Assembly (NCBI GenBank): GCA_015233625.1
Contig: JADFXK010000001.1
Location: 9,537-51,923, forward strand
Reading direction: 5' to 3'
Length of the DNA: 42,387 nt
DNA from: Deltaproteobacteria bacterium
Lineage (GTDB): Bacteria; Desulfobacterota; JADFXK01
Shown here in pieces: positions 1-42,387 of the stretch. Numbering within the stretch: position 1 is the first letter of the stretch; each line of letters opens with the position of its first letter. Made by a program: the position numbers and the translations under genes. A model generated the notes under the pieces. That model saw only the letters and a program-made list of their open reading frames with translations, did no database searches and was not told where the DNA came from.

Positions 1-255
1 AGATGATTATAACGCTTTCTTTCGCGTGAGGAATTTGGTATAGAAAAAAGCAAATTTAAAGTTAAACAAGGAGACGTTTGGCCATGTTGTCTTTTCAAGA
101 GAGAGTAAATATCAACATCTGGTTCATCCGACTAAGAAGTACTTGCTAACACAGGATTCGGTATCCCACAGGCGGCCGGCCGACATTGGTGTTACCGGCG
201 GCCAAATTGAACATCATAACCATGACGGTCAAACACAAGAAAGGAGCAACAACGA
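1..255. other. Intergenic left edge, no supported gene
   Basis: No gene can be supported here. One frame is open from about 44 to 259, where its stop overlaps the ATG of the next gene, but it has no credible start codon or recognisable motif. The only clear element is the ribosome binding site AAAGGAG just before the gene at 256. Confidence 0.5.
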
Positions 256-732
256 ATGAAAGCATTAAGATTAATTGTTTTATTGTTAGCCGGTGTCCTG
301 GTCATCGGTCCTCTCGGCCTGGCGGAGTGTTCCGCCCTTGAGTATTGCTGGAACCTTTCTTATCCCGGGATGATAACTCCTCCCGAGTCCATCAGAGTCG
401 GCGTACTGGACATAGGCAACGGCCATTATGTCTTAGCCGGCTCGGCTAAAATTATAAGTGTTATCGACGGTAAATACAATACATTTGTCGTTAATGGAAA
501 CGCCGAGATGGTAGATAACGTCTTGGAAGTGTCGCTTCATATGGCCAGTCGCAATAAAATTTCACTTCTTCCCGGCGACTCAGACGGCTTGGGCTCCATA
601 ATGATTTTTATGAGGTTAAACCCGGTTACTCTAAGTGGAGATTATGCCAGGACACTTGATGGGACAAACGGACCTTTACAATTAAAGGGAACTTTTTTTG
701 ACGGAACCGTCACCTCCGGGCCTTGCAAATAG
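256..732 (+). CDS. Small secreted protein, first of a tandem pair
   Basis: No known family is recognised. The 158-residue product begins with a typical Sec signal peptide (MKALRLIVLLLAGVLVIGPLGLA), probably cleaved before ECSALEYCW. Three cysteines (two just after the cleavage site and one at the extreme C-terminus) suggest an exported, disulfide-linked protein; the site is not a good lipobox because E precedes the first Cys. The rest alternates short hydrophobic and polar stretches, suggesting a mostly beta fold. The neighbour at 771 is a clear paralogue with the same 'EYCWNL', 'KVGVLDIGNGH', 'NNVLEVSLHM' and 'RLDPVTLSGDY'-type blocks. The leader with AAAGGAGC before the ATG is also shared, so the duplication included the 5' region. 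Export to the periplasm or outside is an inference. Confidence 0.75.
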   Translation: MKALRLIVLLLAGVLVIGPLGLAECSALEYCWNLSYPGMITPPESIRVGVLDIGNGHYVLAGSAKIISVIDGKYNTFVVNGNAEMVDNVLEVSLHMASRNKISLLPGDSDGLGSIMIFMRLNPVTLSGDYARTLDGTNGPLQLKGTFFDGTVTSGPCK

Positions 733-770
733 GCGCCAGACGGTCAAATAAAAGAAAGGAATAATAACAA

Positions 771-1283
771 ATGAAAAAATCAAGATTATTTGTTTTGTTG
801 TTAGTCAGTGTCCTGGTCATCGGTCATATGGCCGCGGCCGAGTGTTCCGCCCTTGAATATTGTTGGAACCTTGCTGCTCCGGGAAAAACGGTTCCGGCCT
901 CATTGCAAAACGTTATGGCGGCGTCAATTCAGTCGATAAAAGTGGGAGTGTTGGATATTGGCAATGGCCATTTTATGTTGGCCGGCCTGACCACTCTCAA
1001 CAATATATTTAGTCGGAATGAATGGACCGGTTATGTCACCAATGGAAACGCTGAGTTAAGAAACAACGTTTTGGAGGTGTCGCTTCATATGTCCAGCCGC
1101 GATAATATAGCCGTAATTCCCGGAGATGCCTCAACGGCCATCATGACGATGGTGATTCATATGCGGTTAGACCCAGTCACTTTAAGTGGCGATTATTCGA
1201 TGATGTTTGATGGGGCAAAAGGAACTATCCAGTTTAAAGGAGCTGGGGTGAATGGAAAAGTCACCTCCGTATCTTGTAACTAG
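771..1283 (+). CDS. Small secreted protein, second of a tandem pair
   Basis: This paralogue of the preceding gene starts 38 bases after its stop and is probably co-transcribed. The 170-residue product has a signal peptide (MKKSRLFVLLLVSVLVIGHMAAA) followed by the same ECSALEYCWNL motif, and it ends in a cysteine-containing tail (VSCN). It is 12 residues longer, mainly because of an insertion before the shared 'SIKVGVLDIGNGH' block. Upstream sequences (GACGGTCAAA…AGAAAGGA) match those of the first copy, which indicates recent tandem duplication. Function is unknown. A structural or adhesive exported protein is possible, but nothing in the sequence shows it. Confidence 0.75.
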   Translation: MKKSRLFVLLLVSVLVIGHMAAAECSALEYCWNLAAPGKTVPASLQNVMAASIQSIKVGVLDIGNGHFMLAGLTTLNNIFSRNEWTGYVTNGNAELRNNVLEVSLHMSSRDNIAVIPGDASTAIMTMVIHMRLDPVTLSGDYSMMFDGAKGTIQFKGAGVNGKVTSVSCN

Positions 1284-1467
1284 GCAGACAGCGGATATGC
1301 GGCTTACCCGGCAGATGACATTGATTTGATTCACCCCCGATGAGGTGGAAGCGGCTAAGGTGCGGATAAACAGGGCCAGGGAGCGGCGGAAAATCAAGTT
1401 GGAGCAAAAGTAAAGACCGACCCTAGATGACCGCCTGGATGAAGGAAGGCGTTTAGGGCGGGGCTGA

Positions 1468-1508
1468 ATAAAAAAAGAAGGAACATCTTCACGCCCTTCT
1501 TTCATTAT
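1468..1508. terminator. Hairpin with T-tracts downstream of the tandem pair
   Basis: AAAGAAGG (1474–1481) and CCTTCTTT (1495–1502) form a perfect 8-bp stem. The T-run is strong when read on the minus strand (CTTTTTTTATT) and weaker on the plus strand (CTTTCATTATT). It probably works in both directions, for the secreted-protein pair on one side and transcripts from the tRNA side on the other. Confidence 0.55.
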
Positions 1509-1607
1509 TCGGATTGGAGACCTTGAAATCCACCAAACTTTGCGGGCCAGGTCGACGGGCGGAAATCTGCAAACGATGGCCGACTTGCAATTTCCCGTAA
1601 ACGAACG

Positions 1608-1641
1608 ATGGGCGGGTGAGCATTTTCCCGCCCATTTTTTA
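1608..1641 (+). terminator. Strong intrinsic terminator
   Basis: ATGGGCGGG (1608–1616) and CCCGCCCAT (1627–1635) form a perfect GC-rich 9-bp stem with a 10-base loop, followed directly by TTTTTATT. It is oriented to stop plus-strand transcription and would isolate the tandem secreted genes from downstream. Confidence 0.8.
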
Positions 1642-1670
1642 TTGTTGGCCGGGCATGGCGTAAATTAAAC

Positions 1671-1712
1671 CCTAAAAAGAAAAAAGGACTTGAGGCTTTC
1701 ACCTAAGTCCTT
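1671..1712 (-). terminator. Terminator of the tRNA-Phe transcript
   Basis: Read on the minus strand, AAGGACTTAGG and CCTCAAGTCCTT pair across a short loop and are followed by TTTTCTTTTTAG. The hairpin begins 9 bases beyond the CCA end of the tRNA gene, so it is the natural terminator of that transcript. Confidence 0.75.
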
Positions 1713-1720
1713 GTTTTCTG

Positions 1721-1796
1721 TGGTGCCGAGGGACGGAATTGAACCGCCGACACGGGGATTTTCAGTCCCCTGCTCTACCGACTGAGCTACCTCGGC
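1721..1796 (-). tRNA. tRNA-Phe (GAA), CCA encoded
   Basis: The reverse complement folds as a standard 76-nt tRNA. The acceptor stem is GCCGAGG…CCTCGGC with discriminator A and an encoded CCA. The D-arm is GCTCAGTCGGTAGAGC, and the anticodon stem GGGGA/TCCCC encloses the loop CTGAAAA, giving anticodon GAA for phenylalanine. The T-arm contains GGTTCAATTCC. A sigma-70 promoter lies upstream and a terminator downstream, so it is a stand-alone gene. No attachment-site duplication of its 3' end was seen nearby. Confidence 0.97.
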
Positions 1797-1805
1797 CTGG
1801 AATTG

Positions 1806-1834
1806 CGTATACCCTAACGCCTGGATGATGTCAA
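1806..1834 (-). promoter_or_regulatory. Sigma-70 promoter of tRNA-Phe
   Basis: On the minus strand TTGACA (1829–1834) is followed by a 17-base spacer and TATACG (1806–1811). The predicted start falls at the beginning of the tRNA. The perfect -35 box and optimal spacing fit a stable-RNA promoter. Confidence 0.8.
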
Positions 1835-1988
1835 GCATTTTTTCAGAACTTGAGGCAAGGGATTTCGTGGCCTAAGGATATGAGGACGAACCTGAACCAA
1901 TTGGGGCAATTCCACCTGCGATGTTTCTCTGTTTATTCTAACCTTAGTTCGGTGATTTCACTAGGCGATTAAGAGAATGTGGTTGACG

Positions 1989-2146
1989 GACCATGATTTA
2001 ATCCGTAGATTGCGCCGAGTTACTCAGATTAAAAAAGACAAATGACCGCACGCGTTTGTGGGCCTCATCCATCTGCGTTCATCTGCGAAATCTGCGGATA
2101 AATTTCTGTGTCCCAATTAATAAAACTCGTCGACCTCTGTCTATTC
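1989..2146. repeat. Fold-back intergenic repeat, copy 1
   Basis: This is one of four copies of a dispersed repeat built from CGCAGATTA-type words. It starts GACCATGATTTAATCC, has a left arm ATCCGTAGATTGCGCC… and ends with the inverted right arm TTCATCTGCG…ATCTGCGGAT. The following AAACTCGTCGACC tract is shared with copy 4. ORFs called across it (2056–2262, 2146–2337) are artefacts. Confidence 0.8.
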
Positions 2147-2275
2147 TAATCACACTTATCGACCCGGAGCCTGGATTGATTATGTCTCCAGGTGGATGGG
2201 ATTGTTTTTTTCGGGATCATTACATAAGCTCGGTGTTCAAGACAATCGGGCCGGCTGGATAGAAGGAGCGGATTC

Positions 2276-4573
2276 ATGCCTGATGACCGGATTCCCCAAA
2301 TCGGGGTTGTTTTTCCTCGGACTGATGCCTTAACCAAGGTGCGCGGGGAGGAAAGATTCGCGGCCGACTATTATGGTCGGGATCTTGTTTGGGCCGGGGT
2401 AAAGCGGGCCGGGATACCCCACGCCCGGCTAAAGTCATTGGATGTCGATCAGGCCCGGCAGGTCCCCGGCGTGATCGCCGTCTTAACTCATCGGGATATC
2501 CCAGGGGAGAACCGACAGGGAGTAGTCCGCAAAGATCAGCCGGTCTTGGTCGACGACAAAGTCCGCCATGCCGGTGACGCCCTGGCCCTGGTGCTGGCTG
2601 AATCCAAGTCGGCTTTGGCCGCGGCTCTGAAGTGCATCATGTGTGAACTTGAACCCCTCCCCGGTGTGTTTGATCCGGAGCAGGCCCTGGCTGACGGCGC
2701 ACCTCTGGTCCACGAAGATAATCCGGAAGGCAACATCTTGCTCAAAGCGGAGGTCAAGACCGGAGGGGACGAATCAGTCTGGGATGAATGTGCCGCCGTG
2801 ATCGAAGCCTGTTTTGAGACCCCGCATCAGGAGCACTGCTTTCTGGAAACCGAATCCGGATGGGCCAAGGTCGAACCGGACGGGAAGATCGTGATTGTGG
2901 CCTCTACCCAAGCGCCTTTTCGGGACCGCACTGAGGTGGCCCCGGTACTGGGCCAAGACCCCACCAGCATCCGAGTCATTGCCCCATACACCGGTGGCGC
3001 TTTTGGCGGCAAAGATGGGATCACCGTCCAGAGTTTGCTGGGTCTGGCCGCCTTGCACGCCCAAGGCCGACCGGTCAAGATGTGGTGGGACCGGGAGGAG
3101 AGCTTCGTGGCCGGGACAAAGCGTCATCCGGCTCGGATGTACTATCGGTTAGGGGCCAAAACCGATGGGACCCTGCACGCCATAGATGTCCGGCTATACT
3201 TGGACACCGGGCCCTATGATCATTTGGGTGGGGCGGTTATGACTCAGGCCGTGGAACATAGCGGTGGGCCATACCGGATTCCCCACGCCCGATTAAGAGG
3301 CTGGTCTGTCTATACGAACAATCCCATAGGCGGAGCTTTTCGAGGCTTTGGAGTGGTTCAGGTGACGGCCGCCATGGAACAGATGATGGATTTACTGGCC
3401 GTCAAACTGGGCCTGGACCCGGTGCAACTCCGGTTGAAGAACGCAGTCCGCTGCGGGGACAAGAATTGTGTTGGCGTGACCCTGACCGGCTCGGCCGGGC
3501 TGGAAGAGTGCCTGGAAAAAATGGCCAGGCATCCCTACTGGCAAAACCGGCAGATCTGGATCCAAGCCGCCGGTTCATTAAAACGCCGGGGGGTGGGCCT
3601 GGCCGCAGTGATGCACGCCATGGGTTATGGTACTGTTGTGCCCGACGTAGCCAACGCCCAGGTGGAACTCACCCTCGAAGGTAAAATCCGAGTTTATTCC
3701 GGGGTGGTGGATATGGGTCAAGGCAATGCCGCCACCAACCTCCAGATCGCCGGCAGCATCCTGGGCCAGGCCCCGGGCCAAATGGAACTGGTCCAGCCCG
3801 ATACCGACCGAACATTGCCTTCCGGATCAGCCTCGGCCAGCCGATGTACTTACACTTTCGGGAACGCCCTAATTGGGGCCGCCCAGGCGCTGAAGGAAAG
3901 AATCCTGCAACGAGCCTCCGACTTACTCATGGCCGCCGGACCCGACGAACTGGTCCTGGTCTCGGGATTGGTCAGGCGGGTGACCACCGGACAAGACATC
4001 CCCCTGGCCGTCCTGGCTAAATGGTTGACCGACACTGAGCGCATCGCGGTTTATCGTTTCCGCGCCCCGGTGGCCCAAGAACGGCCGGCCAAGGACGAGC
4101 AGGTCAGACTGCACGGACTACCTCACTGCATCTTCTCCTATGGGGCTCACCTGGCCATGGTCGAAGTGGACGAATTGACCGGGGCGGTGGAGGTCCAAGG
4201 CTACCTGGCCATCACCGACAGCGGCCGGGTCCTCAACCCTCAGACCTACGAGCAGCAGATCCACGGAGGGATTGTCCAGGGCCTGGGTTATGCCCTAAGC
4301 GAAGACTTCCGGGTGGCGGACGGTCGAATTCAGACGTCCGACCTGGCTACTTATATCATCCCGACGGCCATGGATGTGCCGGAGATGTTGTCCATCCCGG
4401 TGGAGATCAACGAACCGACCGGTCCTTTCGGCCTGAAAGGGGTGGGTGAGGTGGCCATGAATGGTCCGCTGCCGGCGGTCGCCAATGCCGTGGCCGCGGC
4501 CTGCGGCGGGAGATGCTTTAGTTTTCCGCTGACCTCAGAACGGGTTCTCCAAGTCATGACCTTTGAATCATAG
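2276..4573 (+). CDS. Xanthine dehydrogenase-family molybdopterin-binding subunit
   Basis: This is the large catalytic subunit of a molybdenum hydroxylase (xanthine dehydrogenase / aldehyde oxidase / CO dehydrogenase superfamily). Such enzymes hydroxylate a heterocycle or aldehyde with water and pass the electrons to 2Fe-2S and FAD. At 765 residues it has the family's normal length. The a/b-hammerhead domain occupies about residues 15–130. Molybdopterin-binding loops GGAFGGK (240–246) and GGAFRGFG (352–359) are followed by MGQGNAAT and by GVGE with the catalytic Glu near residue 725. The partner 2Fe-2S and FAD subunits follow at 5462 and 5930, after an unusual inserted gene. The substrate cannot be deduced. 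No XdhC-type maturation factor is in the window. The ATG follows a GAAGGAG ribosome binding site. Confidence 0.93.
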   Translation: MPDDRIPQIGVVFPRTDALTKVRGEERFAADYYGRDLVWAGVKRAGIPHARLKSLDVDQARQVPGVIAVLTHRDIPGENRQGVVRKDQPVLVDDKVRHAGDALALVLAESKSALAAALKCIMCELEPLPGVFDPEQALADGAPLVHEDNPEGNILLKAEVKTGGDESVWDECAAVIEACFETPHQEHCFLETESGWAKVEPDGKIVIVASTQAPFRDRTEVAPVLGQDPTSIRVIAPYTGGAFGGKDGITVQSLLGLAALHAQGRPVKMWWDREESFVAGTKRHPARMYYRLGAKTDGTLHAIDVRLYLDTGPYDHLGGAVMTQAVEHSGGPYRIPHARLRGWSVYTNNPIGGAFRGFGVVQVTAAMEQMMDLLAVKLGLDPVQLRLKNAVRCGDKNCVGVTLTGSAGLEECLEKMARHPYWQNRQIWIQAAGSLKRRGVGLAAVMHAMGYGTVVPDVANAQVELTLEGKIRVYSGVVDMGQGNAATNLQIAGSILGQAPGQMELVQPDTDRTLPSGSASASRCTYTFGNALIGAAQALKERILQRASDLLMAAGPDELVLVSGLVRRVTTGQDIPLAVLAKWLTDTERIAVYRFRAPVAQERPAKDEQVRLHGLPHCIFSYGAHLAMVEVDELTGAVEVQGYLAITDSGRVLNPQTYEQQIHGGIVQGLGYALSEDFRVADGRIQTSDLATYIIPTAMDVPEMLSIPVEINEPTGPFGLKGVGEVAMNGPLPAVANAVAAACGGRCFSFPLTSERVLQVMTFES

Positions 4574-4788
4574 TAAAAAAAGTACAAACAACCGCGACCC
4601 CTGGCTATAATCTAAAGGCAACGATTCCCTTACTTTTGATGAGCAGATTGATGAAACAAGAACATTGATAGTTGCAGATTTTCATATATTAAAGCACGAA
4701 CCATGCCGGGAAAAACCTTAATTGGGGAAGTGTGGTATAAAAAATAAGAAGGTAAATAATAAAGATCACCAAAAGTAATGGAGTCCAT

Positions 4789-5400
4789 ATGGGAGCAGAA
4801 AAAGTATTAGACACAAAAGCAGTTGCTGAAGCTTCAATTTTACCTCAGGGCAAAGGGAGTAGAGTAGACTTAAAAACGAATGAAGCACTCTGCAAAATGT
4901 ATTTAGATCTGTGGTTGCATCAAAATAGTTTGATGTGGGGTAGGTTACACGTTTTGTGGTTAGTTCAGGTGGGTTTTTTAAGCCTATCTTCCTACCTATA
5001 TGCTACTGATCTGACGTTGCACCTATCATTTCTTGCAAAATTTGCATCCTTGCTTTGTGCACTAACAACTGCCGGGCTGGGATATGTCATGTATAATGAT
5101 AAGAAATTAAGAGACATCTATAGGGCTGGAGTAGAGGATTGTGGACTGGGTCTTTATCCGGCTTCCATGAAGCGACAATCGATTGTTCGGGATAAACGTT
5201 CACTTAATGGTGAAAAACTTTTTTACATCGCAATCTTCGTGGTGTTTGTCTTTATCGACCTATACACAGCTTGGATCTTTAGTATGAGGCCCGCAACAAG
5301 AACTATGCCTGGAAAAACCGAAGCTGGAGTAGTATATATAATTCTCGCAAGAAATCAAACATTAGTAATACAGAGAACTACAAGTCATAATCCATTATGA
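4789..5400 (+). CDS. Unrecognised small integral membrane protein inserted in the XDH operon
   Basis: This 203-residue protein is not confidently assignable. Residues 1–45 are polar. Hydrophobic helices lie at about 52–71, 80–103 and 143–165, with a basic soluble loop (KKLRDIY…MKRQSIVRDKR) between the second and third and a polar C-terminus. The two-helix hairpin plus long loop recalls small 2TM proteins of bacterial accessory islands (SLATT- or RipA-like), but this is a weak resemblance. The ATG has GGAG five bases upstream. The gene is noticeably AT-richer than the flanking molybdenum-hydroxylase genes and separates the Mo subunit from its 2Fe-2S partner, which suggests insertion. The preceding gap (4574–4788) contains a TATAAT (4606–4611) without a good -35 box. 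Confidence 0.6.
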   Translation: MGAEKVLDTKAVAEASILPQGKGSRVDLKTNEALCKMYLDLWLHQNSLMWGRLHVLWLVQVGFLSLSSYLYATDLTLHLSFLAKFASLLCALTTAGLGYVMYNDKKLRDIYRAGVEDCGLGLYPASMKRQSIVRDKRSLNGEKLFYIAIFVVFVFIDLYTAWIFSMRPATRTMPGKTEAGVVYIILARNQTLVIQRTTSHNPL

Positions 5401-5461
5401 AGGTACGTTCATCATCACTCACGAACCACCTTCATGAATCAAGGCAGGTGAGAGGTAACCG

Positions 5462-5926
5462 TTGAAAATCAATTTTATCTTAAATGGTCGAGAAATCGAA
5501 CTGACGGCCCCGTCCGATGTCCGGGTGGTGGATCTGTTGCGGGAAGAACTCGAACTGACCGGGACCAAAGAATCGTGCGGTTCAGGCGAATGCGGATCTT
5601 GCACTATCCTGGTGGATGGCCAGAGCCGCCTGTCTTGCCTGATGCTGGCCGCCCAACTCCAGGGCCGGGAAGTGACCACGATCGAAGGGTTGGCCGATGA
5701 CGCTGGACGGCATCCGGTCCAGGAGGCTTTTGTCCAGGCCGGGGCGGTCCAATGCGGTTTCTGTACTCCCGGAATGGTCCTGGCCGCGGTTGATTTGCTG
5801 GATCGCCGGCCCGATCCTTCCCGCTCGGAGATAAGAGAAGGACTTAGTGGCAACTTGTGCCGCTGCACCGGTTACCAGAAGATTGTCGATGCGGTGGAAA
5901 TGGCTGTCCATCGAGAGGAAGGTTAG
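5462..5926 (+). CDS. Molybdenum hydroxylase 2Fe-2S subunit
   Basis: This small iron–sulfur subunit relays electrons from the Mo site to FAD. The N-terminal plant-type ferredoxin domain carries Cys39, Cys44, Cys47 and Cys59 (ESCGSGECGSC…LSC). The C-terminal [2Fe-2S]-binding domain carries CGFC (98–101) and CRC (133–135). At 154 residues it matches the family. The start is TTG with a purine-rich GTGAGAGGTAA upstream; no in-frame ATG would preserve the conserved N-terminal strand. The gene follows the inserted membrane-protein gene by 61 bases and is only 3 bases from the FAD subunit, so those two are translationally coupled. Confidence 0.93.
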   Translation: MKINFILNGREIELTAPSDVRVVDLLREELELTGTKESCGSGECGSCTILVDGQSRLSCLMLAAQLQGREVTTIEGLADDAGRHPVQEAFVQAGAVQCGFCTPGMVLAAVDLLDRRPDPSRSEIREGLSGNLCRCTGYQKIVDAVEMAVHREEG

Positions 5927-5929
5927 CCC

Positions 5930-6772
5930 ATGCGAGAGGTTTTTTTGCCTCGGACGTTGGATGAATTGTGGGACCTGCTCCGCCGCCGGCCCGAGGCCGT
6001 CATCTATGCCGGGGGGACGGATGTGCTGGTCAAGCTCCGGGCCGGATTGATCGCCGCGTCGAGCCTGATCTGCCTGGAGCGGATTGAAGATTTACAAGGC
6101 GTCCGGGATCAGGGGGATGAAGTTTACATCGGGGCGGCGACGACCCATCGGACCTTACTGGCCGATCCCGTTATCCAGGAGCATTTTCCCATTTTGATCC
6201 AGGCGCTGAGCGTCCTGGGCTCCCCACCCGTCCGCAACATGGGGACGATTGGCGGCAACGTGGTGACAGCCTCTCCGGCCGGGGATACCTTACCGCCGCT
6301 CTATGTCCTGGACGCGGAGGTAGAGGTGCGATGGAGCGACGGCGCTAAACGATTGCCTCTGAGCCAATTTATCCTGGGGCCGGGAAAGACAAGTCTGGGA
6401 CCGGGCCAATTGTTGGCCGGTGTCTGGCTGAGAAAATCGGCTGATTATAACGTGCATCACTTCGAAAAGGTTGGCCAAAGAAAAGCCCTGGCCATCGCCG
6501 TGGTCAGCCTGGCGGCTCTCCTGAAGGTGTCCGATTCCGGCCGGATTGACCAGGTCAGGCTGGCCTGGGGTAGTGTCGGGCCGACGGTCATGAGATCGGG
6601 AGAGGTGGAGAGCGCCCTGGAGGGCCGGGTAATCTCCCGGGAGACCCTGGACCAGGCCGCGGCTCTGGCGCAGACCGCCGTATCGCCCATCGACGATATC
6701 CGAGCCAGCGGGGCTTATCGTCGCACCGTAGCCGGAAACCTGCTGCTGAGATTGATCAACTACGCTCGTTAA
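5930..6772 (+). CDS. Molybdenum hydroxylase FAD-binding subunit
   Basis: This medium subunit (280 residues) belongs to the CoxM/XdhB-type FAD-binding family. The first FAD motif AGGTDVLVKLRAG lies at 27–39 and the second, MGTIGGNVVTASPAGDTLPPL, at about 104–124. A CO-dehydrogenase flavoprotein C-terminal domain follows (about 170–275, ending in SGAYRRTVAGNLLLR). It accepts electrons from the 2Fe-2S subunit. The ATG lies 3 bases after the previous stop, with GAGGAAGG as ribosome binding site. Its only odd context is that the Mo subunit is separated from this pair by an unrelated gene. Confidence 0.93.
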   Translation: MREVFLPRTLDELWDLLRRRPEAVIYAGGTDVLVKLRAGLIAASSLICLERIEDLQGVRDQGDEVYIGAATTHRTLLADPVIQEHFPILIQALSVLGSPPVRNMGTIGGNVVTASPAGDTLPPLYVLDAEVEVRWSDGAKRLPLSQFILGPGKTSLGPGQLLAGVWLRKSADYNVHHFEKVGQRKALAIAVVSLAALLKVSDSGRIDQVRLAWGSVGPTVMRSGEVESALEGRVISRETLDQAAALAQTAVSPIDDIRASGAYRRTVAGNLLLRLINYAR

Positions 6773-6848
6773 AGACCATGACCGGCAGGGCAGTTAACCA
6801 GGCAGCCGGAACACAAAGATACCTTCACAGAGACAGGACGGGGCCAAT

Positions 6849-8042
6849 ATGCCGGACGAGGACAAACTGTTCACCAAGGAATTTCTGGCGATAGATGGAG
6901 TTATTTTTATAGCCTTCAGCAGCTTGGCGATATTTTATGGGTTCGAACGGTTTCTGGCCACCTTGCCCATCGCCCCCAAGTGGTTTGGTCTAATAATCGG
7001 TCTATTTGCCCTGGCCACCGTGATCATCCGGCCGGTGATCAGCCCGTTCTTTCATCCCGGCAATGCCAAGAAATGGATGACCTATGGTATTGTTGCGGTC
7101 ATCATCTCATTATTATTATACCAGTTTGCCGACAACTGGTGGACGATGTCTCTGATTCGGGTGTTTCACGGGGCTGGCCATTCGGTCTTATGCTCCGCCG
7201 GCACCACCTTGATTGTTGGTTTTATCCCGGAGAAGAGGAGCGGCCAGGCCTTCGGGATCATTACCGCGCTGACGCTGGTGCCGTACGGAATCATTCCTCC
7301 GCTGGCCGGGATGGTGACCGGGTCTACCGGCGGCTTCCTACGTTTGATGAATTACTCGGCTATAATTTCACTCCTGGCCTTTCCTTTGGTGGCCCTGATC
7401 AGGGGCGAGGCAGCGGGCGGAGAAGACCGGCGGAGCGACCGGATGAAGTGGCCGGAGATTGCGGATGCATTGAAGGGTCGAAATGTTATCCTGTTGCAGT
7501 TAATTTGTCTATTGGTCTGGACGGCTTATGCGCCCGTCTTTTTTCTCATTGATGGTTATGCTAAAAAAATTGGTGTGATGGATACCGGCTGGTTTTTCAC
7601 CGCCTCAGTCTTCACCGAGATATTAGTCCGCCTGGTGGCCGGAAAATTTTTTGACAGAATAAGCAAGGTCATTACGTTGGCCGGATCTGCGGCCTGGCTC
7701 ACCTTGGGCTACCTGGCTTTAGCTAATTGCTCGACCGCGGCGGGGCTTTATTCTCTGGGCGCCTTCCTGGGCCTGGGATGGGGGGCAGCCATGCCGGTGA
7801 TAACCGGCCTGATGTTCGACATCTCGTCCTCCAGGCACAGGCCCCTATTGACCAATTTGCTTTTCGTGATGTACCAGGGCGGCTTTCTACTGGGTCCGCT
7901 GATTGGCGCCTATGTCTTGAACAACCAGGGGTATCGCGCCCTCTTTTATGTGTGCGGGGCGTTGACGGCCATTACCGTAGTTTTGACACCCTTTATTCGC
8001 ACCCACTCCAAGGCGGGTCAAGCCGGACTATCAAATGTCTGA
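6849..8042 (+). CDS. Major facilitator superfamily transporter
   Basis: This 397-residue protein has about twelve hydrophobic helices in two bundles with a polar loop near residue 190–205 (RGEAAGGEDRRSDRMKW), the normal MFS plan. It lies 76 bases after the FAD subunit on the same strand and probably belongs to the operon. Uptake of the substrate or export of the product of the molybdenum hydroxylase is therefore a reasonable guess. The start at ATG 6849 is preceded by GGACGGGGCC, a modest ribosome binding site. The substrate cannot be read from the sequence. Confidence 0.85.
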   Translation: MPDEDKLFTKEFLAIDGVIFIAFSSLAIFYGFERFLATLPIAPKWFGLIIGLFALATVIIRPVISPFFHPGNAKKWMTYGIVAVIISLLLYQFADNWWTMSLIRVFHGAGHSVLCSAGTTLIVGFIPEKRSGQAFGIITALTLVPYGIIPPLAGMVTGSTGGFLRLMNYSAIISLLAFPLVALIRGEAAGGEDRRSDRMKWPEIADALKGRNVILLQLICLLVWTAYAPVFFLIDGYAKKIGVMDTGWFFTASVFTEILVRLVAGKFFDRISKVITLAGSAAWLTLGYLALANCSTAAGLYSLGAFLGLGWGAAMPVITGLMFDISSSRHRPLLTNLLFVMYQGGFLLGPLIGAYVLNNQGYRALFYVCGALTAITVVLTPFIRTHSKAGQAGLSNV

Positions 8043-8091
8043 GACTGAGTATTAGTTACCGGTGACTCCAATATGTTCCTCAGGGAGGCTC

Positions 8092-8235
8092 ATGAAAAGA
8101 TTTTTGAGTGGCCGACCAGACCGGAGGAGGGGCCTGGTCAGCCGTGGTGCAGGGATAAGAAAGAACGGGAAGGGTGGGACGATGATCAAAAGATTAAATC
8201 GCCATAGCCTCGTTGGAAAGGTTGCGGCGGTTTAA
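8092..8235 (+). CDS. Possible 47-residue basic peptide
   Basis: This short frame is below the ORF-track cutoff. The ATG has a good ribosome binding site (AGGGAGG, 6-base spacing), and the 47-residue product is strongly basic (MKRFLSGRPDRRRGL…RKNGKGG…KRLNRH). It has no recognisable motif. It lies between the MFS gene and the convergent Spy-like gene. It could be a real small protein or chance. Confidence 0.25.
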   Translation: MKRFLSGRPDRRRGLVSRGAGIRKNGKGGTMIKRLNRHSLVGKVAAV

Positions 8236-8254
8236 AGGATCGCCTCCGGGTGGA

Positions 8255-8737
8255 TTATTTACTGTACTTGTCAATCCACTCCTCGGTCAGAGACTTGCCT
8301 GTCTTGGGATGATCCTTCTTTTTGGCCAGGTGATGCTCCTTGCGTTTCTCCAGTTGAGCTTGTTGTTCCGGAGTCAGAACCTTCATAATCTGGGCCTTCA
8401 CTTGAGCCCGATTGATGACCAGATCCTCACGTGCCGCACTCAATGGCTTATAAGCGGCTCGCATGGCAGCTTCGGTGGCATTGGGAGCCTTAACCGCGGT
8501 GCGGAAGTTCTCTTTGGCCGTTTTCAGGCCGGCCCACAATTTCTGACTCTGAGCTTTATTGGATTTTAGGATGGTGGCGATGGAATGTTTCTGAGCATCG
8601 GTCAGATCGAGTTTCGTCACCCAGCCCAGAATTCCGCATGAACGCTTGTGGTGAGATCCGCCATAGGCGATGGCTCCAGAAACTACGCCAACCAAGACAA
8701 AGACCAGCACGAAGGAAACGATTAATGTTTTTTTCAT
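8255..8737 (-). CDS. Spy/CpxP-family periplasmic protein
   Basis: This 160-residue exported protein has a signal peptide (about residues 1–24, MKKTLIVSFVLVFVLVGVVSG). The mature part is helical and highly charged and has two LTxxQ-type motifs, LTDAQ (45–49) and LTPEQQ (121–126), the hallmark of the Spy/CpxP family of periplasmic chaperones and envelope-stress sensors. The C-terminus is very rich in Lys and His (KRKEHHLAKKKDH), and SHHKRSC follows the signal peptide, so metal binding is possible. The ribosome binding site is AAAGGAA. The copper-chaperone-like gene is nearby on the same strand, which fits a metal or envelope-stress role but does not prove it. Confidence 0.82.
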   Translation of the reverse strand: MKKTLIVSFVLVFVLVGVVSGAIAYGGSHHKRSCGILGWVTKLDLTDAQKHSIATILKSNKAQSQKLWAGLKTAKENFRTAVKAPNATEAAMRAAYKPLSAAREDLVINRAQVKAQIMKVLTPEQQAQLEKRKEHHLAKKKDHPKTGKSLTEEWIDKYSK

Positions 8738-8901
8738 GATTGCATTCCTTTCTTTTAAGTAAAAACAAGGTCTTGAATACCTAACTTAGTCAAGGTCAAG
8801 ACCGGTTGCTTGCCCTTGCAAGTATAGTCGTCGGTTCATGCTAAAAGGTTACTCGAAAAAAAAATAAAACAGCCGGGAACCTTCTCGACGATTTCAACAG
8901 A

Positions 8902-9114
8902 TTGCTCACCCCCGCGACCCGGCCACAATACCAGATCAACTCACGGTGTTTAACCAGGACTGCCGCTCTTCCCAGGAATGGCTATAGTCTTTATGACTTG
9001 GGTGGAAACGTTTGGGGGTGGTTGCGGAACCGGGACGATAGTGGTTGGGATGGTAAGCGGGGCTGCCGGTGGAGATACCCGGATGAATTCGGTGTGGCCC
9101 TAATCCGGCCATAG
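8902..9114 (+). pseudogene. Decayed fragment of a formylglycine-generating-enzyme-like (SUMF1) gene
   Basis: The translated frame contains NGYSLYDLGGNVWGWL followed by a degraded 'RGGSW'-like stretch (KRGCRWRYPDEFG). In the FGE-sulfatase family the expected core is close to 'GLYDMxGNVWEW…RGGSW', so this appears to be a relic of about 45 codons. There is no start, no N-terminal domain and no ribosome binding site. The rest of the 8738–9186 gap holds nothing else I can identify. Confidence 0.5.
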
Positions 9115-9186
9115 TCCCAAGGCCGGGAAACACCGTCTCCTGCTAACGGACGAATTTCGACGCAGGCGAGACCTGCGCCGGAGTTG

Positions 9187-9393
9187 TTATTCAGCCACTG
9201 GGAAATTGATCTCATTCAATGTTGCTTTGATCTTATCCAAAGAAGCCGGGGCGTCCCACTCCACGGTGACGGTTTTCGTTCCAGGGTCACCCTCCACCTT
9301 GGCCACACCAGGCATCTCACTCAATTCCCGCTTGATACTCATCACGCAATGACCACAGTTGATTTTGGGGATGGAAAATGTTTTTGACTCCAT
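9187..9393 (-). CDS. Heavy-metal-associated (HMA) domain protein, CopZ-like
   Basis: This 68-residue protein consists of a single ferredoxin-like HMA domain. The metal-binding motif NCGHC gives Cys13 and Cys16, preceded by the usual first strand (KTFSIPKI) and followed by helix SIKRELSEMPGV. Such proteins carry Cu(I) or another soft metal to a P-type ATPase or regulator. No ATPase is in the window, so the partner is unknown. The start ATG has AGGAG at good distance. It is a stand-alone gene on the minus strand, downstream of the acetyl-CoA hydrolase gene. Confidence 0.88.
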   Translation of the reverse strand: MESKTFSIPKINCGHCVMSIKRELSEMPGVAKVEGDPGTKTVTVEWDAPASLDKIKATLNEINFPVAE

Positions 9394-9521
9394 GGTTTTC
9401 TCCTGTTAATTAGTTGCTGGTTCCTGATTGCTCGGGGCTCGGTGCCGGTTGCCGGTTATTTGTTCAATACGCTGGAATTTATGAACAACCTTAAACAAGC
9501 AATCAGCATCAAGCAAATACT

Positions 9522-11392
9522 TTATGGCCTGATTTCCTCAAATTCCTCTTTTAAAGACATGGTCAAGCTGAACACTCCGCTTTCAATCTTCCGGGTCAGG
9601 TTAGGAAAAATCTTTCGAAACACCTTCATCATCTTGGTGTTCTCAGCCAACACATCGGCGACCAGGGTCACTATTCCCTTGTCCTTAGCAATGGTGGCCA
9701 GGTATTTCAGCAGGAAGGTGCCTAACCCGAATCCCTGCCAGGTGTCATGAATGGCAAATGACACCTCGGCCGCATTGGACTCGAGGTCGAGATGATACAG
9801 GGCTACGGCGATGATCTCCGGATAGCCCCGGTATTCAGTAATCCCGACAATGGTCATTTCCTGGTGATAATCAATGTTGACCAGGTGTTGCATCCGGCTG
9901 TGGGGGGCTTCCCTGACCACGTGGAAGTACCGGAGATAGATGGCTTCGTCAGACATGGTATAAAAAAGATCCCGAAGCATGGTTTCATCCACCGGCTTAA
10001 TCGGTCGGAAAAAAACGGGCACCCCATTTTTAAAACTCCTGGTGATTTCCCACTGTTCTGGATAATTATCGACTAAGGAAGGGGGAAGTTGATCGGCAAA
10101 AATATAATGCTGTTTCTTGGCTGCCAGCATTAATCGTTGTCTGAAACGGGGATGGGCAATATTTATCAACTGCAGCGAGCGCTCAAAGATGGTCCGGCCG
10201 AACAAATAAGCTGTGCCGTATTCAGTAACCACGTAATGGATATCACTGCGCGGCACGGCCACCCCACTCCCCTCTTTCAGTTTAGGCACGATCCTGGATA
10301 CGGTTCCATTCCTGGCTGTGGACGGCAGGGCGATAATGGCCCGCCCGTTCTTGGCCTTACTGCCGCCATCGGTGAAGTCCAGGGTGCCGCCGACACCAGA
10401 AAAAAATTTGTGCCCAATGGAGTCAACGCACACCTGGCCGGTAAGGTCGACTTGCAAGGCAGAATTGATGGCCACCATGTTATCATTCAGGCTGATCACA
10501 TGGGGGTCGCAGACATAGTCGGAGGGGAGGAATTCCAGCATGGGGTTGTTGTCCACAAACTTGTAGAGCCATTCGTCGCCCATGCACATGCAAGCCACCA
10601 TTTTGCCTGGGTGTAAGGTCTTCTTCCGGTTAGTGATCACCCCGGCCTCAGCCAGCTCGGCGATGCCGGTGGTAAAGAACTCCGTATGAATCCCCAGGTC
10701 TTTCTTGTCCCGGAGAAAGGCCAGGGCCGTATTGGGCACGGTCCCGTAGCCGACTTCAATGGTGTCTCCATCTCTAACCAACTGGCTCAGATGACGCCCA
10801 ATCCGTTGGGTAATGACATCCGGCTCCTTGCTCACCACGGTGATTAAAGGGTGATTGCCCTTGACCAGGAAATCGATCTGATCGACGTGAAGGAAGCTGT
10901 CCCCCAGAGTCCGCGGCATATTGGGATTTACTTCGGCCACGATAATCTTGGCGCTTTCTGCCGCCGCTTTAGACACATCCACTGAAATGCCCAGAGAACA
11001 GAATCCGTGATGGTCCGGCGGCGAGACCTGAATCAGGGCCATGTCAAGTCGAATAATGCCTTGCTTGAACAGGGCCGGGACATCGGATGACCGGACCGGA
11101 ATGTAGTCGGCTCGTCCTTCCGCCACCGCCTCCCGAGCCTGGGGTCCAATAAAGAAGGTCTTCAGCCGCAGGCACTCTACATATTCTTTTCGGGCATATG
11201 GCGAGTCTCCTAAATTGGCGACATGATAAACACAGGTATCTACCAGATCGCGGCCGATTTTTTCTAAATGGCTGGTCAGGGTCTGAGGTTCCGCGCACCC
11301 GGTGTGAATGAAAAGTTATCTCCGTTCTTGATCTTTCTTAAAGCATTCTCGGCGGTGGAGACTTTATCCGCATACCTTGCTTCCCAATTCAT
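9522..11392 (-). CDS. Acetyl-CoA hydrolase/transferase fused to a GNAT domain, with an N-terminal frameshift
   Basis: The ORF track starts at 11126 (MAEGRADYIPV), but the gene clearly begins upstream. ATG 11392 (ribosome binding site AAGGTAG) gives MNWEARYADKVSTAENALRK…GDN; then a one-base shift leads into FIHTGCAEPQTLTSHLEK…FFIGPQAREAVAEGRADY, continuous with the long ORF. The break lies at a run of four T (plus-strand AAAA, 11311–11314) where five would restore GDNFFIHTGCAEPQ. The repaired product is about 623 residues. The CoA-transferase family I domains end near YVVTEYG (catalytic Glu) and RERA/IAHPRFR-like motifs. A GNAT acetyltransferase domain follows, with WQGFGLGTFLLKYL as acetyl-CoA loop. 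The family interconverts acyl-CoA and acids; substrates are uncertain. The break may be a sequencing error or a real mutation. Confidence 0.85.
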
Positions 11393-11536
11393 ATCGTCTA
11401 CCTTAGTCGCCTATCACGTCGGCCGGTTACTGATTACAAGTTCAACTGGTTATTGGAGTTGATCCGCCGGTTGCCTCCGATACGCAACACGTAATTTGAA
11501 ACCCCTAACACGTAAGACAATTCACGACCAAGACCG

Positions 11537-12199
11537 TCAATACAAACCACCACCCTGGCCTTTCCTGCGGAACAAGACCAGGCCCAGCAGGATGCCGGCC
11601 AAAGCCACCCCGCCGACAGAAACCAGCCAATGGAGTTGGCTATCGAGATCGATCTTTTCCTTTTGATTTTGCATCGCGCCCAACTCCGCCTCTTGGCGCT
11701 TAACGACGGTGTCGATTTCTTTTTGTTGCTGACTTAACTTGGCGTAGCTTGACCTTACTTGTTCCATTTTTTGAATGCCCTGGTTCAAGGTCTCCAATTC
11801 TTTTCTCTGATCCTGGATATCTTTTTCAAACTTAGATATGTCACTAGTTAATTTAGTATTTTGCTGTTTCAGGGTACTTACTTCGTTGGTCAGGCTAGTG
11901 TTTCGATCTTTAACGCTTTTATAGCGATAGATCTTAGGCAAGTCGGGGCTCAGAAACTTTCTTAGGATCCAGCCTTGTTGCTCTTCTCTGGGTCCATACT
12001 TCACCTTGGCCCAATTTCCATCTTCATCTAATAACTCCACCTCTTGATAAGATTTAAGATAACCAACAATTTTGGCATCGGCGCCTGTCCCTGTCTTGAC
12101 CGCCACCTCAAAATCGTCAATGACATAAGTTGGACCGGCCATCGCCGAGACGGGAGATAGCAGCACAATAAGCCATAATAATATTACTATGTTACCCAT
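11537..12199 (-). CDS. SH3-domain/coiled-coil membrane-anchored protein (TIGR04211-like)
   Basis: This 220-residue protein has a signal peptide (about 1–21), a bacterial SH3 domain (about 22–88, with the 'GYLKSYQEVELLDEDGNWAKVK' beta pattern and W76-type residue), a long coiled coil (about 95–180, rich in K, Q, E and L) and a C-terminal transmembrane helix (about 189–209) followed by a basic tail RRKGQ. This order matches the TIGR04211/YgiM family, anchored in the inner membrane facing the periplasm and probably binding peptidoglycan. GAGAGGAAAAA precedes the ATG. It stands alone on the minus strand upstream of the acyl-CoA gene's end region. Confidence 0.85.
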   Translation of the reverse strand: MGNIVILLWLIVLLSPVSAMAGPTYVIDDFEVAVKTGTGADAKIVGYLKSYQEVELLDEDGNWAKVKYGPREEQQGWILRKFLSPDLPKIYRYKSVKDRNTSLTNEVSTLKQQNTKLTSDISKFEKDIQDQRKELETLNQGIQKMEQVRSSYAKLSQQQKEIDTVVKRQEAELGAMQNQKEKIDLDSQLHWLVSVGGVALAGILLGLVLFRRKGQGGGLY

Positions 12200-12462
12200 T
12201 TTTTCCTCTCTTGGGGATGGTTCAGGTCACTCTTCATGTGATCTACTCTTAAATATTCGACAATGACTTTAACAGACTAGTGCCTAAAAGGTCAACAGGT
12301 CATCGTTTTAATGTTGACCCAATGGTCATTTTTTGTTAGGAAAAATAGTAACCATCCATACCTGGTTGCCCGGCAACGCCTGATCCCGATATACTGGACC
12401 GGGCCATCCGACGGATATACCTGGCTAACAAACTAAAATAATTAATATCTTCGAGGCAAATC

Positions 12463-12756
12463 ATGGACCGAATCTTAGCTTTGATCAATCAAGCGCGCGA
12501 CCTGGACTGGATGCAAACTATTCAAAACCCCTATGTCATCGCTGCAATAGTGGTCCTTTTGGCCTTGAGCTTCTGGCGCAAAGCTTATGCGGCCGTAGCC
12601 GTCATTATAGTGGTAGTCGCCTTTATTCCGTTGAGTTATTATACGCTGCCTAAAGGGGAAGAGGAGATCGATGTCGCCAAAGTGGCCATCTTTGCCGGCG
12701 GCTCGGCAATCTTGGGTGGGATTTTAATTTATTTTGGGTTCGTCAAAGGCAAGTAA
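12463..12756 (+). CDS. Small membrane protein, function unknown
   Basis: This 97-residue protein has three hydrophobic helices (about 23–39, 44–62 and 74–92) and short charged connectors (KGEEEIDVAK). No family is recognised. The upstream gap (12200–12462) contains TGACCCAATGGTCA, a small inverted repeat that could be an operator, but no convincing promoter. A weak AATATCTTCGAGG precedes the ATG. Length, clean hydrophobic pattern and absence of competing frames make it a likely real gene. Confidence 0.65.
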   Translation: MDRILALINQARDLDWMQTIQNPYVIAAIVVLLALSFWRKAYAAVAVIIVVVAFIPLSYYTLPKGEEEIDVAKVAIFAGGSAILGGILIYFGFVKGK

Positions 12757-12857
12757 ACCTGCCCCCGGGGACAATGAGTTCATGATCACCAAAATGTGCC
12801 CAAGATGAAATGTACTATTCCTTAGGTCTGGACGAGACCGGGTCGGGCATCAATATT

Positions 12858-12892
12858 TGGTACGCGATAATAATTTGGTACGCGATAAGATG
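12858..12892. repeat. Short direct repeat (two copies of about 16 bp)
   Basis: ATTTGGTACGCGATAA occurs twice in tandem (…ATATTTGGTACGCGATAATAATTTGGTACGCGATAAG…) in the gap before the TPR gene. It could be an operator pair or slipped-strand duplication. Nothing else is seen in 12757–13044 apart from the next gene's ribosome binding site. Confidence 0.6.
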
Positions 12893-13044
12893 TCGGCATT
12901 CATCTAAAGAAAGGATGTTTGATATTCTATTCGCCGCAGAGACCGGGGGCTGAAATGAGATAACTTGCAGTTACCACTCCCCTTGCTGAGCGCTGAAAAC
13001 TGCTCGCTCATAATATTTGTTGGAGAAGTCAAAAGGAGGCTCCC

Positions 13045-13797
13045 ATGGCCGACCAAACCCCACCATCCATCGGTTCCGGACAATCCGAAGTATATGTCGA
13101 ATCCAAGGAAATGAAGATCGGAACCGGCGTCACAGCCCGGATTCAAAAATCGGAAACATTTTACCAACTGATGGGAACTGAAGATGATGTGGTAGTCTTA
13201 AGCCTCCTGATAAAAGACACGCCATCCAAAATCATCGAAAAGGTGCCCTTTGACGAATTCGAGAAACGATTCAGCCGTGTGGAAAATTATTTTAAGGATA
13301 AGTCTAAAGAGGTAAATGTGAAGTTGACTCGCCATTTATCCATGGGGGAGCAACATCTGGAAAAGCAAGAATATTACAGCGCCGAATACGAGTTTGACAG
13401 CGCCCTCAAGATGGACCAAAGGAATCTGCGGGCTAATTTGGGCAAGAGTCAGACTCGGGCCGCCTTGGGCGATGAACAGGGCGCGGTTGAAATCCTAAAA
13501 AAAATGGCGGACTTCGATGACCTGTACCAGATAGAAAACAAACATGTATTTAACAAATACGGCATGCAACTCCGGCATCACAAACTGTATGATGACTCTG
13601 TTCAAAGCTATGTCAAGGCCCTCAAGTGCGACTCAGGTGACGAACACCTATACTATAACCTGGCCCGGGCCCTATATGAGAAGGGTGATCAAGAAAAAGC
13701 TTGCCGCGTATTAAAAAACGCCATCAGGTTGAACCCCGACTTCAAAGATGGTGAAACATTACTTGCCTACTATGAAAAGCATCCGCCCCAGACTTAA
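13045..13797 (+). CDS. Tetratricopeptide-repeat protein
   Basis: This 250-residue soluble protein has no signal peptide. The N-terminal 90 residues form a non-TPR domain (VYVESKEMKIGTGVTARIQKSETF…), followed by about four TPR units. The first is ALTHYLSMGEQHLEKQEYYSAEYEFDSAL-like at 95–125; others run 130–160, 165–197 (YGMQLRHHKLYDDSVQSYVKAL) and 201–235 (YYNLARALYEKGDQEKACRVLKNAI). TPR proteins act as scaffolds; no partner can be named. A strong AAAAGGAGG ribosome binding site precedes the ATG. It is probably monocistronic, since 209 bases separate it from the next gene. Confidence 0.8.
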   Translation: MADQTPPSIGSGQSEVYVESKEMKIGTGVTARIQKSETFYQLMGTEDDVVVLSLLIKDTPSKIIEKVPFDEFEKRFSRVENYFKDKSKEVNVKLTRHLSMGEQHLEKQEYYSAEYEFDSALKMDQRNLRANLGKSQTRAALGDEQGAVEILKKMADFDDLYQIENKHVFNKYGMQLRHHKLYDDSVQSYVKALKCDSGDEHLYYNLARALYEKGDQEKACRVLKNAIRLNPDFKDGETLLAYYEKHPPQT

Positions 13798-14006
13798 AAA
13801 CAAGAGTCCCCGCCTGCTTGACGCATCCCTAAGCCATCGGTGGTCTGCTTACAGCACTCGGCAAAACCAGAATAGCCTGTGGTCGGTAGTCTCGACTTAA
13901 CCTGGAATAAGACGGATGGAACGTCCTATCTTGTTGCTCTCGGCCAACATCGCCGGATAGTTCCTTACCCTGGGACCCAGATGATATTCAATGAAGGACT
14001 GACCGC

Positions 14007-16463
14007 TTGACGTCGGACTTAGCCATCTCGTTTCGTATGGTCATCTGGATCGGGCTGGCCGCGGGCCTGGGCCTGTGGTGGTCCCACCGGAGCCGAGAAG
14101 GCGAGGACCTGACCCCTTGGGCCATTGTCGTCCTTTACTGGTTGGCCCTGATGGTCTTGTTTTGGCCGGCGATAGTCTCTGACCGGTGTTTGGTCCCGGC
14201 GGACATCCTATTTCAGAATTATCCCTGGAAGGCTTTCTATCCAGGTGTCACACCCCATAATCCCCTCCTGACCGATCCGCTGGAAAGCGTTTACCCCTGG
14301 TGGCGGTCCTGGCTCAAAGCGGTCCACGAAGGAACCTGGCCTTTATGGAACCCGGCGGCCTACTGCGGATCTCCGCTTTTGGCCAATCTGATCTCCGCCT
14401 CTCTCCATCCCATCAACCTGTTGCTTCTCATCCTGCCCATCGAACAGGCCGGCACGCTGTTCCCCTTCTTGCGTTTGCTGGCGGCCGCAGGAGGTACCTA
14501 TGCCTTGTTGCGCGCCTTTCGGCTTCCCTCGGCCAGCGCCTTCTTAGGCGGGCTGTTGTATGCTTTTTGCGGTGTGCATATCGTCTGGTTGTCCAACTAT
14601 CCCAGTGTCAACGTCACCGCCCTGATGCCTTGGATTTTTCTCAGCCTGGACCGGCTGGCCCGCGGAGGGCGCCCCGGCTGGGCCCTGGGTCTAACCCTAT
14701 TTTCAGCCCTGCAGTTCTTGGGGGGGCACCCGGAGTCATCCTTCCATTTATACCTGGCCGCTCTGCCGTTTTTCATTTGGCGTCTCTTCGTGGAACGGCA
14801 GAGAGGGATCGGTTACCTGGTCCTGGTCGGCCGAATCGCCCTGGTGAGCGGCGCCGGTCTGGTCGCGGTGGCTTTAGTCGCGTTTCAATTGTACCCTTTT
14901 ATGGAATACCTGCCTCTGACCTCCCGGTATCAAGAAATCGCGGCCAGCGGTAAAAACATGTTTCAACACTTAGACTTCGGCGTCTGCCTCCGGCAAATCT
15001 CCGGCACGCTCATCTCTCCGGACTTCTACGGGAATCCGGTGCACGGAAACTACTGGGGCTTCGGCAACTATACGGAACAGAATACCCATCTGACCATCAT
15101 CGGGCTGATTTTGGCGGCCCTGACTCTAATCCGAAGCCGCACCCACCGGGGACTAAAGCGATTTCTGCTCTTACTGGCCTTGTTTTCTTTCCTGGTGGCG
15201 GTGCGGACGCCGGGGTTGTTTGATTTGCTCGCCCATCTACCGTTGTTTAAGGAAGCCAGCAACCATCGGCTGATCTTTGTCTTCTCCTTCTGCTGCTCTC
15301 TACTGGCCGCCCTGGCCGCGGCCGACTATCAGGCTGGGCCGGAAGAATCCATCAAGACACCGGTTCTGACGGCCATAGGGCTGGTGATTGTGGCCGGACT
15401 CCTTCATTTCTTTTCCTCAGATGGGTTGACCGAACTCCAATTGCATTACCGGCTGACCCATTTGGCGATGTTCCTGGCCTTCTTGGTGCCGGCTGTTTGC
15501 CTGACCGCGTATGGCGGCAGCCGGCGGAGACTGGGCCGCAGACTACCCTGGATCGCGGCCGGACTGGTGGTGCTGGAGGTGATGGCCTGGGGTTCGGATT
15601 ATAATACCTTCGTGAATCGGGCTCTGATCTATCCACCCACCCCCATGACCGATTTTATCACTTCTCGGCCGGGCCGTTTCCGGGTGGTCGGATACAAAGG
15701 TTGCCTCAGACGCGGGGCGGAGCAAGTCTACGGGTACGATAGCATTATCAGTATGGACCCGATGAAACCTGCGGCATATGAACGGGTGCTGGCGGCTGTC
15801 AACGGCCGATACCAGGCAGTGTTTACACCGGAAGTGGCCGCAGTGGATTCGCCCGGGGTAGATTTCTTACATGTTAAATATGTCGCCGTCGGGCCCGACG
15901 TAAGTACACAGGAGTTCTCATCAGAACGATTCAGATTGGCCTACACGGGGGTTGATGGGAAGGTATATGAAAATCGACAGGCCCTTCCGAGGGCTTTTTG
16001 GGTTGAAGAAGTTTTGATTGCTCCATCCGGGGCGAGCGCTTTTGGGCTGGCCGACATCCATCGTCATGAACTCAACCGGGTGGTAGTCATAGAAGCCCCG
16101 GTAGATGCCGGGTTTAACTCCGCCAGGTTTGCGGCGGCCAAAAATCCAACCGTGGTTGTAGTCGAGAAAAAACAGAACAGTTTCCGTGTGCGAGTCCACA
16201 CTACGGCCTCCGGCTGCCTGGTCCTGAGCGAGGTACTTCTTCCCGGTTGGCATGTCCGGTTGGATGGCCAAGAATCCCGGATCAACCGGGCCAATGGTGC
16301 CTTTATGGCCGTGTTCGTGCCGGCCGGAGTGAACCAGATGGAGTTTTACTATGCGCCGAAGTCTTTCCAGGTCGGACTCATCATCTCCGGGGCCGGATTG
16401 TTCGTCGTGTTCTTGGCCCTGGCCGGATGGATCAGGTGGCGGTTCAAGCGCTCCACAAAATGA
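14007..16463 (+). CDS. YfhO-family polytopic membrane protein (GT-C-like)
   Basis: This 818-residue protein begins with twelve or more transmembrane helices (residues 1 to about 540). A soluble, mostly beta C-terminal domain follows (about 545–790, including LLPGWHVRLDGQ near 745), and a last helix runs about 790–812 before a basic tail. The early luminal motif 'PWKAFYPG…NPLLTDPLESVYPWW' and 'PLWNPAAYCGSPLLANL' are typical of YfhO-like proteins. These resemble lipid-linked sugar glycosyltransferases (GT-C fold) and serve cell-surface or lipoteichoic acid glycosylation in studied cases. The start is TTG 14007 with AAGGACTGA upstream; ATG 14037 is an alternative. The donor and acceptor are unknown. 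Confidence 0.8.
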   Translation: MTSDLAISFRMVIWIGLAAGLGLWWSHRSREGEDLTPWAIVVLYWLALMVLFWPAIVSDRCLVPADILFQNYPWKAFYPGVTPHNPLLTDPLESVYPWWRSWLKAVHEGTWPLWNPAAYCGSPLLANLISASLHPINLLLLILPIEQAGTLFPFLRLLAAAGGTYALLRAFRLPSASAFLGGLLYAFCGVHIVWLSNYPSVNVTALMPWIFLSLDRLARGGRPGWALGLTLFSALQFLGGHPESSFHLYLAALPFFIWRLFVERQRGIGYLVLVGRIALVSGAGLVAVALVAFQLYPFMEYLPLTSRYQEIAASGKNMFQHLDFGVCLRQISGTLISPDFYGNPVHGNYWGFGNYTEQNTHLTIIGLILAALTLIRSRTHRGLKRFLLLLALFSFLVAVRTPGLFDLLAHLPLFKEASNHRLIFVFSFCCSLLAALAAADYQAGPEESIKTPVLTAIGLVIVAGLLHFFSSDGLTELQLHYRLTHLAMFLAFLVPAVCLTAYGGSRRRLGRRLPWIAAGLVVLEVMAWGSDYNTFVNRALIYPPTPMTDFITSRPGRFRVVGYKGCLRRGAEQVYGYDSIISMDPMKPAAYERVLAAVNGRYQAVFTPEVAAVDSPGVDFLHVKYVAVGPDVSTQEFSSERFRLAYTGVDGKVYENRQALPRAFWVEEVLIAPSGASAFGLADIHRHELNRVVVIEAPVDAGFNSARFAAAKNPTVVVVEKKQNSFRVRVHTTASGCLVLSEVLLPGWHVRLDGQESRINRANGAFMAVFVPAGVNQMEFYYAPKSFQVGLIISGAGLFVVFLALAGWIRWRFKRSTK

Positions 16464-16496
16464 GAATTGCTGGCCGATAGAAATCCAGATTGCTAC

Positions 16497-16524
16497 TTGA
16501 CTCTGTTTGTGTTAATCTTAAAAT
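16497..16524 (+). promoter_or_regulatory. Candidate sigma-70 promoter
   Basis: TTGACT (16497–16502), a 16-base spacer and TAAAAT (16519–16524) lie about 50 bases before the ATG of the next small gene, on the same strand. The AT-rich spacer and good boxes make this a plausible separate promoter after the YfhO gene. Confidence 0.55.
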
Positions 16525-16574
16525 ATTCATCTTGTTTCGCGACAGCCTCAAAAACCACTTAAAAAGGGGAAAAA

Positions 16575-16901
16575 ATGAACGGGAACAAAGAAAAAGTCAA
16601 GTTCACCTATGTGGCGCCGCATCACCTTAGGGACTGCTATGTTAATGGAGCCTGGGGAGAAGTCACCGGACGAGACGAGATAGTCATGCACTTTTACTCC
16701 GAGAGACAACCTCTACCGAAATCAAGTGCCTATACCTTTGACGAGACCGGAAACGTCACCGATTACGAAGAAGAACCGGGCGGAGATACTGTTCGGCTCA
16801 TTCAGGCGTCTCTGGTCATGGATCTGGAAACGGCCCGGGCCATAAACCAGTGGTTGGCCGATAGAATTGATGCTCTGACGGTTCCGGAAGAAGGGGAATA
16901 G
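16575..16901 (+). CDS. Conserved-looking hypothetical protein, 108 residues
   Basis: No family is firmly recognised. The pattern of a short strand (VKFTYVAPHHLRDCYVNGAWGEVTGRDEIVMHFYSER) followed by a downstream helix (MDLETARAINQWLADRIDAL) resembles small DUF3467-like proteins, where a beta sheet with 'N…V…D…L.F' is followed by 'hpxxAkxLxxxL'. That resemblance is by eye only. A strong AAAAGGGGAAAAA ribosome binding site and its own promoter support expression. It is acidic and soluble, and converges with the M24 peptidase gene. Confidence 0.65.
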   Translation: MNGNKEKVKFTYVAPHHLRDCYVNGAWGEVTGRDEIVMHFYSERQPLPKSSAYTFDETGNVTDYEEEPGGDTVRLIQASLVMDLETARAINQWLADRIDALTVPEEGE

Positions 16902-16968
16902 TCTACTACCAATTAAATACCAAGATGATCTACCTCAGGCAATCCGGCGCTGACCCGGCCAGAGACTT

Positions 16969-18177
16969 CTAGACACAAATAAAGCGCTCATCGGCCGCGG
17001 TCAATTTTTCCCAGCCGGTCTCGGTGACTAAAATAGTGTTCTCAAAACCCACCGCACCATGTTCAGGGAAGACCATTTTTAGTTCCAGGGCAAAAGTCAT
17101 CCCAGGTTCCAACGCATACCTATGCCCTGGGGCCAAAAATGGTAACTCACCGATTTCGAGTCCGATGCCGTGCCCGATAAACTTGATCCGATAACCGTCC
17201 ACACCCAGAAAGTTCTCCTGATACCCCAACCTGGCCGCCAGGTCTAGACCGAAATGATAGAATTCCTCACAAACCACGCCGGGCTTGACTCGCTCCAGCA
17301 GGTCTGTCTCAATCTCTTGCAAGGCCTGGTAGGCCTCCCGGATTTGAGCCGGAGGTGAGCCGATGGCAAACATACGGGTTTGGTCCACCTGGTATCCGTC
17401 CAGGCAGATGCCGAAGTCGACCAACACCGCCTCTCCTTCGACGATGGGCTTAAGACTGGATCCGGCGGGAAAAGCCGGGGACAAACCGCATCCGGCAAAG
17501 GGCGCATCCAGCCCGCCGATTTCCGCCCCACACCGCCCGCTGACCACGTGCCAGGTGTGCATTTCGTTGTTGAATCCCCGAGCCCGGATCATGTTCTGGT
17601 GGCCCAGCGACATGGCCAGGCTGGTCATGCCGGCCGCCACATCCATCTCTGTCCGCCCTGGTATCAGTAGTCCGGGAATAGATCGGTAGACCTGCGCCGC
17701 GACCTGTCCGGCGCGGGCCATGCTGGATAGCTCATGGGGCGATTTGATTTTTCTGACCTGTCTAATCACCGGCCAGGCATCAAAGAACGGGATGCCGGGG
17801 AAGAGACTCTGCAGAAACTCGTACTGGTTGACCGGCAGCACATCCAATTCCAGACCCAAGGGCTGGGGTATCCTCCCGAGGGCATCATGGATCAACCCCG
17901 GCAGGTCCTTTAGCCCGCCGACCCGGACTATCCGATCCAAAGGAGATTCCCGCCTGGCCCGAGCTTCATCCCGCTTGACCATGAGGAGCGGCGTCCCGTC
18001 GGCCGGAACGAAGAGGTAAGCGTGTTGCATGGTGCCAGAGAAGTAAAACAGATCCACCTTCTCCATGATCAAGGCCGCGCCGGCATTCCGGGCCTGCAGA
18101 CCCTGTTGCAGCCTCCGAATTCGTTTGGTTATCTCTACCGTCACTGGAACCATCTCCTGCAGCTTAGATAAGGCCAT
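16969..18177 (-). CDS. M24-family metallopeptidase (Xaa-Pro dipeptidase/aminopeptidase P-like)
   Basis: This 402-residue protein has an N-terminal creatinase-type domain (about 1–150) and a C-terminal pita-bread catalytic domain. The five metal ligands of the M24 family are visible: Asp in VDFGICLDGY, Asp in QVDQTRM, His in GHGIGLE, Glu in ALELKMVF and Glu in GFENTILV. It would cleave a residue N-terminal to proline or act on a related substrate in the cytoplasm. The track starts at GTG 18198, but ATG 18177 has GGAG eight bases upstream and is preferred. It is alone on the minus strand between the 108-residue gene and the cold-shock genes. Confidence 0.88.
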   Translation of the reverse strand: MALSKLQEMVPVTVEITKRIRRLQQGLQARNAGAALIMEKVDLFYFSGTMQHAYLFVPADGTPLLMVKRDEARARRESPLDRIVRVGGLKDLPGLIHDALGRIPQPLGLELDVLPVNQYEFLQSLFPGIPFFDAWPVIRQVRKIKSPHELSSMARAGQVAAQVYRSIPGLLIPGRTEMDVAAGMTSLAMSLGHQNMIRARGFNNEMHTWHVVSGRCGAEIGGLDAPFAGCGLSPAFPAGSSLKPIVEGEAVLVDFGICLDGYQVDQTRMFAIGSPPAQIREAYQALQEIETDLLERVKPGVVCEEFYHFGLDLAARLGYQENFLGVDGYRIKFIGHGIGLEIGELPFLAPGHRYALEPGMTFALELKMVFPEHGAVGFENTILVTETGWEKLTAADERFICV

Positions 18178-18240
18178 TAAATCATCTCCGTTGTCCACCG
18201 GGTACCCAGGGCCATCGGTGATCCTGGTCCGGTAGTGAAG

Positions 18241-18276
18241 ACAAAAAAGAGGGCACCCCTTGTGAGAGCGCCCCCA
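18241..18276 (-). terminator. Terminator after the first cold-shock gene
   Basis: On the minus strand GGGCGCTCTCACAAGGGGTGCCC forms a stem with G·U pairs, followed by TCTTTTTTGT. It lies 25 bases beyond the stop of the cold-shock gene at 18301. Confidence 0.75.
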
Positions 18277-18300
18277 TTGTGTTTCGGACCGATTGATTAG

Positions 18301-18501
18301 TTAGATTCTGGTGACATTTTTCGCTGATGGCCCTTTGTTACCTTTTTCCACATCAAACCTGACCCGGTCGCCCTCGGCCAAACTTTTGAAGCCATCCATG
18401 TTGATGGAGGAATGGTGAACAAATACGTCCTGCCCATCATCTTCGGCGATGAACCCATAACCTTTTTGGTCGCTAAACCACTTTACATTTCCTTCTGGCA
18501 A
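18301..18501 (-). CDS. Cold-shock protein (CspA family), copy 1
   Basis: This 66-residue single-stranded nucleic-acid-binding protein is a five-stranded OB fold. RNP-1 KGYGFI and RNP-2 VFVHHS are intact, as is the usual start '[15 protein letters not shown]'. It melts RNA structure as a chaperone. The start is TTG (18499–18501) after AAGGAG; the same start and leader (GTAGGCACAAAAGAAGGAGCAGCAT) occur in copy 2, so the tandem pair arose by duplication including the untranslated leader. Its own terminator follows. Differences from copy 2 are few (EDD/QDG and SSI/SNI). Confidence 0.93.
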
Positions 18502-18535
18502 AATGCTGCTCCTTCTTTTGTGCCTACCTCTTAGT

Positions 18536-18563
18536 GAAAAAGTAGCGCCCCCAAGGGAGCGCT
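18536..18563 (-). terminator. Terminator between the two cold-shock genes
   Basis: On the minus strand AGCGCTCCC and GGGGGCGCT pair (one G·T) across a tiny loop and are followed by ACTTTTTC. It lies shortly after the stop of copy 2, so copy 1 is expected either from read-through or from an unseen promoter. Confidence 0.75.
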
Positions 18564-18590
18564 GCGTTGAGTACTAGCTCGATTGATCAG

Positions 18591-18791
18591 TTAAATTTTG
18601 GTGACATTCTTGGCCGATGGTCCTTTGTTACCCTTTTCCACATCAAACCTGACCCGATCGCCTTCCGCCAGGCTCTTAAAACCGTCCATATTGATGTTGG
18701 AATGGTGAACAAACACGTCCTGCCCGCCGTCTTGTGCGATGAACCCGTACCCTTTTTGGTCGCTAAACCACTTTACATTTCCCTCTGGCAA
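18591..18791 (-). CDS. Cold-shock protein (CspA family), copy 2
   Basis: This is the same 66-residue OB-fold protein as copy 1, with KGYGFI and VFVHHS motifs. The ORF track extends it to 18899, but the extra 36 residues ([13 protein letters not shown]…) are the untranslated leader: TTG 18789–18791 has AAGGAG at good spacing, exactly as in copy 1, and begins the conserved domain. A strong promoter and a leader hairpin lie upstream. Function is RNA chaperoning, probably with temperature-responsive expression. Confidence 0.93.
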
Positions 18792-18835
18792 AATGCTGCT
18801 CCTTCTTTTGTGCCTACTGGCGGTGATGAAATTAA

Positions 18836-18852
18836 CCCCCGTAACACGGGGG
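18836..18852 (-). promoter_or_regulatory. Leader hairpin of cold-shock copy 2
   Basis: CCCCCGT and ACGGGGG form a perfect 7-bp stem with an AAC loop within the roughly 90-base leader of the cold-shock gene. There is no T-run, so it is more likely an mRNA stability or translation element than a terminator. Confidence 0.5.
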
Positions 18853-18889
18853 CCTTTAAAATTCGGGGTGTCAACTCCCCACGGTTCAT

Positions 18890-18919
18890 AATATAGCACG
18901 GTCGGTTATCAAATGTCAA
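18890..18919 (-). promoter_or_regulatory. Sigma-70 promoter of cold-shock copy 2
   Basis: On the minus strand TTGACA (18914–18919), an 18-base spacer and TATATT (18890–18895) form a strong promoter about 100 bases before the TTG start. The resulting long leader is typical of cold-shock mRNAs. Confidence 0.75.
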
Positions 18920-19063
18920 GTGATAATTGTGATTTGTTTTAGAGAATAGTCCCATAACATGGCCTAAGACCCTAACAATTAATATCAAAAAATCATTAAA
19001 ATAAAATACCGGTCGTCTCGTTCTTCTATCGCCTCCCGGGAGTCTCCCTTCGGCCCCAAAAGA

Positions 19064-19960
19064 CTAAACCAGGTTCTTGGTAGTACAAACATCACATTCA
19101 AACTGCAAAGTGACATGATTGATCCTGTGGCAACTTAATTTCTCCTCAATCATGGCGCTCAATCGGCAACTCTCACTGATCAGCATATCTTCCACATCCA
19201 CGTGCGTCTCAAAATGAATGCTCTGTTCGTTGAGCATCCACAGATGCGCATGATGGATATTTTTAACACCCGGGATAGCCTCTATTTCCTCGCGAATGTG
19301 GCCTAAAGAAATGAATTTGGGAGCCGCCATCATCAACACCCAGGTGGCCTCCTTGACAATCCCGAAACTACCTTTGAGAACATAAAGTGAAATAACGATG
19401 GTCAAAAGAGGATCTAACCAGTAGATCTGGAAGAAGTAAATCGCCCCCCCTCCGATGATGACGGCCAGGCTGGAAATCGCATCACTCAGCAAATGAAGAT
19501 AGGCTGATCTGATATTAATGCTTTCTTTAGAGCCCTGATGTAACAGCCTGGTACAAATGAGGTTGGCCACCAACCCGATGCCAGCCACAACCATCATCAA
19601 CCCACCGGCAATTGGTTCGGGGTGGGTGAATCGACTGAAGGCCTCTTTGCCCAGATAGAAACAAATGGCCATAAGTACCGAGGCGTTGATAACCGCGGCC
19701 ATAATCTCAGCCCGTTTTAGTCCAAAGGTGTAACTCTCCGTATTGGACCGCTCACCCAATCTCATGGCCAGGTAGCTGATAATAATGGCCACTCCATCAC
19801 TGAAATTATGTAAGGCATCGGAAATCAGCGACAGGCTCCCGGAAAGAACCCCTCCGATGACCTCTGCTACCGTGATAACAAAATTCAAGGCTATGGTGAA
19901 AAACAGACGGGCCGTGGAAATGGGTCCATGGGAACAATGCTCTGAGTGGTGGTGGGTCAT
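19064..19960 (-). CDS. CDF-family cation (zinc) efflux protein
   Basis: This 298-residue cation diffusion facilitator resembles CzcD/ZitB. A His-rich N-terminus (MTHHHSEHCSH) precedes six transmembrane helices. The TM2 site DALHNFSD gives His51 and Asp55, and the TM5 site HLLSD completes the zinc-binding tetrad. A cytoplasmic ferredoxin-like domain (about 215–290) ends with FECDVCTTKN. It exchanges Zn(II) or related cations for protons and exports them to the periplasm. AAGGACACCCC precedes the ATG, and a sigma-70 promoter lies about 65 bases upstream. No metal regulator gene is adjacent. Confidence 0.92.
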   Translation of the reverse strand: MTHHHSEHCSHGPISTARLFFTIALNFVITVAEVIGGVLSGSLSLISDALHNFSDGVAIIISYLAMRLGERSNTESYTFGLKRAEIMAAVINASVLMAICFYLGKEAFSRFTHPEPIAGGLMMVVAGIGLVANLICTRLLHQGSKESINIRSAYLHLLSDAISSLAVIIGGGAIYFFQIYWLDPLLTIVISLYVLKGSFGIVKEATWVLMMAAPKFISLGHIREEIEAIPGVKNIHHAHLWMLNEQSIHFETHVDVEDMLISESCRLSAMIEEKLSCHRINHVTLQFECDVCTTKNLV

Positions 19961-20031
19961 GGGGTGTCCTTACACTACAAACCTGACTCTTCGATCTTAC
20001 GAAACCTCAATCCAATGTGTTGCCTGCGGCC

Positions 20032-20060
20032 ATTATGAACCTGGGGAATTCGCCCGTCAA
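20032..20060 (-). promoter_or_regulatory. Sigma-70 promoter of the CDF exporter
   Basis: TTGACG (20055–20060), a 17-base spacer and CATAAT (20032–20037) on the minus strand point to the CDF gene. The remainder of the 19961–20408 gap shows no gene or structure I can support. Confidence 0.6.
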
Positions 20061-20408
20061 GAAGAATCAAAAATCTTCAAGGCCAGCGTCCACGATGCCA
20101 CCTGCTCTGGGTTGAACAAGGTGTGACTATTGTATAGGGGATATTTTAGGTGATTTGCGCTAAGGAATCAAGGGCAAAGTCTTCCAGCCAGGAGATAGAA
20201 GGGGCGGAGGAGCAGTCTGTCCTCAGGAACGGATTTCTTATTTATCGTTTAACCGAGTCTAAAAGCATAATCACCGAAGACAAGGAAATCTCGATACAAT
20301 AGACGGAAGATTCGGGGAAGCATCGCATTTTCAAGGTTCTTCAACGTCCTCGGTGTTATGCTCTTTGATTTGACGAAACCACACCTGATTATTGATGAAT
20401 ATGGAATA

Positions 20409-21740
20409 TCACGCCGAGCCGACCAGTCCATCACTGGATGTCTTAGCCATCGTCCCGTCTGTCCGCTGGTAGGTAGTCGTCACACCACCGCTTCCATCTA
20501 TCTGGGCCACTCCCACGGGGGCCGTCACATTCAGCCGGAGCTTCAGCAGGTCGTCGCCCTGATCGTTCTTACCTTTGGCCACATCTTGGACATTGACAAA
20601 GGGGTCGAAGATCTGTCTTGATTGATCCATCTGATCAGTGAATTGCCTGGCCATGTCTTTGATCTGATCGATCGCCGTCTGGAATGGAGATCCAGCCTGA
20701 TCCGTTTGGCTGGCTGCCGTCGATCCTGCAAAGGCCGCTGTCAGGTACTGGGGAACACTGGTTTGGCTGGCGTTATCATCCATCATCCCGGCGTTTCTAA
20801 CAATTTGGTCTAAAGTCCGTTTCAACTGATCGTCATTTCCACCAGCCGGTCCGGCCGTGGGATCATTAGTACTTATCCCGTCACCGATTTGCCCGCTGCG
20901 GAAACTCACCAGGGAAGCCGTATAGGACTGCCAGGATTGATATTCTCCGATGTCTGAGCGGTTCAGGGCCCTGGCCATGTGCCTCCTGTTAAAGTGTGGA
21001 TCCTCAGGAATCCCGTAGATTTTCGGGCCCCTGTCATGATGTCTCCTGGCATGGTGTGTATTCATGGAAGAAATCTGGGTGTTCATCTGGACATTTACAG
21101 CCGACACTTCCTGGTGGTTCACACTAACTTCACCAGTCCGACTGTTGATGGATATATCAAGAGATTCCATATTCATAGCGCTGACATGCTGAAAGGAACT
21201 CATCCGCCCGCCCAGTCCCGAGGCCGCAGTCTGGAAGTCCGATGAAGTGCCGGATGAAAAAGAAAAATCCATGGCTCCAGACTGAGAGTCGGAATTATTT
21301 TGGAGGGCTGAAATAATCTTTTCGGCATATGACTCGGACTCATCCGGTTTAAACCCGATAGCTTCGAATAAGCCGGCCATTTCGTGACTTGTGCGGTGGA
21401 ATGCCGCCTGAGTCATTTCCGTCTGGGCGGTACCCGGATCGACCGACTGGGCCCCGGCAAATACCTGGCTGACACTGGCGGCTAGCATAGACACTGACTC
21501 GGACTCCTGAGTGAACGTGGCCTCCCTCGGCCCGAACCCGGTCTGACCGTGTCCACAATCGCCCCTTGACCGTTGGCGGAACTCGTCGCAGGTCCCTTTC
21601 AGTTCCGATTCAAAATCCAACCCGGCGCCCTGGGAATATCCTGCCCCTAAGGATGAGAGACTGCCCAGATCTATCCCTGACCCACATCTGCCCAGCAGCC
21701 CCGATTGGGGGAAACCTGAACTCATTCCATAAATATTCAT
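20409..21740 (-). CDS. Unrecognised Ser/Gly/Met/Gln-rich protein
   Basis: No family is recognised. The start is set at ATG 21740 (MNIYGMSSGF), which has AAGGAG six bases upstream; the upstream ATGs in the track would overlap that site. The product is 443 residues with no signal peptide and no transmembrane helix. Residues 1–60 are Gly/Ser-rich, about 80–150 contain a possible helical segment (AAFHRTSHEMAGLFEAIGF…YAEKIISAL), and about 185–225 hold a strand-like stretch with repeated Val/Asn. A His/Arg patch (HHARRHHDRG) follows, and the C-terminal half alternates helical and Thr/Gly-rich stretches. Composition recalls secreted or flagellum-associated proteins, and a candidate sigma-54 promoter upstream would fit, but no role can be assigned. 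Confidence 0.65.
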   Translation of the reverse strand: MNIYGMSSGFPQSGLLGRCGSGIDLGSLSSLGAGYSQGAGLDFESELKGTCDEFRQRSRGDCGHGQTGFGPREATFTQESESVSMLAASVSQVFAGAQSVDPGTAQTEMTQAAFHRTSHEMAGLFEAIGFKPDESESYAEKIISALQNNSDSQSGAMDFSFSSGTSSDFQTAASGLGGRMSSFQHVSAMNMESLDISINSRTGEVSVNHQEVSAVNVQMNTQISSMNTHHARRHHDRGPKIYGIPEDPHFNRRHMARALNRSDIGEYQSWQSYTASLVSFRSGQIGDGISTNDPTAGPAGGNDDQLKRTLDQIVRNAGMMDDNASQTSVPQYLTAAFAGSTAASQTDQAGSPFQTAIDQIKDMARQFTDQMDQSRQIFDPFVNVQDVAKGKNDQGDDLLKLRLNVTAPVGVAQIDGSGGVTTTYQRTDGTMAKTSSDGLVGSA

Positions 21741-21988
21741 AAGCATCTCCTTCTCCCCCACGGCCCCGGAGGCTACCGCCGGGATGAGACCATCCGTTGT
21801 CCATTGTGACCAGGCCAGGCCGCGACTGCTGCCGGTCTTGCCCCCGCCCTACGCTCTGGTCTTCTCTGACCGCTCCGGCGAAATTGCCGGGTCATCCCCC
21901 ATCCTCGGCCGGTGCTTACCATAAGTCTTATCAGGACCGACCCAAACTTGCCGACTACAATCAATAATAGACTTCTACCGGTTCGTGT

Positions 21989-22004
21989 TGCAATAGTCGC
22001 GCCA
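21989..22004 (-). promoter_or_regulatory. Candidate sigma-54 promoter
   Basis: On the minus strand TGGCGC-GACTA-TTGCA matches the TGGCAC-N5-TTGCW consensus with one mismatch and exact spacing. It faces the unrecognised gene at 21740 with a leader of about 240 bases. The rest of the 21741–22330 gap contains no supported gene. No enhancer-binding-protein gene is in the window. Confidence 0.4.
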
Positions 22005-22330
22005 GTCCGCCACCTGTCACCTCTTTTGGAGAACTACTTAACAAAAGTAAACAATTTGGGATTACCCGATTAGCCGGCGCTCTATGCAAGGAGTAGTGGG
22101 GGAATTTTTTTCCCAGTGGCAGGAAAGATACGCGGGTGTTGGGATGGGCGAGGAAATGGGGTCAGGCTTGGAAAGGAAGGACGCTCAGATTTCTCGAAAG
22201 GGGCATTTTCGTGCCGCTTGTTTATTTAATTCGTGGTGAGCGTTGGCAACGGCCAATTTAGTCCACCGGTTTGAGTATCTTTCGTCCCGATGGATTTGAA
22301 CGCCGCCCACGCTTGACTTGGCAGGAGGGG

Positions 22331-24757
22331 CTAATTCGGTTGCGCCTTAGTGGCCTTACTCCGAGAGGCTTGCAGTTTGGCCAGATTCTTCCGAACTTTT
22401 GACGTAAGAGGATGCTCCGGCCCCAGGACCTGCTCCACTATCTTCAGAGCTTGATTAAACAGCAATTCTGCCTGCTTATATTTACTCTGAGCCAGGTATA
22501 ACTCCGCCAGGTTATTTATGGTCCTGGCCGTGTCGGGATGACTCGGCCCAAGGATTTTTTCCCTGATCTTCAACGCCCGTTGAAAAAGCGGCTCGGCCTT
22601 GTCATTCTTACCCTGGGCCAGGTATAGGTTCGCCAGGTTATTCAATGTCTTGGCCGTGTCGGGATGATCAGGCCCCAGGACTTTTTCCCCGATCTGCAAC
22701 GCCCGCTGATATAGAGGCTCGGCCTGGTCATATTTACCCTGGTCTTGGTATAGCTCCGCCAGGTTATTCAAAGTCGTGGCCGTATCAGGATGATCAGGCC
22801 CCTGGACCTTTACCCTGATCTGGAACGCTCGTTGATATAAAGGCTTCGCCCGGTCATACTTCCCTTGGGCCCGGTATAACTCTGCGAGGTTGTTCAGGGT
22901 CATGGCCAAGCTGGGATGCTCCGGCCCCAAGGCTTTTTCTTTGATCTGCAATGCCTGTAGATATAGAGGCTCGGCCCGGTCATACTCACCATTGGCGTAG
23001 TATAGTTCTGCCAAGTTGTTCCGGGCCATGGCCGTGTCGGGATGATCCGACCCCAAAACCTTTTCCCTGATTTTCAACACCCGTTGAAAGAGCGGCCCGG
23101 CCAAGTCATACTTACCCTGAGCCCAGTATAGTGCCGCCAAGTTGTTCAGAGTCGCGGCCGTGTCGGGATGATCGGACCCCAGGGCCTTCTCCACGATCGG
23201 CAACGCCCGTCGATAGAGGAACTCAGCTTGGTCATACTTCCCCTGGGCCCAGTATAGGAGCGCCAAGTTGTTCAGAGTCGCGGCCGTGTCGGGATGTTCC
23301 GGCCCCAGGCCTTTTTCCCTGATCTTCAATGCCCGTTGATATAACGGCTCGGCCTGGCCATACTTCCCCTGAGCATAGTGTAGCCCTGCCAAGTTGTTCA
23401 GGCTAGCGGCCGTGCCGGGATGTTCCGGCCCCAGGACTTTTTCTCTAATCTGCAACGCCCGTTGATAGAGGGGCTCGGCCTGAGCATACTTCCCCTGGGC
23501 TTGGTATAGTGCAGCCAGGTTGTTCAGGCTGTTGGCTGTGTCGGGATGATCCGGCCCCAGGACTTCTGCCCTAATCTTCAATGCCCGTTGAAGAAGCGGC
23601 TCGGCCTGGCCATACTTCCCCTGGGCTTGGTATAACTCCGCCAGGTTGTTCAGGGTAGCGGCCGTTTCAGGACGATCGCCACGGGTTGTCTCCATGACCC
23701 GCAATGACCTGTGGTATAAAGGCTCGGCCTGGCCATACTTCCCCTGGGCTTGGTATAACTCCGCCAGGTTGTTCAGGGTAGCGGCCGTGTCGGGACGATC
23801 GGGGCCCAGGACTTTTTCCCTGATCTCCAATGCCCGTTGAAAAAGCGGCTCGGACTTATCATACTTCCCTTCTTCTCGGTATAGCACCGCTAGGTTATTT
23901 TGTGATTCAGCGATGTTAGGATCATCTGGCCTCAGGAGACGTTCTCTTATATCCAGACTGGCCCTTTGCGATGCCTCTGCTTCGGTATATTTACCGGCAC
24001 GGTAAAGCGCAGTCCCCTGCTGATTCAAATAGTCAGCTTTGACCAATTCCAGGCCGGACGGGACAAGCTCAGCGGCTTGCCGATAGTAATCAGCCGCCGC
24101 GGCATAGGCCAACAAAGTCATCTTCAGGTTCCCAGCCGCTGCCCTCGCGGCAGCAGCAGACAAGTATTGTTTCGCCGCAATTCCTTGATGTCTTTTCGCT
24201 TCGGTCAAAGTCAAGTTACCTGCCTGGTAGAGTAGTTTTTCCGCCATGGCAAAATCGCCCAGGTCCAATCCTTGCTTGGCTTTAGCCATAAGGACGTTGA
24301 CCTCAGAATCATCGGAATCGGTTTGAGCCAGTTTCTCCTGAAGTACTTTATACCGGACGGCCATCTCCCGCAGAGTGTGGTCCAGTTTTTCCGGAGGGAC
24401 GTACTGCTGCTTCATAGTCTTAAAGAAATACTTTAGAGCTGCTTGGGTCACACCCAACTCTGCGGCGAGCTTGTCGTATCGCTCCAGCGAAGGACCGTAA
24501 TTGTCAATAGTTCCGCTTCCAATGTTGGCCTGTTTTTCCGCGGTGACATTTCCGCCTATGGATATTGTATTGGTCTTCGGTGGCTTAGACCAGGGGATGA
24601 TGCGAGACCAGGGGACAAACTGATTCAATAAAAAAACGACCAGCCCAACGCTAATCCCATTAAAAACCCACTGCATTGTCTCTCCTAGCCGGCCGGGTCT
24701 TTGACTGATGTCTCTCTCTTGGGGCTTAGTTCCGGGTTTCTTTGTCTTCTTTTCCAT
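22331..24757 (-). CDS. Membrane-anchored kinesin-light-chain-type TPR protein
   Basis: This 808-residue protein has a basic, proline-rich cytoplasmic N-terminus ([16 protein letters not shown]…), a single transmembrane helix (about 30–47), an Ala-rich helical linker (about 90–235) and a superhelix of TPRs (about 236–800). One leading unit ([18 protein letters not shown]) is followed by about twelve 42-residue repeats of the consensus [42 protein letters not shown] and a partial last unit. These TPR_10/12 repeats mediate protein–protein contacts. The repeat region is highly uniform at DNA level and prone to unequal recombination. A decayed second copy lies immediately upstream (25208–26186). 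Confidence 0.85.
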   Translation of the reverse strand: [808 protein letters not shown]

Positions 24758-25207
24758 TGCCGTTATCCGAAATTGATAATTCGCTTTCTTCGTTTCGCCA
24801 CCCCAAAAATGCAGCGCAGGGTTTCAAAAGTCAAAAATCCTCTGATCTTCTCTTTTCTCTCTGCGTCCTCATCGGGTTGCCTTTTCTTTCAATTTGTTAT
24901 CCCCTCGTTAAGCCGGGTCGGCCTGATTCCCTGCCCTGATCAGGGCCGAGCGCGTCAGGCGAGGGGGCCGTAATCTTGCATTCTTTGGTCCGGTCTACGG
25001 TCTCGCAGGCCAAAAGCTAAATCTGCCAGGTTATGTTGGTCAACTCAGCACAAGAGCTATAGCTTTTCCGGAAAGAAAGTCCCTGAGGTTTTGGGTCGTT
25101 AATTTAATGAAGCCAAGTTGAACGCTGGCCGCTGCAGCCTTTATCCGGCTATCACTTTTTCTCCCGATGGACTTAGAGGCTACCCTCGCTTTGCCTGGCT
25201 GACGGGG
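24758..25207. other. Spacer between the TPR gene and its decayed copy
   Basis: No gene is supported. The first 100 bases are the leader of the intact gene, and a near-identical leader (GCCGTTATCCGAAATTGATAATTCG…GCAGCGCAGGGTTTCAAAAG) precedes the decayed copy at 26187–26270. The segment about 25130–25207 resembles the 3' flank of the intact gene (22260–22330), so the duplication unit included both flanks. Confidence 0.6.
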
Positions 25208-26186
25208 CCAAATCGGCTACGCCTTACTGGCCTTAGCTCGTGATGCCATCAGTTTGGCTTGATTGGTCCGAACCTTGGCCGATCGGGATGCCCCGTCCCC
25301 TGGGCCGCCTTAGGTGTGCAACGCCGGTTATATAGCAGATCGGTCAAATTATACTTCCCCGGGCTCCGTATAAGCACACCAGGTTGTTCAGGAAGCGTTG
25401 ATATTTGAACCATTCGACTTAAAAAGTCGTCCCCTCGAATAATTAGGATGCCTTTTATGGGCGCTTCCGTTTTGGGTACTTGCCGGCAAGATAAAGCGCC
25501 GTCCCCTGCTGATTCAAATAGTCAGCTTTGGCCGATTCCGAGCCGACCGGGACAAGTTCAGCAGCTTGCTGATAGTAATCTGCCGCTGCTGCATAGGACG
25601 TCAAAATCATCTTCAGGTTCCCGGCCTCAGCCCAGGAGGCGGCCGCAATCATCTTCAGGTCCCCAACTTCAGCCCAGGAGGCAGCCGCAGTGAGGAACTC
25701 TTTGTCAGCGGTTTCACTTAATTTTTTGGCCTCTCTCTTAATGCTATCAGCCTTGCTTAATGATCGTTGCCAGGCCTGATTAAGCTGATTTTCCGCCTGG
25801 AGATAATCGCTCTGGTCCAAGGCGTCCTTGGCCCTAGCCCTAAGGGCTTTTACTTCGGGATTATCGGATGCAGTCGTAGTCAGTCTCTCCCCGAGGGCAT
25901 TGCGCCACTCCCCTATCCCGGCTGGCTTTGCATATCCTTCCAGAGAAGGGCTGTAGGTGCTGTTTTGCTGCTGGTTAGGCATGATGTGGTTTTGCTGCTG
26001 GTTAGGCATGGGGGCATGCGGGCTTAAAAGGAAATTGACTACCGTGGCTAAAAGAACGGTGACGAGCCCGTTTAATAGATACTCTTTGCTAGATAGCCAC
26101 TTCATTGTCTTTTTGAGCCTGCCTGGTCCCTTCTCGATATCTCTTTCTTGGGGGTTACCGCCGGTCGTCTCTATTTTCTCTTCCAT
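25208..26186 (-). pseudogene. Decayed, internally deleted copy of the TPR gene
   Basis: The track shows a 243-residue ORF (25455–26186). Its N-terminus (PQERDIEKGPGRLKKTMKW), Ala-rich linker ([21 protein letters not shown]) and [14 protein letters not shown] match the intact gene. After that point the frame is broken (AGKYPKRKRP-stop instead of [10 protein letters not shown]). Continuing in another frame gives degraded TPR remnants (LPEQPGVL…GKYNLTDLLYNRR…GHPDRPRFGPIKPN) and, after a further shift, ASRAKASKA-stop, matching the intact C-terminus ASRSKATKA. Almost the whole TPR array is therefore deleted. A tandem 12-residue internal duplication (AAASWAE…LKMI) is also present. The N-terminal part could still be translated into a membrane-anchored stub. 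Confidence 0.8.
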
Positions 26187-26478
26187 TGCCGTTATCCGAA
26201 ATTGATAATTCGTCTTCTTCGTTTGGCCACATAGAATATGCAGCGCAGGGTTTCAAAAGCCAAAAAACCTTTGGGTCCTTTATCCTAAGCCTATTCCCAA
26301 CTGATGGGAAACAGAATATAATATCATCCATCCGGCGGAACCGGACTCCGGCCCCAACCGAAACAACCGGGGCATACATCCCCTTATTATTTATCTTATA
26401 CCACATGACAATCGTTTTTTCAAGCCGGAAATCCGACGCCAGCCATAAAGTCACCAGCCGATCCGCCATCAGGCCACA

Positions 26479-27042
26479 TCAGACCTGGCAGCCCGGAATC
26501 TGACCTAAGGGAGAGATGAAATAGAATGTGAAGGCGGCCAGGACCATGGCGTGATCCATCTCGCCGCTCCGGATCATGGCCGGGATCTCAGCCAGCGGCC
26601 GGGTGAGCACTTCGATATCCTCCCCGTCATCCTGGCGTTGCCGACCCAGCCGGGTCACTCCCTGGGCCAGGTAGGTGGCGCAAGCATTGCCGAACAAAGC
26701 CGGATTAGGGTTGACCTGGCCCAGCAGGATGATCTCCCCTCCCCCGTATCCGGTTTCTTCCAACAGCTCCCGCCGGGCTGCCTCCTCAGCCGGTTCGTGA
26801 GGATCCACCAGACCTCCGGGGATCTCCAGCGTGACCGATCTGGACCCGAACCGGTATTGCCGGATCAGGACCACCTGATTATCGGGGGTAATGGGAATGA
26901 CATTCACCCAGTTGGGCGAGTCGATCAGGTGAAAATCGTGCTCCATTCCAGTCCGGGGCGAGCAGGCGCGGTCCGTTCTGACCGAAAATACCCGGCACTG
27001 GTATTGGAGTTCCGAGGAGACAATGGGCCATGGTTTGATCAT
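26479..27042 (-). CDS. Nudix hydrolase (ADP-ribose pyrophosphatase-like)
   Basis: This 187-residue protein contains a perfect Nudix box, G-x5-E-x7-REUxEExGU, seen as GLVDPHE…RRELLEETGY at about residues 76–98. The fold and the 'SPNWVNVIPITPDNQVVLIRQYRFG' strand are typical of ADP-ribose or nucleoside-diphosphate-sugar pyrophosphatases, which hydrolyse the diphosphate bond with Mg ions bound by the REUxEE glutamates. A weak AAGGTGACG precedes the ATG. It stands alone between the TPR pseudogene and a fold-back repeat. Confidence 0.88.
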   Translation of the reverse strand: MIKPWPIVSSELQYQCRVFSVRTDRACSPRTGMEHDFHLIDSPNWVNVIPITPDNQVVLIRQYRFGSRSVTLEIPGGLVDPHEPAEEAARRELLEETGYGGGEIILLGQVNPNPALFGNACATYLAQGVTRLGRQRQDDGEDIEVLTRPLAEIPAMIRSGEMDHAMVLAAFTFYFISPLGQIPGCQV

Positions 27043-27093
27043 TAAACGTCACCTTATGGATATATAGTTGTTTGAAGAAAGGTTCTGCTTAGC

Positions 27094-27211
27094 GATGATT
27101 TAATCTGCAGATTGCACCGAGTTGCGCAGATTAGAGCATACAAGCGATTGAATTCAAGCTTCCATCTGTGGGTCTCTTCCATCTGCGTTAATCTGCGTAA
27201 TCTGCGGATTC
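27094..27211. repeat. Fold-back intergenic repeat, copy 2
   Basis: It begins GATGATTTAATCTGCAGATTGC and ends with ATCTGCGTTAATCTGCGTAATCTGCGGATT, inverted relative to each other. It is the most diverged of the four copies in its middle part. The rest of the gap before ileS (27212–27578) holds no gene I can support and no T-box. Confidence 0.75.
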
Positions 27212-27578
27212 ATCCTTGCTATCAAAAAAGATCATCCGCGTCAATCACCCTATTTAATCGGATTCTCCAGGCCCCGGTGACCGCATGCAAGAACCGGCAG
27301 CTTATCCGAAAATCGCTCCCCGGCATGAAAATCCCTTGACTTATGCGCACCCTGTGATAAATATCGTGGGTTTGAAAACTACGGTTGATGCCCCGTCGGG
27401 GCCATCGTCCTCAAACCAATTGCCTGCTTTAAGAGACTGCTTCATTTCGGCACAAGTTGTCGATAGATGGAACAGTCTATTCGTGTTCGCCGACTCGCCC
27501 CGAGACCGGTATATCTCAACCAGGGCCATGAAAGGCAAGTGGGAGACCCTCCGCGCTAATGAGTAATGGGAGTAATTA

Positions 27579-30371
27579 ATGGACTATAAAGACACGCTCA
27601 ATCTTCCCCAAACCAGCTTTCCCATGAAAGCCAATCTGACCAAAAACGAGCCGGAACAGCTCAAGGAATGGGCCGAAACTGATCTATATCATCAGATCCG
27701 GCGAAGCTCGAAGGGAAGACCGCCATATATTTTGCACGACGGCCCTCCTTACGCCAACGGCCACATCCATATGGGCACCGCCTTCAATAAGGTGATCAAA
27801 GACTTCATCGTCAAATCCCGGCAAATGATGGGCTTTGACGCAGCTTACGTCCCCGGCTGGGATTGCCACGGGTTGCCCATCGAGCATGAGGTCGATAAGA
27901 GATTAGGCGCCAAAAAGGCCGAGGTCTCGGTCGTCGAGAAACGGCGGATGTGCCGAGAATATGCCGAAAAGTTCATCGACATCCAGCGGGAGGAATTCAA
28001 ACGGCTGGGTGTGCTCGGTGATTGGAACGACCCTTATCTGACCATGAAATATTCCTACCAGGCCGTGATCATGCGGGAGTTCGGCAAATTCGCCCTATCC
28101 GGCAGCGTCATGCAAAGCAAGAAACCGATCTACTGGTGTTCCTCCTGTCAGACGGCCCTGGCCGAGGCGGAAGTGGAGTACGATAACCATACTTCGCCCT
28201 CCATCTACGTCAAATTTCCCATGATCTCCGATGTCTCCGACCTCATTCCGGGCGTCGACGCCAACAGCCGGGTGTTCGTGGTCATCTGGACGACCACACC
28301 CTGGACTATTCCAGCCAACCTGGCCGTGGCCCTGCACCCCGACCTGGAGTACGTAGCGGTGCGGGTCAAAGACGACATCCTGATCCTGGCCCAGGGATTA
28401 CTGGAGCAGTTCATGACCATTCTGGGCCAGACCGATTACCAGATAGTGGCCACGATTAATCCCCGAGCCATGGAGGGCCGCAAAGCCCGACACCCCCTGT
28501 ACGACCGGGAGTCATTGGTGGTCCTGGCCCCGTATGTGACCCTGGAAGCCGGGACCGGTTGTGTGCATACCGCCCCAGGGCACGGCCGGGAAGACTACGA
28601 AACCGGGCTGCATTACGGCCTGGAGGTCTACTCGCCGGTCAATGACCAGGGTTGCTTCACTCCTGAAGTGGAATTCTTCGCCGGTCAGTTTGTCTTCGCG
28701 GCCAATAAATCGGTCATCCAGAAGCTGGCCGAGGTGGGCGCTTTGCTGGCCGAGAAATCCATTGACCACTCCTACCCCCATTGTTGGCGTTGCAAGAATC
28801 CGGTCATCTTCCGGGCCACGGAACAATGGTTCATCTCCATGGACAAGACTGGCCTGCGTCAAAAGGCCCTGGCGGAAATCAACAAAGTGACCTGGACCCC
28901 GGCCTGGGGCCGCGACCGGATCTACAGCATGATCGAAAACCGGCCCGACTGGTGTATCTCCCGGCAACGAGCCTGGGGCATTCCCATCATTGTCTTCTGG
29001 TGCCAGGATTGCGGCGCATATTTGATCACCCAGGAGACCATAGACCATATCTCCGCGATGGTCGAGAAGGAGAGCGCTGATATCTGGTATTCTAAAACAC
29101 CGGCCGAGTTATTGCCTCCGGGCACCGTCTGTCAGCAGTGCGGGTCAGCCCACTTAGAAAAAGAGACGGACATCCTGGATGTCTGGTTTGATTCCGGGGT
29201 CAGCTTTGCTGCGTGTGTGGAAGCCAGGGAGGACTTGCGGTTCCCGGCCGACCTGTACTTAGAAGGCAGCGACCAGCACCGGGGTTGGTTCCACTCTTCC
29301 CTCTTGGCCTCGGTGGGGACCAGAGGCGTGGCTCCCTATAAGCACGTCCTGACCCACGGCTTCGTGGTTGATGGCAAAGGCCATAAGATGTCAAAATCTC
29401 GGGGAAATGTTATCGCTCCTGACGACATCATCAAGAAGAATGGGGCTGAAATTCTGAGATTGTGGGTCGTGGCCGAAGACTACCGGGAGGACATTCGGTT
29501 GTCGGGGGAGATCCTGTCGCGGTTGACCGACTCTTATCGCCGCATCCGCAATACCGCCCGCTTCCTGCTGGGCAACCTGAGTGATTTCAATCCGGCCACG
29601 GATGCCGTGGCCCCGGCCGACATGGACGAGATCGACCTGTGGGCTCTGGATCGGCTGCAACGGTTGACCGAAAAGGTTATAGCGGCATACCAGGACTTTG
29701 AATTTCATCTGGTCTTCCACTCCATCTATAATTTTTGCGTCACCGATATGAGCGCCTTTTACCTCGACGTGCTTAAGGATCGGATGTACACCTTCAACCG
29801 GACGGCCCGACCCAGGCGCTCGGGACAAACGGTGATGTACCGGGTGCTGGATGCCTTGACCCGCTTGATGGCTCCGGTGTTATCCTTCACTTCCGAGGAG
29901 ATCTGGAAGTATCTGCCGGCGGATCCCAATCGGGAAAAGAGCGTCCATCTGGCCGGATTCCCTAGTGTTGACCCGGCCCTGAAGAATGCCGAACTGGCTG
30001 AGCGCTGGACCACTTTCTTGAGTGTCCGGAGCGAAGTGACCAAGGCTTTGGAAATCGCCCGGAAAAATAAAGACATCGGGCACTCCCTGGATGCCGCGGT
30101 AACACTTCATGCGACCGGAACGCTGTTCGAGGCGCTGCAACCCTTCGCGGCCAAGATGCGGGATCTGTTCATCGTCTCCAGTGCCCGACTCACGGCCGAA
30201 CCGGCCCCGGAAGGCGCCTATAAAAGTGACCTGCTCACCGATTTCGGCGTCCAGGTGACCCAGGCTGCCGGCCTGAAGTGCGCCCGCTGCTGGGTCAAGG
30301 ACGAGCAGGTCGGCACCTATCCGGACCATCCCGAAATCTGCCCCCGGTGCCATGAAGCCTTAACTAGCTGA
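27579..30371 (+). CDS. ileS: Isoleucyl-tRNA synthetase
   Basis: This 930-residue class I aminoacyl-tRNA synthetase has normal family length. The HIGH motif appears as HMGT (64–67) in [12 protein letters not shown], followed by the editing (CP1) domain with [13 protein letters not shown], the WDCHGLPIE block and KMSKS (603–607). A C-terminal zinc-binding element reads CARCW…CPRC. It charges tRNA-Ile and edits Val. It heads an operon running through a PIN-type module into lspA and lgt. The start is ATG 27579, with the poor ribosome binding site GGGAGTAATTA. Confidence 0.97.
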
Positions 30372-30407
30372 TCAAAATGCCGCATCAGTTTATCAGGTCG
30401 AGGAAGG

Positions 30408-30731
30408 ATGATGAATAAAACCATATGGCTCTCTTTCGATATCGCGATTAGGGGTGATTTAGAAGGGCTCTATGCCTGGTTGGACTCACATGGCGCCAAA
30501 GAGTGTGGCACCAGCCTGGCCGTCCTCAAGTATCCTGATACTGGTAACCTCATTGAGGACCTAAAAAAAGACCTGGAAGAGCATGTGACTCTTGAAAAGA
30601 ATGACCGAGTTTATGTGACATATCAGAACCCTGATGGTAAGGTTATCGGTAAATTTATCTTTGGCAAACGCAAAGGAGACCCCTGGAAAGGGTACGGCCC
30701 GCAAGGTACAGATGAAGATGACAGCGATTAG
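30408..30731 (+). CDS. Small acidic partner protein of a PIN-type module (putative antitoxin)
   Basis: The 107-residue protein (MNKTIWLSFDIAIRGDLEGLYAWLDSHGAKECG…) is not a classical DNA-binding antitoxin. It is acidic with a pattern of short strands and helices, and it ends in a polar tail with FGKRKGDPWKGYGPQG. It starts 36 bases after ileS (AGGAAGG before ATG-ATG) and its 3' end overlaps the PIN gene by 20 bases, so the two are translationally coupled. By gene order (small first gene overlapping a PIN nuclease) it is the likely antidote. That role is inferred, not shown. Confidence 0.7.
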   Translation: MMNKTIWLSFDIAIRGDLEGLYAWLDSHGAKECGTSLAVLKYPDTGNLIEDLKKDLEEHVTLEKNDRVYVTYQNPDGKVIGKFIFGKRKGDPWKGYGPQGTDEDDSD

Positions 30732-31152
30732 CTTTCCTTTCAGAGTCCTGGTCGACACAAGTTTCTGGATCGCCCTTTATGACACCAAAGATCGGTGGCA
30801 TAGCCAAGCGGTTGACCGGGAGGGAGTTTTGACTATATCAAATGTCATCCTGCCCTGGCCGATCCTCTACGAGACGTTGCGGACAAGGTTTGTCAAGAAC
30901 AGGCCATGGGGAATACACTTTCGGCTGCTCCTGGGTACTCTCCATGTATCCCATGTCTGCGATACGCCTTACCGGCAACGCGCCTTTGATGACACGGTGA
31001 CCGATTCCAACGTCCGTCGAGGTATCAGCATGATTGACATGTTGATCAGGCTGATGCTGCAAGATAAGAATCTGGGGATAACTCACCTGCTGACATTCAA
31101 CGTGAAAGATTTTGAAGATGTTTGTCGTGAGAGACGGATCGAACTGGTGTAG
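30712..31152 (+). CDS. PIN-domain ribonuclease (putative toxin)
   Basis: The track begins at 30634, but ATG 30712 fits best: it has GCAAGGTACAG upstream and leads directly into the first PIN strand. The 146-residue protein has the four acidic residues of the PIN active site: Asp15 in VDTSFWIAL, Glu54 in LYETL, Asp109 in SMIDML and Asp132 in VKDFED. Such proteins cleave RNA with Mg or Mn, often as the toxin of a VapC-type pair. The start lies inside the preceding gene. The pair interrupts the otherwise common ileS–lspA–lgt order. Confidence 0.85.
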   Translation: MKMTAISFPFRVLVDTSFWIALYDTKDRWHSQAVDREGVLTISNVILPWPILYETLRTRFVKNRPWGIHFRLLLGTLHVSHVCDTPYRQRAFDDTVTDSNVRRGISMIDMLIRLMLQDKNLGITHLLTFNVKDFEDVCRERRIELV

Positions 31153-31201
31153 CCGCCCCAAAGCAAGAGCTAAAGCTGACGATTGACCAAAGGAAGACTA
31201 A

Positions 31202-31687
31202 TTGACTGAATCTTTAAAAAAATACTTAATCCTGATATACGTCGCTGTGCCTGTCCTTATTTTGGATCAGGTGACCAAGGCGATCATTCTTCGGAAGTTG
31301 ACCTTGCACCAGAGCCTGGAGGTGATTCCGGGTTTCTTCAATATTTGCTATGTCCGGAACAAGGGTGCGGCCTTCGGCGTTCTGAATAATCTTTCACCAT
31401 CTTTAACCCGCTATTTATTTATCGCCGTCGGGATCTTGGCCGTGGTGGTCATCGCCTATCTGGTCAATCAAATCAAAGAGGACGGCCGAGGGATGGTGAT
31501 CGCCTTGGGATTGGTCCTGGGCGGGGCGGTGGGCAATAATCTAATCGATCGGGTCAGATGGGGGGAAGTCATCGATTTCCTAGACGTCTACGTCAAGTCC
31601 TATCACTGGCCGGTATTTAATGTCGCTGACTCCGCCATTAGCGTCGGGGCAATTCTTTTGGCCTATCAGATCATCAGGAGGATTTAA
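31202..31687 (+). CDS. lspA: Lipoprotein signal peptidase (signal peptidase II)
   Basis: This 161-residue inner-membrane aspartyl protease removes the signal peptide of diacylglyceryl-modified prolipoproteins. Four hydrophobic helices are visible. The catalytic aspartates are Asp116 in GNNLIDR and Asp143 in FNVADS, with the conserved LDQVTKA, VRNKGAAFG and DFLDVY motifs. The start is TTG 31202 with AAGGAAG upstream. Its stop is 2 bases before lgt, so the two enzymes, which act successively on lipoproteins, are coupled. Confidence 0.96.
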   Translation: MTESLKKYLILIYVAVPVLILDQVTKAIILRKLTLHQSLEVIPGFFNICYVRNKGAAFGVLNNLSPSLTRYLFIAVGILAVVVIAYLVNQIKEDGRGMVIALGLVLGGAVGNNLIDRVRWGEVIDFLDVYVKSYHWPVFNVADSAISVGAILLAYQIIRRI

Positions 31688-31689
31688 TC

Positions 31690-32475
31690 ATGTTCCCGAC
31701 CATTGTCCGGCTGGGTCCTTTGGCCATCCACACTTACGGTGTTCTTATCGCCACGGCTTTTCTGGCCGGCGTGGGCCTGGCCATGCGGGAAGCCCGGCGG
31801 TTGGGCCAGGACCCGACCAAGGTCATGGACCTGTCTCTATATATCGTCATCTCCGCCATTGTTGGTTCCCGCTTACTCTATGTCCTGCTTAAATTTGATT
31901 ACTATATCAAAAAGCCCCTAAATATCTTTATGATTTGGGAAGGCGGGCTGGTCTTTTACGGTGGTTTGATAGGTGCCTTGATCGTGGGTCTGTGGTACAT
32001 GCGGCGGCATGGGCTGAATATGTGGCAGACCTGCGATATCTTTGCTCCGTCTCTGCCGCTGGGCCAGGCCATTGGCCGGCTGGGTTGTTTTTCGGCGGGA
32101 TGTTGCTATGGCAGCCCCACCAACCTCCCCTGGGCCGTGACCTTCACCAATCCCGAGACCTTGGCCTCACCCCTGGGCGTGCCGATCCATCCCACCCAGT
32201 TGTATTCTTCGGCCATTGGTTTGGTGATTTTCCTCATTCTAATGATCATGCGGAAACACAAAAAGTTCGACGGCCAGTTGATCTGGGTCTATGTCGTCTT
32301 GTCGGGAATAGGACGTTTCTTCGACGAATTCTGCCGGGCTGATTTCCGCGGTCCGGAAGTCTTCGGCGTCATTTCCACCACCCAGGCGATCAGCATTGTC
32401 AGCGTCATAGTCGGCGTGGTCATGCTCATCATCTTAGGCAAGAAGCACCAGTTGGCACCTAGGCCCAACCCGTGA
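31690..32475 (+). CDS. lgt: Prolipoprotein diacylglyceryl transferase
   Basis: This 261-residue polytopic inner-membrane enzyme transfers diacylglycerol from phosphatidylglycerol to the lipobox Cys. The motifs HTYG (14–17), GGLVFYGG (about 85–92), and GRLGCFSAGCCYG (about 129–141, in place of GRxGNFxNxE), then HPTQLYS and the C-terminal GIGRFFDEFCR are all present. It follows lspA by 2 bases and ends the ileS operon, before a strong terminator. A fragment of another lgt copy lies at 38571. Confidence 0.96.
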   Translation: MFPTIVRLGPLAIHTYGVLIATAFLAGVGLAMREARRLGQDPTKVMDLSLYIVISAIVGSRLLYVLLKFDYYIKKPLNIFMIWEGGLVFYGGLIGALIVGLWYMRRHGLNMWQTCDIFAPSLPLGQAIGRLGCFSAGCCYGSPTNLPWAVTFTNPETLASPLGVPIHPTQLYSSAIGLVIFLILMIMRKHKKFDGQLIWVYVVLSGIGRFFDEFCRADFRGPEVFGVISTTQAISIVSVIVGVVMLIILGKKHQLAPRPNP

Positions 32476-32501
32476 AACTAACCACCTAAGCAAAAAACAC
32501 G

Positions 32502-32547
32502 ACGCAGAGGTTTTCAGAGTTTCTCGAAGACCTCTGCGTTTTTTTAT
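32502..32547. terminator. Bidirectional terminator between lgt and the pirin gene
   Basis: ACGCAGAGGT (32502–32511) and ACCTCTGCGT (32530–32539) form a perfect 10-bp stem, followed by TTTTTTT on the plus strand and by CGTGTTTTTTG on the minus strand. It serves both convergent operons. Confidence 0.85.
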
Positions 32548-32600
32548 CCAGAAGACTCTGTGATGCCGTGTTCCAGTCCGGTACAGCACCTCGTTGGCCG

Positions 32601-33347
32601 TTATCTCCGCATCCCCCGAAGCGTTTCTTCGCTGTAGCCCCACCCCTTGCACGACGGGACGTCGATGAGAATGAAATCAGCATCTTTGTAAGCTTCAAAA
32701 TTCAAGGGTGCCTCGGTATCGATTCGGGCCTGCCCGCCTTCCTCAACCTGCCGGCCATTGATGGCTAACATCCCCTTGGTCAGGTAGACGAAGATCCGAC
32801 GCCCGCGGGTGGCCTCGAAGGACAGCTCCTGGTCCTTATCCAGGTCGGCCCGGTAAATAGTCGCGTCTGCGTGTAACGTAACGGTATCCGGAATGCCCCG
32901 CCCGGAAGCCACCGGGAAAAGTGTGTTCATCCATAACACTGGCGCATATGTTTTTTGGTCATAGGTTGGCTGAAGTCCGGATTTGTCCGGGAAGATCCAG
33001 ATTTGATAGAAATGGACTGGATTATCGGCCAGATTGAATTCGGAATGGGTTAGCCCGGTCCCGGCTGACATACGTTGGACATCATTGGCCTGGATGACCG
33101 CCTGGTTGCCCATGCTGTCCTCATGCGTGATTTCGCCCTGGAGGACGATAGTGACGATCTCCATTTCCTGGTGGGGATGAGTCGGGAAGCCGGTTCCCGG
33201 GGCCACCACATCATCATTAAACACCCGCAAAGCGCCAAACTGGATGTTGTGCGGATCGAAATAGTTGGCGAATGAAAACAACCAGTAGGTCTTCAGCCAG
33301 CCGAAGTTGCTGAAATGGCGCTCCTCTTTCCTGATGATCTGAATCAT
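32601..33347 (-). CDS. Pirin-family cupin protein
   Basis: The track ORF starts at 33452, but ATG 33347 (MIQIIRKEERHF) follows a near-perfect AGGAGGAGAG ribosome binding site and gives a 248-residue pirin-family bicupin. The N-terminal cupin has metal ligands His57 and His59 (THPHQE), His101 and Glu103 (TGLTHSE). Bacterial pirins bind iron and include quercetin 2,3-dioxygenase activity (YhhW type). The gene starts 10 bases after the stop of the upstream amidohydrolase, in one operon. Substrate unknown. Confidence 0.9.
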   Translation of the reverse strand: MIQIIRKEERHFSNFGWLKTYWLFSFANYFDPHNIQFGALRVFNDDVVAPGTGFPTHPHQEMEIVTIVLQGEITHEDSMGNQAVIQANDVQRMSAGTGLTHSEFNLADNPVHFYQIWIFPDKSGLQPTYDQKTYAPVLWMNTLFPVASGRGIPDTVTLHADATIYRADLDKDQELSFEATRGRRIFVYLTKGMLAINGRQVEEGGQARIDTEAPLNFEAYKDADFILIDVPSCKGWGYSEETLRGMRR

Positions 33348-33357
33348 ATCTCTCCTC

Positions 33358-35199
33358 CTACAAGGCGCAGGGGCAACCGGCCGACCAGAAACGCCCGTCT
33401 GAACCCATGATGACCAGATGGGCATGATTGCCGTCGGGATGCAGGTACCCACAATCGCCGTGCGTGTGCTTGGGCGGGGCGGAGTTGGAATTGTCGTAGC
33501 CTCCGTATCGGGCCACGGGAGACCAGTCCGGGCTGACCGGCGGCATCGGCGGGGCTAGTTCGGAGAACTCTGCTGCGGCATACACGGGTTTTCCGCCTAA
33601 TATGGTCAGGACGCTCTCAATGCCGCGGATCTCATCTTCCTCGACAGCGAAATAATCCGCATTCAAGACGGCCAGGTCAGCCAGATAGCCACTCACCAGC
33701 CGGCCTTTGCGATGGTCATCCCGGCTGAACCAGGCGCTGCCGGAGGTGTACAGCCTCAAAGCTTCCTCGCGACTGAGTCGGGACTTCTTATCGCCGGTAA
33801 GGAGGGTCCCGCCCACGCCCTTGCCAGACACCAGCCACCACAGACAGGTCCAGGGATGATACGAGGCCACCCGAGTTCCGTCTGTTCCGGCCCCGACCGG
33901 CAGGCCCAGTTCCATCATTTTCCGGATTGGCGGTTTGGCCTCCACGGCGGCTCGTCCGTAGCGCCGGATGAAGTATTCCCCCTGGTAGGCCATCCGATGC
34001 TGCACGGCGATGCCTCCGCCCAGGTTCAGGATGCGTTCCATGTTTTGCGGGGTAATCGTTTCGGCGTGGTCGATGAACCAGCGCAGATCATCGATGGGCG
34101 TGTCCCGGTGCACCCTCTCGAATAGATCCAGAAAACGGCCGATGGATTCATTGTAAGTGGCATGGATCCGCCAGGGCCATCGGGCTTCCGCCAGTTTCCG
34201 GATCACCTGTTCCAGTTCGATGTCCATAACCGGCCGGAGTTCGGGGCGAGGCTGCAAAAAATTCTCGAAATCGGCCGCACTCCACACCAGATTCTCGCCG
34301 GCCCCGTTGACCCGGAGCAGGTCGTCGCCGTCACCGGGATGGGTCAGGCCCAGCCACCGGGTGTAATCCTCCGCTTCGGTCCCGGATTTCTGGGCGAACA
34401 GGCTGTAGGCGATCCGGACAGTCAGGTCCCCCGCGTTGGCCAGTTGGCGGATGACCGCATAGTCTTCCGGGTAGTTCTGACCGCCCCCACCCGCATCTGA
34501 GGCGCTGGTGATGCCGAACCGGTTTAGTTCCCTCATGAAATGGCGCGTGGAATTCAACTGGTCCGGGAAGTTCAACTTGGGGGCGGTGGCGATGGCCGAA
34601 TAGAGGATCAGGGCATTGGGTTCGGCGATGAGCAGACCGGTGGGTTGGCCGCGGGCGTCCCGGGCGATCACGCCGCCTGGGGGATTGGGAGTGGTTTCAT
34701 CAAAGCTCAGGGCCCGTAATGCGGCCCGGTTAAGCAGGGCGCAATCGTACAGGTGCAGGACAAAAACGGGAGTGTCCGGAGCGGCCGCGTTGATCTCTTC
34801 CAGGGTCGGCATCCGGCCTTCGGCAAACTGCAGTTCACTCCAGCCGCCGATAACCCGGACCCACTGGGGCGGCGGAGTCCGCTGGGCCTGTTCCTGGAGC
34901 CGACGCATGGCCTCGGCGATCCGGGGCACGCCATCCCACCGCAGTTCCAGGTTGTAAAACAGCCCGGCCCGGATGACGTGCAGGTGGGAGTCGTTGAGCC
35001 CGGGGATCACCCGGCGGCGTCGAAGGTCAATCTGCCGGGTCCCGGCATCACCCAGAGCCAGGATGGTCCGATCATCACCCCCGGCCGTGACCAGTCCGTC
35101 TTTAACGGCCAGGGCGGTGACTTCCGGCTGCCGCGGATCATTGGTGGTGATCCGGCCGTTGTACAGAATCAATTCCGGGGCCGGGTTGGGGCCGGTCAT
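33358..35199 (-). CDS. Amidohydrolase-superfamily enzyme (YtcJ-like)
   Basis: This 613-residue TIM-barrel metal-dependent hydrolase begins with a beta strand domain (ILYNGRITTNDPRQPEVTALAVKDG) that leads to the metal motif NDSHLHVI. The barrel continues with an IDHAE His and an Asp in GAGTDGT. The product would be a carboxylate or amine from an amide, ester or related bond; the substrate is unknown. Unusually, the last 70 residues after the barrel form a His/Cys-rich tail (KHTHGDCGYLHPDGNHAH…GCPCAL) that looks like an added metal-binding segment. GGGAGAGAACG precedes the ATG. It is co-transcribed with the pirin gene. Confidence 0.87.
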   Translation of the reverse strand: MTGPNPAPELILYNGRITTNDPRQPEVTALAVKDGLVTAGGDDRTILALGDAGTRQIDLRRRRVIPGLNDSHLHVIRAGLFYNLELRWDGVPRIAEAMRRLQEQAQRTPPPQWVRVIGGWSELQFAEGRMPTLEEINAAAPDTPVFVLHLYDCALLNRAALRALSFDETTPNPPGGVIARDARGQPTGLLIAEPNALILYSAIATAPKLNFPDQLNSTRHFMRELNRFGITSASDAGGGGQNYPEDYAVIRQLANAGDLTVRIAYSLFAQKSGTEAEDYTRWLGLTHPGDGDDLLRVNGAGENLVWSAADFENFLQPRPELRPVMDIELEQVIRKLAEARWPWRIHATYNESIGRFLDLFERVHRDTPIDDLRWFIDHAETITPQNMERILNLGGGIAVQHRMAYQGEYFIRRYGRAAVEAKPPIRKMMELGLPVGAGTDGTRVASYHPWTCLWWLVSGKGVGGTLLTGDKKSRLSREEALRLYTSGSAWFSRDDHRKGRLVSGYLADLAVLNADYFAVEEDEIRGIESVLTILGGKPVYAAAEFSELAPPMPPVSPDWSPVARYGGYDNSNSAPPKHTHGDCGYLHPDGNHAHLVIMGSDGRFWSAGCPCAL

Positions 35200-35288
35200 A
35201 TCGTTCTCTCCCTTTCTGATTTCCTCATCCGGTTTGCGTTCGGCGAGTTCGCTGGGCGATCAGGCAACTGCGGTTAGCAAACCAAGAC

Positions 35289-35479
35289 TTTATCCGCAGA
35301 TTACTCAGATTTTCGCAGATTAAGAAAATGCAAAATGATAGTGTCAGAAGGCTTGCATCCAGGCCGCGGTCGGCCAAAGTTCAGCAAATGATCGCAAAGT
35401 CTGTAGTCTCTTTAATCTGCGTTCATCTGCGTAATCTGCGGATACATTTTTTATTTCCCGATTTATAGGGCCCGTCAAC
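35289..35479. repeat. Fold-back intergenic repeat, copy 3
   Basis: From GCTTGCATCCAGGC through TTTAATCTGCGTTCATCTGCGTAATCTGCGGATAC it is almost identical to copy 4. It starts TATCCGCAGATTACTCAGATT, inverted relative to its end. A weaker shared tail runs to about 35479. It separates the amidohydrolase gene from the isochorismatase-family gene. Confidence 0.85.
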
Positions 35480-35493
35480 CTTAGGTTTTTACA

Positions 35494-36174
35494 CTATTTC
35501 TTCACCACATGCGGATTTTGGGCGGCCTGGGGAGCCTTGTGGACCATGGAATAGGCATACTCGATGCCGCAGCCGTAAGCGCCCGCATGTTCCCGGAACA
35601 GTTGCATGAGCGCATTATAGTGATCATGGTTGGCCCAGTCCCGCTGGAACTCCAGCACCGTGGCCACGGTGGTCATAGGCACGGCCCCCGCCTGGACACA
35701 CCGCCGGATAGCCGCATCATGAGCGACGTGGGAGGTGGCCCCACAGGCATCCTCCACGATGTAGACGTTGTAGCCTTCCTTGAGCATAGCCAGGGTGGGC
35801 CAGGTGACGCAGACCTCCGTCCACAGCCCGGCCACGACGATGTTCTTCTTCCCCGTGGCTTTGACGGCTTCCCGGAACGCGGGCGAGTCCCACGAATTCA
35901 TGCTGGAGCGCTCAATGGGCTGCCGGCCCGGAAGAGCATCCATCAGTTGCGGCCAGATGTAGCCGCTAAACGATTCCGTCTCCACCGCGGTCAAGATGGT
36001 GGGGATGCCGAACTCCCTGGCCCCCTTGGCCAGCAGAACCACATTGTTCATCAGAAGCAGCCGATCGATGTTGGCCACACCGAAAATCATCTGCGGTTGA
36101 TGATCAATGAAGACCACCGCGCAGTTGTCCTTGGTAATAAGGCCACTATCAGTGCCGGGTAGGATGTTCGCCAT
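35494..36174 (-). CDS. Isochorismatase-family cysteine hydrolase (YcaC-like)
   Basis: The start is placed at ATG 36174 (MANILPGTDS), which has AGGAGGAAG upstream; the track start at 36231 is less likely. The 226-residue protein is an isochorismatase-fold hydrolase with Asp24 (FIDHQ) and nucleophile Cys122 (AGLWTEVCV) of the catalytic triad, and the 'GATSHVAHDAAIRR' helix. YcaC-like members hydrolyse unknown small amides. The third triad position is not certain. Together with the amidohydrolase and pirin it may form a small hydrolytic pathway (inference). It is framed by two near-identical repeats. Confidence 0.9.
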   Translation of the reverse strand: MANILPGTDSGLITKDNCAVVFIDHQPQMIFGVANIDRLLLMNNVVLLAKGAREFGIPTILTAVETESFSGYIWPQLMDALPGRQPIERSSMNSWDSPAFREAVKATGKKNIVVAGLWTEVCVTWPTLAMLKEGYNVYIVEDACGATSHVAHDAAIRRCVQAGAVPMTTVATVLEFQRDWANHDHYNALMQLFREHAGAYGCGIEYAYSMVHKAPQAAQNPHVVKK

Positions 36175-36254
36175 GGGACTTCCTCCTTTATCCGTTGTGT
36201 TATCCAACATCAAAACTCTTCTGTGTCGCAATCGACAGCCCCGCCGCAGCCGAG

Positions 36255-36468
36255 GACCATGATTTAATCCGCAGATTGCGCCGATTGGCGCAGATTAAAA
36301 GCAATGCAAAACGCTTGTGCCCGAAGGCTTGCATCCAGGCCTCGGTCGGCCAAAGTTCAGAAAATGATCGCCTGGTCTGTGGTCTCTTTAATCTGCGTTC
36401 ATCTGCGTAATCTGCGGATACCTTTTTGGCCCCCAAATTACCAGACTCGTCGAACTCAGGTTATTCAT
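36255..36468. repeat. Fold-back intergenic repeat, copy 4
   Basis: This is the best-preserved copy: GACCATGATTTAATCCGCAGATTGCGCCGATTGGCGCAGATT on the left, TTTAATCTGCGTTCATCTGCGTAATCTGCGGATAC on the right, and the tail CCCCCAAATTACCAGACTCGTCGAAC shared with copy 1. The ends are inverted over about 33 bases with few mismatches. ORFs called here (36195–36564) are artefacts. Nothing else is seen between 36469 and 36647. Confidence 0.87.
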
Positions 36469-36647
36469 AGGAAATCAGGTTGCGGCAGGCAGGAAGGGAT
36501 GCCCTCGACCAAACGCGGCTCAAATTCCAAGCATGATATGAGCATTCACTCGGTTTGTAAATAGGGCGGGGGATTCATTTCTCTGGTGATTTTCCCGATT
36601 GGGCATGGATTTTTCCCGGTGGGGTTCATATGGGGGGATGGGTTCGA

Positions 36648-37364
36648 CTAGATGCTGCTCTCTCGTGGTTTAAGAATCATCTTCACTTCGACAACTCGCT
36701 GCTCTCGCGTGGATTGTCCAACAATGCGTACTCGCTGTTCCTCAGTAAACATTTCCAGGACCGTATCAAATTGCTCGACCGGAAAGCTACATTGTCGTTC
36801 TGGTTCACCAATAATCTCTCTCAAAGTAAATGTATATTTATCGCGATCAAGCTCTCTGATGATTCCTTCTTTATCAAATAGGGAAAATTCATCATCCGCT
36901 GAGGTGACTTGTTTTATAATCTCCCCTGGTATATTCTCTTCTTTTATCTGTTGGCCTGTGGCCTTAATCGGCAGTACCGGTTCCAGGTGCGGATAAAGCA
37001 GCACGTCTGCCTCTGGAAGTGCGTCTTCCGGTAAATCTTTTATTTGAATCTGCCAAGACTTCCTGACGCCCCAGTCGGTAGTCGTAATATCAACGAGCCA
37101 CATTATAGGTTGGTCTAATGCCTCCCGAATGGAAATAGTCCCTAACTTCAATTTGTCCACTATTGATGGGCGAGTCGGAGCCACCACGTATCGCAGTATA
37201 TCATCCTGATCATCGCTCAAGTAGGCGATAGCCAAACCGTTCAACGGAGTTTTAAAAGTAAAAATCAACGGTTCGTTGTATTCATACAGCATTTCTTCCG
37301 GAGGAAATAAGTTTCCGATGAGTTCCACCGGGTATTCAGGAGCGCTTACATCCCAAAGAGCCAT
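36648..37364 (-). CDS. Hypothetical protein, second gene of a coupled pair
   Basis: This 238-residue soluble protein is not confidently assignable. It begins with a strand-rich domain (MALWDVSAPEYPVELIG…LAIAYLSDDQDDILRYVVAP) that resembles small sensor or DUF6575-like proteins by eye, and it ends with IRELDRDKYTFTLREIIGE…VRIVGQSTREQRVVEVKMI. The start lies 2 bases after the stop of the upstream gene at 37367, so translation is coupled. It has no membrane helix and no nuclease or kinase motif. Confidence 0.65.
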   Translation of the reverse strand: MALWDVSAPEYPVELIGNLFPPEEMLYEYNEPLIFTFKTPLNGLAIAYLSDDQDDILRYVVAPTRPSIVDKLKLGTISIREALDQPIMWLVDITTTDWGVRKSWQIQIKDLPEDALPEADVLLYPHLEPVLPIKATGQQIKEENIPGEIIKQVTSADDEFSLFDKEGIIRELDRDKYTFTLREIIGEPERQCSFPVEQFDTVLEMFTEEQRVRIVGQSTREQRVVEVKMILKPRESSI

Positions 37365-37366
37365 GG

Positions 37367-37747
37367 TTATCCCCTGAATATTTCTTGAAAAGTTAAATGG
37401 CTATATTTCCAAAAAGTGGCATGACTCGGTACAGGTCCCTCGGTCATTTTAATCTTACCATGCTCCGGCTTGAGGTCAGCCACAATTATATACCTTTTTC
37501 TACGTGGAAACAACCGGCGTATTTCCACCGCATCTTCGACTGTCGTAGATACAGATAATCCACATCGTTGACACAGGTCCTGTCCCGGTTTGACTGGAAC
37601 ATTCATTTCGTGGAAAGTCTCAATATCGTGCTCACCGGGAGGATTTTCCTTTGAATGCCCATAAGCCGTAATATTTGCATCAACAGCGTCAGCCGGAGGA
37701 CAATTGGCCGGCCAGTCGTCTGGAAATCGCAATTCATCTTCTGGCAT
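37367..37747 (-). CDS. Hypothetical protein, first gene of a coupled pair
   Basis: This 126-residue soluble protein contains FPDDWPANCPPADAVDA near the N-terminus, a CQRCGLSV motif (one CxxC, possibly a metal site) and FPRRKRYIIVADLKPEHGKIKMT followed by a Ser/Thr–His–Trp stretch. I recall similar small proteins scattered in many genomes, but no function is known to me. GGAGAGAACCG precedes the ATG. Both genes lie on the minus strand directly beside the cassette region and may belong to it. Confidence 0.65.
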   Translation of the reverse strand: MPEDELRFPDDWPANCPPADAVDANITAYGHSKENPPGEHDIETFHEMNVPVKPGQDLCQRCGLSVSTTVEDAVEIRRLFPRRKRYIIVADLKPEHGKIKMTEGPVPSHATFWKYSHLTFQEIFRG

Positions 37748-38095
37748 TCGGTTCTCTCCGGTTCGTTTTCACATTATCCTCGTAAAAAATTGATTGATTT
37801 CCTTACGCTATATTTTTTTGAAAGTCAAGAAAGCAGTCGGCCGCCGGTCCCACGACCGGGAGACGAAGTTGCGTGGACCATGCCAGCCGAGCATCTTCTA
37901 GCACCTTGTGATCTTGGCGTTGAGCGAAAAGCCCGCTTCGATAAGCGAAAGGCACCGGCCTTGAACCATGCCTTCAAGGAATGATTCAGGAAAATGTCCA
38001 AGGTAATCTGTCAACGGAGGCTCATTTTGAACGAAACATTGAGCCACGTCGCACATAGTCGCGCAAGAAGCTGAACGGCCGTTCGCTGCGTCGGG
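37748..38095. other. Gap without a supported gene
   Basis: No gene or clear attC is visible. GGCTCA…TGAGCC (about 38017–38043) is a small inverted repeat, and ACTTAAC (38093–38099, minus strand) overlaps the stop of the next gene in the form of an attC left core (RYYYAAC), but no matching right core was found. Confidence 0.4.
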
Positions 38096-38557
38096 TTAAG
38101 TCCTTTGATGCGCGTAATGTTTCATTGCCCCTCTGGCTAGCATGCCAACAAGCAAGCATACTACTATGGACCATATAGCTTCTGCAAATATTAAAATGGG
38201 GTATTCAAAGAAATCCTGAGGAGTTATTAAGAAAAAAGTAATTTTCCGAAAAGATTCTCCCCCGATAGCAAATAAAAGCAAGTGGGCGATGACTCTTGCC
38301 TTGGCCGTGCAAGCAATGAGTGCTGCTGGTATTCCAAATGAGATTGACCTAAACAAAAAATGATAAAATAGAACCCGAGGATGGATTACGATTTCATACT
38401 CTCGGGCAACTCTAAAACTATCTTGAATTCCAGTCACGTTTCGAAATTCCACTACGACCGACCAGAATATGGTGTTTTCAGCCGCCGCCAATAATAAGGA
38501 AGCAAGCAAGAACACTATCAATGCTATCAGTAAGCAGTCTATGTTTATTTTTTTCAT
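38096..38557 (-). CDS. Small polytopic membrane protein (probable cassette gene)
   Basis: The 153-residue product starts with a signal-like helix (MKKINIDCLLIALIVFLLASLLLAAA) and has three further hydrophobic segments (about 65–85, 85–105 and 120–143). It has no recognisable family. The start is uncertain: ATG 38557 is chosen over GTG 38560, and neither has a good ribosome binding site. The stop overlaps an ACTTAAC core. Position and strand match the cassette array, but the fragment of lgt and a degenerate attC separate it from the next cassette. Confidence 0.55.
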   Translation of the reverse strand: MKKINIDCLLIALIVFLLASLLLAAAENTIFWSVVVEFRNVTGIQDSFRVAREYEIVIHPRVLFYHFLFRSISFGIPAALIACTAKARVIAHLLLFAIGGESFRKITFFLITPQDFFEYPILIFAEAIWSIVVCLLVGMLARGAMKHYAHQRT

Positions 38558-38570
38558 CACATATCACGAG

Positions 38571-38638
38571 CTTCACCAATCCGGAGACCCTGGCCTCACT
38601 ACTGGGCGTGCCGATCCATCCCACTCAATTATATTCTT
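38571..38638 (+). pseudogene. lgt: 68-bp fragment of a second lgt gene
   Basis: CTTCACCAATCCGGAGACC…CATCCCACTCAATTATATTCTT aligns without gaps to lgt 32143–32210 with 61 of 68 bases identical. The frame reads FTNPETLASLLGVPIHPTQLYSL, and most differences are synonymous, so the source was a functional but diverged lgt, not a recent copy of the one in this window. It ends abruptly on both sides and has no start. Confidence 0.85.
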
Positions 38639-38711
38639 TGACGATTGACTTATATGTTTGATAAGGTAGTTTTTGGCATGCCTTAATTTGAAGAGACCCA
38701 CACTTGGAATT

Positions 38712-38793
38712 TTGCATAAGGCTCGGACGCAAATAGCTCAGGGGATGGCAAGAAGTGCAGCTTTTTGCCATCCCCTGGAACGCAATGTTAGAT
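38712..38793 (-). other. Degenerate attC-like recombination site
   Basis: On the minus strand ATCTAAC (RYYYAAC core) follows 3 bases after the stop codon of the alpha/beta hydrolase gene. It is followed by ATTGC and GTTCCAG, very close to the usual attC left half (GCCTAACAATTCGTTCAAG). A 13-bp perfect stem, CAGGGGATGGCAA/TTGCCATCCCCTG, follows. The expected right core GTTRRRY is only GTCCGAG, so the site may be decayed or inactive. Confidence 0.5.
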
Positions 38794-38795
38794 AT

Positions 38796-39785
38796 CTATT
38801 TAGTGCGTACCAGTTTGAGTTTCCCATCTGATCCCGCTACTCGGGTAGGAATAACTGATCTATCGAGATCACCTTTTATAGTTTCAAAGAGATCGCGTGC
38901 AAATAGCTTATTGCCAATATGCCAGGAGTGATCGAAAGAGCCTAAGACATTCGTTTGGTCTGCCTTTTTGATCTCTTCATTTGAATCAAGTACCCTGAAG
39001 TAATCTGTGCAATCGATATTTACACCCTTTGTCGGAGCGTCGGCGGGCAATCCTACACGCCCAACTCGTGGTGCCAGACCTAGGCGCTTTGCATTGGATA
39101 GCTTCAACACCGAGTCACACAAGTTTGAGTAGTTCGTCAACCTGGTACAGTGCCTATACAAAGAATCTGTTGAGCTATTTCCATTAGTTAAAGAGGAAGA
39201 GGAGATATCGCCACCAATGAACGCAACCTGGCTGACAGTCCATGAGTTATTTGGTAGACGGGCGTCGTCGGCGTCGTCAAAGGCCTCTCGGATTACGTAT
39301 GCACCGGTTGAATGGCCGAGCAAATGGATATTGATGGTGCAATCCGGAGCTTGTCGAGCTGATAGTGCCAAAATTCCATCGGACACAAGTTGCATAGCCG
39401 TTTTCTTCGCATCGTGTCTGTCTTCCAGGTAGTTGATAGCCCAGTCATCGCTTGGCCAGTCGAATGACAAAATTTCACCTTTAAAACCTACGGAAGTCAA
39501 ATCACTCTTGAGCTGTGCATGGCGATCCATCACGGTTTTCTGGTTGTTGTTGTACCCATGCACAAATACGAGCAAATCACCTCGATCTCGCCCGCCGTTA
39601 CGAGAATCTTTGCCCCACGTTGCAGCCGTGCGTAGTTTCTTAAACCATTGATTAGTGTTCTTCACTGCCTGCTTTGGTGATGGAAGGTCGCCTTCCGGAA
39701 CAATCAAGAATAAGGATGGTCCGGGTTCGGCTATAAAGACACCACCTTCCACGGCACGGGCGCACATGACAAATTGGTCAGCCAT
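38796..39785 (-). CDS. Alpha/beta hydrolase (DUF900-like), probable cassette gene
   Basis: This 329-residue cytoplasmic protein has an alpha/beta-hydrolase fold. VFVHGYNN (about 73–80) forms the oxyanion loop, the nucleophile elbow is GHSTG with Ser159, and a His in FDHSWH (about 286–289) is the likely third member. It resembles DUF900-type esterases. The cassette structure is textbook: the ATG begins 22 bases after the right core of the attC at 39808, with AGGAG between, and the stop is 3 bases before the next core. The substrate is unknown. Confidence 0.8.
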   Translation of the reverse strand: MADQFVMCARAVEGGVFIAEPGPSLFLIVPEGDLPSPKQAVKNTNQWFKKLRTAATWGKDSRNGGRDRGDLLVFVHGYNNNQKTVMDRHAQLKSDLTSVGFKGEILSFDWPSDDWAINYLEDRHDAKKTAMQLVSDGILALSARQAPDCTINIHLLGHSTGAYVIREAFDDADDARLPNNSWTVSQVAFIGGDISSSSLTNGNSSTDSLYRHCTRLTNYSNLCDSVLKLSNAKRLGLAPRVGRVGLPADAPTKGVNIDCTDYFRVLDSNEEIKKADQTNVLGSFDHSWHIGNKLFARDLFETIKGDLDRSVIPTRVAGSDGKLKLVRTK

Positions 39786-39807
39786 TCTATTCTCCTATAG
39801 TGGTAAA

Positions 39808-39907
39808 GCCTAACGCCCGCCACCAGCCACTGCCGGAAGCCGAACCGACGCAGGAGCATAGGCTGTTCCCAGTCGGCTGCAAACCCTTGTCGGCTAGGAC
39901 GTTAGAA
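39808..39907 (-). other. attC recombination site (59-base-element type)
   Basis: On the minus strand the 100-base site starts with TTCTAACG and ends with GCGTTAGGC, a consensus right core (GTTRRRY). CTAACG pairs with CGTTAG, AGCC with GGCT and AGCCGA with TCGGCT, leaving unpaired bases between, as in attC hairpins. It lies between the stop of the GH19 gene and the start of the alpha/beta hydrolase gene, the expected location. The left core TTCTAAC departs by one base from RYYYAAC. Confidence 0.75.
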
Positions 39908-39952
39908 CAGACATTGGCAAGGTCTAAGGTGAGTTTGCCTCCTGGGTTGGTA

Positions 39953-40846
39953 TTATGACTGCGCTGAATTCTTTACTCCCTTGATTGTATCAAGTCCTCG
40001 CTTGATGGCATCTTCGGTGACCGGGCTGGCGATACCATCAGCAACAATGCCCACAGCAGCTTGAAAGTTCTTCACGGCCTGGCGCGTGGCTGGGCCATAG
40101 CGACCGTCAACGACGAGTTTAGGCACTGCCCCAAGGTCGTTGAGGGCTTTCTGAAGCCTCTCCACATTGTCGTCTTCGACGCTGGTTTGCCAAGGCTCCG
40201 CATCGGCGTTCAGCAACGGCCACACCATGTTGAACCATGCTTCCCGTTCGTCGAGTCCTGTCAAGCCACCGTTGATGCGCTTGGTGATGGTGATGATATC
40301 GTTCTTGTCCGCAAATGTGTTAAGGTTGTTTTCAGTCCACTCACCTACGGCTGGCTTCAAGGCGTGTGCAGGGTAAGTCACCAAATCGGGGTTGCCTACG
40401 AAATTAACTCCACAGAGGGTACCCATGTGCTGGTGGTTTCGTCGTCCAGTGGTTTGGAACATCCCGTTACCACGATAGAGAAATCCATCGCCTCGCTGTG
40501 TATTGCCGAGATCGTGCGCCTTGGACGGGTTGCCGAGGCCATAAACCCTCTCGGCGATGTCTTCCGGGTGGTGGGCGAGTGTCTCTGCCTCATCAGCCGT
40601 CACCGCAGCGCTATGATGGGCGCCAAATATCTTGAGGAGTCGCTGTGCAGAGTAGTTCATATTCTCGCGCAGGATCGTGAAGCCACCCGTCTCGTGCAAG
40701 GCCTGAGCCAGGAAATGCGTCATGCGCAGCGGTGTCGTGATCCTGTGTTCCTTAAACAGTGAGTCGCCTTGGCGGATTGCCTCAAGGTAATTGTCGAGCG
40801 CGTTGGTAGCCGTACGTCTGACCACGTTGATAGTATTGATCGTCAT
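39953..40846 (-). CDS. GH19 endolysin-like protein with peptidoglycan-binding domain
   Basis: The start is ATG 40846 (MTINTINVVRR) with AATGGAGG upstream; the track start at 40990 adds a non-conserved leader. The 297-residue protein has a GH19 lysozyme/chitinase domain (about 1–210), with the catalytic Glu52 in HETGGF and Glu61 in RENMNYSA. A PG_binding_1 domain follows (about 225–290, LQKALNDLGA…VDGRYGPATRQAVKNFQ). No signal peptide is seen, so export would need a holin or lysis. It resembles phage endolysins, yet no other phage gene is present. Flanking attC-like sites suggest it moves as a cassette. Confidence 0.88.
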   Translation of the reverse strand: MTINTINVVRRTATNALDNYLEAIRQGDSLFKEHRITTPLRMTHFLAQALHETGGFTILRENMNYSAQRLLKIFGAHHSAAVTADEAETLAHHPEDIAERVYGLGNPSKAHDLGNTQRGDGFLYRGNGMFQTTGRRNHQHMGTLCGVNFVGNPDLVTYPAHALKPAVGEWTENNLNTFADKNDIITITKRINGGLTGLDEREAWFNMVWPLLNADAEPWQTSVEDDNVERLQKALNDLGAVPKLVVDGRYGPATRQAVKNFQAAVGIVADGIASPVTEDAIKRGLDTIKGVKNSAQS

Positions 40847-40927
40847 GAAATCTACCTCCATTTTTGTCTGTGTTCGGTTGGAGAAGAAATCTGGACACCC
40901 CCGCGAAGTCGAACGTCGCGGGTAACT

Positions 40928-41000
40928 CCTTAACGACCATGGGCATGGGCTTGCAATAAAGGACTCCGAATACGCCCTATGGTTGCTCAACGGGTTAACT
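40928..41000 (-). other. Candidate degenerate attC site
   Basis: Between the stop of the Macro–SEFIR gene and the GH19 gene the minus strand reads AGTTAAC…GTTAAGG. TTAAC pairs with GTTAA, and CCATAGGGC pairs with GCCCATGG if one A bulges out, as in attC hairpins with extrahelical bases. Both cores depart by one base from consensus. It has the right position and length (73 bases). Confidence 0.4.
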
Positions 41001-41020
41001 CGCTGTCAGGTCATTATGTT

Positions 41021-42016
41021 CTATACCCAAACAGGTGGCTTCCCGACCGGCGGTGCAAGATCGATGTTATAGAGTTCCTTAAGAAGTCTTGTCCAGATTT
41101 CTCTACCATCATCGGCAGGGGCACAATGAAAGCAGTATTTTGTCTTTAAGTACTTGGGAACACCTTTCTCGAAATCCTGTTCTCTGATGATAGCCAGATA
41201 TTTGTTGTTGCCAGCCGGAAGATTCAACAGATCACCTTGAATAATCATCGTCTCCCATCCAACTCCGCCCGAGCGGCCGTCAGCCTTCGCAGCATATTGT
41301 GCATCTGAGACAATTACCACTCTGTCGGCCATTGCCAATTCGTTCGTCATCCATTGGGGCAGATCCATACCCTCGCGCAAGTGCCATTGGTCGAGACGTG
41401 CTTCGATGCCGTTGTCCCTTAGGTATGTCGCAAGCCCTGCCACCCAGCCCTTCTGCTCTTGGGTTGCACCAGTGTAGCTTATGAATACCCGAATCGGTTC
41501 TTTGACCTGTGGCTGCGGGACCAGGCCGGGGCCCGATGGTTTGACGTAGTTACTGAGGCGACGAAAAACATTCTCATGCAAGATGCTGATGGTTAGGATT
41601 GCATCCGGATGCGCTTTACTTTTAAAGCCCTCTGCAATTGCGTCAACCACATGCTCACTTCGGAGCCCGCCCGCACCTGCACCTAGGAGTGGAGCCGATA
41701 CAGCTCTGACTGATGAGTAATCTTGTGTGGCCGAGCCAAGCCGCGTTCCTATCAACCGAATAGCTGCGGTGGTAGAATGCATATTTATTACAGAGGCCGC
41801 AAATGCGACGTATTGAGCGATGTTCTCGCCACCTGTGAAGGGCATAATATCTACCTGGCCCAGCTCATATGCCCTTTTTGGGTCCGGTATCCTGTACTCT
41901 TGAAGTGCTGTAGCAACAAAACTCGTTATCGTCCCGCCCGTTGAGCAGGGCAATACAACTAAATCGGATGGCCCGTCAAATATGTTACCAAGTCGCAACT
42001 TAACAAGAGCAGCCAT
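41021..42016 (-). CDS. Macro-domain–SEFIR (TIR-like) fusion protein
   Basis: The start is ATG 42016 (MAALVKLRLGNIFDG), which has TAAGGAGG upstream; the track start at 42079 is less likely. The 331-residue protein has a macro-type ADP-ribose-binding domain at about 5–150. Its NIFDGPSDLVVLPCS first strand and APLLGAGAGGLRSEHVVDAI match the family's central motif. A short Pro-rich linker (160–172) is followed by a SEFIR/TIR-like domain (174–320). There RVFISYTG is box 1, LDQWHLREGMDLPQWM follows, and the GVGWETMII stretch places Glu255 where TIR NADases have the catalytic Glu. TIR domains can hydrolyse or cyclise NAD, and macro domains bind ADP-ribose products. A combined producer and reader, for anti-phage defence, is an inference. 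Confidence 0.85.
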   Translation of the reverse strand: MAALVKLRLGNIFDGPSDLVVLPCSTGGTITSFVATALQEYRIPDPKRAYELGQVDIMPFTGGENIAQYVAFAASVINMHSTTAAIRLIGTRLGSATQDYSSVRAVSAPLLGAGAGGLRSEHVVDAIAEGFKSKAHPDAILTISILHENVFRRLSNYVKPSGPGLVPQPQVKEPIRVFISYTGATQEQKGWVAGLATYLRDNGIEARLDQWHLREGMDLPQWMTNELAMADRVVIVSDAQYAAKADGRSGGVGWETMIIQGDLLNLPAGNNKYLAIIREQDFEKGVPKYLKTKYCFHCAPADDGREIWTRLLKELYNIDLAPPVGKPPVWV

Positions 42017-42387
42017 TGTTGAAATCCTCCTTACACATGACTTAGTCTCTACACGTTCTGGAGTCGTAACGTTCGACATGAACGGATTACACCGGCTTGG
42101 CCGTAGCGGTCGTTCGATGGCCCGATTTGGCAGTTCCGCTTACAGGTGCACCGGCCAATTTGTGTTGCCAACCTTTAGGAATCAGGTTGAGGCGGCTTCC
42201 AATTTCAGCAATGAAGTCTGTGAATGTGCGGCTTATCTGGTGAATGCCGTATTGAGTGTGATATACTACTCCAACTTAGGTTGTGACAGGCACGATTATT
42301 GCTTGCAAGCTGTGTTATAGACAAAAACAATATCTCATATATCCTCTAAAAGCCATAGTCCGTTTCGGACTTTCAACTTATTGCTTT
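42017..42387. other. Right edge, possible 3' remnant of another cassette gene
   Basis: No complete gene is seen. On the minus strand a frame open from 42275 to 42087 (VYHTQYGIHQISRTFTDFI…) looks protein-like but has no start codon. No clear attC was found before the Macro–SEFIR gene. The array or its attI and integrase would have to continue to the right of the window. Confidence 0.35.

Follow-up and report, generated by a model that had tools for sequence, protein, structure and literature searches.

The closest described systems to the locus analysed here are integron gene cassettes and the integrase-less clusters known as CALIN. In both, a gene is followed by an attC site with the layout R''-spacer-L''...L'-spacer-R'; the cassette after it opens with TTRRRY, its ATG lying about 20 bp further on. 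A CALIN is defined as a cluster of at least two attC sites less than 4 kb apart with no integrase nearby (PMC9668308), and Desulfobacterota are already listed among the integron-bearing bacteria (PMC8618304, PMC9668308). The locus in question shares the order of gene and attC, the position of the TTRRRY and the lack of a nearby integrase. It differs from integrase-linked loci in the degenerate state of its sites, which reach 11 bits versus 21-73 bits. In addition, its last site has no R'. The formal definition of a CALIN demands at least two significant attC sites; the two sites found here are 1 kb apart and each below the usual significance. In our assessment, a DUF900 hydrolase gene, likely together with the GH19-type gene preceding it, probably constitutes one or two integron cassettes in a variable chromosomal region, either as a small, integrase-less and CALIN-like remnant or as the degraded far end of an array truncated by the contig end.

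An accessory region at the contig end

The window, i.e. the whole stretch of 42,387 nucleotides that was analysed (G000:C111:9537-51923), belongs to a MAG that is 68% complete, and its right end at 42387 is also the contig end. Synteny with the same-genus genome G042 ends at 36642 and the DNA from there to the contig end is therefore regarded as accessory. The initial annotation described four minus-strand genes, and these were borne out by the gene calls:

36643-42387, no strand: accessory region
41021-42016, minus strand: SEFIR/TIR-domain gene for a bSEFIR-like defence protein (PADLOC bSEFIR, 2.2e-50; solved SEFIR domain 5y8e, 1.5e-20)
39953-40846, minus strand: GH19-type endolysin/chitinase gene with PG_binding_1 (PHROG endolysin, 1e-60; PG_binding_1, 3.1e-14)
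38796-39785, minus strand: DUF900 alpha/beta hydrolase gene, 329 aa (PF05990, E 1.4e-15), the hydrolase assignment being putative
38096-38560, minus strand: 154-aa ORF without an assigned family, hydrophobic on visual inspection

The Glyco_hydro_19 match of the GH19-type gene lies under the curated cut-off. The accessory region also contains a gene pair at 36648-37747, the second member of which is weakly similar to PADLOC PD-T4-10_B (3.2e-6), and this is possibly a defence pair. Further to the left, a segment of about 3 kb with amidohydrolase-like and isochorismatase-like ORFs (33533-36485) is missing in G042, where the homology joins 33532 directly to 36486. At the contig end, 127 bp (42261-42387) are identical to the start of contig C199 of the same assembly, in which this repeat is the 3'-terminal part of a 314-aa ORF; it is 88% alike in G042:C9. 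The assembly break at 42387 is probably due to this repeat.

Two probable attC sites flanking the DUF900 gene

Bare GTTRRRY cores occur in the window at chance frequency (70 versus 69 expected) and therefore provide no evidence for cassettes. Seven-bp cores are in general uninformative, and a covariance model combined with gene placement is needed. Such a model was built from 21 aligned, integrase-linked attC sites, which were collected from the intI neighbourhoods of genomes of the same phylum and whose stems covary across the alignment. At E<=0.1 it retrieves 114 attC sites in 51 intI loci, the 21 training sites counted in. A second, home-made attC profile was scored separately; none of 51 shuffled windows reaches a score of 25, and real non-array DNA yields two matches of at least 25 in 855 kb. 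A first crude scorer had assigned 16.2 to the site at 39808, a range in which 0.5 matches at or above 16 are expected per window, and was replaced by the covariance model. A search of Rfam returned no match in the window.

When the whole 42-kb window was searched with filters off, the two best matches of the covariance model were the sites flanking the DUF900 gene, on its own strand. Neither site is significant alone. The probability that two random matches flank any gene of the window within 100 nt and on the right strand is about 2e-4. The sites and the elements that they delimit are as follows:

39808-39907, minus strand: attC site 1, between the GH19-type and DUF900 genes (covariance match 39808-39895, 11.1 bits, E 1.5, best of the window; profile score 25.7)
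38722-38793, minus strand: attC site 2, 3' of the DUF900 gene (11.0 bits, E 1.6, second best of the window; fold z -4.35, folded as DNA)
38728-39813, minus strand: proposed cassette unit, comprising TTAGGC, the DUF900 gene and attC up to the crossover G
38568-38727, no strand: non-cassette DNA past site 2

In site 1, R' is a perfect GTTAGGC (39808-39814) that ends 22 bp before the ATG of the DUF900 gene at 39785, in agreement with the core that had been noted about 20 bases ahead of a start codon. Next to it lie a spacer (39815-39823), L' (39824-39832), L'' with the sequence CAGCC[G]ACTG (39870-39879) and a second spacer (39880-39888). The stem CAGCC[G]ACTG/CAGTGGCTG thereby comprises 9 bp with one extrahelical base, and both spacers are 9 nt long. 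R'' is either degenerate (AGCCGAC, 39889-39895) or displaced by 12 nt further out (TTCTAAC, 39901-39907); TTCTAAC as R'' entails a poor L''/L' pairing, and AGCCGAC with its 9/9 spacers is by far the better fit.

Site 2 begins with the R''-like ATCTAAC (38787-38793) 2 bp after the DUF900 stop codon, where a core just past a stop had also been reported. It continues with the spacer ATTGCGTTC (38778-38786), a long perfect stem within 38739-38777, the spacer AGCTATTTGC (38729-38738) and the crossover G (38728), which is followed by TCCGAG where TTRRRY is expected. R' is thus lost. In the last cassette of an array the TTRRRY is supplied by the neighbouring DNA, and the loss of R' at this position is therefore unsurprising. 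In the home-made profile, site 2 scores 17.7 as it stands and 39.8 once the cassette's own TTAGGC is attached to the G in silico. The latter value falls in the range of real attC sites, the gain being partly built in because a consensus R' is joined. The 65 bp at 38663-38727, which begin exactly at the crossover T, match intergenic DNA of G042, and 38568-38647 hold an 80-bp lgt fragment, 86% identical to the complete lgt gene that the window carries at 31690-32475.

The DUF900 gene is consequently followed by an attC in its own orientation, in a degenerate form, and preceded by the TTRRRY of another core and a short leader to its ATG. Nevertheless, one could regard the region as an ordinary accessory island in which both hairpins lie near genes by chance, with site 2 as a terminator or some other intergenic hairpin. 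Each site alone scores at background level (E about 1.5), and the long perfect stem of site 2 has no extrahelical base. Together with the non-consensus R'' of site 1 and R' of site 2, these points also weigh against the cassette reading. However, the occupation of both sides of one and the same gene is hardly expected from chance hairpins, and the hairpin of site 2 is neither followed by a T-run nor called as a terminator. In combination with the homologue described below, these points make the explanation by chance hairpins improbable.

Homologues of the DUF900 gene and the extent of the proposed array

The DUF900 hydrolase gene has a patchy distribution. Neither of the two same-genus genomes contains it and it occurs in 9/297 genomes of the phylum, while an 83% identical protein is encoded in Candidatus Nitrotoga (L126) and proteins with 62-67% identity are present in other distant bacteria; a search of plasmids yielded distant homologues only. 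Like the gene in the window, the Nitrotoga gene has a GTTRRRC core (GTTAAAC) 24 bp before its ATG, followed by a similar leader, and an R'' (GTCTAAC) 7 bp past its stop codon. It differs in its neighbours, in the phylum of its host and in the more advanced decay of its attC, which is too worn for the covariance model. In Nitrotoga, the counterparts of R'' and the adjoining spacer of site 2 have been retained but the stem has not, which argues against a terminator or an incidental hairpin. Among codons with a single change between the two genes, 131 are synonymous and 21 nonsynonymous, and the gene lineage has therefore been kept by purifying selection. A short likeness just past site 2 (TCAGAGCC/TCCGAGCC) between Nitrotoga and the window may be due to chance and was not used as evidence. 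Around 80 other DUF900 homologue loci only a single, unrelated attC match was found and none adjoins the gene; this favours chance hairpins and counts against the cassette reading. On balance, the attC sites on both sides, their orientation and spacing, and the boundaries in common with Nitrotoga support a putative gene-cassette character of the DUF900 gene.

The claim that all four genes are separated by attC-like sites is borne out for both sides of the DUF900 gene but is not confirmed beyond. The gap between the SEFIR and GH19-type genes (40847-41020) gave no match to the covariance model with filters off; a CAT[A]GGGC/GCCCATG pairing found there by hand lacked support from the model and was dropped. 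The gap between the hydrolase gene and the fourth ORF contains one half-degenerate attC and then the G042-like and lgt-derived DNA, and the 154-aa ORF has no cassette boundary of its own. A four-gene array with an attC between every pair of genes is thus not confirmed. Likewise, the spacings that had been interpreted as those of gene cassettes apply to the DUF900 gene and plausibly to the GH19-type gene, which has an attC at its 3' side only and possibly represents a second cassette. For the SEFIR gene in this window and for the fourth ORF, cassette status is unsupported.

Sites beside GH19 and SEFIR homologues elsewhere in the phylum were not convincing, with the exception of one genome. In G047:C265 (L220 483-1998), a full-length bSEFIR gene (E 2.8e-123) is directly followed past its stop codon by an attC of 22.9 bits, and the next gene begins shortly thereafter. 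This bSEFIR gene is likely a gene cassette in the same phylum and, by analogy, a SEFIR cassette would be possible in principle.

Integrases and cassettes in the genus and the phylum

In line with the initial annotation, which found no integrase in the window, no intI above the cut-off was detected in the 68%-complete MAG, whose contig stops at 42387. The best intI-like matches of this genome lack positions 186-239, the IntI-specific region, and no intI exceeds the threshold in the three genomes of the genus. The same-genus genome G005 contains three clear attC sites of 24-33 bits, two in tandem that follow an HNH gene and a third that precedes a gene for an Mrr-type nuclease (C255 and C220; L122 1439-1587, L123 1501-1563). 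These sites are located beside nuclease genes and, as in the window, have no detected integrase, but they are clearer and accompany different genes.

The incomplete genome and the contig end leave room for a complete integron, in which attI and a functional intI would follow just past 42387 and the SEFIR, GH19-type and DUF900 genes would all be cassettes. The bSEFIR gene of G047 with its attC and the frequency of intI in the phylum, where 107/297 sampled genomes have an intI over the cut-off, agree with such an arrangement. Against it speak the missing attC between the SEFIR and GH19-type genes, the failure to find intI in the genus, and the contig end itself, which is not attI-like but a repeat that also occurs 3'-terminally in another gene of the genome. 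We therefore consider a complete integron unlikely.

For the preferred reading, i.e. one or two cassettes in a remnant or at a worn array end, we infer past activity of an IntI and present inactivity of the sites. An integron integrase, which either acted from elsewhere or has since been lost, would have used the folded bottom strand of attC as its recombination substrate and linked the cassettes at G^TTRRRY. Every gene would thereby have its own attC behind it, with TTRRRY at the start of the following cassette. Later, R'' of site 1 would have decayed or been shifted out of place, while the present R' of site 2 would be either a decayed one or a contribution of the target DNA. With their off-consensus R'' and R', the two sites probably no longer serve as good substrates. 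As both are degenerate, a functional array is not supported.

What emerges is a DUF900 hydrolase gene whose cassette boundaries are common to the MAG and Candidatus Nitrotoga. The assertion that cassette arrays have rarely been described in such organisms is not borne out, in view of the published listing of Desulfobacterota and of our direct counts: with attC matches in 137/247 sampled genomes, in addition to the intI genes, both elements are common in the phylum that includes the former Deltaproteobacteria. More tentatively, integrons might be a main vehicle of genes for anti-phage defence and bacterial competition in this phylum, such as those for bSEFIR, Mrr and HNH nucleases and endolysin, and the window might then show one such case in decay, in a genus that harbours cassettes while lacking its own integrase.
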